A stretch of 64,000 nt of DNA from contig NZ_JAMXFD010000001.1 of the NCBI RefSeq assembly GCF_025370875.1, positions 100,182 through 164,181 of the forward strand. The letters are read 5' to 3'. Under the pieces are notes generated by a model. The model searched no databases. It had not been told where the DNA came from and worked only from the letters and a program-made list of their open reading frames with translations. The stretch's first letter is position 1; every line of letters begins with the position of its first letter. Positions 1 through 64,000 of the stretch are shown here, one piece after another. Made by a program: the position numbers and the translations under genes. This DNA comes from Laspinema palackyanum D2c (GTDB lineage Bacteria > Cyanobacteriota > Cyanobacteriia > Cyanobacteriales > Laspinemataceae).

Positions 1-470
1 ATATCGGACCCCTGGCCACTCGCTCAATCCTAGAGGAATTACACCAACAAGTGTTAGCTTGTGTGGAAAATGGAGCAAAAGCGGCGACTGGGGGCATTCC
101 TTTAATTGATCGTCCCGGAAACTTCTATCCGCCAACGCTAATCACCGATATTCCCCTCGGAATACCGGCAGAACGGGAAGAATTTTTTGGACCCGTGGCC
201 TTGTTATTTCGGGTGGCCAATATAGATGAAGCGATCGCCCGGGCGAACGATATTCCCTTTGGTTTGGGTGCTTCTGCTTGGACGAACGAACCCCAAGAGC
301 GCGATCGCTTTATCGAAGAACTCGAAGCCGGTGCCGTCTTTATTAATGGCTTAGTCAAATCCGACCCGCGCCTGCCCTTTGGTGGCATCAAACGGTCCGG
401 ATATGGACGCGAATTAAGCATTCAAGGCATTCACGAATTCGTGAACATCAAAAGCGTTTGGGTCAAATAA
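1..470 (+). CDS. NAD(P)-dependent succinate-semialdehyde dehydrogenase, 3' part
   Basis: The open frame runs in from the window edge (first full codon at position 3) and ends at 470, so this is the last ~156 codons of an aldehyde dehydrogenase. Visible are the EEFFGPV segment that lines the substrate pocket, the VFINGLVKSDPRLPFGG stretch and the final GIKRSGYGRELS motif typical of the family C-terminus. The catalytic Cys lies upstream, outside the window. The next gene, 124 bp downstream on the same strand, is a 2-oxoglutarate decarboxylase. In Synechococcus PCC 7002 these two enzymes are neighbours and together convert 2-oxoglutarate to succinate, closing the TCA cycle. I therefore assign succinate semialdehyde as substrate from context; the fragment alone only shows an aldehyde dehydrogenase. 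Confidence 0.85.
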   Translation, partial: IGPLATRSILEELHQQVLACVENGAKAATGGIPLIDRPGNFYPPTLITDIPLGIPAEREEFFGPVALLFRVANIDEAIARANDIPFGLGASAWTNEPQERDRFIEELEAGAVFINGLVKSDPRLPFGGIKRSGYGRELSIQGIHEFVNIKSVWVK

Positions 471-594
471 ACCCTAACCTTACCCTGACCGATTGTCAGA
501 GGTTCCTAACTTACCGAACCCCTGGGCAATCTCCGCAGGTTCTCACTTTTACCACCGTCATCAACCCCACATTTCTCTGAGGTAACACAAGATT

Positions 595-2241
595 ATGGGT
601 GAACTTAACACCGCCGAACTCTTAGTTCATTGTCTGGAAAATGAAGGCGTCCAATACATTTTTGGACTCCCCGGAGAAGAAAACCTCGCCGTTTTAAAAG
701 CGCTGAGTAACTCTTCAATTCAATTTATTACCACCCGTCACGAACAAGGCGCGGCATTCATGGCCGATGTTTACGGACGGTTGACCGGAAAAGCCGGAGT
801 CTGCCTCTCCACCTTGGGTCCCGGTGCCACCAACTTGATGACAGGGGTCGCCGATGCCAACTTAGATGGTGCTCCTCTTGTCGCCATTACTGGACAAGTC
901 GGAACTGATCGGATGCATATTGAATCCCATCAATATTTAGACTTGGTGGCAATGTTTGAACCCGTCACCAAATGGAACGCACAAATTGTCCGTCCCAGCA
1001 TCACCCCGGAAATTGTTCGCAAAGCTTTTAAACGGGCACAAACGGAAAAACCTGGGGCGGTTCATATCGATTTACCGGAAAATATTGCCGCCATGCCGGT
1101 TGTCGGTGAACCCTTGAGAAAAGATAAGCAAGAAAAAAGCTATGCCTCTTATCAAGGATTAAATGAAGCAGCAGCAGCGATTTCTCGGGCGAATAATCCC
1201 CTCATTTTAGTCGGAAATGGCGCAATTCGCGCTCATGCCGGGTCTGTGTTAACGGAATTTGCCACTCGCCTGCATATTCCGGTGACCAATACCTTTATGG
1301 GGAAAGGCGTCATTCCCTATACTCATCCCCTTGCCTTGTGGACAACCGGATTGCAACAGCGTGATTATATTACCTGTGCGTTTGAGCAAACGGATCTGGT
1401 GATTGCCGTGGGCTATGATTTGATTGAGTATTCCCCGAAAAAATGGAATCCAGACGGAAAAATTCCAATCATTCATATTAATGCAACTCCTTCGGAAATT
1501 GATAGTAGTTATATCCCAATTGTGGAAGTGGTGGGGGATATTTCTGACTCGTTGATGGAAATTTTGCATCGCGCCGATCGCCAGAGTAAACCCACCCCTC
1601 ACGCCTGCGAACTTCGCGCCGATATTCGCGCCGATTATGAACAGTATGCTACGGATGATGGATTTCCCATCAAACCGCAAAAACTGATTTATGACTTGCG
1701 CCAGGTGATGGGACCGGATGATATTGTCATCTCTGATGTGGGTGCCCATAAGATGTGGATTGCCCGCCACTATCATTGCGATCGGCCCAATACCTGTTTA
1801 ATTTCCAATGGATTTGCTGCAATGGGAATTGCGATTCCTGGCGCATTAGCGGCTAAATTAGTCTATCCCGATCGCAAAATTGTAGCCGTAACCGGCGATG
1901 GCGGATTCATGATGAACTGCCAAGAATTAGAAACCGCCCTGCGCGTCGGAACCCCCTTCGTAACCATCATCTTTAACGATGGCGGATACGGACTGATTGA
2001 GTGGAAACAACAGAACCACTATGGCGAATCTGCCTTCATCAAATTCACCAATCCCGACTTTGTGAAATTTGCAGAAAGTATGGGATTAAAAGGCTATCGC
2101 ATTGAATCCGCAGCGGATTTAATTCCCACTCTGAAAGAAGCCCTCGCCCAGGATGTTCCAGCGGTGATTGACTGTCCGGTTGACTATAGCGAAAACATCC
2201 GCTTTAGTCAAAAAGCAGGCGGATTGAACTGCACCATCTAA
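595..2241 (+). CDS. 2-oxoglutarate decarboxylase (ThDP-dependent, acetolactate synthase-like)
   Basis: This 548-residue thiamine-diphosphate enzyme has the three-domain acetolactate-synthase fold. The catalytic Glu is Glu50 in the TTRHEQGAAF motif. The ThDP/Mg motif begins GDGG at residues 434-437 and ends at Asn461. By memory it is very close over its whole length to SynPCC7002_A2770, which was shown to decarboxylate 2-oxoglutarate to succinate semialdehyde. The semialdehyde dehydrogenase immediately upstream fits that role, and the pair would act in the cytosol as the cyanobacterial TCA bypass. Automatic pipelines often call this protein acetolactate synthase large subunit, but there is no small subunit gene nearby. 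The start is the ATG after GAGGTAACACAAGATT. The gene is followed by an inverted repeat that reaches the next start codon. Confidence 0.9.
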   Translation: MGELNTAELLVHCLENEGVQYIFGLPGEENLAVLKALSNSSIQFITTRHEQGAAFMADVYGRLTGKAGVCLSTLGPGATNLMTGVADANLDGAPLVAITGQVGTDRMHIESHQYLDLVAMFEPVTKWNAQIVRPSITPEIVRKAFKRAQTEKPGAVHIDLPENIAAMPVVGEPLRKDKQEKSYASYQGLNEAAAAISRANNPLILVGNGAIRAHAGSVLTEFATRLHIPVTNTFMGKGVIPYTHPLALWTTGLQQRDYITCAFEQTDLVIAVGYDLIEYSPKKWNPDGKIPIIHINATPSEIDSSYIPIVEVVGDISDSLMEILHRADRQSKPTPHACELRADIRADYEQYATDDGFPIKPQKLIYDLRQVMGPDDIVISDVGAHKMWIARHYHCDRPNTCLISNGFAAMGIAIPGALAAKLVYPDRKIVAVTGDGGFMMNCQELETALRVGTPFVTIIFNDGGYGLIEWKQQNHYGESAFIKFTNPDFVKFAESMGLKGYRIESAADLIPTLKEALAQDVPAVIDCPVDYSENIRFSQKAGGLNCTI

Positions 2242-2246
2242 ATCAC

Positions 2247-2318
2247 CATGAGTTAGGAGTTAAGGAATGAGACAAAACGCGGTACAATTAAGCCCTCATT
2301 CTTAATTCCTAACTCATG
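2247..2318. repeat. Imperfect inverted repeat between the decarboxylase and xth
   Basis: The left arm (2247-2271, CATGAGTTAGGAGTTAAGG...) and right arm (2295-2318) are near-perfect reverse complements separated by a ~23 bp loop. This is a typical dispersed short cyanobacterial palindrome. Its last three bases are the ATG of the next gene. Confidence 0.85.
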
Positions 2319-3098
2319 AAAATTGCCACTTGGAACGTTAACTCGATTAGAACTCGATTAGAACAAGTAACCGACTGGTTACAGACCAACCCCGTTGAGG
2401 TATTGTGCTTGCAGGAAACAAAGGTAGTCGATGCGGATTTTCCGCGATCGCCCTTAGAAGCATTAGGCTATCACCTTTATATCTCCGGCCAAAAATCTTA
2501 CAACGGGGTTGCTTTATTAAGTAAAACTCCCCTCACCGATGTCAGCATCGGTTTCACCCCCATCCTCGGTCCAGAAGTCGCCGAATTAGACGAACAAAAG
2601 CGCGTCATCACCGGAGTTTTTGAAGATATTCGCATCCTCAATCTCTACGTTCCCAATGGTTCATCCGTCGGCAGTGATAAATATAGCTATAAACTAACCT
2701 GGCTGAAAACCCTGGAAAACTATCTTAAAAATATTCTTGACAAAACCGATAAATTATGTATTTGCGGTGACTTTAATATTGCCTTAGAAGCCATAGATAT
2801 TCATCGAAAAACCACCCCCAATGATATCATGGCCTCCCCCGCAGAACGGGCCGCCTTAACCCAAATTTTAGAACTCGGCTTAACCGATGCCTTCCGCCTA
2901 TTTAATTCAGAACCGGGACAGTTTAGCTGGTGGGATTATCGCGCCGGTGCCTTCGCCCGAAATCGCGGCTGGCGCATCGACCATCATTATGTTACCCCGA
3001 AGCTGAAAGAACGGGCGATCGGCTGTACCATTGACACTGCACCCCGGCAGTTATCCAAACCCAGTGATCACACCCCAGTGATTTTAGAATTAGAGTGA
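2316..3098 (+). CDS. xth: Exodeoxyribonuclease III
   Basis: The 260-residue protein belongs to the exonuclease III/AP endonuclease family (EEP fold) and acts in base-excision repair at abasic sites. The start MKIATWNVNSIRTRL carries the metal-site Asn. Further family motifs are LCLQETK with metal-binding Glu34, GDFNIA with the active-site Asp/Asn, the GWRIDHHYVT segment and the terminal SDHTPV His. Length matches the family (~250-270). The start codon sits inside the 3' arm of an inverted repeat, and no normal Shine-Dalgarno sequence precedes it other than the repeat sequence itself. A palindromic repeat follows the stop and may stabilise or end the transcript. Confidence 0.95.
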   Translation: MKIATWNVNSIRTRLEQVTDWLQTNPVEVLCLQETKVVDADFPRSPLEALGYHLYISGQKSYNGVALLSKTPLTDVSIGFTPILGPEVAELDEQKRVITGVFEDIRILNLYVPNGSSVGSDKYSYKLTWLKTLENYLKNILDKTDKLCICGDFNIALEAIDIHRKTTPNDIMASPAERAALTQILELGLTDAFRLFNSEPGQFSWWDYRAGAFARNRGWRIDHHYVTPKLKERAIGCTIDTAPRQLSKPSDHTPVILELE

Positions 3099-3107
3099 TT
3101 TCAGGCG

Positions 3108-3134
3108 AGTAGGGTGGGCAATGCCCACCCTACT
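3108..3134. repeat. Palindromic GGGTGGGCA/TGCCCACCC repeat, copy 1
   Basis: Perfect 13-bp arms, AGTAGGGTGGGCA and its complement, around a single A, starting 10 bp after the xth stop. Three more copies lie downstream of 3365. Confidence 0.9.
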
Positions 3135-3166
3135 AGATGGGTTTAAAATCATTCGGAGGGTTAAAG

Positions 3167-3355
3167 ATGAGCCATTCATTATCTATGGATGACGACGAAT
3201 TAGCCAAAATGAAAGAACTGCTTGAATTGGCTAAAATTACTGAGCATCAGATGAAAGAGGTAGCTGATTTAACATTGGAGATAGACCAAAAATATGAAAA
3301 ACGGTTAGCTGAAATTAGAGTGGCCGAAAAGATGGAAACCCAGGGGATTGAATAG
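3167..3355 (+). CDS. Small hypothetical coiled-coil protein
   Basis: This is a 62-residue acidic protein of unknown function. The start at 3167 is chosen because GGAGG (3155-3159) lies 7 bp upstream; an in-frame ATG at 3137 has no such site and falls beside the repeat arm. The sequence is almost wholly helical with heptad-like spacing (DDDELAKMKELLELAKI, then EVADLTLEIDQKYEKRLAEI), which suggests a short coiled coil. No membrane segment or cysteine is present. The gene is flanked on both sides by copies of the same palindromic repeat. I do not recognise the family. A toxin-antitoxin role is possible for such a gene, but nothing in the sequence supports it. Confidence 0.6.
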   Translation: MSHSLSMDDDELAKMKELLELAKITEHQMKEVADLTLEIDQKYEKRLAEIRVAEKMETQGIE

Positions 3356-3364
3356 CAAAAATAA

Positions 3365-3516
3365 AGTAGGGTGGGCAGTGCCCACCTTCAGCCTCGTGAG
3401 GGGCTTCAGCCAACTCGTCGGTGGGCATTGCCCACCCTACAATTACTCTAAATTATTTAGGATTTAATGTGAAAGATTGCGTCAGTCGGTGGGCAATGCC
3501 CACCCTACAATTACTA
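3365..3516. repeat. Three further copies of the GGTGGGCA-TGCCCACC palindrome
   Basis: Copies lie at 3365-3388, 3420-3447 and 3486-3516. The last two also share the flank ACAATTACT, so the mobile or copied unit is longer than the palindrome. Confidence 0.9.
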
Positions 3517-4364
3517 ACTATTGCTTTAAACACGGGAGCAAAAAAGTTAGCAAAACTTTAGCCATTTAAACCGGAAATGGCTGGGTTAAGGTGAGCCTAG
3601 GGATAGGTTGTGCAATTCTTTGATGGCATTGCCTAAAATGTCTGTTGTTGGACCTAAACTTGTCAGTCTAAGCTAATCCTGACCTCTACAGCTAGAGTTT
3701 TTCCTAACCCGATTTGCGATCGCCTCCTTAATAAGCTGGAGCCTTGGATCGCAAAGCGAAACCCATACCACTAGCCAGCTTGATCCCCGAATCATTAAGT
3801 GGGAACTCCCTGACATCTGTACCCACGGACGGAAAGGGAACAGAACCCACATCAACTTCTGATTGTTGCTAATATTTTTTCTAGGCTTTTAAAAACAACA
3901 TGAAAATTGTTTAACCTCAAACCCTGAAAGAGTGAGGTTTTTTTCACAGTGTAACTATCGCTATGCCTTCTCGTGTTGAGACTCACTGTCAATATTCATT
4001 TTCTTTAAATAAACCCTTTATAATGATTTAATCTTCAAAATAGATATCTTATATTGACATTATTTCCCCGGGTTACTAGATTGGGGATAGCCCAAGTTGA
4101 GAGGTCAAACGACTTAACCGTTACATCAGACCCAACCCACCAGTTTCCTTTGCATCCTTTCTGGTTTTCTATCCCAGGAGATGGAGTGAGAATCCATCTG
4201 AACTGCCCGTTCAGGAGACTGGAGGAAATTTTGTCTTGCTTTTGATTCAATTCATGAATCATCACCGATATTATTTCTCAGCGACCCTAGTTTCGGCAAA
4301 AACTTAAGGCGTCTGTTGTTTATCGACAGCGCCAACATCCTGAAAACCAAAGGAGTCAACGATT
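3517..4364. other. 848-bp gap without a recognised gene
   Basis: Short frames exist here (for example minus 3673-3855, plus 4054-4245 and minus 4035-4265), but none has a convincing ribosome-binding site or a recognisable product. A terminator-like hairpin is at 3913-3944. The minus strand between 3740 and 3860 gives a protein-like string ending SGMGFALRSKAPAY and then a stop, which could be the tail of a decayed gene, but I cannot name it. Confidence 0.5.
3913..3944 (+). terminator. Hairpin followed by a T run
   Basis: AACCTCA pairs with TGAGGTT across a 12-base loop and is followed by a run of T. It has the form of an intrinsic terminator, but no gene ends just before it, so it may end a small RNA or be a relic. 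Confidence 0.45.
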
Positions 4365-5006
4365 ATGACCACTGTTCATCGAGAAAAAGTCAAATGTCCC
4401 TGTTGCAAAAAAGCTCTAACAATTGATGTTTTAGGAAGCACCAATTCGGTCGGTTGCTATACAGATTTTCACGGCCTCACAATGGGTTATGCACCCCTGC
4501 CCATTCTCATGAATACTTGCCCCAATTGTGGGTTTTCGGGTTACCGTCAAGATTTTAGCACTAAATTAGATAAAAATCTCAAAAGTCAAATTGAGACAGT
4601 GATTACCCCATTGTGCCCAGCAGAAGAACTCAATGCAGGGCGTCGCTATGAACTCCATGCAAAAATTCGGGAAATGGCGGGGGATAATGCTTGGGAATTG
4701 GCCCAGGAATATCTGAAAGGAGCATGGGCGGCATTCGACGAACAAACAGTCAATGAGACCCATTTACGTCAGTTAGCTATAAATTATTTCGAGAAAGCTC
4801 TAGCAGAACAGCTTGTGCCTCCGGATGAGAAACCAAATATTACCTATTTGATTGGGGAACTATATCGGCGCATTGGTGAGATTGAGGCGGCGCACCAGTA
4901 TTTTAATCAGGTGATTCAACAAGCGGAAACCAACCCAGCATGGGACAAAATGGCAAACTATGCCCTCCAACAACGGGATAATCCGCAACTAAGGTTTAAA
5001 GCTTAG
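4365..5006 (+). CDS. DUF2225 family zinc-ribbon/TPR-like protein
   Basis: This 213-residue soluble protein has an N-terminal zinc-ribbon-like pair of cysteine clusters (KCPCCKK at residues 10-16 and CPNCGFSG at 52-59). They are followed by a helical region with TPR-like repeats, clearest near LIGELYRRIGEIEAAHQYFNQVI around residues 165-190. This arrangement matches the DUF2225 family found in cyanobacteria, Firmicutes and others. The biochemical function is unknown; metal binding and a protein-protein role are inferred from the cysteines and repeats. AGGAG lies upstream of the ATG at suitable spacing. The gene appears monocistronic, and a palindromic dispersed element follows it. Confidence 0.85.
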   Translation: MTTVHREKVKCPCCKKALTIDVLGSTNSVGCYTDFHGLTMGYAPLPILMNTCPNCGFSGYRQDFSTKLDKNLKSQIETVITPLCPAEELNAGRRYELHAKIREMAGDNAWELAQEYLKGAWAAFDEQTVNETHLRQLAINYFEKALAEQLVPPDEKPNITYLIGELYRRIGEIEAAHQYFNQVIQQAETNPAWDKMANYALQQRDNPQLRFKA

Positions 5007-5019
5007 TTAAACCCAGAGC

Positions 5020-5137
5020 GAAGTGGTTCCTGAAATCAGGAGTGCGAGCATCTTGCTTGCTCTTTATTCTAGCGAGCAAGATGCTCGCACTCCTCTCCTC
5101 TAAATATCTGTTCATCATCAGTCCGGGAACCGCTATA
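5020..5137. repeat. MITE-like palindromic element, copy A
   Basis: The core is a long hairpin, AGGAGTGCGAGCATCTTGCT... at 5038-5061 paired with 5071-5094. It is framed by GTGGTTCC on the left and GGGAACCGCTATA on the right, which form outer inverted ends. A second copy is at 52201-52333. Beyond the element, 5138-5321 holds nothing I can name. Confidence 0.8.
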
Positions 5138-5321
5138 GCATAAGCTGCTGCCTATCTAAATTGGCAATTCAAAAATTACGAACTCCTCGGATTACCAACA
5201 TCTTCCTGAATTGCATTCTCCCATTTCAATGTAGTAGCTAAATCCAGACCCTCCCCAAAATCAGCCCTAAACGGTATCGTTTTTCAGGATTTCCATCGAT
5301 TAAACCCAGCCCAGAGGTAAT

Positions 5322-8300
5322 ATGAATAAACTGAATGTTTTCCTAGTCGGATTAGCAGTTGCATCGGTCTTTCAGACACCGGCAATCCTCGCTCAACCGA
5401 TTACTCCCACCCCTGATGGGACGGGAACCGAAGTCACTTCAGAGGGAAATCAGTTTAATATTACCGGCGGCACTCTCTCCCCGGATAACAGCAATTTATT
5501 CCATAGTTTTGAACAATTTGGCCTAGATGCGGGTCAAGTGGCGAATTTTCTCTCTTCCCCCGAGATTCAGAATATCCTCGGACGAGTCACCGGGGGGGAT
5601 GCCTCAATTATTAATGGCTTAATTCAAGTCACTGGCGGCAATTCTAACTTATTTTTGATGAATCCTGCGGGGATGCTCTTTGGACCGAATGCGGCCTTAA
5701 ATGTACCCGCTTCATTTACCGCTACGACTGCGACGGGTATCGGATTTGGAAATGATTGGTTTAATGCCGTTGGCGAGAATAATTGGGCGAATCTAGTCGG
5801 AACTCCCAGTCAATTTGCCTTTGATATTGCCCAACCGGGGGCTATTGTTAATTTAGGAAACTTAACTTTATCAGGCAATCATGACTTAACCCTGTTGGGT
5901 GGGACGGTGTTAAATGCCGGAACGCTTTCTGCACCTGGGGGAAATATCACCATTGCCGCAGTACCCGGAGAGAGTCGAGTTCGCATTTCTCAAGAGAACC
6001 ATTTGCTGAGTTTAGATTTGACCCCCTCGGGTACAACCGCTTTGACTTCCCAACTGACTGCGCTAAGTTTACCGGAACTGTTGACAGGGAGTGGGGTGAG
6101 TCATGCCAGTCAGGTGCAGGTGAATCCCGATGGCACCATTACCCTGACGGGTTCTCAACAGCAAATTCCCATCCAACCGGGAGATGCCATAGCTTCCGGT
6201 GAGATTGATACAGTGGGAGAAACCGGCGGCATCGTCCAGGTATTGGGAGAGCGAGTTGCCGTAGTCGATGGGAATATTGACGCCTCGGGGATAAATGGCG
6301 GTGGGACAGTCCTAATCGGGGGAGAATATCAGGGAAAAGGGCCCGTTCCCAATGCCTCGAATACGGTTGTGAGTCAGGATTCGATGATTTCGGCAAATGC
6401 AATCTCCCAGGGAGACGGGGGACGAGTGATTATTTGGGCGGATGATACCACAGCATTTCATGGTACAATCAACGCCCGTGCAGGGGTTGAACCAGGGAAT
6501 GAACCGCAAAATGGCGGGTTTATAGAGGTATCCGGGAAGGAAAACCTGATTTTTCGCGGGTTGGTGGATTTAAGCGCGCCTTATGGGAGTATGGGGACGT
6601 TACTCCTCGATCCAGAAAATATCAGTATTGTCAGTGGGGGAGCAGATGATAGCGAACTCAACGCTGATGTTCCAGTGGGACAAGCGCAAGGTGTAATTTT
6701 GTCGGGGGATGGGACTGGATACTACACAATCTCCGAATCGGCTTTAGAGACTTTGCCGGGGAGTGCAAATGTCATCCTAGAAGCGACGAATGATATTACT
6801 ATTGAAAACTTGGCTGATAATTCCCTATCTTTTCAGACTGGAACGGGTTCAATAACCTTTACTGCCGATGCTAACAAGGATGGAACCGGATCGTTTCTCA
6901 TGCAAGATCTAAATGATGCGATCTGGGCACCCGGGAGAAATCTCTCTATTTCAGGGGCGAGTATAACCACTGGAACTCTGGATACTAGGTCCATTAATGG
7001 AGGAGGAGCAATTAATCTAACTGCGACGAATGGCAACATTGAAACCGGCAATATTAATACTAGAGCCTGGGCATATGAAGGGTCATCCGGAGCAGGTGGT
7101 TCAGTTACCTTTTCTACAACCAGTGGCCGCATTCAAACCGGCTATATTGATACTAGATCTAGAGCAGAGAAGGGGTCATCTGGAACAGGGGGTTCAGTTA
7201 CCTTAGAGGCTACAGAAGGAATTGCGACCGGCTTTCTTGACATTGGTTCTTATGGAATTCAAGGTAGTAGTAGTGATGGGGGTAGCAGTGTTATAACTAC
7301 TTCAGGGGGTGATATTGGGATACAATCAATACATACTACTAGCCATTCCGGTACTCTACAGTCCGGCAATGCTGGCTCTGTCCAGATTCGTGCAGGAAAT
7401 CAAATTAGCATTAATGATAGTGGTGCGTGGGGGATTGGCACCGAAAGTTCAGGTCCTGGTAGTGGGGGTAAGGTAGAGTTAACCGCTAATGAAATTGCTC
7501 TATCTATAGCTTACATTATTACCTCGGATCAACCACTCATCCTCGAAGGAAATGTCACCCTGAATAGTCCGATTGCCCTGACCACCGGGAATGCACCGAT
7601 TACCGTGACGGGACGTGTCGATGGCACTCAACCCTTAACTTTAAATAGCGGCACTGGGAATATTAACATCACCGGAGCTATGGGCAGTGTGACCCCAATT
7701 GGTGACTTAACGGTAAATAGTACCGGCATCACGAACTTTGGAGGGCCAATTTCTGCCCCAGGGAGAAACATTTCTATTTCAGGAGCGAGTATAACTACTG
7801 GAAATTTGTTTACTGGAGCCATTAATGGAGGGTCAATTAATCTAACAGCAACGAATGGCGGCATTCAAACCGGCGATCTTGTTACTAAAGGCTATGCATC
7901 TAGCGGGGTAGCTGGAAATGGGGGTGCAGTTACCTTAAATGCTACACAAGGAATTACTACGACCGGCATTATTGAAAGTATTTCCGATTCAAAATCAAGT
8001 GCAGATAGTAGTGATGGGGGAAACATTACGATAATTACTTCAATTGGTGACATTGAAATACAATCGACAATACATTCTGCATCTATTTCAAATGGAACTT
8101 CTCATAATGGGGGCAATATTGTTCTACAAGCACCAAATGGTTCTATTTATACACGTGCTGCTATTTCTACCGCCAGCCGTTCTTGGAACGGAACTGCTGC
8201 CGGGAATGGTGGATCGCTCAACATTGAGGCAGGAAATCTATTTAGTAGTAGTAACCTTAATCCCAATTGGGTGGGGATTGGCACTGACAGTGGAGGTAAG

Positions 8301-11300
8301 ACAGGTTCTCGTGATGGGGGTCCTATAAATTTATCCGCTCCACAAATTGAGATATCATCTCTACCTGGCATACAAGCAACTCTAGTTGGTATGGACACAA
8401 CACCTGGGATGTACACAACGAATCAACCGATCGCCATCCAAGGAAATGTCACCCTGAAGAGTCCGATTACCCTCGCGACAGGAAGTGCACCGATTACCGT
8501 GACTGGACTTGTGGATGGCAATCATCCCTTAATTTTAAATACCGGCACTGGCAATATTAGCATTACCGGAGGCATTGGTAGTGTGACCCCTATTGGTAAC
8601 TTAACGGTGAATAGTACCGGCATCACGACTTTTGGAGGGCCAATTTCTGCTGCAAGTTTGACCACCAATGCAGGTGGGACAACCCAACTCAATGGGAATG
8701 TTACTACCACGGGAGGTATCGCACAAGTCTATGGAGATAATGTTCTTACTAATGGCGATATTACGTTCACCGGCAACGCGCTTAACTTTGGGGGAACGGT
8801 CTCGGGAAGTGGGAATCTGACGCTTAATAGTAGCGGACTGACTCGATTGGGCGGAACTGTTAATGCTGGCAGTCTGACTACCGATGCGGGGGGAACAACC
8901 GAACTGAATGGGAATGTTACCACGAGCGGGGCAGTAGGGCAAGTGTATGGAGATAATGTTACCACGATTGGCGATATTATCTTAACCGGGAATGAAATCG
9001 ACTTGGGTGGGAATGTGACGGGAACGGGTCGTTTAACGCTGCAACCCTTTACTCCTGGTCAATCCATCGCCGTGGGGGTGGAGGCAACGGGGTATGGCAC
9101 GACTGATGCTTTAGATTTGACGACGGAAGAAATGGCCCGGTTGCAACAGGAGTTGAGTGAGGTTTATATTAATACCACCGGCACTATTAATACCGGAACG
9201 TTAACGGTTGCCGACCCGCTGAGGTTACAAGGGGGAACTCTATCTCTGGGAGGCAATATTACCGGGACGGATAACGCCTCAATTACCCTCAATAGTAGCA
9301 ATATCAGTCTCAGTGGGGATACGACGATTACCACCGCTAGTCGTGATATTACCTTTAGTGGCAGTGTCAATGGTGGCAGTTATAACCTGACTACTCAAGC
9401 ATTCAGTGGCAGTGCGATTCTGAATGGGGATATGACGGCGGGGAATCTGACGTTTAATAATAGAGTTACCCTGAATGGCGATACGATATTAACGGCGGAT
9501 GAGGTCAACTTTGGGAGTAGTGTGACGGGAACGGGGTATCATCTGACGTTGCAACCAAATTCCCCCAACAGCGCGATCGCCATTGGTGGGTTATCGGACA
9601 CTAGCGCATTCGATATAACCACCGGGGAACTGGGGTATTTAGGAAATGGGTTTAGCGGGATTACCATCGGACGCAGTGACGGCAATGGTGCAATTACGAT
9701 TGAGAATGGCGGGGTCACGTTCCCAGATCCGGTGACGTTGCGATCGCCGTTAGCAGTCGGAACCCTGACCACCAATGGTCCCATTACCCTGACGGATAAT
9801 GCTACTCTCACCCTGGAGATTTACAAAACTAATCTGAATGATAATATTACTGCCACAAATCCCACAGGAAATGCCATTGACTTCGGAAGCGGTGCAGTCC
9901 AACTGGGAGATAATGTAACAGTTCAAAGTAATGGGGGAAATGTCAGCTTTGGCGGTGCAGTGGATGGTAATTTTCTGCTGACGGTGAATGCCGGTTCGGG
10001 TCATTTAACCTTTGGGAGTGAGGTGGGTAGTTCTAACCCGTTAACGGGTCTATCTGTCACTGCTGGAAATACAGAAATTGCCAGTAATATCACGACCAAT
10101 AATGGAAATATTACCTTGAATTCCCCGAGTAGCTTAACCGGAAGCAGTAGCATCAATGCGGGAACAGGAACGATCGCATTTAACCAGACTTTTGCAGCGG
10201 GAAATCATCCCTTAACCCTGACTGCCGATGAAATTAACTTCCTGGGGGGGAATAATAGCGTTAGCGGCAGCAGTAGTCTGGTTTTACAACCGGCGACGCC
10301 AAGTCTAGCGATTAATCTAGGCTATACTGTTGACAATTTGGGACAATTAGACATCACTCAGACGGATTTATTGGCTTTACGAAATGGATTTAGTTCGATT
10401 ACAATGGGCAGTGCCTCCGGTAGCGGTGCAATTGATATGGGAACTGTTACTTTTTACGACCCCATTATATTGCGATCGCCTCAAGTCGGGGGAACCCTGA
10501 CCCTCAATGGTGCAGTTAGTCTGCTGGATGATGCTACCTTGACGCGGGACATTGCGGGACTGACAACTTTGCTCAATGATATTTACACGGAAGGAACCGA
10601 TATCATTTTTGAGGAAGATGTTCTACTGGGTGCTGATGTCACCTTTAGTACCGGAGAAAATCTTCCCGGCAATATTATTTTCAAAGGTCTCCTGGATGGA
10701 AATCGAACGCTTAATTTGATTTCTGGATTGGGATATATCGATTTTCAGCGTCCGGTTGGAGTCTTTGAAGCGTTGGGTAATTTAACCTTTGGACCCGCAG
10801 CAGAAATTAAAGTCGGCGGTGGGATTCGCACCCAGAATAGCGATTTAACGTTCAACAGTCCGGTGAATTTGCAACGGGATTCTAGTTTCAATACAGGTGA
10901 GGGAATTTTAACCTTTAATGACAGCATCACTGCTGGCACTAACGCACTGATTTTAGCGGGGAATGAGATTAATTTAACCGGAAATGTCAGTGGCACTAAC
11001 TATCTGGAAATTCAACCCTCGATCGCCACCCAAGGGATGACTATTGCAGGAACAGATAACAATACTGCTGTGCTGGATTTGACTCAAACAGAATTGAGCT
11101 TAATTCAACCCGGATTTAGTGAAATTCGCTTGGGACAAAGTAGCGGTTCTGGAACCCTTAATGTCAATTCCCTCACGGTGGGTCAACCCACTACGATTCG
11201 GTCCGGGGTGGGAGTGGTGAATCTGAATGGTGCTTTGACGGCAACGGGTAGCGCTGGGGTGACTCTGGAGGCGCAAACGACGAATCTATATTCTAATATT

Positions 11301-14300
11301 ACGACAGAAGGCGGCCCGATCGCCCTCAATGGTGGAGTGCAATTACCCAATGATGTTACCCTCACCAGTAATAACGGTGATGTTACTTTTACCGGGACTA
11401 TCGATGGTGCGAATAGCTTATCGGTGAATGCCGGACGTGGGAATGTGCGCTTTGAAGGCGTCGCTGGAGGCGTGAACCCCTTGGCAGGACTGGACATTAC
11501 CGCAGGAGAAACCTTCGTCAACGGTGGCGGCATCTATACTCAAAATAGTCCCCTGACGTTTAACTCCTCGGTGACGGTGAGTGGCAATAGTACCTTGTCT
11601 ACGGGAACCGCAACCCTCACGTTTAATCAAGCGGTGAATGCGGGAACGGGAGATTTAACCTTAACTGGGGATGAAATCAACTTTGGCGATCGCATCAGTG
11701 GGACGGGTTCTCTGGTGTTGCAACCGGCAACTCCCTCTCAGGGAATCACCATCGGGGATTCCGGAAACACTGCCGGTTTAGATATGACTGCCGCAGAATT
11801 GGCGCAGTTACAAGATGGATTCCGCAGTATTGCGATCGGACGCACTAATGGCAGTGGTAGTGTGGTGATTCAAAATGCCAGTTTTAATGATGCCGTTGCC
11901 GTGCGATCGCCGGACGGTGAAATCACCGTGAATGGCGCGGTTTCTGGGAATGGAGGCATTACCCTCAATGCCTCTACCCTCAATCTGAATAGCGGATTGA
12001 GTAATACTGGGGGGGAAATGAACCTCACCGGAAATACACAAATTGCCAATGCTGTCAATCTCAGCAACAATGGGAATATTTCTCTCTCCGGTGCAATTAA
12101 TGGCAGTGGGAGTCTGGCGATCGATGCGGATACCTCTCAGGTTACGTTTGGTGGCGCAATTGGCAGTAGCACTCCCCTAGAACAGTTAACCGTCACTGCT
12201 GGGAATGTGACCGTACCCGGCGCAGTCGCCACCACGAACGGCATCACCTTGAACAGTCCCGTGAGTGTCACCAATAGCGGCGGTACCTTTAATGCAGGCA
12301 CAGGCAGTCTCGCCTTCAGTTCCTCCCTCACTTCCCAGTTCCAGGATCTAATCTTTACCGGCAATGAGATCGACTTTGGCGGTCCCCTAAGCGGTAGCGG
12401 AAAAGTCTTCCTGCAACCGGCAACGGCATCAACGCATATCGAAATAGGGGGTTCGGGGACAACTGCCAACCTGGATTTAACCGCTACAGAACTCGCCAAT
12501 TTCGTCAGCGGATTCCACAGCGTCACCATTGGACGGACTGATGGCAATAGTAATATCACGATTGGTACTACCTCTCTCCCAGTTCCGACTACAGTCCAGT
12601 CTGCGACAGGTGCGATCGCCGTGGATGGAACAATCACCAGCACAGGAGGTCTCACTCTGACTGCACCCACGGTCACTCTGAATGCCAATATTAACAATTC
12701 TACCGGCACTGTGAATATCCAAGGCCAAACCGAAATTAATAATGCAGTAAATGTGAGCAATAATGGGAATATTGCCTTTGCTGGCGCGATCGATGGCAGT
12801 GGAGAATTGACCTTAAATTCCGGCAGTGGTAACGTGCAGTTGAGTGGTGCAGTCGGCAGCAGTACCCCATTACAGCAATTGACCCTTGATGGTAATCTCG
12901 CCACGGTTAACGGCGCAGTCGCCACCACTAACGGCATCACCTTGAATAGTCCCATCCAACTCGGTGCCAATGGCGGCAACTTTAACGCCGGAAGCGTTAC
13001 CCTGACCTTTGGTTCCACCCTCACTGCCAATACCCAAGATTTAACCCTCACTGCCAATGATATCAACTTAGGCGGTGCCGTCAGTGGGACAGGGAACCTA
13101 GTCCTAGAACCGACAAACCCCACCCAAAATATGGCGATCGGCGCTGCTAATGGCAATGCTGGATTCACCCTCACTGCTGCTGATATCGCCAACCTGCAAG
13201 ACGGATTTACAGGGGTGACGATTGGACGGAGTGATGGCAGTGGCACCGTGGCGATCGGGACCATCACCCTCCCTGACCCCACCATTGTGCAAGTTCCTCT
13301 GGAACCCGGTTCTATCTCCGTCAATGGCAACACCACCCTGATCGGCAATGGTTCCCTCACCTTAATTGCTCCCCAAACCCAGTTAGGGGGAAATATTACC
13401 TCACAAAATGGCAATATCGCCCTGAATAGCAACGCCATTGAACTCGGCAACGATGTCACCCTGAGTACGCAAAATGCAGGTAACATCACCCTCAGCGGTA
13501 CCATCAATGGCGCGAATCAGTTAACCGTGAATGCTAGTGGAAACGTGGAATTAGGCAATTCCTTGGGAAACATCACTGCCTTAACGGGATTAACCGTCAT
13601 AGGTCGAAATCTCGCCTTGAATGGAGATATCACCACCAATCAGGGGAATGTCAACATTGATGCACCGATTTCCTTGCAACGCGATACGTTTGTAACCACT
13701 GGCAGCGATGCCACGGGATATGGCGATGTGACCGCCACCAGCACCATTGATGGCAACTATCGCTTACGGATCAATGCCGGTAACGTGAGAGTGGACGGGG
13801 CGATCGGGGGGAATCAACCCTTAGAAAGCGTGACCGTTGTGGCGAAAAAAGGCATTAACTTGCAAGATGTTACCACCGACGGTGGCGATATCCGACTCCG
13901 TGCAGAAGAAACGATCACCACGGGTGATCTCTCCACCCGTAGTGAGACTGGAGAGGGGGGTCAAGTTGAGCTAGAAGCCAAGGGCGATATTACCACGGGA
14001 AATATTACTACCAGCGGATTTTTAAATGCCGGAAATGTGCTAATTAACAGCATTTTGGGGAATATAAGAACGGGAAATATTCTAGCCACCTCAACCCAAG
14101 GAGCAGGTGGGACCGTGAACCTCAATGCTGCAGGGAATGTGAACACCGGAAATATAGATACCAGCGGATATTCAGAAGCGGGTGAAGTTAACTTAGTGAG
14201 TACCGGAGGGGGAACGATCTCAACGGGAAATATTACCGCACTCTCGGAGCTAGGAGGCCCCAGTACGGTCACGATTTCCACGTCAGGTGAGGTGAGGACA

Positions 14301-16145
14301 GGAGTGATCACGGCCAAACCGGAACCGGCACCAGAACCGGAACCGGAACCGGAACTGGAAGCAGAACCGGAACCAGCACCAGAACCGGAACAACCTCGAT
14401 CGCCTCAGCAATCTACGCGGATTCAACCCGCCTCAAATGTGCCAACCCAGGCGGCAGGTAGCGTCCCGACAACAGAAGAGAGTGGGACAGATTCACCCAG
14501 TACCAACCCATCCGGTGAATCCGCAGCACAACCGGCAGTCGCTACCCCAGAGTTAGGAGGGACAGAAACAGCCACCCCACGGGTTGTGGAATCCCCGGCG
14601 ATCGCCACAGCGGAGGTTTTGCAACCCGTACAGGATCCGGTGCAATCCCCCCAACCCGAGGCAACGACTCCAGCACCCGCAGGGGTAGGTCCCGATCACA
14701 GTCCACCGGCCAATTCCACCGCACCCGTGGAAACGGCATCTGGTGCAATCATAGCCATGCCAGAGGGAAACCCCGCTCAAACCCTGATACCAAGTTCCAC
14801 CCCCTTGGAAATCGTCACCAACCCCGGAAACGTTCAAATCCCTCAAGCTACGGTTCTCAATAACCCGGTTTCCATGTCTCAAATCCTCGATATAGCGCGC
14901 TATAACCTTAACCAGAACTTGGCATCCGGGAACCTCGTTGACGCTGTGGGTGGCATTGAAGAAATGCGATCGCAAGAATTTACCGACTATTTTGGCTCCG
15001 AGTTCCAAGAAGTCCCCACCAGCCTCCAAGGGATTCGCGATAGCCTGGGTAACATCAGCCGCGAAACCGGCTCAAACCCAGCAATAATTTATACATTAGT
15101 TCAGCCGGAGCAACTTGAATTGATTGTCATCACCGCCAATGGTGCTCCCATTCGTCGAACTGTAACGACGGACCGGGAGACCCTACTCAAAGCCGTGACA
15201 GCATTTCGGGGAGAACTGACCACTCCCAATCGTCGCCATTCCCAGAACTATTTACAGGAGGCACAACAACTCTATCAGTGGCTAATTGCACCCATCCAAC
15301 CTGAACTAGAGGCAAACGGGATTGATACTCTCCTGTTTAGCATGGATTCGGGACTGCGCGCTTTACCAATCTCCGCCTTACATGATGGAGAACAATTCCT
15401 CATTGAAAAATACCCCGTTGCTTTGATTCCCAGCATCAGCTTAACCAATATGCAGTATCGCTCCTTGGCGAATACCCGCGTCTTAGCAATGGGAGCCAGT
15501 ACCTTTACGGAACTCAATCCCTTACCTGCGGTCCCGGTGGAACTCTCCACCATCACTGAGCAGCTTTGGCAAGGTGTCCAATTGTTAAATGCTGACTTTA
15601 CCCGTGCCAATCTCGTGGCAACGCGCCATGACTATCCCTATGAGATTATTCATCTGGCAACTCATGGGGAATTTAGCGCCGGTGCCTTGAGTAATTCCTA
15701 TATTCAATTATGGGATGAAAAACTGACCCTGGATCAATTGCGAACCCTGGGATGGCAGAACCCCCAAGTGGAGTTATTAGTCCTCTCTGCCTGTCGGACT
15801 GCGCTAGGGGATGAAAAAGCCGAATTAGGCTTTGCGGGATTTGCCTTACAAGCGGGAGTCAAAACAGCGATCGCCAGTTTATGGTATGTGAGCGATGAAG
15901 GCACTTTAGCCTTAATGAGCGAATTCTACAAGCAGTTACGCACCGCACCCCTGAAAGCAGAAGCCTTGCGCCAAGCTCAAATCGCCATGATTCGCGGGAA
16001 TGTGCAAATCGAAAACGGCATCCTGCGATTCAGAGGAGAATCCCAGGGGATTTCTCTACCGACTGAATTCTTTGGCACCCAAACAACCCTTCTTTCCCAT
16101 CCCTATTACTGGTCGGCTTTCACAACCATAGGCTCTCCTTGGTAA
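5322..16145 (+). CDS. Giant filamentous-haemagglutinin-type beta-helix protein with C-terminal CHAT protease
   Basis: This 3607-residue protein starts with a Sec signal peptide (residues 1-25, ending AILAQP). A TPS/haemagglutination-activity domain follows at about 25-170 (LFHSFEQFGL, NSNLFLMNPAGMLFGPNA). Then comes a very long right-handed beta-helix to about residue 3000, rich in GN[IL]TL and GG.VTL rungs. Within it are about six related modules of 230-245 residues, each containing a GF..I.IGR..G.G.I.I block. A Glu-Pro repeat (about 3000-3027) and a disordered Pro/Thr/Ser linker lead to a CHAT caspase-like domain at about 3290-3607. The CHAT domain keeps the catalytic pair, His3448 in HLATHGEF and Cys3491 in LSACRTALG. 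TPS proteins are exported through an Omp85-type partner, but no such transporter gene is in the window. A cell-surface adhesin or a protease with a cell-envelope trigger is inferred. Start: signal peptide plus AGAGGTAAT just upstream. Confidence 0.9.
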   Translation: MNKLNVFLVGLAVASVFQTPAILAQPITPTPDGTGTEVTSEGNQFNITGGTLSPDNSNLFHSFEQFGLDAGQVANFLSSPEIQNILGRVTGGDASIINGLIQVTGGNSNLFLMNPAGMLFGPNAALNVPASFTATTATGIGFGNDWFNAVGENNWANLVGTPSQFAFDIAQPGAIVNLGNLTLSGNHDLTLLGGTVLNAGTLSAPGGNITIAAVPGESRVRISQENHLLSLDLTPSGTTALTSQLTALSLPELLTGSGVSHASQVQVNPDGTITLTGSQQQIPIQPGDAIASGEIDTVGETGGIVQVLGERVAVVDGNIDASGINGGGTVLIGGEYQGKGPVPNASNTVVSQDSMISANAISQGDGGRVIIWADDTTAFHGTINARAGVEPGNEPQNGGFIEVSGKENLIFRGLVDLSAPYGSMGTLLLDPENISIVSGGADDSELNADVPVGQAQGVILSGDGTGYYTISESALETLPGSANVILEATNDITIENLADNSLSFQTGTGSITFTADANKDGTGSFLMQDLNDAIWAPGRNLSISGASITTGTLDTRSINGGGAINLTATNGNIETGNINTRAWAYEGSSGAGGSVTFSTTSGRIQTGYIDTRSRAEKGSSGTGGSVTLEATEGIATGFLDIGSYGIQGSSSDGGSSVITTSGGDIGIQSIHTTSHSGTLQSGNAGSVQIRAGNQISINDSGAWGIGTESSGPGSGGKVELTANEIALSIAYIITSDQPLILEGNVTLNSPIALTTGNAPITVTGRVDGTQPLTLNSGTGNINITGAMGSVTPIGDLTVNSTGITNFGGPISAPGRNISISGASITTGNLFTGAINGGSINLTATNGGIQTGDLVTKGYASSGVAGNGGAVTLNATQGITTTGIIESISDSKSSADSSDGGNITIITSIGDIEIQSTIHSASISNGTSHNGGNIVLQAPNGSIYTRAAISTASRSWNGTAAGNGGSLNIEAGNLFSSSNLNPNWVGIGTDSGGKTGSRDGGPINLSAPQIEISSLPGIQATLVGMDTTPGMYTTNQPIAIQGNVTLKSPITLATGSAPITVTGLVDGNHPLILNTGTGNISITGGIGSVTPIGNLTVNSTGITTFGGPISAASLTTNAGGTTQLNGNVTTTGGIAQVYGDNVLTNGDITFTGNALNFGGTVSGSGNLTLNSSGLTRLGGTVNAGSLTTDAGGTTELNGNVTTSGAVGQVYGDNVTTIGDIILTGNEIDLGGNVTGTGRLTLQPFTPGQSIAVGVEATGYGTTDALDLTTEEMARLQQELSEVYINTTGTINTGTLTVADPLRLQGGTLSLGGNITGTDNASITLNSSNISLSGDTTITTASRDITFSGSVNGGSYNLTTQAFSGSAILNGDMTAGNLTFNNRVTLNGDTILTADEVNFGSSVTGTGYHLTLQPNSPNSAIAIGGLSDTSAFDITTGELGYLGNGFSGITIGRSDGNGAITIENGGVTFPDPVTLRSPLAVGTLTTNGPITLTDNATLTLEIYKTNLNDNITATNPTGNAIDFGSGAVQLGDNVTVQSNGGNVSFGGAVDGNFLLTVNAGSGHLTFGSEVGSSNPLTGLSVTAGNTEIASNITTNNGNITLNSPSSLTGSSSINAGTGTIAFNQTFAAGNHPLTLTADEINFLGGNNSVSGSSSLVLQPATPSLAINLGYTVDNLGQLDITQTDLLALRNGFSSITMGSASGSGAIDMGTVTFYDPIILRSPQVGGTLTLNGAVSLLDDATLTRDIAGLTTLLNDIYTEGTDIIFEEDVLLGADVTFSTGENLPGNIIFKGLLDGNRTLNLISGLGYIDFQRPVGVFEALGNLTFGPAAEIKVGGGIRTQNSDLTFNSPVNLQRDSSFNTGEGILTFNDSITAGTNALILAGNEINLTGNVSGTNYLEIQPSIATQGMTIAGTDNNTAVLDLTQTELSLIQPGFSEIRLGQSSGSGTLNVNSLTVGQPTTIRSGVGVVNLNGALTATGSAGVTLEAQTTNLYSNITTEGGPIALNGGVQLPNDVTLTSNNGDVTFTGTIDGANSLSVNAGRGNVRFEGVAGGVNPLAGLDITAGETFVNGGGIYTQNSPLTFNSSVTVSGNSTLSTGTATLTFNQAVNAGTGDLTLTGDEINFGDRISGTGSLVLQPATPSQGITIGDSGNTAGLDMTAAELAQLQDGFRSIAIGRTNGSGSVVIQNASFNDAVAVRSPDGEITVNGAVSGNGGITLNASTLNLNSGLSNTGGEMNLTGNTQIANAVNLSNNGNISLSGAINGSGSLAIDADTSQVTFGGAIGSSTPLEQLTVTAGNVTVPGAVATTNGITLNSPVSVTNSGGTFNAGTGSLAFSSSLTSQFQDLIFTGNEIDFGGPLSGSGKVFLQPATASTHIEIGGSGTTANLDLTATELANFVSGFHSVTIGRTDGNSNITIGTTSLPVPTTVQSATGAIAVDGTITSTGGLTLTAPTVTLNANINNSTGTVNIQGQTEINNAVNVSNNGNIAFAGAIDGSGELTLNSGSGNVQLSGAVGSSTPLQQLTLDGNLATVNGAVATTNGITLNSPIQLGANGGNFNAGSVTLTFGSTLTANTQDLTLTANDINLGGAVSGTGNLVLEPTNPTQNMAIGAANGNAGFTLTAADIANLQDGFTGVTIGRSDGSGTVAIGTITLPDPTIVQVPLEPGSISVNGNTTLIGNGSLTLIAPQTQLGGNITSQNGNIALNSNAIELGNDVTLSTQNAGNITLSGTINGANQLTVNASGNVELGNSLGNITALTGLTVIGRNLALNGDITTNQGNVNIDAPISLQRDTFVTTGSDATGYGDVTATSTIDGNYRLRINAGNVRVDGAIGGNQPLESVTVVAKKGINLQDVTTDGGDIRLRAEETITTGDLSTRSETGEGGQVELEAKGDITTGNITTSGFLNAGNVLINSILGNIRTGNILATSTQGAGGTVNLNAAGNVNTGNIDTSGYSEAGEVNLVSTGGGTISTGNITALSELGGPSTVTISTSGEVRTGVITAKPEPAPEPEPEPELEAEPEPAPEPEQPRSPQQSTRIQPASNVPTQAAGSVPTTEESGTDSPSTNPSGESAAQPAVATPELGGTETATPRVVESPAIATAEVLQPVQDPVQSPQPEATTPAPAGVGPDHSPPANSTAPVETASGAIIAMPEGNPAQTLIPSSTPLEIVTNPGNVQIPQATVLNNPVSMSQILDIARYNLNQNLASGNLVDAVGGIEEMRSQEFTDYFGSEFQEVPTSLQGIRDSLGNISRETGSNPAIIYTLVQPEQLELIVITANGAPIRRTVTTDRETLLKAVTAFRGELTTPNRRHSQNYLQEAQQLYQWLIAPIQPELEANGIDTLLFSMDSGLRALPISALHDGEQFLIEKYPVALIPSISLTNMQYRSLANTRVLAMGASTFTELNPLPAVPVELSTITEQLWQGVQLLNADFTRANLVATRHDYPYEIIHLATHGEFSAGALSNSYIQLWDEKLTLDQLRTLGWQNPQVELLVLSACRTALGDEKAELGFAGFALQAGVKTAIASLWYVSDEGTLALMSEFYKQLRTAPLKAEALRQAQIAMIRGNVQIENGILRFRGESQGISLPTEFFGTQTTLLSHPYYWSAFTTIGSPW
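14319..14395 (+). repeat. Tandem GAACCG/GAACCA coding repeat (Glu-Pro linker)
   Basis: A run of hexanucleotide units inside the CHAT gene encodes alternating Glu and Pro between the beta-helix and the protease. It is a likely slippage-prone length-variable tract. Confidence 0.8.
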
Positions 16146-16317
16146 GTCCCGTTCTCAATCTGTAATACTATCAGACAACCGAATTGGGTATCACTCCTGA
16201 TTGTAGAGTTAGCCTGATTTAGACTCGTGATCACACTGTAAATTCCCGGAAAAAACAGTCTGCTCTCATCCCCTGTGCCCCTTCTCCCAAAAAGGGCGGC
16301 AAAAGTGCGATGCTCTC

Positions 16318-16358
16318 GGGCTGGAGACTTCGGAAAACCGCCTCTAGCCCTTTTTTTT
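16318..16358 (+). terminator. Intrinsic terminator after the CHAT gene
   Basis: GGGCTGGAGAC pairs imperfectly with GCCTCTAGCCC and is followed by eight T residues. It lies 170 bp after the stop codon and before the next plus-strand gene. Confidence 0.8.
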
Positions 16359-16408
16359 AGAATCGGTTAAACTAAGCAAAAGACTGATTCATTTATCCAT
16401 AAATAAAG

Positions 16409-17290
16409 ATGTTCTTAGTTACTGGAGCAACAGGCAGTTTAGGACGGCGCGTGGTGCGGGTTTTGACCAGCAGACAAGCCCCTGTACGGGCTTTTGTGCG
16501 GTTGAGTGCGGACTACAGCGAGTTAGAAAACCGAGGCGCTGAGATATTCATTGGCGATTTGAAGCGGGAGCGAGATATACAAAAAGCCTGTGAAGGAGTG
16601 AAGTATATCATCAGCGCTCATGGCGGGAAGGAAACCGGAGGCGCACAGGCGATCGACTATCGCGCGAATATTGACCTGATTGATTACGGGAAAGCAGCCG
16701 GAGTCGAGCATTTTGTGTTGATTTCTGTCCTGGGTTGCGATCGCGGTTATCTGGATTCCCCCGTGTTTAAAGCCAAGCGCGAAGTGGAAAAATATTTACA
16801 AAAAAGTGGCTTGACTTACACCATTTTACGTCCTTCTGCTTTTGACTCGGCTTTAATTCCCTTTGCACAACGATTCAAAGAAACGGGGATTTATTTAAGT
16901 CTGGGGGACTTGCGAAATCGCACCTCCCCGGTGAGTACCGATGACTTAGCCAAAATAGCCGCAGATTCCGTATTAGTCCCGGAGGCAGCAAATCAAATTT
17001 TCCCGGTGGGAGGCCCAGAAATTCTTTCCCGCGAAGAGATTCCCAAGATTTTTGGCCGAATTTTTAATCGAGAACCCCTGATTATTAATCCACCGATGAT
17101 GGTCTTTGATGGAGTCCGCAATGGGTTGGGATTGGTGAATCCAGGTTTACAGAAATCTCTGGGAACTGTGCGAGTGTTGGTTTCTAATGAGTTTTTCTGC
17201 ACTGCACAAGAGATAGACACTTTAGAGTCCACCTTTGGGATAAAAATGGAGTCTTTAGAAAGTTTTATCCGCCGTTATGTGAGTTGTTGA
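16409..17290 (+). CDS. NmrA-like/atypical SDR NAD(P)-binding protein
   Basis: The 293-residue protein has a Rossmann nucleotide-binding start, FLVTGATGSLGRR, with the GATGSLG motif at residues 6-12. This is typical of atypical short-chain dehydrogenases (NmrA/Ycf39/complex I NDUFA9 type). The VEHFVLISVLGCD stretch and SGLTYTILRPSAF are also usual in this group. The classical YxxxK catalytic pair is not evident, so the protein may bind NAD(P) for structural or regulatory use. Its substrate is unknown. The gene stands alone between two intrinsic terminators. Ycf39 itself helps photosystem II assembly, but I cannot tell whether this is that protein or one of its many cyanobacterial paralogues. 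Confidence 0.8.
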   Translation: MFLVTGATGSLGRRVVRVLTSRQAPVRAFVRLSADYSELENRGAEIFIGDLKRERDIQKACEGVKYIISAHGGKETGGAQAIDYRANIDLIDYGKAAGVEHFVLISVLGCDRGYLDSPVFKAKREVEKYLQKSGLTYTILRPSAFDSALIPFAQRFKETGIYLSLGDLRNRTSPVSTDDLAKIAADSVLVPEAANQIFPVGGPEILSREEIPKIFGRIFNREPLIINPPMMVFDGVRNGLGLVNPGLQKSLGTVRVLVSNEFFCTAQEIDTLESTFGIKMESLESFIRRYVSC

Positions 17291-17334
17291 TTCAGGTATT
17301 TTGCGTCTTTTTATGACCTAGGATTATAGCAGAA

Positions 17335-17378
17335 ATAGCGAGATAACTCTTGGAAAAGTTGTCTCGCTATTTTTATTT
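17335..17378 (+). terminator. Strong intrinsic terminator
   Basis: ATAGCGAGA..AAC pairs with GTT..TCTCGCTAT and is followed by TTTTTATTT. It ends the SDR gene transcript. Confidence 0.9.
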
Positions 17379-17539
17379 ATATTTAAAGTTTCCTTCTAAG
17401 AAGGGTTACAGTGAGCCCCGCTACTTTTAAGAGGTAGAGTTAATCGATAAAAATATTATTTTTTGTTACAGAGTGAGGAATATTTAAAGCAATAATGCTA
17501 TAAAATAAATATTTACTTGACGCAAATAAGGTGGGTAAG

Positions 17540-19855
17540 ATGCGGGGAAGATTAAGACTCAAAATCACAAGTAAGCAGGTTGTGGAATGGGTCATTTTGG
17601 CAATTCTTTATGGATTGTCTGGTAAAATTGGATTACAGTTTGCTTCTCTCCCGGGCAATATTACGGCAATATGGCCCCCCACAGGAATTGCATTAGCAGC
17701 GGTCTTGCTACGTGGCGATCGCATCTGGCCTGGAATTTTTGGGGCTTCTTTTGTATTAGCACTCTATGATCTCCTGACCCTAACGCCACCCCTTGCGATC
17801 GTTCCGGCCCTAGCAATTTCCGTGAGTCAGGCGATGGGTAATGCGCTTCAGCCGCTGATCATCAGTTGGTTAATTCACAAATTGCTTCCTTCGCGCGCTC
17901 TGCTGACCTCGATTAACCACATCAGTCTATTCATTTTGTTGATTACCATTGGCCCCTGTATTAGTGCCACAATTGGGGTGACAGGTTTCTACCTCGGAGG
18001 GCTGATGTCTGGGTCTGACTATCTGGTAATGTGGTTGACTTGGTGGTTTAATAGCGTGCTGAGTTATCTCCTCTTAACCACACCCTTTCTAGCATGGCAG
18101 TGTTCGCCGGTTCCCAAGAAAATATCCCCGAGTAAAATCGCTGAAACAATTGCTTTACTTGGCTCAGTCCTGTTAGTAAGCTGGATGGCATTTATTCGAG
18201 GATATTCTTTTGAGTACGCATTGATTCCTTTGCTGATTTGGTCAGTCTTTCGATTTGGCAAGTTTAGCGCCACCCTGTTAGTTGTTTTAGTCTCATTCAT
18301 CGCCATCCTCGGTACGACTCAGGGTGTAGGTCCATTTGTTAAAACTTCTACTCACGAGTCTTTGTTGTTGTTACAATCTTTTATGAGCGTTTGTGCGATT
18401 ACTTGCTTGGTGTTATCTGCTGCCATCGATGAACGGGAAACGGTTGAGACCAAACTCCGGGAGGCCAACCGGCAGTTGCAAGAGAGCAAAAGCAATTTGG
18501 CACAATTGATAGAAGCCATTCCCGTTGGAGTGGAGGTTTACAAGCAGGACGGAGAACTGACGTACCTGAATAAAACCGCAGAACAGTTACTCAATATCAA
18601 ACAGGGAGCAACACCCTCTGCGGAAGAAATCCCTGATATTTATAAAATTTATCGTGCTGGTACGACTGATCTCTATCCCGTTGAAGAAATGCCTTTTATG
18701 CGATCGCTGGCTGGAGAACGGGTGCGGGTGGATGACCTCGAACTTCACCAACCAGACCGGATTTTGTCTTTAGAAGTGGCAAGTACCCCCCTTTTTGATG
18801 AAAGGCGTACTGTAGTCGGTGCAATTGTGGCCTTTCAAGATATTACCGATCGCAAACAAGCTCAACAGGTCATCGCTGACTATAATCGCACTTTAGAAGA
18901 AAAAGTCGCCAGCCGGACTACGGATTTACAAAGAACTCTGGCTGAACTGCAACGGACCCAAGCTCAATTAATTCATACGGAAAAAATGTCCAGCCTCGGC
19001 CAAATGGTCGGTGGTGTGGCTCATGAAATTAATAACCCGATCAATTTTATTTATGGAAATATCACTCATCTGGAAGAATACTTTCAAGATTTACTCAACG
19101 TCCTAAATATCTACCAAGAAGAATACCCCACTCTCCCAGACCCTCTTCAAGAACGGGTAGATGAGATAGAGATTGAGTTCTTAGAGGAAGACTTACCCCA
19201 ACTTCTCAAGTCTATGAGGTTGGGTGCCCAACGCATTAAAAAAATTGTTGAAAATTTACGCAATTTTTCGCGGTTGGATGAGTCGGAGTTGAAGTCGGTG
19301 AATATCCAGGACGGGATTGAAAATACCTTGATGCTGGTCCAGTCTCGCCTGGATAATCCGCGTAATGCTCCAAAAATTCAAGTGATTAAAGAATATGAAA
19401 GCCTCCCAGAGGTGGATTGTTATGCGTCTGAACTGAATCAGGTGTTTCTCAATCTGCTGAATAATGCGATCGATGCTTTAGAGGAACGCCGATGGACGGT
19501 GAGTAGCTTGGGGGAGGGGAATTCTATAAATACCAGTCCCGATCTGATCCAGCCTTCATCCCAGGTGAGTTATTCTGTACCCACGATTTGGATTCGCACC
19601 GAGAGGGTTGGAAATGAGGCGATCGCCATTCGGATTACCGATAATGGGGTGGGGATACCTGAAGCGGTCCTTTCCAAGGTTTTTGACCCATTTTTTACAA
19701 CAAAACCCGTGGGTTCAGGGACGGGTTTAGGGTTATCGGTTTGTTATCAAATTGTTGTGCAACAACATGGGGGTCAATTAACTTGCCTTTCTACTCCGGG
19801 ATTGGGAACAGAGTTTAGGGTTCAGATTCCGAGAGTTCCGAACTCTTTAATCTAG
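17540..19855 (+). CDS. MASE1-PAS sensor histidine kinase
   Basis: The 771-residue membrane kinase starts at ATG 17540, preceded by AAGGTG at 6-7 bp; a GTG at 17531 is possible but overlaps that site. Residues ~15-300 form a MASE1-type multi-span integral membrane sensor (GNITAIWPPTGIALAAVL is typical). A PAS domain follows at ~310-440, then a coiled linker and a DHp domain. His495 lies in the GGVAHEINNPINF motif characteristic of a cyanobacterial kinase subfamily. The HATPase domain contains NLLNNAIDAL, DNGVGIP and GSGTGLGLSV. No receiver domain is attached and no response regulator is next to it. The ligand is unknown. The H-box and the acidic insert after it are very similar to the double-GAF kinase at 24432-26960, suggesting a shared family of partners. 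Confidence 0.9.
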   Translation: MRGRLRLKITSKQVVEWVILAILYGLSGKIGLQFASLPGNITAIWPPTGIALAAVLLRGDRIWPGIFGASFVLALYDLLTLTPPLAIVPALAISVSQAMGNALQPLIISWLIHKLLPSRALLTSINHISLFILLITIGPCISATIGVTGFYLGGLMSGSDYLVMWLTWWFNSVLSYLLLTTPFLAWQCSPVPKKISPSKIAETIALLGSVLLVSWMAFIRGYSFEYALIPLLIWSVFRFGKFSATLLVVLVSFIAILGTTQGVGPFVKTSTHESLLLLQSFMSVCAITCLVLSAAIDERETVETKLREANRQLQESKSNLAQLIEAIPVGVEVYKQDGELTYLNKTAEQLLNIKQGATPSAEEIPDIYKIYRAGTTDLYPVEEMPFMRSLAGERVRVDDLELHQPDRILSLEVASTPLFDERRTVVGAIVAFQDITDRKQAQQVIADYNRTLEEKVASRTTDLQRTLAELQRTQAQLIHTEKMSSLGQMVGGVAHEINNPINFIYGNITHLEEYFQDLLNVLNIYQEEYPTLPDPLQERVDEIEIEFLEEDLPQLLKSMRLGAQRIKKIVENLRNFSRLDESELKSVNIQDGIENTLMLVQSRLDNPRNAPKIQVIKEYESLPEVDCYASELNQVFLNLLNNAIDALEERRWTVSSLGEGNSINTSPDLIQPSSQVSYSVPTIWIRTERVGNEAIAIRITDNGVGIPEAVLSKVFDPFFTTKPVGSGTGLGLSVCYQIVVQQHGGQLTCLSTPGLGTEFRVQIPRVPNSLI

Positions 19856-19892
19856 CGATCGCACCGGAACAACCCTAGAGCCCCTCTCTCCA

Positions 19893-19930
19893 TCAAAAAG
19901 GGGGAGTCTACATAGACTCCCCCTTTTTGA
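19893..19930. terminator. Symmetrical terminator
   Basis: TCAAAAAGGGGGAGTCTA and its exact complement are separated by CA, with A and T runs on both sides. It can end transcription from either side, here after the MASE1 kinase and behind the minus-strand small gene. Confidence 0.85.
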
Positions 19931-20029
19931 TTGGGTAATATTCCGTTGTCAGACTAATTAATTGTTGCTGCATTTAAGCGGTTCCTGATTGACTGGATTT
20001 AACCTGCTGAATGATGAGAATTAAACCGA

Positions 20030-20161
20030 TTAAGCGCTGCGTTTGAGGGAACCATCGGAATATAATTCCATTGGCACTAACTCTAGTTTTCCGTTGACTT
20101 GCACTTTCGAGTAAACCATTTTAACGAATTGGGCGGTGTGGGTCCGATAGCGAGGTAACAT
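20030..20161 (-). CDS. Conserved-looking 43-residue small protein
   Basis: Reading the minus strand from the ATG at 20161 gives a 43-residue basic protein that begins MLPRYRTHTAQFVKMVYSKV and ends SDGSLKRSA, then TAA. GGAGGA (20169-20174) lies 7 bp before the ATG, an excellent ribosome-binding site. It has no cysteine and no membrane segment. The composition is that of a folded or nucleic-acid-binding small protein rather than a chance frame. I do not know the function. It lies upstream in space of the cyclase gene's 3' end but is separated from it by over 230 bp, so it is probably its own transcription unit. Confidence 0.7.
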   Translation of the reverse strand: MLPRYRTHTAQFVKMVYSKVQVNGKLELVPMELYSDGSLKRSA

Positions 20162-20401
20162 GATTTTGTCCTCCGATTGGCTTCTTCTTTTCTTATACTC
20201 CCATTATCTCTCTGTTCAGGATAAATTAGGGTGATTTGAGGACGAAGGCAGGGTGATAGTTACCTGACGTGAAGCCGATCGCCCTCATCGGTAACCGTGA
20301 TTTGAAACACAGTCTCGGAGGAGGATAATTAATTAAAAGTTACCAACACTCTAATAACCTTTTGTTAATCCGTAATAGGTCATTTATTTAGACCCTTCTG
20401 C

Positions 20402-23400
20402 CTAAGAGACTTCCCCCTCAGTCCCCCGAGAATGGCGATGAACCATAAAGGTTAAAACTGTTTCATCAATGCCCTTCAATTGCAGGGAACCAAACTTAAC
20501 AATTTCATCATCATGGAGATAATCTGCCACCGCCGCAGACACCAGAATTGTACCCGGATCGGCAGATTCCTGTAGGCGGGAGGCAATATTCACACTGGGA
20601 CCGATCGCCGTATAATCCGATCGCAAATTGCCGCCAAACATCCCCACCACCGCAGTCCCTTGATGAATCCCACAACGGAACTGGACCCGAGGTAAACCCT
20701 GCTGTTCCCAGTTCTCATTCAATCGATCGAGCGCTTGTAACATTTGTCTGGCGGTGGCGATCGCCCGTCTCACTTGTTCATTCGGCGTCAAATCCTCCGG
20801 TGCACCAAACATGGCCACGATCGCATCCCCAACAAACTTATCCACCGTCCCGCCATTATCAAACACCGCCTGAGTCATTTCCGTTAAATACTGATTCAGT
20901 ACCTCCGCCACCCGGCGCGATCGCAACGTATTCGCCAACTGCGTAAACCCGACGATATCGCTAAACAAAATCGTAATCAACCGAGGTTCCGGACGTAAAT
21001 CCAGAGATAACTCCCCAGAGGCCGCTTTTTGGACCATAGAAGGGGGTAAAAAGCGGCGCAGGACTGACTCAGTTAAATAAGTATTCAACTGGGCCACCCG
21101 GCGCTCATTTTCCTTGAGGGCCAGTAAGTTCCTCACTTCCGCTAACAACTCGCGATCGTTAAACGGTTTCGCCAAATAAGCATCCGCCCCCTTTTCCGCC
21201 CCTTCAATGCGCGTATCCTCATTCACCTTCGCCGTGAGCAAAATAATCGGCGTTCCCCGTAACGACTCATCCTCTCGAATCATCTGGATCATATCCAAAC
21301 CCGAGACTAACGGCATCATCAAATCCGTAACAATTAACTGGGGACGATGGTGGAGCACCACATCAAATCCTTCCGCCCCATTCCGGGCCAAAATGACGCG
21401 ATATCCTTCTTTTGTGAGAATGCCTGAGACGTAATTTCGCAAATCTGGATTGTCATCCACCACCACAATCGTCGGGTGGAGAGTGTGAATCGTTGAAGGT
21501 TGTGCCGGTTGCACCATCCCTCCGGGACCGATAAACCCGACCCCATCCTCTTCCATCTGGACATCAGCCAACTCTACAGAGGCCCGGGCCGGTTCTACCC
21601 CGGTGGGAACTTCAATAATTTGGTCCGGGGGTAAGTGAGAATTGCCCAGGGGTAACCAGACCATAAAAGCGGAACCTTCCCCATAATTAGATTCAACGGC
21701 AATGGTTCCCCCATGTAGTTCCACCAATTCTTTCGCTAAGGCCAACCCTAATCCACTGCCTTCATAAGAGCGATTTGCGGACCCTTCCGCTTGACGAAAA
21801 CGCTCAAATAGGTGAGGAACTTGATCCGTGCGGATGCCAATTCCTGTATCCTTAACTTGGAGTAAAGAATAATCTCCAGCCTGTTCTAAAAAGACCATAA
21901 TTTTACCTCCAGAAGCGGTAAATTTCATGGCATTGGAGAGGAGATTGTAGAGGACTTTATCAAATTTTTCCAAGTCCAAATATAACGAAGGACAAGGTTG
22001 TAAATCCGTAGTGATTTCTATACCTTTTTTCTCGCAATAGGGGCGAAAAATTTCCACGGTTTGGGAGACAAAGGCGAGTAAATCGCAGGGACGAAACGTC
22101 GGCTGCATCCGACCAGCATCGAGACGTTGTAAGTCCAGAAGTTGATTGACCAATCGCAGGAGGCGGCGGGTATTGCGTAGGGCGATCGCCGCTTGGTCCA
22201 AGGGTAAATCTTGGTGATGCTCTACGGCAGATTCCAAAGGACCCATCATTAGAGTTAAGGGAGTGCGGAACTCGTGGGAAATATTTTGGAAAAATTCCGT
22301 TTTGAGGCGGTTGAGTTCCAGGAGTCGTTCCGCCTGCTGACGAGTTTTTTGGTAGAGACGAGACTGCTGAACCGCGATCGCCCCTTGTGCAGCCACCGCT
22401 TGGGCTAAATCGATTTCCGACTGATGCCAGTGTCGGGGTGCTCGGACTTGGCGCAGGGTAATGCTGCCGATAATTTCGCCATCAGAGATTAAAGGAACGA
22501 CTAATAAAGCCTTGGCGGGCGATCGCAGGGGTAAATCCATGACATTCCATTCCGCCTGCTTGTCCAAGTCATCCACCACCACCGGAGCCCGAGTGGTGAG
22601 GAGTTGTTGCAACACCGGATTTCCGGCGATCGGCACCACTGATCGCGGCAATTCCCCGGAATTAGAACGAGGTTCCCCTTTGACTTCCTCGGAGGGATTA
22701 GCAGAAGAAATTCCCCCCTGTTGAGTGTCTTCATCCTCCAGTCGTTCTCCCTCCGATGCCTCCACCGCTTGTAAGGCCGCATCGTATAATCCCACACACT
22801 GTACATATTCATCTTCCACCGTCCATAACGACAGGGCACAACCATCAGCCTGTAACGCTTGGCCGAGTTGTTGGGCGATCGCCGCAAAAATATCTTTCGG
22901 ATTCAGACTCGACCGAATCGCCGTGGTAATCGTATTCACCAGGGCCTCGCGCTTGGCGAGGGCCTGGACCTGTTCATAAGCGCGCGCCTGGGACAGGGAC
23001 AACACCGCCTGATCCGCCACCATAAACACCAGTTGCACCTCATCATCCTGCCACTCCCGACCAGATCCACATTGGTGCAATGCCAAAACTGCCATCAGTT
23101 CCAAGCGAAACATCAGAGGGACCACCAAGCAGGAGCGAATATCTGCCGCTTTTAACATCTGTCGCCGTTGCTGGAGTTGAGGCGTCTTTCCCTGTAACCG
23201 TTCATCGGTTTCCACATCATTGATCACCTCAATATCGTGGGTTTCCCAAACCGTCTGAGCTAATCCCTGGGGTTCTGAAATCGGTCCTGCGGGAGCAAGT
23301 GGCAGTTTTGGCCCTTGACCATTGGACTTGATCGTGCCGAGTTCCCGCTTTTGATACATAAACCATTCATCAATAAAGCGGCCATCCTGATAGGGACGTA

Positions 23401-23947
23401 GAATGCAGTAGCTCACCTCAAACATTTGGCCGAGGGTATCGACAATCGTCTGCAAAATCTGCGCCTCAGTCGTCCGAGAGCGAATGGTGTTGGTAATGGC
23501 ATTGAGCAACGATTCCTGGCGCAGAGTGCGGCACAGTTCCCTTGTCCGCGCTTTCAAGACATTGTGGGTATCTAATGCTTGTGCCACTAATGCCTTGAGT
23601 TCATCAGCATCCCAGGGTTTGGTGACATATTTAAAAACCTTTCCCGCATTGATGGCATCCACCAGGTCCTCGACATCAGTGTAAGCGGTCAAGATAATCC
23701 GGATGGCATCGGGATACTGAGTCGCTGTCAGACTGAGTAACTCAGTCCCACTCATTTGCGGCATCCGCTGATCGGAAATAATCACCGCCACGTCCCCCTC
23801 CTTGGCGAGAAGCTCTAACGCTTGTGGGGCATTTTCTGCCGTCAGCACTTGATAGTCCCGATAAAAGGTGCGATAGAGCAAGTCGAGATTATCTGGTTCG
23901 TCATCTACTACCAGAAGTTTCGGCTTATTATCTGTTTCGATACTCAT
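20402..23947 (-). CDS. cyaC: CyaC-type hybrid sensor kinase/adenylate cyclase
   Basis: The domain order in this 1181-residue soluble protein is as follows. Receiver 1 (10-125, phospho-acceptor Asp59), GAF (~150-320), GAF (~345-530), DHp with His558 in the ISHEFRTPL motif, HATPase (~650-770), receiver 2 (824-940, Asp875, Lys927), then a class III cyclase (~985-1170). In the cyclase, Asp997 (FSDIVGFT) and Asp1041 (GDAIVAMFG) bind metal. Lys1037 and Thr1113 take the adenine-recognition positions, and Asn1120 and Arg1124 the transition-state positions. The Lys/Thr pair is that of class IIIb, bicarbonate-responsive adenylate cyclases. The layout matches CyaC of Anabaena and Arthrospira, where receiver 2 phosphorylation activates cAMP synthesis. 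CyaC-type cAMP signalling is linked to motility and respiration in filamentous species. Confidence 0.85.
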   Translation of the reverse strand: MSIETDNKPKLLVVDDEPDNLDLLYRTFYRDYQVLTAENAPQALELLAKEGDVAVIISDQRMPQMSGTELLSLTATQYPDAIRIILTAYTDVEDLVDAINAGKVFKYVTKPWDADELKALVAQALDTHNVLKARTRELCRTLRQESLLNAITNTIRSRTTEAQILQTIVDTLGQMFEVSYCILRPYQDGRFIDEWFMYQKRELGTIKSNGQGPKLPLAPAGPISEPQGLAQTVWETHDIEVINDVETDERLQGKTPQLQQRRQMLKAADIRSCLVVPLMFRLELMAVLALHQCGSGREWQDDEVQLVFMVADQAVLSLSQARAYEQVQALAKREALVNTITTAIRSSLNPKDIFAAIAQQLGQALQADGCALSLWTVEDEYVQCVGLYDAALQAVEASEGERLEDEDTQQGGISSANPSEEVKGEPRSNSGELPRSVVPIAGNPVLQQLLTTRAPVVVDDLDKQAEWNVMDLPLRSPAKALLVVPLISDGEIIGSITLRQVRAPRHWHQSEIDLAQAVAAQGAIAVQQSRLYQKTRQQAERLLELNRLKTEFFQNISHEFRTPLTLMMGPLESAVEHHQDLPLDQAAIALRNTRRLLRLVNQLLDLQRLDAGRMQPTFRPCDLLAFVSQTVEIFRPYCEKKGIEITTDLQPCPSLYLDLEKFDKVLYNLLSNAMKFTASGGKIMVFLEQAGDYSLLQVKDTGIGIRTDQVPHLFERFRQAEGSANRSYEGSGLGLALAKELVELHGGTIAVESNYGEGSAFMVWLPLGNSHLPPDQIIEVPTGVEPARASVELADVQMEEDGVGFIGPGGMVQPAQPSTIHTLHPTIVVVDDNPDLRNYVSGILTKEGYRVILARNGAEGFDVVLHHRPQLIVTDLMMPLVSGLDMIQMIREDESLRGTPIILLTAKVNEDTRIEGAEKGADAYLAKPFNDRELLAEVRNLLALKENERRVAQLNTYLTESVLRRFLPPSMVQKAASGELSLDLRPEPRLITILFSDIVGFTQLANTLRSRRVAEVLNQYLTEMTQAVFDNGGTVDKFVGDAIVAMFGAPEDLTPNEQVRRAIATARQMLQALDRLNENWEQQGLPRVQFRCGIHQGTAVVGMFGGNLRSDYTAIGPSVNIASRLQESADPGTILVSAAVADYLHDDEIVKFGSLQLKGIDETVLTFMVHRHSRGTEGEVS

Positions 23948-24431
23948 GCACCGCTCTCCTACAATCAGGGGGAGTTATATCCAATTTCTTATTGTTCTCT
24001 TGACTGGTTTTTAGGGTTACCGAACCGCAGAGGCTGACGCAACCTGTACCGAGGTTCTTGAGTAGGGGTCATTCTGAATGTACACTACTCAACATGATCC
24101 CGATGGGTTAGGGGTTAGGGGTAATAGATCACTCGCCTCATGCACCCTGGCAGATTTACCCCTTGAGTTGCATCCTGATGGAAAAATTGATGAGGGCGAT
24201 CGCCCCACGGATGGGTCGAAATTATGGGTAATAATGACGATATTCTACTGGCAACCGTCGGATCCTGCATGAGAAATTTCACCGATTTCCCATCGCGGTC
24301 CTTCGTTCCCGTTTCACTCCGCGTTTCCTGAGACAGAAATTTCCAAATTTAAACGGTCCGCGTTGCACGGATAGTTGGGGCCAAAAACCCCAATTCGGGT
24401 TCTTTCCTACACAATTGGCGGACGAATGCTC
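23948..24431. other. Gap between two minus-strand kinase genes
   Basis: This 484-bp interval should hold the cyaC promoter. An open frame at 24078-24272 has no ribosome-binding site or recognisable product. A weak hairpin at 24383-24401 may end the upstream kinase gene. Confidence 0.5.
24383..24401 (-). terminator. Weak terminator-like hairpin
   Basis: On the minus strand, AACCC-GAATT-GGGGTTTTT follows the kinase stop by about 30 bp. The stem is only 5 bp, so confidence is low. Confidence 0.35.
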
Positions 24432-26960
24432 TTAAACAGTCACGGAAGATTGAGCAGATCTCGGCTGCATTGGGTCTTTAGAAGTAACAGGTAATTCAAT
24501 GATAAATTCACATCCCCCTTCGGGTAGATTTTCAAAAGTCAAGCGGCCATGATGTCGGTCTACGATAATTTTATAGGCGATGGATAAGCCTAATCCTTTG
24601 CCACTCCCCACAGGTTTGGTGGTAAAAAACGGATCGAAAATTTTGGTTTGATGTTGGGGGAGAATGCCACAACCTGTATCCCGAATCCGAATTTGCACCC
24701 ACTCTCCTGTCGGGAGGTTCGGGGTTTGACTGGGAAGGAGACTATCCCAGGGAAAATGAGATTGAGCAATCACGGCGGTGGTGATCGTAATTTGCCGATC
24801 GCCCATAAGATTCCCGGGGAAATGGGTCGAATTGCACCCCTGATCCGGTGGTTCAATGGCATCGATCGCATTGGAAAACAAATTCATAAACACCTGATTC
24901 AGTTGTCCTGGGTAGCAACATAATCGGGGAATATTGCCATAAGATTTAATCACCTCAATATCATGGAGACGATGGGCTAATAAAATCAGGCTACTATCAA
25001 TCCCTTCATGCAGATTAACCCATTTTAATTCTGCTTCATCTAAGCGAGAAAAATTGCGTAACGTCAAAACAATTTGCCGGACCCGTTCAGCTCCTTCCTT
25101 CATGGAATGAAGGATTTTTATGATGTCAGTCTGAATAAAATTGACATCAATCTCCGATTCAAATTCAGCAATAGATTGGGGAACGGGCTGCAAGTTTTCT
25201 CGATAACGGTCTACAAGTTCTACGAGGTCGGAGCTGTAATTTTCAATATGAGGAAGATTGCCATAAATAAAATTAATTGGATTATTAATTTCATGGGCAA
25301 CCCCGGCCACCAATTGACCTAAGCTAGACATCTTTTCGCTTTGAACCAGTTGAAATTGTGTGTCATGAAGGGACGCAATTAATTTGGTTTTTTCATCCAG
25401 GGCTTTTTTAAGTTTTTGAGCTTGCGATCGCGCTTGGCGAGCTTGGTCCTGGGTACGTTGATATAACTGCGCCTGAGTAATCGCGATTCCTAGATGCAAG
25501 GAAACCGATTCCATCGCGGAAATTTCATCTTCATGCCAATCATAAGCTTGGGGTTTGATTGCCGAAACATGACCTAATAAAGTTTCGCGATGCCAAATTG
25601 GAATACTTAATAAACTGCCAATTTGTAGCTGTTGAAATAAGGCGCGATCACGCTCTCCAAAATCTGAACTTTGAGTATTCGCGACTGCGGTAACTTCTTG
25701 TCCGAGCAAACTTTCAATCAATCCCGACTCAAACTGAAAAAGCTTGATTTCTATCCCTATAGCCAGAGGATGTTGATCCAGAAAACTCGATTGACTGGGG
25801 CGAGAGACTCGGTGAGTAATTCGCAGTGATCGGCAGAGGTGATGGATACTTTGAATTAAAGAAGTCGGAGTTGAAAATAATATTAAATCGGCTTTTGTGA
25901 GAGTTAATAATTCCGATAAAGCCGTCTCAATCGTGCGATCGAGATTTAAAGAAGTCCGAATTCGTCCGGCTATTCGGTTCAGAACTTGTTCCCGTTGGGC
26001 GTGTTTTTTGGATTGGATATAATGCCTTGCATTGAGGAGGGCGACGGCTGCCTGTTGTGCCACCATTTGAGCAAATTTCATTTCCGACGGGTTCCACCGA
26101 TGAGCAACCCGGGTGTAGCTCAGATAAACCGTGGCGATCGCTTCATTTTGGTAGAGGATGGGCACCATCAATGTAGACTGTAACCCGGCACCAAGCAACA
26201 GCAATGGCTCTATTTCGGCCATCGCTGCTGTTTCGATATCCCCAACCACCCAAGGACTTTGCTGCGATCGTAAAGTATTCCAGTCTTTCAATCCCTCCAC
26301 TTGCAAGGGGACTCCGATCGCCTGATGGCGCAGGGGTGACCCTGGGGATTCCTGCTGGCGATGATAAACCGCCATTTCCATCAAGGTTTGTCCCTGGAGA
26401 TCATGGAGAATTAACCCCGCACAGTCTGCCTCAAAAACCTCACACATTTGCTGGACGATCGCCTGATAAATCTCCGTCTCATCCAAGGACCCATGAATAG
26501 CCTGGGCGATCGCATTTAAACGCTGTACCGATAGAACTTGTTCTCCCACCCCTGGGAGTTTTTCCCCGCAAACCGGATGGTTTTCAGATAGATTCCTGGG
26601 CGCTTGTGGGGATGTCACTGTTCCCGGACTTGCGGTTAAAGATTGAAAAATTTCCGCTTCCCCGTTGCCCTCACCATCGGTATTTTTATTTCCACAGACA
26701 GAGGCAGAAATCTTTTCTTGAGAGGATAATCTTTTTTCAGAACAAAGTTGCTGGACTTTGGCAACTGTCCCTCGGTCAATTTGGCCCAAAAACTCCAAAC
26801 AATCCAGCCAACCAGCAGTCCATGCGGCATTTTCAGCCTCGTTCTCCCCGAGGCGCAAGTGAGTTTGTCGCCCCAGGAGTTCGGCGATCGCCATTCGCGG
26901 CGATGTCCGGTTCACAGAACCGACCTCCTGGGGGTCACACGGAAAAATATCTGCATTCAT
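24432..26960 (-). CDS. Double-GAF sensor histidine kinase
   Basis: The 842-residue soluble kinase has an N-terminal region of ~135 residues with no recognised domain. GAF 1 follows at ~145-310 (RLNAIAQAIHGSLDETEIYQ) and GAF 2 at ~325-500 (LNRIAGRIRTSLNLDRTIE). A coiled-coil linker leads to a DHp domain with His556 in AGVAHEINNPINFIYGN. The ATPase domain carries NLFSNAIDAI, DTGCGILP and GSGKGLGLSI. The cysteines in the GAF domains do not form an obvious phytochrome-type bilin site, so the ligand is unknown. It lies upstream of cyaC on the same strand, 484 bp away, and could feed CyaC's receivers, but that is inference. Its C-terminal half closely resembles the MASE1 kinase at 17540-19855. Confidence 0.9.
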   Translation of the reverse strand: MNADIFPCDPQEVGSVNRTSPRMAIAELLGRQTHLRLGENEAENAAWTAGWLDCLEFLGQIDRGTVAKVQQLCSEKRLSSQEKISASVCGNKNTDGEGNGEAEIFQSLTASPGTVTSPQAPRNLSENHPVCGEKLPGVGEQVLSVQRLNAIAQAIHGSLDETEIYQAIVQQMCEVFEADCAGLILHDLQGQTLMEMAVYHRQQESPGSPLRHQAIGVPLQVEGLKDWNTLRSQQSPWVVGDIETAAMAEIEPLLLLGAGLQSTLMVPILYQNEAIATVYLSYTRVAHRWNPSEMKFAQMVAQQAAVALLNARHYIQSKKHAQREQVLNRIAGRIRTSLNLDRTIETALSELLTLTKADLILFSTPTSLIQSIHHLCRSLRITHRVSRPSQSSFLDQHPLAIGIEIKLFQFESGLIESLLGQEVTAVANTQSSDFGERDRALFQQLQIGSLLSIPIWHRETLLGHVSAIKPQAYDWHEDEISAMESVSLHLGIAITQAQLYQRTQDQARQARSQAQKLKKALDEKTKLIASLHDTQFQLVQSEKMSSLGQLVAGVAHEINNPINFIYGNLPHIENYSSDLVELVDRYRENLQPVPQSIAEFESEIDVNFIQTDIIKILHSMKEGAERVRQIVLTLRNFSRLDEAELKWVNLHEGIDSSLILLAHRLHDIEVIKSYGNIPRLCCYPGQLNQVFMNLFSNAIDAIEPPDQGCNSTHFPGNLMGDRQITITTAVIAQSHFPWDSLLPSQTPNLPTGEWVQIRIRDTGCGILPQHQTKIFDPFFTTKPVGSGKGLGLSIAYKIIVDRHHGRLTFENLPEGGCEFIIELPVTSKDPMQPRSAQSSVTV

Positions 26961-27131
26961 CAGAATTTAACCTCATGTTATAATTGATAATGATTATTTA
27001 TGTTTTTATGCTTTTTGTCCACTTTATATTTATTTTATATTTGAACCCCCTTATCAGCTTATGTTATAAGAGTAGAGGGTTCCCTTCGTGTCAAAACCAA
27101 TCCGTTTCAACCCCCTTAATGTGAACTCCTC

Positions 27132-27782
27132 GTGAACTCCTCTTTCACGTCCCCAACCCATCGCGATCCCCCTGCCTCTGAGCCATCCTCGGGAGGTGCA
27201 TCTGGCTTTTTGATCCGCGCCGCCCAACCCAAAGATCTCAGCAGCCTCGCCGAGATTTTAGTCGATAGCTTTCATTCTCGCGAAGGACTTGGGGGTTGGC
27301 TGTATCCCATTTTGCGCCTGGGAATTTATGAAGATTTGCGAGTGCGACTGCGATCGAACTCGTCCCATTGTATTTGCTTGGTGGCGATCGACCCCCAATC
27401 GGAATCGCCCTCCTGCTATGAATCCGTCCGAGACTCCCCATCGGGGAATGGCGTGATTGTTGGCACCGTAGAAATGGCCTTGCGCTGTATCAACCCTTGG
27501 ACCTTGGGAATGACTCAGTTTCCTTACTTGTCCAATTTAGCCATTGGTGACTCTTATCGCCGCCAGGGGGGAGCTCGTCAATTGCTGCAAGCTTGCGAAG
27601 GCATAGCCCTAGATTGGGGATTCCAGGACCTGTACCTGCACGTTCTCGAAAATAACCGACCGGCAAGACGACTTTATTACAAAGCAGGCTATCGAATTCA
27701 CTCGATTGAGTCGGGGTGGGGTCCTTGGTCTTTCGGGCAACCCAAACGAATGCTTTTGCACAAAGCACTCGATCGCAGTTGA
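27132..27782 (+). CDS. GNAT family N-acetyltransferase
   Basis: The 216-residue protein has a GTG start just inside the reading frame, after an in-frame stop at 27117. Residues ~25-210 form a GNAT fold. The acetyl-CoA motif A is LSNLAIGDSYRRQGGARQLL, with the RRQGGA pyrophosphate loop, and the C-terminal NRPARRLYYKAGY segment is typical of the fold. An insert of about 20 residues (near SESPSCYESVRDSPSG) interrupts the region before beta-strand 4. The substrate cannot be told from sequence. The gene is divergent from the kinase upstream and stands alone. The start is uncertain because no strong ribosome-binding site is visible. Confidence 0.85.
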   Translation: MNSSFTSPTHRDPPASEPSSGGASGFLIRAAQPKDLSSLAEILVDSFHSREGLGGWLYPILRLGIYEDLRVRLRSNSSHCICLVAIDPQSESPSCYESVRDSPSGNGVIVGTVEMALRCINPWTLGMTQFPYLSNLAIGDSYRRQGGARQLLQACEGIALDWGFQDLYLHVLENNRPARRLYYKAGYRIHSIESGWGPWSFGQPKRMLLHKALDRS

Positions 27783-28269
27783 AGCAAGGCGATCTCCGCC
27801 TCTAGGAGACCCGCTGAGGATCGAGAAGATATACCCCGGATCTTCACCAAATCTATACCGATTAGCAACAAGCCGGGGCAAAAAACCCGGTTTCTGAATC
27901 ATTCGGATTGAATCGAGTACAAAAGTCCTAGCAACTCCACTCCTTCTTTTTGACCAGCAGTAGGCGGACTTTACTCCCCTAATTTTAAAATTATCTGAGG
28001 AGTCCAGCCGACCGGGTTTATCTCCCTTAAACGGCGCTCCCCGGCTTGTTTGCAAGCAGGAGACCGCTGCTCTTGAATCCGTGAAAATTTTTGAGAGCCA
28101 GGTAAACCTGCGTTTAAATAGAAAAGCACGTTTATTTGTCTAATTAGGGAATGATAAACAAGAGCAAAAATTTATTCCTTAAATTTGGGGACTTTTTTAA
28201 CCCCATCTTGTAGTCATGAGTTGCCCGGTTTAGATGTAGTGATTTTCGGCATGAGAAGGGAACCCTCAA
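27783..28269. other. 487-bp gap with degenerate repeat fragments
   Basis: I see no gene here. An ACCCGGTTTCT fragment of the AGAAACC-GGTTTCT palindrome family is present near 27885. The rest is AT-rich toward the 3' end, where the promoter of the next gene should lie. Confidence 0.5.
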
Positions 28270-28866
28270 ATGACTCAATACAAACATGAGGACCGGAACC
28301 AAAATAGAGAGGCCCAAGGAGCTAATCCCTTGGGTCCCCTTCCGTCTGACTCTCCCTCTCGCCCTCCCGTCAAGGGAGAGAGGAGCAATCCTTCTCGTGC
28401 CTTGATTAAATACGCTCATAGTGCTCAAATTTTGACTCAACTCAATAGCGGTCAACTGTTTGTTGTGGACAGTCGTCGGCGCTGCGGATTGATTGTTTAT
28501 AAACAGTTTCATGCGGAGTTTGTAGGTCCCGGGGCCGCCGTTGGAGGCATTTTTGACATTGAGTGTCAGCAAACGATTCCCGTGGGGGATCTGGTGTTGC
28601 TCTATCCGGAAAGTTACGAAGAACGGCAAAAGGCATTTGCCATTCGCCGCCATTGGATCCGATTAATGGAACAGCTTACGGTCCAGCCGGTGTCATTGCA
28701 CCGGACCCAAATGCTGCTGACTCAGTTTCAGCATTATTTCGATCGCGAAACCGTGATCCGACTCCCCGATGAGGCGATCGCCCGATTGGTCGGGGTCCTC
28801 CCCCAAACTGTGCGGACCATCCGCCGTTTAGAACAAAAATCCCCGGTCAAGGTGGCGGCGGGCTAA
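28270..28866 (+). CDS. Uncharacterised protein with C-terminal Crp-like helix-turn-helix
   Basis: The 198-residue protein is not one I can name. Residues ~45-130 are mixed alpha/beta. Residues ~140-195 resemble the DNA-binding end of Crp/Fnr regulators: a helix with LLTQFQHYF, then RLPDEAIARLVGVLPQTVRT, close to the canonical ...ELADLVGVSRETVSR... helix-turn-helix. No cNMP-binding signature is clear. The N-terminal 44 residues are low-complexity (PLGPLPSDSPSRPPVKGE) and are encoded by two DNA palindromes at 28314-28385, so they look like a repeat captured in frame. AAGGGA lies 8 bp before the ATG. The stop codon abuts a large repeat element. A transcription regulator role is inferred from the HTH only. 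Confidence 0.65.
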   Translation: MTQYKHEDRNQNREAQGANPLGPLPSDSPSRPPVKGERSNPSRALIKYAHSAQILTQLNSGQLFVVDSRRRCGLIVYKQFHAEFVGPGAAVGGIFDIECQQTIPVGDLVLLYPESYEERQKAFAIRRHWIRLMEQLTVQPVSLHRTQMLLTQFQHYFDRETVIRLPDEAIARLVGVLPQTVRTIRRLEQKSPVKVAAG

Positions 28867-29131
28867 GCAACAACCGGCGGGGGTTTAAACCCCCGCCTAA
28901 CAGCTCAAGTCGGTTGAAAACCGACTGAAAACACCATCCCATAAGACTTATAGTCGGTTGAAACTGACATCTTGCACCATTCTCAACAACCTGCGGGGGA
29001 TAAATCGATTGGCGGCCTCAGAGCTGCGAGTCGGTTAAAAACCGACTGCAAGTCTGATACAGTGGTGTTTTCAGTCGTCTTTAGACGACTTTAGCTGTTA
29101 GGCGGGGGTTTTAACCCCCGCCGGGTGTTGC
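28867..29131. repeat. ~265-bp repeat element with terminal inverted repeats, copy A
   Basis: The ends GCAACAACCGGCGGGGGTT and AACCCCCGCCGGGTGTTGC are inverted. Inside are nested AGTCGGTTGAAAACCGACT palindromes and the words TTAGCTGTTAGGCGGGGG. The element begins directly after the stop codon of the preceding gene. A shorter copy is at 33860-34039. The remainder to 29202 is degenerate repeat. Confidence 0.8.
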
Positions 29132-29202
29132 CACTTTAGCTGTTAGGCCGCCAATCGTTCAAACCCCCGCAGTTTGTCCCTGAACTCTGCGTTGTGGACG
29201 GT

Positions 29203-30354
29203 CTAATCTCCGAAATTAAATTCCTGCAAGCGGGATAAGGTGCGCTGATTTTCCTCCGGGGTGCCGAGGGTAATTCTTAAACCGCCCCCGGTGTGACGAA
29301 TCAGAGTCCCTTGGGCCTTGAGTTCCTCAGTGATGCGAGTCAGGGTGGGACCGATCGCCCCTTGGTCCTGGAGATTCGGGCGCAGGTAGATAAAATTAGC
29401 TGCACTCGGCCACAGGAGAAATTTTTGCAGGGGTTGCAATCGTTCCCCGAAGCGATCGCGCTCGGTTAAAATTTCGGGAATGGTACTCAGGAGTTCCTGA
29501 CGATGGGCGATCGCCATCGATGCGGCAATCTGGGAGAATGCGGGGAGATTGTACGGCAGACGGACTTTTTCCAGGGTCGCCGTGAGTTCCGGATGGGCGA
29601 TCGCATAGCCCACCCGCAGGGCCGCCAAGCGAAAGGCTTTGGAAAAGGTCCGCATAATCACCCAATTTGGATGCTGGAGTAACTCACTCACCACACTGGT
29701 TTGACTAAATTCAAAATATGCCTCATCGATCGCCACCAAAATATGCGGTGGCAAACTACGGATCCAATCCAGTTCAGCCCGGGTTAAAGCATTGGCCGTG
29801 GGAGAGTTAGGATGGACCACGAACACCACCCGAACCGGGGGATTTTGGGTATTGGCAACCGCTGCCTGTGCTGCTGGGATGTCGATTTCAAAATTCGTCT
29901 CGTTGCGCCCGACTTCCACCACAGGAATGCCCAGGGTTTGGGCTAAAATCCCATACATGGAAAAAGTGGGATGGGCGACCAAAACCGACCCTTCACCCCC
30001 CAAACAGGTGGCAATCAGTAAAGAGCGAATTAGTTCGTCGGAACCATTGCCGAGGGAAATATGGGTGGCGGTGATGGGGGAATCAGGGAGTTGGGCTGAT
30101 TCGTTGACATATTCAGCGATCGCTTGCTTTAAGGAGGCATGACTCCCATCGGGATAGCGATTCGTTTCAATCTCCTGTTGATAGGTCCATGCCAGCTTTT
30201 CTTTGAGGGCCGCAGGCAAGTCGTAGGGACTTTCATTCGTATCCACCCGATCAATTTGGGCAGGTTTCTTCCCCCCAGGGGAATCGAGAGTACCACCCGG
30301 GTGGGGAGTATAGGCAATCAGTTGAGCTAGATCTGAGCGAAGAAAACTCAGCAT
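29203..30354 (-). CDS. hisC: Histidinol-phosphate aminotransferase
   Basis: This fold-type I PLP aminotransferase converts imidazole-acetol phosphate and glutamate to histidinol phosphate in histidine synthesis. I start it at 30354 ([11 protein letters not shown]), giving 383 residues as usual for HisC. The frame is open a further 78 codons upstream, but that stretch shows no family similarity. Motifs are the [10 protein letters not shown] substrate region, [12 protein letters not shown] for cofactor phosphate binding, [19 protein letters not shown] and the PLP lysine Lys239 in [17 protein letters not shown]. No other his genes are near, as is usual in cyanobacteria. The ribosome-binding site is weak for either start. 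Confidence 0.9.
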
Positions 30355-30826
30355 AGAATTGTAGAACCATGAAAAAGCCGCAATTGGGTGACAAGCACCG
30401 CTGTCTTTAGTATCGGTGTTTGGGTTAACTTCGGGCAATAGGCTTTTTTGCCTCTGGGGTATTTTGGGGTCAGGATGGGGCATTGGAGGCGATCGCCACT
30501 CCCGGGGACTCCCCTGGGGGTTGTTGTAATATTTCAGGGCATCAATCAGTTGGGGCAAAGGGTATGGAATCATTCTGTCGGAACTCACCCTTGCATAAAT
30601 ACTCTAAAATGTTCAGGGAATAGCAACAGGCTATTCTCTGATTACCGAGGGTTCTGGAGCCAGTTTACCCAACCGGGACTGCACTTACCCTCATAAAGAC
30701 AAAGCCGGTTGGAGGGGACAACTTCGGAGGCAGCCCGGTTAACCCCCTGATTTTCCCTCCGTTAGTTATGTTATTGTTAACGTTGACAATTTCGACAAAT
30801 GCAAGTACGCGAGACGGGGACTGATT

Positions 30827-31930
30827 GTGGAAAAAATTAAACTAGCGATCGTAGGTGTTGGTAACTGTGCTAGCTCCTTGGTGCAGGGAATTTACTTTTA
30901 TAAAGATAAGACTTCTGAAGAAGCGATCGGGTTAATGCACTGGGAGATTGGCGGGTATAAACCGAACGATATCGATGTAGTCGCGGCTTTTGATATCGAC
31001 CGCCGAAAAGTCGGCCAAGATGTCTCTAAAGCTATCTTTGCTGAACCGAATTGTACGACGGTTTTCTGCGAAGACATTCCCGAAATTGGCACGAAAGTCA
31101 GTATGGGAAGAATCTTAGATGGGGTCTCGGAACATTTGGTCAATTATGCAGATAAATATACCTTCATCCCCAGCGATACCCCAGAACCAACCCGAGATGA
31201 TGTCATTGCTATTTTAAAAGAATCCGGCGCTCAGGTCCTCGTGAATTATCTCCCGGTGGGGTCGGAAGAAGCGACGAGTTTTTATGCAGAATGCTGCTTA
31301 GAAGCGGGAGTTGCATTTGTCAATTGCATTCCGGTCTTTATTGCCAGCAATCAGTTATGGGCCGATAAATTTGAATCCCGCAATATTCCCATCGTCGGCG
31401 ATGACATTAAATCCCAGCTTGGGGCGACGATTGTTCACCGGATGATTACTGACCTGGCTAAAAAAAGAGGGGTCAAAATAGAACGGACTTATCAACTCAA
31501 TACCGCAGGAAATACGGATTTCTTGAATATGTTAAATCGCACCCGCTTAAAGTCTAAAAAAGAATCGAAGACGGAAGCGGTTCAGTCGGTCTGTGAAACT
31601 AGATTGGAGGATGAAAATATTCATGTGGGGCCGAGTGATTACGTCCCCTGGCAAAAAGATAATAAAGTCTGTTTTATTCGAGTGGAAGGCAAACTCTTTG
31701 GAGATGTGCCGATGAATATTGAAATGCGCCTGTCCGTGGAGGATTCGCCGAACTCCGCAGGGGTGGCGATCGATGCGATTCGTTGCTGCAAATTGGCCCT
31801 CGATCGCGGAAAAGGTGGCGTCCTCTTTTCTCCCTCTTCCTATTTCATGAAGCATCCGCCTAAGCAATATCCCGATGGTGATGCCTACCGGATGACCGAG
31901 GAATTTATCAACGGATTTAGAGAGTATTAA
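30827..31930 (+). CDS. Inositol-3-phosphate synthase (actinobacterial/archaeal type)
   Basis: The 367-residue protein is the same length as I recall for Mycobacterium tuberculosis Ino1. It begins KLAIVGVGNCASSLVQGI, the NAD-binding Rossmann motif of the prokaryotic inositol-1-phosphate synthases. Further hallmarks are NYLPVGSEEAT, NCIPVFIAS, VGDDIKSQLGATIVHR with the catalytic Lys, and LNTAGNTDFLNM. The enzyme makes myo-inositol-phosphate from glucose-6-phosphate with bound NAD. Start is a GTG preceded by GGGGA. An intrinsic terminator follows, so the downstream kinase is probably on a separate transcript. The next two genes (PfkB kinase, CDP-alcohol phosphatidyltransferase) suggest use of the product for lipid headgroups. 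Confidence 0.9.
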   Translation: MEKIKLAIVGVGNCASSLVQGIYFYKDKTSEEAIGLMHWEIGGYKPNDIDVVAAFDIDRRKVGQDVSKAIFAEPNCTTVFCEDIPEIGTKVSMGRILDGVSEHLVNYADKYTFIPSDTPEPTRDDVIAILKESGAQVLVNYLPVGSEEATSFYAECCLEAGVAFVNCIPVFIASNQLWADKFESRNIPIVGDDIKSQLGATIVHRMITDLAKKRGVKIERTYQLNTAGNTDFLNMLNRTRLKSKKESKTEAVQSVCETRLEDENIHVGPSDYVPWQKDNKVCFIRVEGKLFGDVPMNIEMRLSVEDSPNSAGVAIDAIRCCKLALDRGKGGVLFSPSSYFMKHPPKQYPDGDAYRMTEEFINGFREY

Positions 31931-31940
31931 TCAACTCCCC

Positions 31941-31977
31941 ATCGCCTCATTCTTGACGAGTGAGGCGATAATTTTTT
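31941..31977 (+). terminator. Intrinsic terminator after inositol-phosphate synthase
   Basis: ATCGCCTCA and TGAGGCGAT are perfect 9-bp arms, followed by AATTTTTTG. It lies 11 bp after the stop codon. Confidence 0.85.
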
Positions 31978-32046
31978 GAAAAACCAGCCAGTTTCAAGCT
32001 CAATTCTTGCCATCCCTGTCTCCCTAAATCTTGCCTAAATTGTCGA

Positions 32047-32919
32047 ATGTTTGATGTTTGTGTTATCGGCCATGTCACCCAGGACCGGATTAGAATTGAT
32101 GGGAAAGTTGTCCAAGAAATGGCTGGTGGGACGGCAATTTATACCGCCAGTGCCTTAAAAACTTTGGGGTTAAATGTGGCCGTATTAACCAAAACCTCTG
32201 GTGCAGACCGGATTTATCTGTTAGAAGAATTAAAAAATCGGGGCATTGCTGTTTTTTGGAGCGAAAGCCCCGAAACCACCCAGTTTGAAAATAGTTATCA
32301 GCGCGATCGCCTGGATAGTCGTCAACAAAAAGTCCAGGGGGTTGCTTCCCCCTTCACTCCCCCAGACTTAGGCCAAATTCAATCCCGGATCTTTCATCTA
32401 GGCGCACTCACCAATCAGGAGATGTCCCTGGAATTTCTGCAAGCGGTTTTCGCAACCAAAGCCTTAATTTCTTTAGATGGACAAGGATTTTTACGGCAAG
32501 TCATTCATCAAACAGTCCAGGCAAAAGATTGGGCGGAAAAACTACCTGGACTGGCTGGAGTAGATATTTTAAAAGTGGATATCCAAGAGGCACAACTGCT
32601 ATCGGGAAAAACCGCCATCGAACCGGCGGCGATCGCCCTGCATCAGTGGGGAGTTCGAGAAGTCTTAATCACCGCAGGAAGTCAAGGTTCTTGGGTTTAT
32701 CAATCCGGGACTCTGAAGCAAATTCCGGCCTTTCCACCTACTACCTCCGTCGATCCAACCGGCTGCGGAGATACCTACATCGCCGGTTATTTATATTCTC
32801 GATTAACCGGAGAACCCTGTCATCTTGCTGCCAGATTTGCCGCCCAAGTTGCCACCCGCAAACTCGAAAATTTCGGTCCCCTCCGGGAGTGGCAAACGGG
32901 CGAATCAATGCCGAGTTAA
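32047..32919 (+). CDS. PfkB family carbohydrate kinase
   Basis: This 290-residue ribokinase-fold protein has the early motif MAGGTAIYTASALKTLGL and the C-terminal PfkB signature DPTGCGDTYIAGYLYS. Asp242 is the predicted catalytic base in the GCGD anion hole. The substrate cannot be read from sequence. Lying between an inositol-phosphate synthase and a phosphatidylinositol-phosphate synthase-like gene, a myo-inositol kinase is an attractive idea, since archaeal PfkB-family inositol kinases exist. This is inference from context only; a cyanobacterial ribokinase or adenosine kinase-like enzyme remains possible. It converges on the transferase gene with 58 bp between stop codons. Confidence 0.85.
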   Translation: MFDVCVIGHVTQDRIRIDGKVVQEMAGGTAIYTASALKTLGLNVAVLTKTSGADRIYLLEELKNRGIAVFWSESPETTQFENSYQRDRLDSRQQKVQGVASPFTPPDLGQIQSRIFHLGALTNQEMSLEFLQAVFATKALISLDGQGFLRQVIHQTVQAKDWAEKLPGLAGVDILKVDIQEAQLLSGKTAIEPAAIALHQWGVREVLITAGSQGSWVYQSGTLKQIPAFPPTTSVDPTGCGDTYIAGYLYSRLTGEPCHLAARFAAQVATRKLENFGPLREWQTGESMPS

Positions 32920-32977
32920 AAATCGGGGGGGAATTAACAAACCGACAGATCCCCAGATCTATCGGTTGCGTCAAATC

Positions 32978-33586
32978 TTACGAAACCCCCATTTTCGATG
33001 AATCCTCCCCTGGATGGGTGACCCGATAAACATGAATAATCCGCTGTAAACTGGTCAATAAACTGGCGATCGCTAGGACCGACAACGCCACAGGCAACTG
33101 ATCCACAATTAACCCCACCGCCATCACAATCACCCGAGGCAGTCGGGGAAACCACCCCACCTTGCACTCAATCTTCAATCCTTCCGCCCTTGCACGGGTA
33201 TAACTAACCATCTGTGACCCCAGCAGGGCCAACAAACAAATCGGAATCGAGGGATATTCTTGACGGTGGATCAATAAAATTGTGATGCCAATCAAGATGG
33301 CCCCTTCGGAAAATCGGTCTAAGACCGAATCAAAAAACGCCCCAAACGCATTCTGTTGATTGAGTAACCGGGCCACGGCCCCATCGATCGCATCTAGGGG
33401 CATTGCGATCAATCCCATTAACAATCCCCCCCACAACGGTTGATCATTGGCAATCACCCCTGCCGCCAAAATATTCAACAACAAGCTCAATAATGTAATC
33501 GTATTGGCAGAAATGCCCAGTTTTGCCATCCCCTTGGCAATGGGTTCAACGATAAATTTAGTGCGATCGCGCGCCCAAGTCTCCAC
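32978..33586 (-). CDS. CDP-alcohol phosphatidyltransferase, phosphatidylinositol-phosphate synthase-like
   Basis: The 202-residue membrane protein has about six hydrophobic segments and the complete CDP-alcohol phosphotransferase motif D65-x2-DG-x2-AR-x8-G-x3-D-x3-D, ending at Asp90 (Asp65, Asp68, Asp86 and Asp90 bind metal). It catalyses transfer of an alcohol to a CDP-activated lipid. By remembered alignment it is closest to actinobacterial PIP synthase (PgsA1) and archaeal archaetidylinositol-phosphate synthase. Shared features are a basic N-terminal helix, DRFSEG after the motif, SQMVSYTRARAEG with Arg131/Arg133, PRLPR with Arg148/Arg151, and LQRIIHVYR with Arg182. In those enzymes basic residues in these places hold the inositol phosphate. 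The inositol-phosphate synthase 1 kb away supports that acceptor. A housekeeping phosphatidylglycerophosphate synthase is the main alternative. Confidence 0.8.
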   Translation of the reverse strand: METWARDRTKFIVEPIAKGMAKLGISANTITLLSLLLNILAAGVIANDQPLWGGLLMGLIAMPLDAIDGAVARLLNQQNAFGAFFDSVLDRFSEGAILIGITILLIHRQEYPSIPICLLALLGSQMVSYTRARAEGLKIECKVGWFPRLPRVIVMAVGLIVDQLPVALSVLAIASLLTSLQRIIHVYRVTHPGEDSSKMGVS

Positions 33587-33693
33587 AACTGCTAACCCTT
33601 TAGACTGAATTTTGATTTAGCTATGGTAACCTTCCCAACCAAATTCCGGCGAAAACGGGGACGGATAAAGCACACAGCATGAAATCCCCCCAG

Positions 33694-33830
33694 TTCGTAG
33701 TAACGCCTTCAGGCGTTCTCTTCGTTCGTAGTAACGACTTCAGTCGTTCTCCGGTGTTCGTAGTAACGCCTTCAGGCGTTCTCTTCGTTCGTAGTAACGA
33801 CTTCAGTCGTTCTCCGGTGTTCGTAGTAGC
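33694..33830. repeat. 63-bp tandem repeat, two full copies plus a partial
   Basis: The unit starting TTCGTAGTAACGCC at 33694 recurs at 33757 and partly at 33820, an exact 63-bp period. Each unit contains two hairpins, AACGCCTTCAGGCGTT and AACGACTTCAGTCGTT. Because 63 is divisible by three, artificial open frames arise on both strands. Confidence 0.9.
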
Positions 33831-33859
33831 AACAACTAACGGGGGTTTAAACCCTAACA

Positions 33860-34039
33860 GCAACAACCGGCGGGGGATAAATCCCCCGCCTAACAGCTAA
33901 AGTCGGTTAAAACCGACTGAAAGTCTTATGGGAGGGTGTTTTTAGAAACCGGCTGAAAGTCTTACGGGGTAGTGTTTTTAGTCGGTTTTAACCGACTTTA
34001 GCTGTTAGACGGGGGTTTAAACCCCCGTCGGTTGTTGCC
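33860..34039. repeat. 180-bp repeat element with terminal inverted repeats, copy B
   Basis: It starts GCAACAACCGGCGGGGG and ends GGGGGTTTAAACCCCCGTCGGTTGTTGC. It carries internal AGTCGGTTAAAACCGACT palindromes. It is the same family as 28867-29131. Confidence 0.8.
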
Positions 34040-34121
34040 TTCAGTCGTTATCCCCACCCCCCCTCCAATCAAAACCGATCGCGTTTACCCTAGATAGTTG
34101 ACTCAACCCTCAAACCGGATC

Positions 34122-34967
34122 ATGACTCAGACGAATCCGATTGTTTCTGCCGAATGGCTATTCCAACACCTGGACGATCCGCAAATTGCGATCGCCGATT
34201 GTCGCTTTTCCCTTGCCGATCCTGAACTGGGACAACACCAGTACCTCCATCACCATATTCCCGGTGCTCACTATCTGCACCTGAATCGCGATTTATCTTC
34301 CCCAGTCCAACGACATGGGGGACGACATCCCCTCCCCGATGCCGAACTATTCGCCCAAAAATTAGGGGCAATCGGGGTCACCTCTCCAGAAGTCTTACTC
34401 GTGGTTTATGACGACTCCCGATTTGCCTTTGCCTCCCGACTCTGGTGGTTAATGCGCTATCTGGGACACGATCGCGTTGCCATTTTAGATGGCGGATTTA
34501 AAGGGTGGCAATCTGCCGGATATCCCGTCACCGATGCGATTCCTCGGTCCAATTTGGGGACCTTTTCTCCTCAAATCCGCCCCGATCGCCTCGTGGATAT
34601 CGAGACCGTCAAAACCCGGTCCCCCTTGCCCGAAGTCGCCCTCATCGACTCCCGAGAACGCGATCGCTATCTCGGCAACCATGAACCCATCGACCCGATC
34701 GCCGGGCACATTCCCGGTGCACTCAACTATCCCTGGCAAGAAGTCACCGACGAGAACGCCCAAGTCAGACCCCACAGCGACCAAGTACAACGCTGGGCTG
34801 ATATTGCCGGGTCCGAGGAAATTATCGTCTATTGCGGGTCCGGGGTTACTGCCTGCGTGAATCTCCTCTCCCTGGAAATGGCAGGAATCCCCAACGCCAA
34901 ACTCTACGCCGGAAGTTGGAGTGATTGGTGTTCCTATCAGGTGGAAGACTCATCCCCTAACCCGTGA
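34122..34967 (+). CDS. Sulfurtransferase with two rhodanese domains
   Basis: The 281-residue protein has an inactive N-terminal rhodanese domain (~1-140, with GAHYLHLNRDLS) and an active C-terminal domain (~155-275). The active-site loop is YCGSGVTAC with the persulfide-forming Cys238. The CGSGVTA loop is usual for thiosulfate/3-mercaptopyruvate sulfurtransferases of this tandem type. It would move sulfur from thiosulfate or mercaptopyruvate to cyanide or thiol acceptors in the cytosol. The start is the ATG at 34122; an in-frame TTG at 34098 overlaps the tail of a repeat-rich region and is less likely. The next gene starts 76 bp downstream on the same strand, so the two may be cotranscribed. 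Confidence 0.9.
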   Translation: MTQTNPIVSAEWLFQHLDDPQIAIADCRFSLADPELGQHQYLHHHIPGAHYLHLNRDLSSPVQRHGGRHPLPDAELFAQKLGAIGVTSPEVLLVVYDDSRFAFASRLWWLMRYLGHDRVAILDGGFKGWQSAGYPVTDAIPRSNLGTFSPQIRPDRLVDIETVKTRSPLPEVALIDSRERDRYLGNHEPIDPIAGHIPGALNYPWQEVTDENAQVRPHSDQVQRWADIAGSEEIIVYCGSGVTACVNLLSLEMAGIPNAKLYAGSWSDWCSYQVEDSSPNP

Positions 34968-35043
34968 ACCTCCCCTGCCTCTGGTTTCTTGCACCAGTCC
35001 ATGTCAAAATCAAGCTAAATTAGCCTCAAAACTGAACCGAATT

Positions 35044-35793
35044 ATGACCATGATTCCTGCTTTAGACCGTGCCTTTCAACAAGGACGTGCCTTAAAAATT
35101 ATCACCGGATTGACCAACTTTGACGCCGAGAAGGTTGCTACCGTGGTTCGGGCCGCCGATCGCGGGGGTGCGACTTTCCTCGATATTGCTGCGGATCCGG
35201 CTTTAGTCAAATTAGCCAAACAGTTGACCGATTTACCCATTTGTGTGTCTGCCGTTGAACCAGAAAAATTTGTCGCCTGTGTAGAAGGCGGTGCAGATTT
35301 AATCGAAATTGGTAACTTTGATGCCTTCTATGCAATGGGACGGCGCTTTGAAGCCGCTGAAGTGCTGCAACTGACTCGGGAAACCCGCGCCTTACTGCCG
35401 AATATCGTGCTGTCTGTCACCGTTCCCCATATTTTGGAATTGGATCAGCAAGTGGATCTAGCTGAGGAATTGGTGAAAGCTGGTGCAGATATTATCCAAA
35501 CCGAAGGCGGCACCAGCAGCAATCCCGTCCACGCGGGTATCTTAGGGGCGATCGAAAAAGCAGCACCCACCTTGGCTGCTGCCTCCGCCATTTCCCGGGC
35601 AGTTTCTGTGCCGGTTCTGTGCGCCTCGGGGATTTCCACGATCACGGCACCGATGGCGATCGCTGCTGGGGCCGCTGGGGTAGGCGTCGGTTCAGCAATT
35701 AACCGTCTGGATAATGAACTCGCGGCGATCGCTGGGGTCAAGAGTTTAGTAGAAGCCTTATCCACCGTTAGCCGTTCCACCATCCACGCCTAA
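35044..35793 (+). CDS. ycf23: DUF561/Ycf23 family protein
   Basis: The 249-residue protein is predicted to form a TIM barrel. It matches the DUF561/Ycf23 family conserved in cyanobacteria and algal plastids. Typical are the N-terminal RALKIITGLTNFD, GGATFLDIAADP, GGADLIEIGNFDAFY, and a C-terminal phosphate-binding-like CASGIST...GAAGVGVGSAIN. The family resembles phosphate-binding barrels such as those of thiamine or pyridoxine synthesis, but no reaction is established. The start is set at the ATG at 35044 (a second ATG at 35050 is equally possible); upstream open frame to 34921 overlaps the sulfurtransferase and is spurious. A palindromic repeat follows the stop. Confidence 0.9.
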   Translation: MTMIPALDRAFQQGRALKIITGLTNFDAEKVATVVRAADRGGATFLDIAADPALVKLAKQLTDLPICVSAVEPEKFVACVEGGADLIEIGNFDAFYAMGRRFEAAEVLQLTRETRALLPNIVLSVTVPHILELDQQVDLAEELVKAGADIIQTEGGTSSNPVHAGILGAIEKAAPTLAAASAISRAVSVPVLCASGISTITAPMAIAAGAAGVGVGSAINRLDNELAAIAGVKSLVEALSTVSRSTIHA

Positions 35794-35830
35794 TTCTCCA
35801 TTGAGTTGGGTGAGTTGCCATAACTTTTGA

Positions 35831-35916
35831 AGAAACGACTGAAGTCGTTACTACAAACTTATGATAACGACTAAAGTCGTTTCTTCAGTTCGTAGTAACG
35901 ACTTCAGTCGTTATCC
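35831..35916. repeat. AACGACTTCAGTCGTT palindrome cluster
   Basis: Three hairpin copies in both orientations (GAAACGACTGAAGTCGTTAC, ATAACGACTAAAGTCGTTTC, GTAGTAACGACTTCAGTCGT) between ycf23 and the next gene. It is the same family as at 33694 and 54902. Confidence 0.9.
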
Positions 35917-36028
35917 CCATCAAAGCTAAAAAATCGCCACTACAGTTCATTTGGGTTACAACTGAGTTAAAACAACAGGTTGATCGGCTTGAAATGTCCA
36001 ACACTTTTTTACATTTACACTCCGTTCG

Positions 36029-38512
36029 ATGCTTACCCAGTCCTCTCCAGTCCATAAGCCGCAATTCATGAAACCCATTCTCTTGACCCGCCCTCGGTTC
36101 CAATCCTTGGGGAAATTTCGCCTTCGCACGGTTCTGGTGGTTCCGTTTATTATTCCTGTCTTGCTCTCCACTGGACTGGTGGGGTGGTTGTCCTTTCGCA
36201 GTGGACAGCAAACCGTCAATGAACTTGCCAGTCAACTGCGGGGGGAAATTGCCCTCCGAGTGCGAGAAGAGGTGCAGCGTTATTTAGATCGACCCCATGT
36301 GGTACATCATCTGAATGCCCAAGTGTTTCGTAAAAATGCACTTGACCGAGAGGACCCGGAAGTGCTGCTGGAGTATTTTTGGGAACAAAGTCGCGAGTTT
36401 TTGGACTTGGGGACGATCGCCTATGCCAATGAACGGGGGGAGTTTGTGGGGGTCAACCCCTTAGAGCATTATCTGGTGTTGTCCCATGAGCGAACTGGGC
36501 GGAGTTTACAGCGTTATGCTCCTGGGGAGGATGGGAAACTGGGGGAATTGCTTCGGGAACGTCCTAACTATGATTCCCGAACTCGCCGTTGGTATCAACA
36601 GGCGGTGACGGAGGGGAGGCCAATTTGGACTGGGATTGAACCCAGTGCGATCGGGCAACGGTTGGATATTTCTGCGGTGTATCCGGTTTATGACCGCGAT
36701 CGCCAGTTTTTGGGAGTGCTCTTATGGGATGTCCCCGTCTCAGGAATTAACCAGTTTTTAGAAACCCTCAAGATTGGCAAAACGGGCGAGGCATTTATCC
36801 TCGAACGCAATGGTTTACTGGTTGCCACCTCGACGCGAACCGCTACTTTGATTCCGGGACGGGATGGGGAGGAACCTCAACGGCTGCCTGCCACCCAAAG
36901 TCAAAATCCGCGCTTAAATGCGGCCCTCAATGCCTTAATTGCTGAGTTTGGGTCTTTGGAGAATATTAAGCAATCCCAGGGGGTAGAATTTTTCCTCGAA
37001 GGTGGAAAGCACTTTCTGCAAGTGATGCCGTTTCGGGACGATCGCGGGATTGATTGGTTGATTTTAGTGGGGATACCGGAAGCGGATTTCATGGAGGAAA
37101 TTCATGAGAATACTCAGCAGACGGTGGTGCTCTGTTTGTTAGCCCTGATGGTCTCGATTTCCTGTGGGGTGGCGATCGCTCAATGGATTTTACGGCCTAT
37201 TCTGCGGGTGACGCGCTCCTCGGAACAAATCGCCACCGGCCAACTCGATCGCCATGTTTATGCCCGAGGAATTATTGAACTCGAAAAACTGGCGGATTCT
37301 TTTAACCAGATGGTTGATCAGCTTAAAGCCTCTTTTAGCGCTTTAGAACAGGCGAACCGTGACCTGACCCATCACGAACAAGAATTAGCCGCCTCCAAAG
37401 AACAGCTTGAGGCGGTTTTAAATGCAGTTCCCGGTTCGATTTCTTGGGTTAATACCAGTGGAACTTATCTCGGGGTGAACCGTTATCTAGCCGATAGCCT
37501 GAATTTAGACCCGGAAGACATGGTGGGTCGAAAAATTGGGTTCGCCCAAAATAGTCATGAATATGCTGAGTTTATGCAGCAGTTTCTCAACAGTTCAGAC
37601 CTCTGTGCATCCCAGGAAATTTGCATTGTGGTTCAGGGTAAGCCCCGGTATTATTTAATGGTGGTGCAGAAATATCAGCAAGGAACAGCGACGGTATCTG
37701 TGGGAATTGATATTAGCGAATGGCGCTATGCTCAACAAGAGAGCGAGAAGCTCAAAGGGGAAAATATCCGCATGAGTGCTGAATTGGAAGTCACTCAACA
37801 ACTGCAAAAATTGCTGTTACCCCAACCTGAAGAATTAACCGCAATTGAGGGGTTAGAAATTGCGGCTTTTATGGAAAGCGCGGAGGAAGTGGGGGGAGAC
37901 TATTATGATGTACTCAATTATGATGGGGTGGGGACGATCGCCATTGGAGATGTCACTGGACATGGACTCGAAAGCGGGATCCTCATGGTCATGACCCAAA
38001 CAGCGGTTCGCACCCTCAAAGAGAGTCGGGAAACCGACCCGGTAACGTTTTTAGACACCCTCAACCGCACGATTTATCACAACGTCCAGCGCATGAAGAC
38101 CGATAAAAATCTCACTTTAGCTGTGTTAAACTATAGTCAGGGCCAAGTGAGTATCTGCGGACAACATGAGGAAATTCTGGTGGTCCGTGCGGATGGACAG
38201 ATTGAGCGGGTCGATACAATGGATTTAGGCCTACCCATCGGGTTAGATGAAAACATTACTGACTTTATTGCTCAGATTTGTGTGGAACTCAACTCCGGAG
38301 ATGGCATCGTGGTTTATACCGATGGGATTACTGAGGCTAAAAATAGAGACAACCAACGATATGGAGTGAATCAATTGTGTGACTTCATCACTCAGCATTG
38401 GCACCAATCTGTTGAGGAAATTAAACAGGCTGTGATCGCAGATGTCCGAGAGTACATTGAGGGCCAAAAAATGCTGGATGATATGACTTTGGTCGTCATT
38501 AAACAAAAATAG
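36029..38512 (+). CDS. SpoIIE/PP2C-type phosphatase with Cache, HAMP and PAS sensor domains (IcfG-like)
   Basis: The 827-residue membrane protein has TM1 at ~35-55, an extracytoplasmic double-Cache-like domain at ~60-355, TM2 at ~358-378, HAMP (RSSEQIATGQLDRHV region) and PAS (~455-560). A coiled coil leads to a SpoIIE phosphatase domain at ~610-825. The metal-binding Asps are in EVGGDYYDV, IGDVTGHGLES, YTDGITEA and DDMTLVV. Serine phosphatases of this type dephosphorylate STAS proteins in partner-switch systems. The kinase and STAS genes downstream complete such a set, comparable to Synechocystis slr1859-slr1861 (IcfG) and to SiaABD-type systems. The sensor suggests control by a periplasmic ligand. 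The start may be 36029 or the ATG at 36068; neither has a clear ribosome-binding site. Confidence 0.88.
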   Translation: MLTQSSPVHKPQFMKPILLTRPRFQSLGKFRLRTVLVVPFIIPVLLSTGLVGWLSFRSGQQTVNELASQLRGEIALRVREEVQRYLDRPHVVHHLNAQVFRKNALDREDPEVLLEYFWEQSREFLDLGTIAYANERGEFVGVNPLEHYLVLSHERTGRSLQRYAPGEDGKLGELLRERPNYDSRTRRWYQQAVTEGRPIWTGIEPSAIGQRLDISAVYPVYDRDRQFLGVLLWDVPVSGINQFLETLKIGKTGEAFILERNGLLVATSTRTATLIPGRDGEEPQRLPATQSQNPRLNAALNALIAEFGSLENIKQSQGVEFFLEGGKHFLQVMPFRDDRGIDWLILVGIPEADFMEEIHENTQQTVVLCLLALMVSISCGVAIAQWILRPILRVTRSSEQIATGQLDRHVYARGIIELEKLADSFNQMVDQLKASFSALEQANRDLTHHEQELAASKEQLEAVLNAVPGSISWVNTSGTYLGVNRYLADSLNLDPEDMVGRKIGFAQNSHEYAEFMQQFLNSSDLCASQEICIVVQGKPRYYLMVVQKYQQGTATVSVGIDISEWRYAQQESEKLKGENIRMSAELEVTQQLQKLLLPQPEELTAIEGLEIAAFMESAEEVGGDYYDVLNYDGVGTIAIGDVTGHGLESGILMVMTQTAVRTLKESRETDPVTFLDTLNRTIYHNVQRMKTDKNLTLAVLNYSQGQVSICGQHEEILVVRADGQIERVDTMDLGLPIGLDENITDFIAQICVELNSGDGIVVYTDGITEAKNRDNQRYGVNQLCDFITQHWHQSVEEIKQAVIADVREYIEGQKMLDDMTLVVIKQK

Positions 38513-38535
38513 GTTAGAAAGGAGTTCAGACGGTC

Positions 38536-39126
38536 ATGAGTGAAATATTTGGAGACTATCTTCCCGATTTACCTCCCGGGCATGATTATTTAGATCTGGG
38601 ATTTTCCGCTAACTCTCGCCCCATTAAAAACCGCTGGCGAAATAATTTACTTTCGGCTTATTTTGTTGCGGATTATCTGGCTACCTTTTTGCCCATTGAT
38701 GAAGATGACCCTGCGGCTAAACGGCGTCAACAAGACTACAAGGCTTCCGTGAGCTATGTGGCCAATGAACTGTTAGAAAATACGATGAAATTTCATAGTC
38801 CCTCGGATGAATATCCGGTGAGATTTGGGATTCATTTCATCGATGGTCCGGAAAAAATAATTGTTTTAATGTCCAGAAATACGGTGACCCGTGAAGCAGG
38901 CGATCGCTTTAAAGCCTTTATTGAAGAACTGCTCTCCTCGGACCCGCAAGAGCTATATCTGAAACATCTGGAACAAAATTCCCTAGACGAAAATAGTCAG
39001 GATTCTGGCCTGGGGTTTCTGACCATGATTATTGACTACTCTGCAAAATTAGGCTGGAAATTTGACCCAATTCCCGACCATCCCCGACTCTTTCTAGCGA
39101 CCACCCTGGTTCAATTGGTGTTATAA
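38536..39126 (+). CDS. DUF6272/SiaB-like serine kinase of the partner-switch operon
   Basis: The 196-residue soluble protein contains an ATPase-like N-box, YVANELLENTMKFHSP (residues ~75-90), and a C-terminal DSGLGFLTMIIDYSAKLGW segment in place of the usual G2 loop. This is a degenerate GHKL layout like that of Slr1861 and the SiaB family, which phosphorylate STAS-domain proteins. It lies 23 bp after the phosphatase gene, with AGGAG 11 bp upstream of its ATG, and before the STAS gene, so the three are almost surely one operon. The expected role is to oppose the phosphatase on the STAS protein. Whether it also binds a sigma factor is not known. Confidence 0.8.
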   Translation: MSEIFGDYLPDLPPGHDYLDLGFSANSRPIKNRWRNNLLSAYFVADYLATFLPIDEDDPAAKRRQQDYKASVSYVANELLENTMKFHSPSDEYPVRFGIHFIDGPEKIIVLMSRNTVTREAGDRFKAFIEELLSSDPQELYLKHLEQNSLDENSQDSGLGFLTMIIDYSAKLGWKFDPIPDHPRLFLATTLVQLVL

Positions 39127-39207
39127 CCTTATGGTTTGGATTTTAACCGTAATGAGTCCAGTTCAGGTAAACTTTAACCAGAGCACCTGCTCCGGAGGCA
39201 ATAGAAG

Positions 39208-39561
39208 ATGAATTTTCAAGAAATCAAAGGTGAAGACTACAGTGTACAGTACATTCCGGAATCCGTAACGGTTAAACTTCAAGGAGAACTCAGTCTCACA
39301 GGGTCAGCAGATTATGCTCCGATCTCCCGGTTATTGAATGACATTGCTGAGCTCAATCCCCCCACGATCACCCTAGACCTTACCAAACTGGAGTTTCTGA
39401 ATAGTTCGGGGATTAGTATGCTCTCTAAGTTTGTCATTTCTATGCGAAAAAAGACTCAGATTAAACTGGCAGTGGTCGGTTCTGATGAAATTGCGTGGCA
39501 ACGAAAGTCGCTGCAAAACTTACTGAAACTTTGTCCTAACTTACAGTTAACCCTAGAATAA
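39208..39561 (+). CDS. STAS-domain anti-anti-sigma-like protein
   Basis: The 117-residue protein is a single STAS domain. The phosphorylatable Ser is in LEFLNSSGISML (Ser67, or Ser66), matching the SSG motif of SpoIIAA. It is the probable substrate of the upstream kinase and phosphatase; the unphosphorylated form would bind a target. The closest described counterpart I recall is Slr1859 of Synechocystis. GGAGG precedes the ATG. A symmetrical terminator lies 43 bp after the stop. The final target, whether a sigma factor, a cyclase or another enzyme, is not encoded nearby. Confidence 0.88.
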   Translation: MNFQEIKGEDYSVQYIPESVTVKLQGELSLTGSADYAPISRLLNDIAELNPPTITLDLTKLEFLNSSGISMLSKFVISMRKKTQIKLAVVGSDEIAWQRKSLQNLLKLCPNLQLTLE

Positions 39562-39604
39562 TCCCGATTGTAAAAAAAATACCCTCAGCCTTGATGTCGA
39601 ACAA

Positions 39605-39646
39605 TTCAGAGAACAAAACCCGCTGAAGTGGGTTTTGTTCTCTGAA
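39605..39646. terminator. Symmetrical terminator between convergent genes
   Basis: TTCAGAGAACAAAACCC and its perfect 17-bp complement lie around GCTGAAGT. It separates the STAS operon from the minus-strand aminopeptidase gene. Confidence 0.85.
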
Positions 39647-39693
39647 TGGGTGAAATGATTCAGATGCACCCGACTGGATGGAAACTCACTGTC

Positions 39694-42288
39694 TTATTTG
39701 GTTTTCGCTTCTAAATGTTCCAAGCGACTGCGGAGTTCCTGGTTTTCTTTCTTAATCTGGTCAAGTTCTTGGCGTAATTGCTTCACCGCTTTATCGGAAC
39801 CGATATTTTTCTCAACCTTAGAAACAGCTTCTTCGGCAACGCGACGAACTCGGCCATCGGGAGTGGAATTCGCTAAACTTTGTAGAATGGCGATCGCTTT
39901 GGGTGTTTCCATTTGTCCCAAGGCGGAGGCAACCGCAACTTGCGTCAGGAAAAAAGTTTCCGCAGATAAGTCGGAAAGACGGTCCAAAATTCGCTCTAAA
40001 TTCCCCGGAGTTTGACCTGTCGAAATGCCACCCAGGGCACGAATTGCCGCTAATCGCAGGGGTTGGGGTACACCATTGGCGGTATAATCCAGAATGATAT
40101 TGAGAGCATCTTCTGAGGTTTTGAGCTTGCTTAAGCCAGAAATTGCCCCACTGCGTACCACTTCATTCCATCCGGCGCGTTCCTGCAACACTTTTTGCAA
40201 ACGGGCGATCGCATCCCCTTCATCCAGAGGTTCGTTCCGTTTTCCGGCACAGATTGAGGCAACTGCTCTTGCTGCTGCCGCTTCTACATTATAACTCGCA
40301 TCTCCCTGTTCCAAGACTTGGGCGATCGCCTGATAGCTTTCCGGGGTTTTATGCTGTGCTAATGTCTCCACCACCGCATATCGCACCCGCGCATCTTCAT
40401 CCGCTAACCCGACGATTAATTCGTCAAAAGCTTGGTCCAATTTAATCTTACCCAGTTGTTTCGCAACCTCTAAGCGCACCCCCCAAAACCGTTCGGTTTT
40501 TAAGGCAGAACCAAGGGCTTTAACCGCTTCTAATCCGCCTTTTTTCGCTAAGGCAATCGCCGCATAAATTCGCGATACCGGGTCAGGGTCATATTGTAAC
40601 TGCGCTTTCAATTCAGCGACTGGATACTCTAAATGCACCGTTTTGAGGGTGGCATTTCCCACATCAAAGCTAATATAACTCGGCTTTTCCCCAACGGCAA
40701 AGTAGAAACTCTGTTCCCGCTGATTCACGCGCACCGTAAAGGTTTTCAGGGGTTCGCCATTCTTGTACCCAAATCCAATGGGAATTTTGAGGTCAAATAA
40801 CTCCTTCTCATTCCCTTTTTCCCCGGTGGTTTTGACATGACTTTGGGTGACAGTCACTTTCGCCAGTTTGCTGTCTCCATCCCAGTTGTAAGAGACTTTG
40901 TAATCGGGATGACCCCCGCGATACACATATTGGTCAAACAAGAACATCAAATTTCGACCCGTGGCCTTTTCAATGGCCCGCAGCAAGTCCACGGTTTCTA
41001 CGGTTTGATGAGCGTTATCATTGACAAAGGTATGAACGGCTTTAAAGAACAGTTCATCCCCTAACTCTGCCCGAATCATGTGATAAACACAAGCACCTTT
41101 TTCATACAAGTGGCGGTCATAAAGCTCGATCGCCTCCCGATAAACGTGAGTGACAATCGGTCGCCGATAGCGGGTTTTATCTTCATTCAAATAACTCCGC
41201 GCTTCATTCAGCAAATAATAGGCCGCATCTTCTGCCCCATATTCTTCATCAGTCCATAACATCTCGGAATAAGAAGCCATCCCTTCTTTAATCCAGGCAT
41301 GGGACCAATGTTTAATTACCACTAAATCCCCAAACCACTGGTGGGCGAGTTCATGGGCAACTAAACTTTCCGTGCGTTGGTTATCCAGTTGGGCGCGTTC
41401 ATCCAACAAACAGCGATCGGTCAGTAGGGTAGTTGAAGTATTTTCCATGCCCCCGAAGATAAAATCTTCGACGCACACTTGGGCATATTTAGGATAAGGA
41501 TAAGCATAGCCAAATGCCTGACTAAAATATTCCATCATGCGCGGGGTTTTACCCATGCTGCGACGGGCATCTTCTTCCCGACCTTTGGCTACATAGTAAA
41601 CCACAGGTTTGCCGTTCCATTCATCACAAATTTCGGCAAAATCTCCCACCGCTAAGGTCATTAAATAGGTGGGATGAACTTGTTTTTGGAACCAATGATA
41701 AATTTTATCGCCGCCTTCTTCTTCCGTAGAAATCAGTTCCCCATTAGAAATGGCGAGGTAGGGTTTGGGAACCCGAACGCGAATTTCTGAGGTGGCGAGT
41801 TGTCCGGGGTAGTCAAAGCAGGGAAACCAGAAGCGGGAATCTTCATCTTCCCCTTGGGTCCAAACTTGGACGGATTTCTGAGGATAATGGGCATCTGGGG
41901 CGATAAAATAGATGCCACGTTGGGGCTGTTCGACCCCGTAGGTGACTACGAGGGTGAGGGGATGTTCTGCTTGAGTGGGTTGGGTGAGGTGAATGTCTAA
42001 CCGTTCCCCATCATAATCAAAGGGTTGGGGGGTATCGCTGACGGTGACTTCCTGAATATTCAGGTTGACGGCATCTAACGTCAGGCGATCGATGCCGGTT
42101 CTCACGGGCATGAGTCGAATGCTACAAGTCCCTTGATAGCTTTGATTCGCCAAGTCAAGGGCCAAATCTAAGCAGATATGTTCGACTTGTCCGGGGCGAT
42201 CGGGATTGTAATGGGGTTTGGCCCCCGGGAGTTCAAAGGTTTTATGACCGTTGTTTTCTGTATCAAAATAAGAGTATTGGTTTGACAT
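39694..42288 (-). CDS. M1 family metallo-aminopeptidase with C-terminal HEAT repeats
   Basis: The 864-residue zinc aminopeptidase has the M1 beta-sandwich (~25-210), then the catalytic domain. The substrate motif is GGMENTST and the zinc site HELAHQWFGD (His312, Glu313, His316) with Glu335 as third ligand, exactly 18 residues on. YDRHLYEKGACVYHM carries the catalytic Tyr region. Instead of the usual domain IV it ends in about eight HEAT-like repeats (~560-830; LEAVKALGSALKTERFWGVRLEVAKQLG is one) and a 30-residue coiled coil (LRQELDQIKKENQELRSRLE). It releases N-terminal amino acids from peptides. The HEAT/coiled-coil tail suggests a docking or oligomerising function. It is monocistronic. Confidence 0.92.
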   Translation of the reverse strand: MSNQYSYFDTENNGHKTFELPGAKPHYNPDRPGQVEHICLDLALDLANQSYQGTCSIRLMPVRTGIDRLTLDAVNLNIQEVTVSDTPQPFDYDGERLDIHLTQPTQAEHPLTLVVTYGVEQPQRGIYFIAPDAHYPQKSVQVWTQGEDEDSRFWFPCFDYPGQLATSEIRVRVPKPYLAISNGELISTEEEGGDKIYHWFQKQVHPTYLMTLAVGDFAEICDEWNGKPVVYYVAKGREEDARRSMGKTPRMMEYFSQAFGYAYPYPKYAQVCVEDFIFGGMENTSTTLLTDRCLLDERAQLDNQRTESLVAHELAHQWFGDLVVIKHWSHAWIKEGMASYSEMLWTDEEYGAEDAAYYLLNEARSYLNEDKTRYRRPIVTHVYREAIELYDRHLYEKGACVYHMIRAELGDELFFKAVHTFVNDNAHQTVETVDLLRAIEKATGRNLMFLFDQYVYRGGHPDYKVSYNWDGDSKLAKVTVTQSHVKTTGEKGNEKELFDLKIPIGFGYKNGEPLKTFTVRVNQREQSFYFAVGEKPSYISFDVGNATLKTVHLEYPVAELKAQLQYDPDPVSRIYAAIALAKKGGLEAVKALGSALKTERFWGVRLEVAKQLGKIKLDQAFDELIVGLADEDARVRYAVVETLAQHKTPESYQAIAQVLEQGDASYNVEAAAARAVASICAGKRNEPLDEGDAIARLQKVLQERAGWNEVVRSGAISGLSKLKTSEDALNIILDYTANGVPQPLRLAAIRALGGISTGQTPGNLERILDRLSDLSAETFFLTQVAVASALGQMETPKAIAILQSLANSTPDGRVRRVAEEAVSKVEKNIGSDKAVKQLRQELDQIKKENQELRSRLEHLEAKTK

Positions 42289-42472
42289 GGTGATGAATCT
42301 ATCTTTAAGACTGAATTTGCTGCAATTGAGCTAATGAACGCTATCTTATACAGGGTAACGTTTTGCGGTGATAATCACCACCCTGGATAGATGGCAGCAG
42401 GGGTAAGCTAGGTATGGAGGCGACTCGGTGGCGGTGGGTTGTAGATTCAGGTTAGGGGGTTAAGAATTGGGA

Positions 42473-43477
42473 ATGAGTGATGGGGTCAGGGATTCAGAGT
42501 TTAACGATAACACAGACTGGGTGTTGGGCATTGATGGGGGAGGGACCAAGACGGTTTGCTTGGTTATGGATGAAACTGGGTCGATCGCCGGACGGGGTGA
42601 GGCAGGGCCATCGAATTATCAAACCATTGGGTTGGCGGCAGCAGGGGAGTCCATCTCACAGGCGATCGCCTTGGCGGTGAAGGAACTCCCAGGGGTGGCG
42701 ATCGCAGGAATTGGCGTGGGTTTGGCCGGGGTGGGACGTCCGGCGGATGTCCAGGTGGTGCAAGGTTTGGTGGCGGGGTTGTACCCGGAGAGTCCCCTGC
42801 CGATTCGCTGGAAACTCGGTTCTGATGGGGTGGTGGTGACTCATGACTGCGCGATCGCCTTGGTGGGAGGGACGGGATCCGCCTCTGGGGTGGCGATCGT
42901 TGCCGGTACGGGTTCGATCGCCTATGGTTGCAATTCCCAGGGAGAAAGCAAACGCGCAGGCGGTTGGGGATATCGATTTGGAGATGAAGGCAGCGGGTAT
43001 CAAATTGCGATCGCGGGGTTAAAGGCAGCGGCGCGATCGCAGGATGGGCGAGGACCCAAAACCGTCCTCACGGATGCTTTCCTAGATTATCTCAACCTGA
43101 ATCAGTTAGAAGACTTAATCGAAGTCATCTATCGCCGGGGATGGGGGGTGACGGAAATTGCTGCATTGTCTCCCTTGGTCGATCGCGCTGCTGCTGCTGG
43201 AGATGCGATCGCCATCCAGATTCTGGAGGATGCTGCTGCTGAGTTGGTCCTGATGACTCAAACCGTTGCCTCGGCCCTTTTTACCCCGGAACAGGCATTT
43301 GAGGTGGTCACCATTGGCGGAGTCTGGCGCAGTGTCTGCCATTTGGGCGATCGGTTGGGTGAGTCCCTTCGCACCCAATTTCCGGCAGTTCAAGTCATTT
43401 CCCCTCGCCATGAACCCGCCTATGGTGCCGGTTTATTGGCCCTGGAACGACTCGGGAAGAGGGTACTGTCCCCCTGA
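42473..43477 (+). CDS. BadF/BadG-type sugar kinase (N-acetylglucosamine kinase-like)
   Basis: The 334-residue ASKHA-fold protein has the ATP-binding phosphate-1 motif LGIDGGGTKTVCLVMDE (residues ~17-33), VGLAGVGRP, the catalytic-region HDCAIAL, and the adenosine motif VAGTGSIAYG with GWGYRFGDEGSGY. This is the N-acetylglucosamine kinase group of the BadF/BadG family. It would phosphorylate GlcNAc from cell-wall recycling. Start ATG 42473 is preferred over the TTG two codons upstream. A weak hairpin with a T run overlaps the stop. The neighbouring genes give no functional hint. Confidence 0.82.
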   Translation: MSDGVRDSEFNDNTDWVLGIDGGGTKTVCLVMDETGSIAGRGEAGPSNYQTIGLAAAGESISQAIALAVKELPGVAIAGIGVGLAGVGRPADVQVVQGLVAGLYPESPLPIRWKLGSDGVVVTHDCAIALVGGTGSASGVAIVAGTGSIAYGCNSQGESKRAGGWGYRFGDEGSGYQIAIAGLKAAARSQDGRGPKTVLTDAFLDYLNLNQLEDLIEVIYRRGWGVTEIAALSPLVDRAAAAGDAIAIQILEDAAAELVLMTQTVASALFTPEQAFEVVTIGGVWRSVCHLGDRLGESLRTQFPAVQVISPRHEPAYGAGLLALERLGKRVLSP

Positions 43478-43492
43478 TAAGGGGATGTTTTT
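43469..43492 (+). terminator. Short hairpin with T run at the kinase gene end
   Basis: CCCC-CTGATAA-GGGG followed by ATGTTTTT, with the stop codon in the loop. The stem is short. Confidence 0.4.
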
Positions 43493-43662
43493 CATAGCGT
43501 CTCTGGCGGACCATTTGTCATAACAAAAGCGGGCAAGATGCAAAGCCTATGACATAGCTTATCCGGAATCGGGCTTTTAAAGGTCTATCAAAACACTGCC
43601 AACGGGAGTTGGATTTAAAATAACACTTAAAAATACGTTTCCCAATCTGGATTGGGTTTAAC

Positions 43663-45684
43663 ATGAACCTAGAACGAGATTCTAAAGCGGTGTATCGACA
43701 GATTCGGAATTATCTCGTGGGTCGCTTCCTCGGTGCAACTCGGGATGAAACCTTACTGCAAGAAACAATAAAATGCTTATTTTGCAAGCTGTATTTTCAG
43801 CAAAATCCGTCCTTATTTGACCCGATTCATGACAGAACAAATGTAGAGGCGATCGCCCGTCGATATCATAAGTCTTTTGCCCAACTGCGTCTACTTTTGC
43901 CGACCCTGTTTCCCCCTGAGCAACCTTTGCTTCTCGACCCTCATAGTCTGGCTCAAATTGATATCCTGCTGAATACTGCTAACTTGGAAACCCCCCTTCA
44001 TGACCCCTTTGGAGACATCTATGAAGTGTTTATGGGGTCACAGATTCGCGGACAGGAAGGGCAGTTTTTTACGCCAATGAATGCGATCGCCTTATTGGTG
44101 GCTTTAGTCAATCCTCGTCCTGGAGAAACCCTCATTGATCCAGCTTGTGGGGCGGGTGGATTTTTAAGTGTGGCGGCTCGCCATTTAAAAACAGCCGGTG
44201 CCTCTGTTCCACAAATCCTCTCTACAGTTTTTGGACTAGATAAAGACCAGTATCTCGCCGGATTAGCGGCAACTCGTTTATCTCTGTTGACCCTCAAATC
44301 GGCTCAGGTCTTTTGTGCGGATTCCCTCGCTTGGGAACTGGAATCTCTCGCCCCCAATTTTGCCATAAATCCTGACAATAATTCATCCAATTCCCAGCCT
44401 TTGCCCTTCCCAACTCAGGTCGGTGAATTTGATATTGTCCTGACCAATCCTCCCTTTGGGAGTCGCATTGTTGCCGCATCTCCCCAGGTTCAGGCTACCT
44501 TTGAATTGGGATATCGATGGCGGTTAGAAAAAGATAGCCTATCTTTTAAAAAACTGCCCAAATTGCAACCTTCTGTACCCCCCCAGGTCTTATTTATGGA
44601 ACGATGTTTATCCCTGGTTCGGCCCGGAGGTCGGATTGGCATGGTGGTTCCTGAAAGTCTAATTTCTAGCAAAACCTATCGGTATGTGGTGGATTATATC
44701 CAGTCAAAATCTGTGATTAAAGCCGTGATTGGAATGCCCGATGTGTTATTTAAAATCTCCGGAAAAGGCGGCACACATACCAAAACTTGTCTCCTTTTAT
44801 TACAAAAAAAATTGGGGATAACAGCAGAGGATGAAAGCAACCCCTCTATTTTCATGGCGGAGGCTCAATGGTGCGGACGGGATAGCCGGGGACAACCGAT
44901 TGACCGAGATGATTTACCGGAAATTGCCGCCCGCTACCGAGACTATGAAAAAGGAATTTTAAGGAAACCGAGTCAGTTAGGCTATTGGATGACTTGTGAT
45001 CGCATTCAAAATGGCATTTTAGCCCCGCATTATTACAATCCCGCTGCTATTTCAGAATTAGCCAACCTCCAAAACAGTCATGACTTTATTTCTATGGGAG
45101 ATTTGATATCCCAAGGGATGATAGAGGTCAGCAGTGGCGATGAAGTGGGAAAATTGGCCTATGGGACAGGAAATATTCCTTTTATCCGCACTTCAGATAT
45201 TTCTAATTGGGAAATTAAAGCCGACCCTAAACATTCGGTGAGTGAAGAAATTTATCAATCCTTAGCTGCAAAACAGGACCTGCGCGAGGGAGATATTTTG
45301 ATGGTGCGCGATGGCACTTATTTAATTGGAACTTGTGCGTTGATTACCGCTGATGATACGCACATCCTTTATCAAAGTCATTTCTATAAATTGCGCGTTC
45401 GGGAAACCTGTCCTTTCTGTTGTTATTTGTTGTTGGCGGCCCTAAGTTCAGTCCCGGTGCAAAAACAAATCTTGGCAAAGCGTTTAACCCAGGATATTAT
45501 TGATTCTCTAGGGAATCGAATTCAGGAGTTGATTTTACCGATTCCCAAGGATCAAGGGCGTCGGGACAACATCGCGCAGATGGTTAAACAGACGATTCAA
45601 CACCGAATAGAAGCTCGAAAATTGGCCCGCCAAGCTTGTTTAGAATTAATTGCAGGATGTAACCCAGACTTATGGCAGAAATGA
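43663..45684 (+). CDS. N-6 adenine DNA methylase with fused specificity (TRD) domain
   Basis: The 673-residue protein is a type I HsdM-like methyltransferase. A helical N-terminal region (~1-115) precedes FFTPMNAIALLV and the AdoMet motif IDPACGAGGFL (~165-176). The catalytic motif IV, DIVLTNPPFGS, lies near residues 262-272. GGRIGMVVPESLISS is the usual HsdM segment. From ~470 to the end there is a single target-recognition domain (PFIRTSDISNW, EGDILMVRDGTYLIG, the latter typical of HsdS). It therefore carries methylation and recognition in one chain. No HsdR or other nuclease gene is adjacent, so it looks like an orphan methylase or the relic of a type IIG-like system. It overlaps the next gene by ATGA. 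Confidence 0.85.
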   Translation: MNLERDSKAVYRQIRNYLVGRFLGATRDETLLQETIKCLFCKLYFQQNPSLFDPIHDRTNVEAIARRYHKSFAQLRLLLPTLFPPEQPLLLDPHSLAQIDILLNTANLETPLHDPFGDIYEVFMGSQIRGQEGQFFTPMNAIALLVALVNPRPGETLIDPACGAGGFLSVAARHLKTAGASVPQILSTVFGLDKDQYLAGLAATRLSLLTLKSAQVFCADSLAWELESLAPNFAINPDNNSSNSQPLPFPTQVGEFDIVLTNPPFGSRIVAASPQVQATFELGYRWRLEKDSLSFKKLPKLQPSVPPQVLFMERCLSLVRPGGRIGMVVPESLISSKTYRYVVDYIQSKSVIKAVIGMPDVLFKISGKGGTHTKTCLLLLQKKLGITAEDESNPSIFMAEAQWCGRDSRGQPIDRDDLPEIAARYRDYEKGILRKPSQLGYWMTCDRIQNGILAPHYYNPAAISELANLQNSHDFISMGDLISQGMIEVSSGDEVGKLAYGTGNIPFIRTSDISNWEIKADPKHSVSEEIYQSLAAKQDLREGDILMVRDGTYLIGTCALITADDTHILYQSHFYKLRVRETCPFCCYLLLAALSSVPVQKQILAKRLTQDIIDSLGNRIQELILPIPKDQGRRDNIAQMVKQTIQHRIEARKLARQACLELIAGCNPDLWQK

Positions 45685-46625
45685 TGCCCTTGACGCCTCA
45701 ACAGACCTCTGATGGGTCTTTTACGTTTTATTCCCCGGAATTTGGCGAGCTGTTTCATTCGTACCACGGGGCGCGCCAAGAGGCGCGGTGTAAATTTGTA
45801 GAACCCACGGAGTTAGCGGAGAAAGCCCAAAATCCCCAGGTGCGAGTGCTTGACTTGTGTTATGGATTGGGGTACAATACCGCATCAGCATTAGAGACGA
45901 TTTGGTCAATTAATCCAGCTTGTTGGGTGGAGTGGGTCGGGTTGGAATTGGATGCCGCGATTCCCCAAGCCGCGATCGCCCAAGGGTTACTTCAAAGTTG
46001 GCGATCGCCCATTCCCAAACTTCTAGCTGCACTGGTTAGCGCAGAAGCAGAGGGCGAATCGACTATCCCGGGAGTCCATTGCTCGGTCCTAGAGTTGCAG
46101 GGTGAATCTAGGTGTGCCAGGACGGTGAGTACCCCCCAGTTCCAAGGGACTTTATGGCTGGGAGATGCCCGAAAAACCATTCAACAGGTGGTGAATCAAG
46201 GGTTTCAAGCCGATGCCATATTTTTAGACCCGTTTTCCCCTCCCCATTGTCCGCAACTGTGGACCGTTGAGTTTTTAGGGTGGGTGGCGCGCTGTTTGAG
46301 TCCGACGGGAAGATTGGCAACTTATTCTTGTTCGGCCTCGGTGAGAACGGCATTAATGGCGGCAGGCTTGAAAATTGGGGCCACTGCGCCGGTGGGCCGA
46401 CGATCGCCCGGAACTGTGGCGAGTTTTTGCGATCGCGATTTACCCCCTCTTTCCCCCCAAGAACAGGAGCATCTACAGACTCGGGCGGCGATTCCCTATC
46501 GAGACCCCACCCTGTCGGATACCGCTGAGGAAATTCGCCAACGGCGTCAACAGGAGCAAGACTTATCCCCCTTAGAACCGACCTCTAATTGGAAAAAAAG
46601 ATGGGCCAGCATTGCAGAAAAATAG
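45681..46625 (+). CDS. mnmD: tRNA 5-aminomethyl-2-thiouridine methyltransferase (MnmD-like)
   Basis: The 314-residue protein is the methyltransferase half of bifunctional MnmC, in stand-alone form. It has GSFTFYSPEFGELFHSYHGA at the N-terminus, the AdoMet motif VLDLCYGLGYNT and the hallmark DAIFLDPFSPPHCPQLWT followed by GRLATYSCSASVRTAL. It would form mnm5s2U at the wobble position of tRNAs for Lys, Glu and Gln. No FAD-dependent MnmC oxidase domain is present, as in other cyanobacteria and plants. Start is at ATG 45681, whose ATGA overlaps the methylase stop and suggests translational coupling; ATGs at 45672 and 45684 are alternatives. The tail is basic and helical. Confidence 0.85.
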   Translation: MMPLTPQQTSDGSFTFYSPEFGELFHSYHGARQEARCKFVEPTELAEKAQNPQVRVLDLCYGLGYNTASALETIWSINPACWVEWVGLELDAAIPQAAIAQGLLQSWRSPIPKLLAALVSAEAEGESTIPGVHCSVLELQGESRCARTVSTPQFQGTLWLGDARKTIQQVVNQGFQADAIFLDPFSPPHCPQLWTVEFLGWVARCLSPTGRLATYSCSASVRTALMAAGLKIGATAPVGRRSPGTVASFCDRDLPPLSPQEQEHLQTRAAIPYRDPTLSDTAEEIRQRRQQEQDLSPLEPTSNWKKRWASIAEK

Positions 46626-46957
46626 TGAGGGATCAATCGCTTTACAGGGGCAGATAGTTAGGCGGGGAGGTAACCTAAACCCCGGTTAACCTGATCGGCC
46701 CGCTATAATCGAGAAGGCGATGAAGGTAAAATCTCATCGCGGTCAATGAGAAAAACTTTACATTTTTTAAAAAAGATGGCCGAGACCGGAAAAACTCCGG
46801 CATTCTTTATAAAGTCTCTGTAAAACAGCGGATTTTTTAAACAAACGCGGTCCAAATAATGTAAAGATAGTCAGAGATAGTACCAAAAGCGATTAATTTA
46901 CTCAGTCGCTTGACGCAGAACTAGCTAATAGAAATACTCAGAGCAAGGTGTTTGTCT
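46626..46957. other. 332-bp gap upstream of the HD-GYP gene
   Basis: I see no gene. The first part has short inverted words (GGTAACC..GGTTAACC). The AT-rich stretch 46750-46870 (TTTACATTTTTTAAAAAAGATGG) is the likely promoter region for the next gene. Confidence 0.5.
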
Positions 46958-48019
46958 GTGAACTTCCTTGATGCAGAACAGTCCAAAATTCTCGTCGTAG
47001 ACGATCATCCAGCCAGCCGGATGACGGCAGTGGCTCTTTTGTCCGTAGAAGGGTATGAAATTCTGGAAGCTGACAGTGGCCCTAGTGCCCTGGCTTGTGT
47101 GAAGGAAACCCAGCCCGATTTAATTCTGCTGGACGTCATGATGCCTGGAATGGATGGATTTGAGGTATGCCGCCATCTGAAACAAGATGAGCAAACCCGC
47201 CTGATTCCCATCATTTTCGTGACCGCACTCAATGATCGGCGATCGCGGATCCGGGGGATTGAAGCGGGAGGTGATGACTTCCTGACTAAACCCTTCGATC
47301 ATCTAGAACTATCCGCCCGAGTGAAATCCCTTGTCCGCCAAAAACGGCTCAATGAGGACCTCGACCATGCGGAACAAGTCCTCTTTTCCATTGCCCGGAC
47401 TGTGGAAAGTCGCGACCCCAATACCGGGGACCACTGCGAACGATTGGTCTCTCGTGGACAAGCGTTTGGCGAGTTTCTCCACCTTTCCCGCAATGAAATT
47501 CGCGATTTAATGTGGGGGGGATACCTCCATGACATCGGCAAAGTGGGGATTCCCGATGGGGTGTTACTCAAAACCGGGAAACTCACCGCCCAAGAGTGGG
47601 AAATCATGAAACAGCACGTGGTGATTGGGGAGAAAATTTGTCTACCCCTGCGAACCATGCGCGGCGTCCGTCCTCTGATTCGCCATCATCACGAACGATG
47701 GGATGGGACGGGATATCCCGATGGGTTGGTGGGGGATGAAATTCCCTACATTGCCCAAGTGTTTCAAGTGGTGGACATTTACGATGCCCTCACCAGCGAA
47801 CGGCCCTATAAACAGGCGTTTACCTCAGAAAAAGCCCTGGAAATTATGGCTGAAGAAACGGCGAAGGGATGGCGTAACCCGCAACTGGTGGAACAATTTA
47901 CGACTTTTATTCGGACGACGGAGATGGGAGAACCGGCAAGGGCAGTCAATCGCATTCACCTGATTGAATCAGAAGAACCCGCTGCGATCGCCGGAAGTTG
48001 GCGTCTTGCCAATGGCTAG
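46958..48019 (+). CDS. Response regulator with HD-GYP c-di-GMP phosphodiesterase domain
   Basis: The protein has a receiver domain at ~8-125, with acidic pocket VVDDH, phospho-acceptor Asp59 in LLDVMMPGMDG and Lys in TKPFDH. An HD-GYP domain follows at ~140-330: GDHCERL, the HD motif YLHDIGKVGIPD, HHHERWDGTGYPDGLVGDEIP containing GYP, and the DIYDALTSERPYK segment. It hydrolyses c-di-GMP when activated by phosphorylation. Start is the GTG at 46958, with AAGG 9 bp upstream; the TTG at 46952 is too close to that site. No kinase gene is adjacent; any of the three kinases at 17-27 kb could be a partner, but there is no evidence for it. Confidence 0.9.
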   Translation: MNFLDAEQSKILVVDDHPASRMTAVALLSVEGYEILEADSGPSALACVKETQPDLILLDVMMPGMDGFEVCRHLKQDEQTRLIPIIFVTALNDRRSRIRGIEAGGDDFLTKPFDHLELSARVKSLVRQKRLNEDLDHAEQVLFSIARTVESRDPNTGDHCERLVSRGQAFGEFLHLSRNEIRDLMWGGYLHDIGKVGIPDGVLLKTGKLTAQEWEIMKQHVVIGEKICLPLRTMRGVRPLIRHHHERWDGTGYPDGLVGDEIPYIAQVFQVVDIYDALTSERPYKQAFTSEKALEIMAEETAKGWRNPQLVEQFTTFIRTTEMGEPARAVNRIHLIESEEPAAIAGSWRLANG

Positions 48020-48142
48020 GCCCCGGTTTTCCCCGGGGCGAGCGCCCTTAACTGTGGCGATCGGGATGTCATTGTGGATGTGTTTGCTTCAATAGAGCGG
48101 AAACCGCGCTATACTCCGTTGAGATTAACGGGCTCAAAGAAA

Positions 48143-49501
48143 ATGGTAGCAGTAGCGATTTTAGCCGCTGGACGCGGGACACGCATGAAATCAGACCTTC
48201 CCAAGGTCTTACATCCTTTGGGGGGGCGATCGCTGGTTGAACGGGTACTCGATAGTCTCTCGGCAATTCAACCTTCCCGACGTTTAATTATCGTCGGCTA
48301 TCGAGGGGAACTCGTCCAAAACGAACTGATTCAACGATTTGACACTTTAGAATTTGTCGAACAAACAGAGCAATTAGGAACGGGTCACGCCGTCCAACAG
48401 GTAATTCCCTATTTAAAAGACTTTACCGGGGATTTGTTGGTTTTAAATGGCGATGTCCCCCTCTTACGACCAGAAACCATTAAGCGGCTACTGGATACCC
48501 ACAAAGAACAAGGGAATGCCGCCACCATTCTCACCGCGCAACTACCCGACCCCAAAGGGTATGGCCGGGTCTTTTGTGACAGCGAAAACCTGCTCAAGGA
48601 AATTATTGAGGACCGGGATTGTACCGCCGATCAAAAGCAGAATCGGCGCATTAATGCCGGTGTTTACTGTTTCCGTTGGCCGGACTTAGCCAAGGTTTTA
48701 CCCCAATTAAAATCGGAGAACGATCAGGCAGAATATTATCTGACTGATGCGGTTAATTACTTAAATCCTGTGCGGATTTTAGATGTGGAGGATTACCAGG
48801 AAATTCTCGGCATCAACGATCGCAAGCAATTGTCAACGGCCTATCAAATTTTGCAAACTCGGGTCAAAGATGACTGGATGGCCGCTGGGGTCACTCTCAT
48901 CGACCCGGATAGCATTACCATCGATGATACGGTGACCCTCGCCCCGGGTGCCATCATCGAACCCCAAACCCACCTGCGCGGACAAACCACCATCGGTTCC
49001 GGTTCTCGCATCGGTCCCGGGACACTGATTGAAAATAGTCAGATAGGGGATCAGGCAACGGTTTTATACTCGGTGATCACAGACAGTACCGTAGCTGCCG
49101 GAACCCGTGTCGGACCTTACGCTCACTTACGCGGTCAGGCCCAGGTGGGAGAAGGCTGCCGGATTGGTAACTTTGTAGAATTGAAAAATACAAAGTTAGG
49201 AAATCGCAGCAATGTATCTCACTTATCCTATTTAGGCGATACCACCACTGGCGATCGGGTGAACATCGGTGCCGGAACCATTACCGCCAATTACGACGGC
49301 GTAAACAAACATCCCACCCAAATCGGCAGTGGGACGAAAACGGGTTCTAATAGCGTCTTAGTTGCGCCAGTCAAACTCGGCGAAAACGTCACCATTGCCG
49401 CCGGTTCGACGATTACCGACGATGTGGAAGATGACAGTTTGGCGATCGCCCGCGCCAGACAAGTGGTCAAAAAAGGCTGGAAACTGAAGGCGAAAGAGTA
49501 G
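48143..49501 (+). CDS. glmU: Bifunctional GlmU: UDP-GlcNAc pyrophosphorylase and GlcN-1-P acetyltransferase
   Basis: The 452-residue protein starts at [17 protein letters not shown], the nucleotidyltransferase motif GRGTRM. The 23-codon open extension upstream is outside the family and is discarded. The N-terminal uridylyltransferase domain (~1-230) has [19 protein letters not shown] and GVYCF. The C-terminal left-handed beta-helix (~250-440) shows the hexapeptide repeats ([32 protein letters not shown]) and the catalytic loop [13 protein letters not shown]. It makes UDP-N-acetylglucosamine for peptidoglycan and lipopolysaccharide in two steps. Length matches the family (~455). A hairpin without a T run follows at 49522-49545. 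Confidence 0.95.
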
Positions 49502-49672
49502 GAACTCCCTTCAGGGATAAGCGGCAGGGTTCAACCTGCCGCTATGAGGATTGGGGAGAATGCGTTAATGCTTTAGACTTAATCCTCCCTCCGAAAACCC
49601 CAGAACCCCCAACATCCTCAGAAACTCGATAAACTAGAAAAGGGCATCTTGTCTTTATTCTGGAGTCACATC

Positions 49673-49840
49673 ATGATTTGGTTATTCTCCCTCTTCTTTG
49701 TTTTACTGTTAATTTCTGCTACCCCCTTACTCGGAACCTTGAAGGTTAGGTGGTCCTTTGAAATTATGGTGGGATTGTTCGCCTTTTTTGCCGTGGCAGG
49801 TTGGGGGCTGTTTTTGGGGTATTCTCTATTGTTTCAGTAA
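49673..49840 (+). CDS. Small two-helix membrane protein
   Basis: This is a 55-residue protein starting MIWLFSLFFVLLLIS. The start at ATG 49673 is set by GGAG 8 bp upstream; a TTG at 49649 is less likely. Two hydrophobic helices (~1-22 and ~34-54) are joined by a short loop with a conserved-looking TLKVRWSFE. No cofactor motif is visible. It stands alone between glmU and a non-coding region. I do not know the function. Confidence 0.65.
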   Translation: MIWLFSLFFVLLLISATPLLGTLKVRWSFEIMVGLFAFFAVAGWGLFLGYSLLFQ

Positions 49841-50347
49841 CCCCCTAATAATCATAATCCCGCCAGAGAAACTCTGACGGGACTGATTCGTATAATTGGT
49901 TCTCTATAAAGTATCCAGACCTTCTGTCAATTTAGGATGACAGCTTACTCGGTCGGTCTGAAGTTCAGCACCCAACTTTCTTTTGATGCGCTTGAATCTA
50001 TATATCTACTGTAGCGAACCTATCCGCTTCAGTGGTCTGTCTGAGGAGGGAACTGTCTCTCTGCCTTCTGTGAGAACTAGCGGAGTAGACTACTCTACTC
50101 ATCGGTAGAGAGAGCTTCCTTGTGGAATTTTCCGCTCTCAGATTTCGATATATATGGGCGCACACACTCCCATTATTTTATTCTCTGTCAAGATGCTACG
50201 ATTGTCAATACCTTGAACTGATATTTTTTGGGGAGAAAAGTTTCGGGTCCCCTCACCCAGAGTTAGAAACCGGGTTTCTTGCCCAAAATTCTGCTAACTT
50301 GCAACAATCTGGTTCAGAAACCCGGTTTCTGGTCCCATTGAACTCAC
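49841..50347. other. 507-bp gap with several inverted repeats
   Basis: A strong hairpin, TCCCGCCAGAG-AAA-CTCTGACGGGA, is at 49858-49882, with no T run. CAGACC (49917) and GGTCTG (49960) are complementary, and a GAGTAG/CTACTC pair occurs near 50083-50099. The last 90 bp carries two AGAAACC-GGTTTCT palindromes. A structured RNA is possible, but I cannot match it to a known family. Confidence 0.45.
50265..50330. repeat. Paired AGAAACC-GGTTTCT palindromes
   Basis: AGAAACCGGGTTTCT at 50265-50279 and AGAAACCCGGTTTCT at 50316-50330. A partial copy is near 27885. Confidence 0.85.
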
Positions 50348-51283
50348 CTAGGCGATGCCGACACCCATTTCTGGACTCATTTCCAAGGCATCGCCGATGC
50401 GATCGCCGGTGTGATAGGCAGCGAGAACCACCTCACAAGTTTTACCCCAGGCGATCGCGCCTGTAGCATCAATCCCGATCGCCCCGAAATCTCGTTTATT
50501 CCGTTCCGCTTCTGCAAACGATCGCTCAAAAGCATTCATCAACGATAATCCATCCGTCACACGCACCACAATTCGCGCCGCGAGACACTCATCGATAATA
50601 TCTTCCCCAATTCCTGTGCAACTAATTCCCGCCTTGGGATTGGCGTAATTTCCCGCAGGCATTGCCGAATCGCTGACGCGCCCGATTCGCTCAAATCCTT
50701 TCCCTCCCGTGGAGGTTCCTGCAGCAATTTTACCCTCGCGATCGAGTACCACAACCCCAATCGTTCCCCGTCCCGAGGATTCTGCCACCACATTCGCCAT
50801 ACTGCGGGAAAAATTATCTTTGCGTTCCTCCATCCACTCCTGCAACCGCTTATCCGTGAGTGGATTATGAATCGGCAGTTGCAATTCGCGCAACAATTCT
50901 GCTGAACCGAAATCCGACAACACGCGATCGGGGGAATTCTGTAAAAATAGGGCTAAATCGATGGGATTTTTAACCCGAGAGACATTGATTGTTCCGCTAA
51001 AGCGTTGCAAAGTGCCATCCATTAATGCTGCACTCATCCGAATTTGTCCATCAGATTGCAACACCGAACCTGTCCCGGCATTAAAACGCGGTTCGTCTTC
51101 CAGGAGTTTGCATCCGCGCACCACCGCTTCCGTGGCAGAGGCCCCTTGCATTAAGATACCATACACTTCCTCTATAATGGTATGGAGCGCGCCGCGCACC
51201 GCTTCAAGTCCACCTTTGTCTTTAAGAGAGTTCCCCGCGCCACCGTGAATGATCAGCTTGGGTTGTACCGCACCCGTTGTCAT
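50348..51283 (-). CDS. Isoaspartyl peptidase/L-asparaginase (plant type, Ntn hydrolase)
   Basis: The 311-residue precursor starts PKLIIHGGAGNSL. The alpha-subunit part includes FNAGTGSVLQSDG. It is cleaved before Thr174 in GRGTIGVVVLDREG, where the Thr becomes the N-terminal nucleophile. GNYANPKAGISCTGIGEDII follows in the beta subunit. It removes beta-aspartyl residues from damaged peptides and hydrolyses asparagine. The activated protein is an alpha-beta heterodimer pair. It is the same family as E. coli IaaA. The gene stands alone; its stop lies next to a palindrome pair. Confidence 0.93.
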   Translation of the reverse strand: MTTGAVQPKLIIHGGAGNSLKDKGGLEAVRGALHTIIEEVYGILMQGASATEAVVRGCKLLEDEPRFNAGTGSVLQSDGQIRMSAALMDGTLQRFSGTINVSRVKNPIDLALFLQNSPDRVLSDFGSAELLRELQLPIHNPLTDKRLQEWMEERKDNFSRSMANVVAESSGRGTIGVVVLDREGKIAAGTSTGGKGFERIGRVSDSAMPAGNYANPKAGISCTGIGEDIIDECLAARIVVRVTDGLSLMNAFERSFAEAERNKRDFGAIGIDATGAIAWGKTCEVVLAAYHTGDRIGDALEMSPEMGVGIA

Positions 51284-51385
51284 GAATTCAGCCTCTGCCT
51301 TCGGTTAATATCCAATCTTTTATGGTAACCCAAAGAGTACCCTTTGCCAGCCACTAATGGGGGCATTTTGGGGAGATTCCCCAGT

Positions 51386-51547
51386 TTATTCTAGGGATTG
51401 AGCTTGGGAACGGCGACGGCGACAGCGTTCCGAGCAGTATTTCACCTCATCCCAACAATCCGCCCATTTTTTCCGCCAGGTAAAGGGACGTTGACAGACG
51501 GGGCAGATTTTTTCGGGAAAGTCAGCTTTTGCTCGGACTCGGCCCAT
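51386..51547 (-). CDS. DUF2256 small zinc-finger-like protein
   Basis: The minus-strand frame from ATG 51547 to TAA gives 53 residues. The core is [20 protein letters not shown] followed by [13 protein letters not shown]. The four cysteines in CPVC and C-x3-C plus WRKKW identify the DUF2256 family, short proteins common in cyanobacteria and proteobacteria. Often DUF2256 lies next to or is fused with cryptochrome/photolyase-like genes, but none is here. Zinc binding is inferred from the cysteines. The ribosome-binding site is weak (AACCTTT upstream); the start is chosen because no other in-frame start lies upstream. The C-terminus is rich in arginine. Confidence 0.85.
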
Positions 51548-51838
51548 AAAGGTTAATTCTTGCTGCGGTTTGGGTTGTATTATAAGCCATTTTCACCGGA
51601 TGGGAAAGCCTGCTCAGGGTTAAGGCCGAGTTAGAGGGCGATCGCCTGAATTTTCAGTGATTTAATGTCTATAAAAATGGATTATTTCTCGCACCTACCC
51701 TAAGACAGATATTCGGTCGGATGCGGGGTATAAATTGAGTGAAATGTATTTTTTGATTCATCCTGACGGTAGAGGGTTTTTCTGGAAAATTTTGATTTAA
51801 TTGAATCTATTGTAAAACTCAGTAAATTAGGAGAATTA

Positions 51839-52087
51839 ATGATGGCTTACCAAACAAAAGAAGATTTACCCAACGATGTAAAAGAAAAACTACCTGAAGG
51901 CGCACAAAATATTTTCTTCACCGCTTATAATAGCGCTTCCTCCAATGGAATGAGCGATGGCGCAGCTACAGATGTGGCCTGGAATTCCCTGCGGAGTAGC
52001 TATGAGGAAGGAAGTGATGGCAAATGGCATCCACGTCCCCAAGTTGGTGCTCATCGCAGCCCCACGGGGACTATGCCCGGAGCCTAA
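51839..52087 (+). CDS. ChaB family protein
   Basis: The 82-residue protein matches the ChaB fold: YQTKEDLPNDVKEKLPEGAQNIFFTAYNSA, then GAATDVAWNSLRSSYEEGSDGKWHPRP. In enterobacteria ChaB is linked to the cation antiporter ChaA, but its action there is not well defined and no antiporter gene is near. GGAG precedes the tandem ATGATG start at 5-8 bp. A clear terminator follows at 52152-52183, so the gene is monocistronic. The last ~12 residues (HRSPTGTMPGA) are low-complexity. Confidence 0.85.
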   Translation: MMAYQTKEDLPNDVKEKLPEGAQNIFFTAYNSASSNGMSDGAATDVAWNSLRSSYEEGSDGKWHPRPQVGAHRSPTGTMPGA

Positions 52088-52151
52088 AATCGGAATTTGG
52101 AGCGACTCAATTAGGGATGCGATCGCAATGATCGCAAATAGGTTTTCATAA

Positions 52152-52183
52152 AAAAAAGGACAGGGTATTCCCCTGTCCTTTTT
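52152..52183 (+). terminator. Intrinsic terminator after the ChaB gene
   Basis: AAAAGGACAGGG and CCCTGTCCTTTTT around a short loop, with A and T runs on both sides. Confidence 0.85.
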
Positions 52184-52200
52184 GGCACGCTTTGCAATGT

Positions 52201-52333
52201 TATAAAGCGTTCCCCAGTGTTATGAGGTAAATTTTATAGGAGTGCGAGCATCTTGCTCGCTATTAAGACAAGCGAGCAAGATGCTCGCACTCCTATAAAT
52301 ATCTATATCCCCCCAAGTCTGGGAACCGCTATA
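52201..52333. repeat. MITE-like palindromic element, copy B
   Basis: Same core hairpin as 5038-5094 (AGGAGTGCGAGCATCTTGCT... and complement), with outer ends TATAAAGCGTTCCC and GGGAACCGCTATA that are inverted to each other. It lies 5 bp from the stop codon of the selO gene. Confidence 0.85.
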
Positions 52334-52338
52334 AAGTT

Positions 52339-53817
52339 CTAATTCCTTTTAATTTGGTCCAACAAATCATAAAACGGCTGCCAATTATCTTCCTGAGCGA
52401 TCGGTTCCCAAACCGCCTCAATTTTAGGCCGGAGTATCACCGTTTCTGGATTGTATTTAGCCATCCGTTCTCGCATTAACTCTAAATCCGCTGTTCCCAC
52501 AAACTGCAATAAATGGAAATAGGCTTGTTGCCAAGATGCGAACAGTTCTGACTCGGTTTCCAGAGTGCCAAAAATGCAGTCACTGTTTTCCCTCCACTCC
52601 GGACAAAACTGCTGTCTGAGTTGCCAAAAGAATTCCGGATACTCCACCTGAGACTCCGCCAAAAGTTGCAAAGTTAATTGCACCAACTCCGTTGCTGCCT
52701 CTTCTGGCATTTCTTTCCCAAATCCCAACTTACTCAGCATCAGTTGGCGATATTCTCGGTTATAATGGTCGTAATATTCTTCTAAAGCGGCTTCCATGTC
52801 CGCCTCATCAATCACAGCCTTTAAAGGCACTTGCAACATTTGCAGGTTCCAGCGACAGATGGCGGGTTGATTGCCGTAACTGTAGCGCCCATAATAGTCA
52901 AAATAGGCGGCTGTAAACTTTAAATTGTAAGTTGGAATAAAGGCAAAAGGTCCATAATCGAAACTTTCCCCAGTGATGGACATATTGTCAGTATTTAACA
53001 CCGCATGGCAAAATCCGGCTGCCATCCATTGTGCCGTTAAAGTAGCCACCCGTTGCACCAATTCTTGATAAAATCGGGCATATTTCTCTTTCGGGTTTCC
53101 CGTACCCTGGGAAGTCAAGGGCGGTAGAGTATCATTGAGGTGGGGATAATAATGGGCGATCGCCCAATCTAAGAGTTTTTCAATTAAATCTTTTCGTCCT
53201 AAATAGTGCAACCGTTCAAAGGTGCCAAATCGAATATGAGATTCACTAAAGCGGATCATCACGGACGATCGCGTAGGAGAGGGTTCGTCTCCTCGCCACA
53301 ATTGTTCGCCGGTTTCAACTAAGCTTAAACAGCGAGAGGTTCTAACTCCCATCCGATGCAACATTTCCGCTGCTAAAACTTCTCGGACTCCACCTTTTAG
53401 GGTTAACCGTCCATCAGCATGACGGGAATAAGGGGTTCTGCCACTGCCTTTGGTGCCAAAGTCGTAGAGTTTGCCATCAGTACCCCGGACTTGAGCGTAG
53501 ACAAAACCCCGTCCATCGCCTAAATTGGGGTTATATTCTCCAAATTGATAGCCATGATAGCGCAGGGCTAAAAACGGTCGTACCCCCTGAAAATAACCAA
53601 AAGCTTCGATAAAATCTTCATCGGTTACGGTTGAGGATTCTAATCCTAATTTTTGTAATAATTCGTCATTGCGAAATCGGAGAAGATGCTGGGGAAATTC
53701 AGCAGCCGGAACGATATCGTAGTAGTCTTCACCCAAGGATTCTAGGGCAGTTTCAAGGTGCAGAGACAGAAATGGATTGGCGCGTTTTCGAGCTTGAGCA
53801 GAGTCAGCAACAGTCAT
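52339..53817 (-). CDS. selO: Protein adenylyltransferase SelO
   Basis: The 492-residue protein belongs to the SelO (YdiU/UPF0061) pseudokinase family, which transfers AMP from ATP to Ser, Thr or Tyr of proteins and takes part in redox stress responses. Family motifs are [34 protein letters not shown] (glycine loop), [14 protein letters not shown] and the catalytic/metal region [19 protein letters not shown]. The bacterial protein often ends in a redox Cys or selenocysteine motif; here the C-terminus ([10 protein letters not shown]) has none, and the protein belongs to the Cys-less group. The start is the ATG at 53817. A dispersed palindromic element lies directly downstream. Confidence 0.92.
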
Positions 53818-54080
53818 AAAAGCAACGGTTCTTTACATTGTCTTGTTCTATTTTAATCTATTTTAATGTTTTGGAATGATAAATGAGGTGCAGTCCCACG
53901 GAAAGGCTTTCAGGGTGGGGTTTTTGGGGGTTTAAAACCTTTTGCAATAAAGTGTTACGGTTATTTACACCTCCAAGGTCGGGTGGTCAAGCTACAATAC
54001 AAGTATGAGGTTTGCTTGAAGGAATCGACTAGAGTCGGGTGCTTGAGAAACCTATTAATTTTTGGATGAGGTAATCCGTC

Positions 54081-54383
54081 ATGGCTCAAGTTTTAACTAG
54101 AACCCAAAGGCTCGCAAATACCCGGAATCATGGGTCAAATTCCGAGGGGAATCAAGGCAATACCATTCCCCTGAGCCTACGCATTGAAATGGCACGGGAC
54201 GAAGCCAGGGCGATCGCAGCAGCAAAAGGCATTGAATCTCCCGAAAGTGCAGTAGCATGGGATATTGTCGAGGAACTCCTCAGCGTCGCAGCACACAGAA
54301 GAACCCAACAACCAAAATCGGCTTTTGAACGCTACTGTTTAGAGCATCCAGATGCTTCTGAAGCTAAGATTTACGATGTTTAA
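54081..54383 (+). CDS. CP12-like protein lacking most redox cysteines
   Basis: The 100-residue protein keeps the CP12 core: AWDIVEEL at residues 59-66, VAAHRRTQQPKSAFERYC and a terminal LEHPDASEAKIYDV matching the ENPDA-ECRIYDD end of CP12. CP12 normally bridges GAPDH and phosphoribulokinase in the dark using two disulfides. Here the N-terminal Cys pair is absent (Ser56 in the place of the Cys before AAAWD) and only Cys86 of the C-terminal pair remains, Ala95 replacing the other. Residues 1-30 are disordered. Cys-poor CP12 variants are known in cyanobacteria. Dark disulfide control cannot work as usual, so the binding partner or signal must differ. A strong terminator follows. Confidence 0.8.
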   Translation: MAQVLTRTQRLANTRNHGSNSEGNQGNTIPLSLRIEMARDEARAIAAAKGIESPESAVAWDIVEELLSVAAHRRTQQPKSAFERYCLEHPDASEAKIYDV

Positions 54384-54411
54384 TTCTCCAGTAAAATAGT
54401 TGATTTTGTGG

Positions 54412-54445
54412 CCCAATCTTACTCTCCAGATTGGGCTTTTTTTTA
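54412..54445 (+). terminator. Strong intrinsic terminator after the CP12-like gene
   Basis: GCCCAATCT and AGATTGGGC are perfect 9-bp arms followed by at least eight T residues. Confidence 0.93.
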
Positions 54446-54588
54446 TTTATTTTTTAGATTAAAAATTATTACAATTTTGGAAATTTAGTCAAAAATACGG
54501 TACTGCTGATCGCTTCAACTGCCGGAAACTCGGTTGTCAGCGATCGGCATCGAGGTCAAGTATGATCTCGATCGCAGGGTAGTCATGA

Positions 54589-54861
54589 ATGCGATCGCAC
54601 CCAAATCTCCCTCTTGCCGCCAGAATTGAAAGAATTATTTACGAACTCTCTTTAACCCTTATGAAAATTTTTGATAGCAAGCACCCCAAAACCCTGGAAG
54701 AATTATTTGGTGATATCTTGTTCTCCGGCCAAATGACAAAAACCGATCGCTATCGTCTGCGGACGGCAATCTTACGCAACTCCCTGACTGAGGAACATCA
54801 AGATATTATCAATCGCCTCATCTACAGCACTAAACGCGGCAGACTCCGCATGATGGATTAA
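54589..54861 (+). CDS. Small conserved cyanobacterial protein of unknown function
   Basis: This is a 90-residue helical protein. The region from MKIFDSKHPKTLEELFGDIL onward (ATG at 54661) resembles a family of ~65-residue cyanobacterial proteins I recall, with ...GQMTKTDRYRLRTAIL...EEHQDIINRLIYSTKRGRLRMMD at the end. The true start may therefore be either 54589 or 54661; neither has a strong ribosome-binding site. The C-terminus is basic. There is no known function, and the neighbours (CP12-like upstream, yidD downstream) give no hint. A repeat cluster follows the stop. Confidence 0.65.
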   Translation: MRSHPNLPLAARIERIIYELSLTLMKIFDSKHPKTLEELFGDILFSGQMTKTDRYRLRTAILRNSLTEEHQDIINRLIYSTKRGRLRMMD

Positions 54862-54901
54862 TCAAATTCGCACGGTTCACCAACCCAACATCACTTCCCC
54901 C

Positions 54902-55057
54902 GTTCGTAGTAACGACTTCAGTCGTTATCTTCAGCACTTCCCCCGTTCGTAGTAACGACTTCAGTCGTTATCTTCAGTCGTTCGCAACTATTCACCAACC
55001 CAACATCAGTCTCCCCGTTCGTAGTAACGACTTCAGTCGTTATCTTCAGTCGTTATC
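54902..55057. repeat. Three GTAGTAACGACTTCAGTCGT palindrome copies
   Basis: Copies start at 54902, 54944 and 55017, each followed by TATCTTCAG. The longer word CACCAACCCAACATCA recurs at 54879 and 54992, so the unit duplicated is about 110 bp. Confidence 0.9.
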
Positions 55058-55149
55058 CAGCCGATCGCAGGTGCATCAGATCATCAGTTAACCAAATGAG
55101 TGAGTATATCTATCTGACGCACCTTGCCGCTTTCAATTTATTTTTCCCG

Positions 55150-55389
55150 TCACACTGATTCAGTAGTTTTTTCAGGCACCTCCGGTACAGGGTCATATCC
55201 CCCCGGATGTAACGGATGACAGCGCAACACCCGACGGAATGCCATCCACCCCCCCCGCCTGGGTCCAAAACGGTCGATCGCCTCGATTGCATATTGGGAA
55301 CAAGTTGGATGAAATCGACAAGTAGGCGGAAATAACGGAGAAATTAACAGTCGATATCCTCGAATTAACCGAATCATCAGCCATTTCAT
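55150..55389 (-). CDS. yidD: Membrane protein insertion efficiency factor YidD
   Basis: The 79-residue protein has a short hydrophobic/amphipathic start, [19 protein letters not shown], and the YidD signature [19 protein letters not shown] with [24 protein letters not shown]. Three cysteines of the motif are conserved. It sits at the inner face of the membrane and helps YidC-dependent insertion. In many bacteria it lies in the rpmH-rnpA-yidD-yidC block, but here it stands alone. Length matches the family. Confidence 0.93.
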
Positions 55390-55542
55390 AACTTAATCGA
55401 ATAGAAAATTGCCAGGGTTTATTTATTTTGACTCGTTCTGGGACTCCCTAATCTCGGGAAGTCTTAAATTTTTTAGAGGTTGACGATCGCCCGATGGCCT
55501 CAATCCCCTACACTCATAGAAACCTTTAAGATATTTTAGTCA

Positions 55543-56250
55543 TTGAATTCTGTGTTAACTTCCCTATTCCCATTAGAATCCATTTTACCCCTGGGGTTAC
55601 AAGTAGCAGCCGTTGGGTTGTGGTTGGGGTTGCTACTGATTGTTGCTGAGGGGTTGCATCGTTTTACCCAAACTGATTCCGAAGTGGTTCGCAAAGTCGT
55701 TCATATTGGCACCGGCAATGTGATGTTGTTGGCATGGTGGCTACAGATTCCCGGTTGGGTGGCGATCGCTGCTTCTATTATAGCCGGGGCGATTGCCCTG
55801 ATTTCTTACAAATTTCCGATTCTCCCGGGAATTAATAGTGTCGGACGCCAAAGTTTAGGAACATTTTTCTATGCCATTAGTATTGGCATCTTGGTGGCCT
55901 GGTTTTGGCCGTTAGAACTTCCTCAATATGCCGCGATCGGGATTTTAATCATGACTTATGGAGATGGTTTAGCCGCTTTAATCGGTCAGCGGTTCGGTCA
56001 GCATCCCTATCAACTTTGGGGAGAAAAGAAGAGTTTAGAAGGGTCCGCTACGATGGCTATAGTTAGTTTTATGGTCACCGCTTCTATCTTAGCCCTTGTA
56101 GAGGGAAATCTCTGGAATATTGGGTTAATTGCCCTTGGGGTGGCAGGGGTAGCGACCGTCTTAGAAGCGTTTTCTAAACTGGGAATTGATAATCTCACGG
56201 TTCCCATTGGGAGTGCAGCGTTCTGCTTTTTCTTGCATCAAGTTTTGTAA
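55543..56250 (+). CDS. Phytol kinase/dolichol kinase family protein
   Basis: The 235-residue integral membrane protein has six to seven hydrophobic helices. Family features are EVVRKVVHIGTGNVML near residue 48, MTYGDGLAALIGQRFG, the GEKKSLEGSATM motif and IDNLTVPIG at the end. These mark the CTP-dependent polyprenol/phytol kinase family (VTE5, Slr1652), which phosphorylates phytol released from chlorophyll for tocopherol and fatty-acid phytyl ester synthesis. The start is uncertain: TTG at 55543 or GTG at 55552, neither with a clear ribosome-binding site. A symmetrical terminator lies ~56 bp after the stop. Confidence 0.85.
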   Translation: MNSVLTSLFPLESILPLGLQVAAVGLWLGLLLIVAEGLHRFTQTDSEVVRKVVHIGTGNVMLLAWWLQIPGWVAIAASIIAGAIALISYKFPILPGINSVGRQSLGTFFYAISIGILVAWFWPLELPQYAAIGILIMTYGDGLAALIGQRFGQHPYQLWGEKKSLEGSATMAIVSFMVTASILALVEGNLWNIGLIALGVAGVATVLEAFSKLGIDNLTVPIGSAAFCFFLHQVL

Positions 56251-56305
56251 GGGTTGTCCCTGGAACTTCTCGTACTCTGGAGAGGTTTTTTATCAAATTC
56301 TCCAT

Positions 56306-56352
56306 AAAAAGAACCCCATCGGTAAGGATAGGGTAGGGATGGGGTTCTTTTT
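56306..56352. terminator. Symmetrical terminator between convergent genes
   Basis: AAAAAGAACCCCATC and its exact complement around a 17-base loop. It ends the phytol kinase transcript and the minus-strand small gene beyond it. Confidence 0.88.
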
Positions 56353-56409
56353 ATGTATTTCAACTAATTTCAACACTCAGTTTTTTTTACCCTCCTGTCC
56401 TAATAGGAC

Positions 56410-56556
56410 CTAGGACCATTCTTCTTCTCGGTTGGGATCGCCGTCAAAGGGTTGAACCCCGGTTTCCGGATATTTGTCATCGTTGGGTCCAAAGATTCGA
56501 GCGGCTGCTTCTGAGACGTGTTGGAAAAAGTCACCAATGGTTTTTGAAAGGTTCAT
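56410..56556 (-). CDS. 48-residue conserved-looking small protein
   Basis: From ATG 56556 the minus strand reads 48 residues: MNLSKTIGDFFQHVSEAAAR, then IFGPNDDKYPETGVQPFDGD, ending REEEWS. GAGGAG (56563-56568) lies 6 bp upstream of the ATG, a near-ideal site. The amphipathic N-terminal helix followed by an acidic FGPNDDxYPxTGVQPFxGD segment resembles a small protein repeated in many cyanobacterial genomes, to my recollection. The function is unknown. It faces the phytol kinase gene across the symmetrical terminator. Confidence 0.75.
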   Translation of the reverse strand: MNLSKTIGDFFQHVSEAAARIFGPNDDKYPETGVQPFDGDPNREEEWS

Positions 56557-57037
56557 GATAAAACTCCTCATCAGGTTTATTTAGGTTAACCGAGTCAGCG
56601 ATCGCAATCCCTAGACCTCGTTACTTTTTACTTTACCTGACTTCCCTAGGAAGCGGTCACTTTTGCAATATTTTTTAGGATAACTTATTAGTTCGCAATA
56701 GTTGAATCCCCGACTAAACTGGAATGGGGCGGGAGAATGGGTTTACAATTTGTTACGATTTTAAATCCCCAGTAATCCGCATTAAATTATAGCATATTTA
56801 TCCTTAAATCCCGTCTTTTTGGGTCAATCTATACTCAGAGGAATACCCTCGGAAAAATATTACTTCTGATATTTTTAATGAATTCCACCATAACCCAGGG
56901 TGGAAAAATTGCTGAAAATCCCAGGAATTGTGAGCGATCGCTGACCTCAATCCGAGGATTTTTATCCGGACCCCGTGACAAATTTTGGTAAATGCCACTA
57001 TAATTGAACCAACCCCTCTCAGCAAGGAAGCTGGCAC
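56557..57037. other. 481-bp divergent promoter region
   Basis: It lies between the minus-strand small gene and pncB. Mostly AT-rich, it contains no gene I can support; short frames on the minus strand lack ribosome-binding sites. It should hold the promoters of both genes, and the NAD-cluster operator if there is one. Confidence 0.5.
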
Positions 57038-58450
57038 ATGGCAACTGCCACTGAACCGAATGATCTCAATCCGCAACCCCCTTTCCAAGCGGGTAAAGAC
57101 GGATCAGAACTGACTGTTGTCCCGGAGGACTATAGTCTGTTGACCGATCTCTATCAATTGACAATGGCCGCCTGTTACACCGGGGAAGGTTTGGACGGCA
57201 GAACCGCCAGCTTTGAGCTGTTTGTTCGCAGACTTCCTGAAGGCTTTGGTTATTTAATTGCAATGGGGTTAGCTCAAGTTTTTGAGTACCTAGAGCAATT
57301 CCGGTTCACCGAGGTGCAGATAGCCAGTTTGCAAGCCACTGGAATTTTTTCCAGGGCCTCTGATAAATTTTGGTCCCTCTTGGCCGATGCAAGGTTTGAG
57401 GGTAATGTTTGGGCGGTTCCCGAGGGAACAGCAGTCTTTGCCAATGAACCATTACTCCGGGTGGAGGCTTCCCTGTGGCAAGCTCAAATCGTCGAAACCT
57501 ATTTACTGAATACGATTAATTATCAGACCCTTGTCGCCACGCGATCGGCGCGTATTCGCGATGTCGCCGGTCCCGAAGCCTCAATTTTGGAGTTTGGTAC
57601 CCGACGAGCCTTTAGTCCTCAAGCCTCGCTGTGGGCTGCACGAGCAGCTTTGGCCGCTGGAATGGATGCCACCTCGAATGTGTTAGCCGCACTTAAATTA
57701 GGTCGGAAACCTTCGGGAACGATGGCTCACGCTTTGGTGATGGCCCTCTCAGCGACGGAAGGGAGTGAGATGCAGGCGTTTCGAGCGTTCCAGCATTATT
57801 TTCCCGGTTCTCCCTTACTCATTGATACTTATGATCCGATTGAAGCCGCGCGGAAAATCGCCGATCGCCTCCAAGCGGGAGAAATGGAAGTGGGAGGAGT
57901 GCGCCTGGATTCCGGGGATTTGGTCCAATTGTCTAAACAGGTCCAAGAACTGCTTCCCGATGTCCCCATTTTTGTGAGTGGGGATTTGGATGAGTGGAAA
58001 ATTGCTGACTTGAAAGCCTCGGGTTGTCCAATTGATGGCTTTGGCATCGGGACTAAGTTAGTCACAGGTACTCCCGTAAATGGGGTTTATAAAATTGTAG
58101 ATATTGATGGCGTGCCGGTGATGAAAAATTCTAGTGGAAAAGTCAGCTATCCCGGACGGAAGCAGATTTTCCGACGCTATCAGGATGGACAGATTGCGGG
58201 CGATCGCCTGGGATTGGTCAGTGAATCGGTTCAACCGGGTGAAGTGCCGATGATGCAGCTACTTTTCAAAGAGGGAAAGCGGGTTCATCCTCCGGAAATG
58301 TTAGAGGCGATCGCCGAAAGAACCAGGCATTCCGTGGAGTCGCTTCCCCCAGAACTTCGCCGGATCAATCACCCCAGGGGTGCATCGGTAGAGATTTCGA
58401 CTCCCTTACAAACACTGACGGCAGAAACCTTGCAAAATTATAAAATGTGA
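57038..58450 (+). CDS. pncB: Nicotinate phosphoribosyltransferase
   Basis: The 470-residue enzyme makes nicotinate mononucleotide from nicotinic acid and PRPP with ATP (Preiss-Handler salvage). Motifs are LLTDLYQLTMAACY at the N-terminus, FELFVRRLPEGFGYLIAMGL, LEFGTRRAFSPQASLWAARAA with the phosphorylated-His/PRPP region, GTMAHALVMAL, GVRLDSGDLVQLSKQ and DGFGIGTKLVTG. Length matches the long bacterial/human-type form. AAGGAAG precedes the ATG. It is the first gene of a set with nadD, an NrtR-like gene and nadE, all on the same strand. Confidence 0.95.
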   Translation: MATATEPNDLNPQPPFQAGKDGSELTVVPEDYSLLTDLYQLTMAACYTGEGLDGRTASFELFVRRLPEGFGYLIAMGLAQVFEYLEQFRFTEVQIASLQATGIFSRASDKFWSLLADARFEGNVWAVPEGTAVFANEPLLRVEASLWQAQIVETYLLNTINYQTLVATRSARIRDVAGPEASILEFGTRRAFSPQASLWAARAALAAGMDATSNVLAALKLGRKPSGTMAHALVMALSATEGSEMQAFRAFQHYFPGSPLLIDTYDPIEAARKIADRLQAGEMEVGGVRLDSGDLVQLSKQVQELLPDVPIFVSGDLDEWKIADLKASGCPIDGFGIGTKLVTGTPVNGVYKIVDIDGVPVMKNSSGKVSYPGRKQIFRRYQDGQIAGDRLGLVSESVQPGEVPMMQLLFKEGKRVHPPEMLEAIAERTRHSVESLPPELRRINHPRGASVEISTPLQTLTAETLQNYKM

Positions 58451-58611
58451 GTCATTGTTTCAACCACCGACTCTTTTAAACAGTCCGGGTGCACCATCAG
58501 CGAGTTTTGCCTTGACCCTCAATTTCTGTTTTTCTCCGGGAGTGGTGAGGACTTGCAAACTCAGCACTCTAGCATTGATAGATTTTGTCGTTCTCACCCC
58601 CTCATTGAAAG

Positions 58612-59190
58612 ATGATTACCCTTGCACTTTTTGGTACCAGTGCCGACCCCCCGACCAAAGCCCATGAAGAGATAGTGAGTTGGCTGTCTCAAGAGTTTGA
58701 TGCCGTGGCGATTTGGGCGTCAGACAATCCCTTTAAATCTCATCAAACCCCCCTGTCTCATCGATCGCAGATGTTACAGTTGCTGATGGAAGACCGGGAT
58801 AATCCTCGGGATAATCTCTACTTTGATGCCGAACTCAGCCAACCTCGGACCTTAGAAACGGTGCGAATTGCCCGCCAAAAATGGCCTGAAGCTGAACTGT
58901 ATCTGGTCATCGGGTCAGACTTAATTCCCCAGTTGCCTCGGTGGTATCAGGTGGAGGAGTTGCTCTCTCAAGTCAATCTGTTGGTTGTCACCCGACCGGG
59001 AGCACCCATCCAGCAACCGGAACTCGACAGACTCCGGGAACTGGGTGCATCGGTGGCGATCGCTGAGTTGCATCTTCCTGATGTTTCCTCCACAGTTTAT
59101 CGTCAAACTCAAACCTCACAAGTTATCACCCCCCCAGTTGCCCGTTATATCCAACGGGAAAACTTATACGCCTATCGGGATGTGAGCTAA
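58612..59190 (+). CDS. nadD: Nicotinate-nucleotide adenylyltransferase
   Basis: The 192-residue protein has the nucleotidyltransferase HxGH-like motif LALFGTSADPPTKAHEEI, the substrate loop ASDNPFKSH, SHRSQMLQLLM, VIGSDLIPQLPRW and an ISSTxxR-type signature in the form DVSSTVYRQ. It joins NaMN with ATP to give deamido-NAD. The first signature differs from GTFDPIHxGH in the middle, as seen in other cyanobacteria. It lies 161 bp after pncB and 4 bp before the Nudix gene, so nadD and the next gene are almost certainly cotranscribed. Confidence 0.9.
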   Translation: MITLALFGTSADPPTKAHEEIVSWLSQEFDAVAIWASDNPFKSHQTPLSHRSQMLQLLMEDRDNPRDNLYFDAELSQPRTLETVRIARQKWPEAELYLVIGSDLIPQLPRWYQVEELLSQVNLLVVTRPGAPIQQPELDRLRELGASVAIAELHLPDVSSTVYRQTQTSQVITPPVARYIQRENLYAYRDVS

Positions 59191-59194
59191 ACCA

Positions 59195-59911
59195 ATGGCA
59201 GCGTCTTTGGGCCTTCCACTCAACTTTAAAGTGGGAGTTGATAATGCAATCTTCTCCGTCGATCCCGCACAAAATCGCTTGCTGGTTCTCCTCGTCATGC
59301 GCGAAAGTGAACCCTTTCTCGGACAGTGGAGTTTACCCGGTACGTTAGTTCGTCACGGGGAATCCCTGGAAGATGCAGCCTATCGCATTTTATCCGAAAA
59401 AATCCAAGTCCAGAATCTCTACCTAGAACAACTGTACACCTTTGCTGGACCGGGACGCGACCCCCGCGAACTTTCCGACTCTCAACCCTTGCGCTATCTG
59501 TCCGTGAGCTATTTTGCCTTAGTCCGGTTTGAAGAAGCACAATTGATGGGAACTGGAGTCCGGGGGATTGCCTGGTATCCCCTGGATGAAGTGCCGCATC
59601 TGGCTTTTGATCACAATCGCATGGTTGAATACGGTCATCGCCGCCTGCGGAACAAACTGGAATATAGCCCGATCGCCTTTGATGTGCTGCCGGAATTATT
59701 TACCTTAAGTGAATTGTATCAACTCTATGCAACAGTTTTAGGGGAAAATTTCTCCGATTATTCTAATTTTCGGGCCAAAATTCTCAAACTGGGCTTTTTA
59801 TCCGATACAAAAATGAAAGTATCTCGCGGTGCAGGGCGGCCAGCAGCCCTCTACCGCTTTGATGCCGAGGCATTTGCTCCGTTGAAAGATAAACCTTTAG
59901 TGTTTATTTAG
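59195..59911 (+). CDS. NrtR-like Nudix regulator of NAD metabolism
   Basis: The 238-residue protein has an N-terminal Nudix domain (~1-150) and a C-terminal winged-helix region (~155-230: LFTLSELYQLYATVLGE, NFRAKILKLG, GRPAALYRFD), the layout of NrtR repressors. The Nudix box reads GESLEDAAYRILSEKIQV. The REUXEE core appears as RILSEK, missing one catalytic Glu and altered at another, so hydrolysis is probably lost and ligand sensing kept. NrtR proteins bind ADP-ribose and control NAD genes; a cyanobacterial member acts on such genes in Synechocystis. Position between nadD and nadE supports that role. Some related proteins keep ADP-ribose hydrolase activity, which remains an alternative. Confidence 0.8.
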   Translation: MAASLGLPLNFKVGVDNAIFSVDPAQNRLLVLLVMRESEPFLGQWSLPGTLVRHGESLEDAAYRILSEKIQVQNLYLEQLYTFAGPGRDPRELSDSQPLRYLSVSYFALVRFEEAQLMGTGVRGIAWYPLDEVPHLAFDHNRMVEYGHRRLRNKLEYSPIAFDVLPELFTLSELYQLYATVLGENFSDYSNFRAKILKLGFLSDTKMKVSRGAGRPAALYRFDAEAFAPLKDKPLVFI

Positions 59912-59967
59912 GGATAGTTTTAACCCCAAATTTTACCCGTTTATCCCCCAATTGGTTACTCAATCTT

Positions 59968-61728
59968 ATGAAAATTGCGATCGCCCAACTCAATCCCACC
60001 ATTGGAGATCTCCAAGGCAATTCCCAACAAATTCTGCAAGCGGCCACCCAAGCTGCCGCCCAGGGAATTGACCTAATGCTGACTCCAGAACTCTCTTTGT
60101 GCGGTTATCCCCCTCGGGATTTACTCTTGCGTCCGAGTTTTATTGAGGCAATGTCTTGGCAATTACAACAACTGGCCCAAAAATTACCTCCGGCAGTCGC
60201 CGTTTTAGTGGGAACCGTGGAAACCCATACCCTCGCCCATACCACCGGAGGCAAATCTTTATATAATAGTATCGCCTTACTTTTCAATGGCAAAATTCAA
60301 CAATATTTCCACAAACGGCTGTTGCCGACCTACGATGTGTTTGATGAAAATCGCTATTTTGAACCCTCCTATGTGAGTAATTATTTCAATTTAGGTGAGT
60401 TGGGCATTCCTTCTCACCCCGAGGTTTCTCCCCCCATCCGCATTGGGGTAACCATTTGCGAAGACTTATGGAATGATGAAGAATTTTGGGGAAAACGGCA
60501 ATACCCCACTAATCCCATTGCCAATTTAGTTGAAGAAGGGGCGGATATCATTATTAATTTATCCGCCTCTCCCTACAGTATGGGGAAACAAAAACTCCGA
60601 GAAGCAATGCTCAATCATGTCGCAGTCCGGTATCACAAACCGATTATCTATGCCAACCAAGTCGGAGGCAATGATGACTTGATTTTTGATGGATATAGCG
60701 TGGCGTTTAATGGAGTGGGAGAACGGGTGGCCCTCGCTGCGGGATTTCAACCGGATTTAGTGGCGGTGGAGTTCGACGAAAAAAGTCGAGAGTTACGTCC
60801 CCTTTCCCTCAATGGTGGGGCGATCGCACCCGTGACGCCACCCCCAGCAAAACCCCTGAGTCAACCGGAAGAGATCTGGTCCGCCTTGGTGTTGGGAGTG
60901 CGAGACTATACCCGCAAATGTGGATTTTCTAAAGTGGTGATTGGGTTAAGTGGCGGGATTGATTCGTCTCTGGTGGCCGCGATCGCCAGTGAGGCGATCG
61001 GACCGGAAAATGTGCTCGGCGTCCTCATGTCTTCCCCCCATACCTCTCAACAATCGGTGATTGATGCACTGGAACTCGCCGAAAACCTCGGCATGAAAAC
61101 CTACTCCCTTCCCATTGCGGATTTAATGGCAGGTTATGACAACACCCTAGAAGATTTGTTTGCCGACTCCCCCCGTGATGTCACGGAAGAAAACCTACAA
61201 GCGCGGATTCGCGGGAATTTATTAATGGCCATCTCCAATAAATTTGGATATCTCCTGATTTCCACAGGGAATAAATCAGAAATGGCCGTGGGATATTGTA
61301 CCCTGTATGGCGATATGAATGGGGGATTAGCTGCCATTTCTGATGTGCCAAAAACTCAAGTTTATGCCATTTGTCAATGGCTCAATTCCCGAGAACCGGG
61401 GAAAATTGTTATTCCTGAAAGTGTCCTAAGTAAACCCCCGAGTGCTGAACTCAAACCGGGACAAATTGACCAGGATTCCCTGCCGCCTTATGACATTTTG
61501 GATGATATTCTCGATCGCCTGATTCACAAGCATGAATCCATTCCCCAAATAGTCGCAGCAGGATATGACCCCGCCTTAGTGCAACGGGTGGTGAAGTTGT
61601 TAAATGGGGCGGAATTTAAGCGCCGACAAGCCCCCCCGGGATTGAAAGTCACCGATCGCGCCTTTGGAACAGGGTGGCGGATGCCGATCGCCGCCAAAGT
61701 GCCCCAGATTCCCCTCTCTCGGGAATAA
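59968..61728 (+). CDS. nadE: Glutamine-dependent NAD+ synthetase
   Basis: The 586-residue enzyme has an N-terminal nitrilase-like glutaminase domain (~1-270; Glu in LTPELSLCGYPPRDL, Lys in FHKRLLPTYDVFDE, Cys in VTICEDLWND). The C-terminal synthetase domain (~300-570) has the P-loop LSGGIDSSLVA, STGNKSEMAVGYCTLYGD and the SVLSKPPSAELKPGQ segment. It amidates deamido-NAD to NAD using ammonia from glutamine. Its length is that of cyanobacterial/proteobacterial NadE. It lies 56 bp after the NrtR-like gene, and a terminator follows the stop. Confidence 0.95.
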   Translation: MKIAIAQLNPTIGDLQGNSQQILQAATQAAAQGIDLMLTPELSLCGYPPRDLLLRPSFIEAMSWQLQQLAQKLPPAVAVLVGTVETHTLAHTTGGKSLYNSIALLFNGKIQQYFHKRLLPTYDVFDENRYFEPSYVSNYFNLGELGIPSHPEVSPPIRIGVTICEDLWNDEEFWGKRQYPTNPIANLVEEGADIIINLSASPYSMGKQKLREAMLNHVAVRYHKPIIYANQVGGNDDLIFDGYSVAFNGVGERVALAAGFQPDLVAVEFDEKSRELRPLSLNGGAIAPVTPPPAKPLSQPEEIWSALVLGVRDYTRKCGFSKVVIGLSGGIDSSLVAAIASEAIGPENVLGVLMSSPHTSQQSVIDALELAENLGMKTYSLPIADLMAGYDNTLEDLFADSPRDVTEENLQARIRGNLLMAISNKFGYLLISTGNKSEMAVGYCTLYGDMNGGLAAISDVPKTQVYAICQWLNSREPGKIVIPESVLSKPPSAELKPGQIDQDSLPPYDILDDILDRLIHKHESIPQIVAAGYDPALVQRVVKLLNGAEFKRRQAPPGLKVTDRAFGTGWRMPIAAKVPQIPLSRE

Positions 61729-61741
61729 GGGCAAATCGACA

Positions 61742-61778
61742 ACCGGCAAGGGTTTTAACTCTTGCCGGTCTTGTTTTA
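61742..61778 (+). terminator. Intrinsic terminator of the NAD cluster
   Basis: ACCGGCAAGGGTT pairs with CTTGCCGGT across TTAACT and is followed by CTTGTTTT. Confidence 0.75.
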
Positions 61779-61932
61779 TGGAGGCACCCAGTCTACCTGT
61801 ACCCCCAAGATGGAGCGGGAATCGGGGTGCGAGAGGGGCTGATGATTGATTAAATGGGTCTATCGGCTTTATAGAATAAAAAAATATCAAAGTAGATGCA
61901 CGAAAGTAGATGCAATTAACTCGATGACTGAG

Positions 61933-62076
61933 TTATTTAATGAGCATCACCAGGGGCGATAGGGTTCCCTGATCTGATTGCTGCGAGTGTCGTTGCGGAG
62001 CAACTTGGTCAGAACCACTGGCAAAAACACTCAGTATTAATGTAATAATCGCCGCTAAAAATAGTTTTTCCCACAT
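61933..62076 (-). CDS. 47-residue small protein with N-terminal membrane helix or signal peptide
   Basis: The minus-strand frame from ATG 62076 gives 47 residues: a hydrophobic segment starting MWEKLFLAAIITLILSVFAS, then a polar, Gln/Ser-rich tail, ending VMLIK. AAGGAAGGTG lies about 10 bp before the ATG. It could be a single-pass membrane peptide or an exported peptide. I do not recognise it. It stands alone between nadE and the pentapeptide gene; base use is like its neighbours. Confidence 0.5.
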   Translation of the reverse strand: MWEKLFLAAIITLILSVFASGSDQVAPQRHSQQSDQGTLSPLVMLIK

Positions 62077-62174
62077 GATTGGCACACCTTCCTTATCAAT
62101 GGCCGATTCAACTCCTCTATTAGTAGAATCCCTGATTAACCGGAGCCGGTGAGTGATTTAGATCGCAAAGGATT

Positions 62175-62321
62175 GGTGAGATTTGAGCAAATGGGAGTGC
62201 GATCGCGATCGCACTCCTTGGGTAAATTCACCCAGAATGGGCAACCCCAGGCCGGGGATCGCCCATTCTGCGGTAGATTCAGTTCATTTACCTCTAAGCC
62301 GGTTAAATCCCAAATCTCACC
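62175..62321. repeat. Nested inverted-repeat element with a double HIP1 palindrome
   Basis: Outer arms are GGTGAGATTTG (62175) and CAAATCTCACC (62311). Inside is the perfect 24-bp palindrome around two GCGATCGC words (62194-62217). Next is a second imperfect hairpin from GGTAAATTCACCCAGAATGGGC (62221-62242) to its complement ending at 62292. Confidence 0.8.
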
Positions 62322-62335
62322 ATCGGACAAAAAGT

Positions 62336-63106
62336 TTACAACATTAATCGCAGCAATAGTAACCCCATTGAACCGACAAAACGCATAAAACCGCCCCCGC
62401 CTGACTCTCCTTCTTCTGGATTTTGAGCCGCTGCAATTTGAGCAAGCAGGACCTCGGTGGCTTCAAAAGCCTGAGTATTGTTTTGAATTGCAAACAATTG
62501 TTTCGCATATTCCGCATCGCCTTGAGCACCGGAGAAATCGCCTGTATCCGCACGAACGATACTCCGTGCGAGATAAGCGGGAGCAAATTCCGGATCCAGG
62601 ACTAATGCCTGCTCGAAATAGGCGATCGCCTTTTTATGATTGTTGCGCTGGGCTTCTGCAACCCCCCAGTTATAAACATCCTCGACCGCTAACACCGTCT
62701 GCGGAGTGCCGATTGATCCTTCGAGATTTGCCCCATCCAACTGTGCCCCAGTGAAGTCCACATCCACAAGATACGCCTCTCGCAAATCTGCACCCCGCAG
62801 ATCCGCACCCTGGAGATTCACCCCCATCAGGTTCGCGCCAAACAAAGATGCACCCTTGAGGTCCGCACCACTGAGGTTCGCACCCGTGAGTTGAGCACGA
62901 CTCAGATTCGCCCGGACCAAATTTGCCCCACTCAGTTGAGCATTTGACAGATTTGCCATCACCAAACCCGCACCACTGAGGTCGCACTGGGCACATTGCT
63001 TGGTGGAAAGCAGTTGTTGGGTATGTTGAATATTTTCGGCAGTGGCAACAGTCGTCAAGCACAGGGTACTAAACAAGACGGAGGGAAGGAGAAATTTTCG
63101 GTTCAT
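62336..63106 (-). CDS. Exported pentapeptide-repeat/TPR protein
   Basis: The 256-residue protein has a signal peptide (1-23, ending VATAEN). About 18 pentapeptide repeats follow at ~38-130 (ANLSNAQLSGANL, ADLRGADL patterns), predicted to form a quadrilateral beta-helix. A TPR-like region follows at ~140-210 (AIAYFEQALVLDPEFAPAYLARSIV). The C-terminus is a Gly-rich spacer plus hydrophobic tail (MGLLLLRLML). A signal peptide, tail and repeat domains suggest a periplasmic or thylakoid-lumen scaffold, but the function is unknown. It reads away from the small gene at 63428, sharing a 321-bp divergent region. Confidence 0.88.
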   Translation of the reverse strand: MNRKFLLPSVLFSTLCLTTVATAENIQHTQQLLSTKQCAQCDLSGAGLVMANLSNAQLSGANLVRANLSRAQLTGANLSGADLKGASLFGANLMGVNLQGADLRGADLREAYLVDVDFTGAQLDGANLEGSIGTPQTVLAVEDVYNWGVAEAQRNNHKKAIAYFEQALVLDPEFAPAYLARSIVRADTGDFSGAQGDAEYAKQLFAIQNNTQAFEATEVLLAQIAAAQNPEEGESGGGGFMRFVGSMGLLLLRLML

Positions 63107-63427
63107 AGTCGATCCTTAATGGCTACAGAAACACAGGAATCTCGCCCTGGGAAAAACCCGTGGAATCAATGCTGGAATCAACACGTTGACCCCAGAGGTC
63201 ACTTGATTATTTTAAAGGGTTTGGGGAGTTGCCAACGGGTCAATCCCAGGGATCGCTGGGGTGGTGGTGGGTGTCTCTTGGGGTATCGATGCGATCGGCC
63301 TCACCAGGTTCTGTAGAGTTCAGTCACACTTTGAACCCAGGCGGACTCACCGGGCCCCTCGCCTGCGATCGCTGCATCAGGAAAACTTTTAGGAGATATT
63401 AGTTATATTAATAAGTGGGAAATAGCT
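63107..63427. other. 321-bp divergent intergenic region
   Basis: I find no gene here. It lies between two start codons facing away from each other and must hold both promoters. AGGAG at ~63390 is too far from the next ATG to be its ribosome-binding site. Confidence 0.5.
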
Positions 63428-63688
63428 ATGTCAACTTCGCCTTACTCTGGCCAACCCCCAGAACCCCAGCCGCTGTGCGATTTGAGATCCCGTCTACTCC
63501 AGACCGTTGGCAAGGAGTTTCTAGCCCCCCTAGAGATCGTTCACCAGTCCACCTATTTATTAGCCTGTTTTGGCAATACCTGGGAAATCGCGACCTGCAT
63601 TCAACATTTGCATCGCATTCAAGAGGCGGTTGAACAAATGAATTCAGTTTTAGAAAAGTGTCTGGAGGCACCCAGAGAAGGGGACTGA
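63428..63688 (+). CDS. Small stand-alone DHp-like protein without the phospho-histidine
   Basis: The 86-residue protein has a disordered start (1-20) and then two helices that resemble a histidine-kinase dimerisation (DHp) hairpin. SRLLQTVGKEFLAPLEIVHQ corresponds to the kinase ...SHEFRTPL... helix, and LHRIQEAVEQMNSVLEKCL to its second helix. At the phospho-acceptor position there is Lys29 instead of His, and no ATPase domain follows. It may be a pseudo-DHp that pairs with kinases, or a degraded kinase fragment. The ribosome-binding site is weak (GTGGGA). I am confident of the coding frame and moderately so of the resemblance. Confidence 0.6.
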   Translation: MSTSPYSGQPPEPQPLCDLRSRLLQTVGKEFLAPLEIVHQSTYLLACFGNTWEIATCIQHLHRIQEAVEQMNSVLEKCLEAPREGD

Positions 63689-64000
63689 ATTAAAGCTGTT
63701 GCTATAGCTATTTTTTCGGACTTTCTTCTAGTCTCTCTTTAAGTTAAATTCTGCCCGTTGCTTTCTGATTAGCTATCTTTCTAATTTTTTTATTCCACGG
63801 ATCAGCATTCAATTCAATGTTTTTTGAGCCAGACCTCGGGGTTGGTTGGCTGGCTCTCTTTTTTGGATTTATGAATCCTGAACACCTGACCGATTCAGAT
63901 AGGTGTTGGGCATGGAAATTGTGTACTATTAGCGAGCAAGATACTCCCCCGGACAAAAATGTAGGCGCATAACTGTGGGACTATAGATGATGGAGTCGTG
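63689..64000. other. 312-bp 3' end region without a gene
   Basis: It contains the terminator at 63826-63864 and, at about 63930, TAGCGAGCAAGAT, a half copy of the MITE-like element at 5020 and 52201. A gene may begin beyond the window. Confidence 0.5.
63826..63864 (+). terminator. Intrinsic terminator
   Basis: GAGCCAG and CTGGCTC arms followed by TCTTTTTT, about 140 bp after the DHp-like gene. Confidence 0.75.

Follow-up and report, generated by a model that had tools for sequence, protein, structure and literature searches.

The window analysed here, a stretch of 64,000 nucleotides, comes from a Laspinema-type genome, Laspinema being a genus of filamentous cyanobacteria. An earlier description made from the letters alone (the sequence-only reading) had noticed three neighbouring genes in it, for an inositol-phosphate synthase (MIPS), a PfkB sugar kinase and a CDP-alcohol phosphatidyltransferase. 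We found all three open reading frames where that reading had put them, accompanied by two hairpins:

30827..31930, + strand, ino1/MIPS, inositol-3-phosphate synthase of the actinobacterial Ino1 class, 367 aa, GTG start
31941..31977, + strand, intrinsic terminator 3′ of MIPS, 12-pair stem at 31941-31969 followed by a T run
32047..32919, + strand, PfkB/ribokinase-family kinase, predicted ATP-dependent myo-inositol kinase, 290 aa
32940..32967, - strand, terminator-like hairpin past the transferase stop, from a consensus scan only, T tail weak
32978..33586, - strand, CDP-alcohol phosphotransferase, predicted phosphatidylinositol-phosphate synthase (PIPS, 'type A'), 202 aa, GTG start

The stem behind MIPS has a folding energy of -20.9 kcal/mol (z = -6.7 against shuffled sequences) and carries its T tail, which confirms the terminator proposed before. 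The kinase and the transferase are convergent, with 58 bp from stop to stop. An operon of the three genes was rejected because of the terminator behind MIPS and the opposite orientation of the transferase gene, as the sequence-only reading had correctly argued. Within the Laspinema group, dN/dS was 0.00-0.04 for MIPS, 0.05-0.12 for the transferase and 0.18-0.32 for the kinase (seven comparisons per gene; the ratio of the transferase against genome G393 was omitted, dS being undefined there). The ratios are low in all three genes, and therefore all three look like maintained genes.

The best PDB match of MIPS was Ino1 (1gr0, 389 bits), followed by a five-membered-cyclitol synthase (6k96, 192 bits), while 7nwr reached 42 bits. 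MIPS is thus Ino1-like and of the same class as 1gr0, in line with the actinobacterial type of 367 residues described earlier. PF01658 scored 122 bits, above its gathering score of 27, and the NAD-binding domain PF07994 scored 20.6 bits, below its gathering score of 25. TIGR03450 (mycothiol_INO1), by its name a model for mycothiol makers, gave 438.7 bits, below the equivalog cut-off of 638.

The transferase belongs to the Pfam superfamily PF01066 and carries the complete CDP-alcohol phosphotransferase motif DxxDGxxAR(8)GxxxDxxxD (D65, D68, G69, A72, R73, G82, D86 and D90). Its best PDB matches were RsPIPS (5d92) and MtPgsA1 (6h53). Among the NCBIfam models it scored 145 with NF040950 (archin_ph_syn, cut-off 180), 132 with NF045883 (PIPSynth, cut-off 170) and 127 with NF052561 (PIPSynBT1523, cut-off 350). 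It lies below every one of these curated equivalog cut-offs and was therefore assigned to none of the three groups; two Bacteroidota relatives that were scanned also fell under the NF052561 cut-off, with 299 and 286 of 350. Residues R91, S128, R131, R133, R148, R151 and R182 align with R94, S132, K135, R137, R152, R155 and R195 of Mt PgsA1, so that all seven positions of the inositol-phosphate pocket are kept, six of them identical and one changed from Lys to Arg (K135 as R131). The structures, in the available text of the two reports (PMC4634129, PMC6506517), place K135, R137, R152, R155 and R195 of PgsA1 in that pocket, and it is with these that the five arginines singled out by the sequence-only reading (131, 133, 148, 151 and 182) align. 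Two further positions are unlike PgsA1 (P153 is L149 and D31 is N28), and the two proteins are identical at 61 of 180 aligned positions. In nine aligned housekeeping PgsA proteins, a Lys occupies the R91 site and nothing basic stands at 131, 133, 148, 151 or 182.

In the phylogenetic tree, type A was placed with five relatives from Actinobacteria and Bacteroidota and was split from PgsA at 100/100, although the branching order among the PIPS groups had weak support (81-83). The reference rows are homologues, some annotated and some not, rather than assayed enzymes; four weak CDP-alcohol rows were left out (L005, L007, L018 and L055), four loci had no ORF with the motif (L013, L014, L017 and L021), and L131 and L134 were cut down to the transferase part. 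The claim that the transferase is nearer to PgsA1 and AIP synthase than to PgsA is borne out by this split and by the score with the pgsA model TIGR00560, which at 27.8 bits is below the cut-off of 109.1. Moreover, the same genome carries the second pgsA-type gene that the sequence-only reading had considered, a true PgsA at G000:C2:301227-301709 with 166.5 bits in TIGR00560, above the cut-off. It shares the CDP-alcohol phosphotransferase motif with the window transferase but falls in the separate clade and has none of the inositol-phosphate arginines. A scan of viral contigs for the transferase returned no relative. The structure models were poor for both the transferase (mean pLDDT 36.8) and the kinase (54.3), each built from an alignment of the window and six Laspinema-group loci. 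On residues, models and tree, the transferase is predicted to be a PIPS.

The best PDB match of the kinase was TM0415, a PPi-dependent myo-inositol 1-kinase (3.7e-28). The acceptor residues D11, N78, Q141 and R145 of TM0415 are retained as D13, N82, Q146 and R150, and the set of residues that contact inositol in TM0415 and in MI3K, the ATP-dependent myo-inositol 3-kinase of Thermococcus, is present (D13, G28, N82, Q146, R150 and D242), N82 being a Leu in MI3K. The donor site is different from that of TM0415: the motif is GCGD (PTGCGD) instead of RXGRGD, and among the five key PPi residues R229 is replaced by P237, R232 by C240 and M266 by Leu, while K171 and F221 are kept. Lacking R229 and R232, the donor site is therefore of the ATP type, and PPi dependence, raised by the PPi use of TM0415, was rejected on these residues. 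The sequence-only reading had called this gene a kinase of unknown substrate; the PfkB family stands, and the TM0415 match, the conserved contacts and the linkage to the transferase now let us predict myo-inositol as the substrate, and the gene probably codes for an inositol kinase associated with the transferase.

We then compared genomes, calling a PIPS-like gene at E <= 1e-12. In a sample of 388 genomes of the order, 18 had such a gene, spread over three families, and all 18 also had MIPS (18 of 43 MIPS-bearing genomes versus 0 of 345 others), a strong co-occurrence of ino1 and the transferase such as the sequence-only reading had suggested looking for. The remaining 25 of the 43 MIPS-bearing genomes had no PIPS-like gene; therefore, MIPS also serves another purpose, and it was rejected as a lipid marker on its own. 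Among 80 genomes tested for the kinase, it was confined to those with a type A transferase (10/10 versus 0/70). In all ten it is the tail-to-tail neighbour of the transferase, and all ten type A proteins keep the seven pocket residues. MIPS adjoins the pair in nine; in the tenth (G223) it is located elsewhere and is of a different class (7nwr type). The genes flanking the cassette vary between genera. In the phylum sample, seven genomes of other lineages, without MIPS, matched NF045883 at the same threshold with 48-55 bits; when realigned and scanned, all seven lacked most of the pocket, although six still scored highest with an inositol-phosphate-type model.

The cassette resembles known bacterial systems in part. 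With the actinobacterial MIPS and PgsA1 pathway it shares the same two predicted activities, an Ino1-class MIPS and the full pocket, and it differs in its added kinase, in its cyanobacterial host and in having no PI-mannoside acyltransferase neighbour like the one in Tsukamurella. The Bacteroidetes cluster BT_1522-1526, as far as the available text of PMC9246714 describes it, is similar in its PIPS, relatives of which in Prevotella, Spirosoma and Hymenobacter show 41-43% identity to ours, and related PfkB kinases occur in Spirosoma and Phocaeicola (38-40% identity). Two of three Bacteroidota records have the kinase relative by inositol-lipid genes: in Spirosoma it adjoins a PgpA/PIPS cluster, and in Phocaeicola it stands beside MIPS and near NTP-transferase, CDP-OH and HAD genes, while the Prevotella record has no MIPS or PIPS relative within about 7 kb of it. 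In contrast to the Bacteroidetes cluster, the window MIPS is of another class (as the 7nwr score shows), no PAP2 gene lies beside the window locus, and Laspinema lacks the PgpA-type PIP phosphatase: PF04608, the family of the Bacteroidetes enzyme, had no match in the 80 genomes and was rejected as the PIP phosphatase here. In the available text of Heaver et al. 2022 (PMC9246714), on Bacteroidetes inositol lipids, a kinase is mentioned in the reference list only.

Given the families, active-site residues, phylogenetic placement, co-occurrence and conserved kinase-transferase pairing computed above, we consider it likely that the locus encodes inositol glycerophospholipid synthesis, with a de novo and a salvage route leading to phosphatidylinositol phosphate (PIP) and on to phosphatidylinositol (PI); the substrate of every enzyme, the phosphatase step and the lipid end product are what we infer. 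MIPS would convert glucose 6-phosphate into 1D-myo-inositol 3-phosphate, which the membrane transferase would join with CDP-diacylglycerol to give PIP and CMP, and a phosphatase encoded elsewhere would turn PIP into PI. The genome has five PF00459 proteins, which are among the candidates for that phosphatase. The PfkB kinase would phosphorylate free myo-inositol with ATP and return the inositol phosphate to the transferase, the free inositol coming from inositol monophosphatases, lipid turnover or uptake. The interpretation in the sequence-only reading is thus largely supported, and not one of the three outcomes it had listed against itself was observed. Of its 'phosphoinositide-type' pathway, the synthesis of PIP and PI stands, but the wording was too strong, as nothing here concerns signalling by phosphorylated PI.

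Lipid data exist for the genus. In a 2025 lipidome, Laspinema sp. LEGE 06078 had nine PI species, with PI 34:1 as the major one and 34:1 also the major PG (PMC12196109 Table 2); the other two strains had none and one, the latter in a Nostocales strain. The culture with the PI species may not have been axenic: it is not called so, the DNA protocol includes washes to remove bacteria, and iso-15:0, a bacterial-type acid, occurs only in the two PI-bearing strains (PMC12196109 Table 1).

It is unlikely, but worth weighing, that the kinase takes part in the breakdown of inositol or of sugar acids, a role that TM0415 may have, and that the lipid pathway is the MIPS-PIPS pair only. The gene for TM0415 is part of an inositol catabolic operon; the enzyme has a poor Km for myo-inositol (12 mM), and the authors who described it suggest a different genuine acceptor (PMC5931981); the function of the window kinase is read from its sequence, the gene is the fastest-evolving of the three, and the Prevotella relative is away from MIPS and PIPS. 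However, the kinase occurs only alongside the transferase, their pairing holds even where MIPS is elsewhere, and two of the three Bacteroidota relatives adjoin inositol-lipid genes. The transferase also matches a DIPPS-type model with 65.5 bits; a soluble product such as di-myo-inositol phosphate or a cyclitol would also suit the 25 genomes with MIPS and no PIPS-like gene. We regard this as very unlikely, since DIPPS uses CDP-inositol and no cytidylyltransferase is fused to the transferase or found among the four flanking proteins with a family, the scores with the lipid-type PIPS/AIPS models are twice as large, MIPS is nearer to Ino1 than to the cyclitol synthase, and PI is reported in the genus (PMC12196109). 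Least probable is that the transferase serves as an additional phosphatidylglycerophosphate synthase, or as a cardiolipin synthase of the CDP-alcohol type, and stands beside MIPS by chance: the superfamily is shared and the pgsA and ClsA (19.5 bits) models score weakly, but the PIPS/AIPS models score far higher, the true PgsA sits elsewhere, the basic pocket is kept and the transferase is tied to MIPS across three families.

Returning to inositol lipid synthesis, the three genes are a possible genetic explanation for the PI species listed for Laspinema. Dedicated inositol lipid genes in a cyanobacterium strain two general descriptions, that of cyanobacterial membranes as four lipids, MGDG, DGDG, SQDG and PG (in the available text of PMC5897459), and that of bacterial inositol lipids as relatively rare (in that of PMC9246714). 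In another cyanobacterium, Synechocystis sp. PCC 6803, the wild type had no myo-inositol that could be detected (PMC7550737). Laspinema would offer a simple phototroph in which to study the role of PI in a cell with thylakoids, and the kinase reading supplies a function open to testing for a PfkB protein that is also near inositol-lipid genes in some Bacteroidota. More tentatively, and taken as a whole with somewhat less than even confidence, we suggest that PI may truly be native to the membranes of one lineage of cyanobacteria; that the cassette making it may include, as a regular third member with MIPS and PIPS, an ATP-dependent inositol kinase, through which de novo synthesis and salvage both feed one and the same enzyme; that a Bacteroidota-like donor may have supplied the kinase-transferase pair, which came to lie beside a MIPS already present; that the kinase may be an unrecognised member of Bacteroidota inositol-lipid clusters too; and that type B, a second lineage of transferases, may produce a different inositol lipid in cyanobacteria related to this one. 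Type B lies beside a YegS-like lipid kinase in some genomes.

The sequence-only reading had proposed a phosphoinositide-type lipid pathway in this cyanobacterium from three neighbouring genes, all of which were present where it had placed them:

30827-31930, + strand, inositol-3-phosphate synthase (MIPS)
32047-32919, + strand, PfkB-family kinase
32978-33586, - strand, CDP-alcohol phosphotransferase (the transferase)

A strong terminator lies 3′ of MIPS, the kinase and transferase are convergent, and all three genes are under purifying selection within the genus. The genome comprises 7.03 Mb in 81 contigs, and six relatives of the transferase (93-97%) were found in the genome collection, in Laspinema sp. 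D2d, L. palackyanum, L. olomoucense, two Oscillatoria sp. and Phormidium pseudopriestleyi, which points to a filamentous, Laspinema-type host. The stretch separating the transferase from a rhodanese gene contains a repeat block (33693-34055), made up of direct repeats (a 63-nt unit occurring twice, plus 15-nt units) and of an 80-nt inverted repeat whose arms are 83% complementary.

Against the NCBIfam models, the transferase scored 145 bits for archaetidylinositol phosphate (AIP) synthase (cut-off 180), 132 bits for phosphatidylinositol phosphate (PIP) synthase (cut-off 170), 127 bits for the Bacteroides PIP synthase (cut-off 350) and just 27.8 bits for pgsA (cut-off 109.1), which places it with the inositol-phosphate-using branch, below every curated equivalog cut-off. 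It shares 61 of 180 aligned positions with MtPgsA1, with the catalytic motif intact, and the MtPgsA1 pocket residues R94, S132, K135, R137, R152, R155 and R195 correspond to R91, S128, R131, R133, R148, R151 and R182, so that K135 to Arg is the sole change among the seven. Severe activity loss has been reported for changes at R155, R195 or R94 (PMC4634129, PMC6506517). Elsewhere, P153 is replaced by Leu and D31 by Asn, the latter being aligned with Asn also in AF2299 and the DIPPS enzyme. The seven positions are conserved in all 10 proteins of the window type (type A, predicted PIP synthases), while 9/9 housekeeping PgsA proteins carry Lys at the first and non-basic residues at the five other arginine positions. 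In a tree of 34 proteins, whose five reference rows are homologues taken from databases, none an assayed enzyme and one carrying a PIP synthase annotation, the PIP synthase side was split from PgsA at 100/100, type A formed one group at 96/98, and its grouping with two Actinobacteria was weaker (81/97). The genome's own PgsA, above cut-off, is encoded on a different contig.

The window MIPS matched PF01658 above cut-off and PF07994 slightly under its own cut-off, and its closest solved structure was the actinobacterial-class Ino1 1gr0 (389 bits, against half that score for the five-membered-cyclitol synthase). PF01658 was matched in only 4/386 genomes of a sample spread over the phylum, in 43/388 genomes (17/149 genera) of the order, and in 14/14 genomes of the window's family, indicating that MIPS is uncommon among cyanobacteria, yet not restricted to this family. 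Studies cited in PMC7550737 also reportedly attribute MIPS activity to two Synechocystis genes from different families. A Sphingomonas parapaucimobilis plasmid (L141:4150-6817) encodes a MIPS that shares 65% identity with the one in the window and is flanked by CDP-alcohol transferase and NTP transferase genes, a set resembling the alternate CDP-inositol type cluster.

PIP synthase-like genes (NF045883, E <= 1e-12) were searched for in what, as far as the genome handles show, was the same draw of 388 genomes, and they occurred in 18, comprising 18/43 genomes with MIPS and 0/345 without. This association was strong by genome (Fisher 1.5e-19) and by genus (7/7 positive genera among the 17 MIPS genera of 149, 7e-8), both statistics being inflated by relatedness since the positives represent three families. 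Type A (128-136 bits) was found in 10 genomes of three genera and one family, and a second lineage, type B (65-82 bits), in 10 genomes of three families; G223 and G393 carry both. The 25 MIPS genomes with neither type at this threshold include G064, G207 and G417, and 12 of them belong to one genus (g18). Type B, confined to MIPS genomes within the order sample, has an N-terminal extension and a conserved basic pocket apart from Ser to Pro in seven loci (L105, L107, L109, L111, L112, L114 and L119, from G393, G223, G395, G397, G519, G623 and G634, respectively); a DAGK_cat/YegS lipid kinase adjoins it in three of these (L105, L107, L112) and lies about 2.5 kb off in L111.

In the phylum sample, seven genomes outside the order without MIPS also matched NF045883 at E <= 1e-12 (48-55 bits). 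On realignment, all seven proteins retained the Arg that follows the final catalytic Asp and missed Ser128 and most other basic positions; their best model was AIP synthase (weak) in six and pgsA in one. MIPS exclusivity thus applies to full-pocket proteins within the order, but not to every distant relative in the phylum. Six loci of MIPS-less genomes outside the order (L005 and L007-L011; G090, G319, G234, G347, G230 and G071) encode a CDP-alcohol transferase that carries a loop insertion, has a weak AIP synthase score and is missing most of the inositol-phosphate pocket.

The closest solved relative of the kinase was TM0415 (3.7e-28; 82/271 aligned positions identical), which phosphorylates myo-inositol using PPi (PMC5931981). 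The four inositol-contact residues are conserved, and PTGCGD replaces RTGRGD, small residues at this position being described as an ATP-user signature (PMC5931981). We predict a salvage kinase, its exact acceptor being uncertain because TM0415 has a poor Km for inositol (PMC5931981). Among 80 genomes searched at E <= 1e-15 (all 43 with MIPS and 37 without, picked by hand), the kinase occurred in exactly the 10 type-A genomes, tail to tail with the transferase in 10/10 and with MIPS adjacent in 9/10, and the outer flanks differed among the three genera. In the tenth, G223, MIPS lies elsewhere and is of another class: it scores 292 bits against Bacteroides MIPS 7nwr and matches the window's own at 21%. 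Given that the pair persists and a different MIPS can substitute, this argues that the transferase would require inositol phosphate and that the kinase would serve the transferase. The G223 gene (L108:8478-9683), which belongs to the Bacteroides/archaeal class and replaces the Ino1-class MIPS, is followed by a Gfo/Idh/MocA oxidoreductase. Divergent hisC and MIPS are neighbours in three genera (g1, g141, g142; window 29203-31930, L104, L110, L116), including G395, which lacks the kinase and the type-A transferase, suggesting that the pair was inserted next to a resident MIPS.

Outside cyanobacteria, the plasmid collection (some records chromosome-sized) held 19 kinase matches; among the 15 listed, the best three were from Bacteroidota (38-41%), followed by Thermus sugar-acid kinases (about 29%). 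In Spirosoma oryzicola, the kinase is the next annotated gene, 0.8 kb away, to a PgpA-GtrA-DUF5686-PIPS/DUF4833-PAP2 cluster. In Phocaeicola massiliensis it adjoins MIPS, and genes for HAD, CDP-alcohol transferase and NTP transferase proteins lie no more than 6 kb away, corresponding to the alternate inositol lipid cluster of Heaver et al. (PMC9246714); in that paper, 'kinase' appears only in the reference list. The 14.8 kb surrounding the Prevotella kinase held no MIPS or PIP synthase relative. The acceptor residues and GCGD were common to all six aligned kinases, three cyanobacterial and three from Bacteroidota.

Taken together, the locus holds as a rare, coherent, putative inositol lipid gene set of one cyanobacterial family, predicted salvage kinase included, a stronger case than the sequence-only reading had made. 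Searches of an open-access library turned up no paper describing a cyanobacterial PIP synthase gene. The distribution of PIP and AIP synthases was reportedly surveyed by Morii et al. in 2014.

A 2025 LC-MS/MS lipidome (PMC12196109) lists nine phosphatidylinositol (PI) species in Laspinema sp. LEGE 06078, none in a Rivulariaceae strain and one in Sphaerospermopsis; its discussion passage does not comment on PI. PC species numbered 2, 2 and 16 in these strains, respectively, so PI does not follow the PC expected from a eukaryotic contaminant. A bacterial contaminant could carry the PI, given that 'axenic' is absent from the text, that the DNA protocol includes washing of cells meant to remove bacteria, and that iso-15:0 was present in both PI-bearing strains (1.6% in Laspinema, 3.6% in Sphaerospermopsis) and absent from the PI-free strain (PMC12196109). 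The major Laspinema species is PI 34:1, whereas Bacteroides has PI 30:0 (PMC9246714). The iso-15:0 pattern lowered our confidence slightly: the locus probably encodes inositol glycerophospholipid synthesis, de novo and by salvage, while native cyanobacterial PI with the kinase as a third standard component beside MIPS and PIP synthase is a tentative reading, a little more doubtful than before. PF00459, the inositol-monophosphatase family, has five matches in this genome (contigs C32, C6, C35, C21 and C4), one of which could be a PIP phosphatase or the source of free inositol for the kinase.
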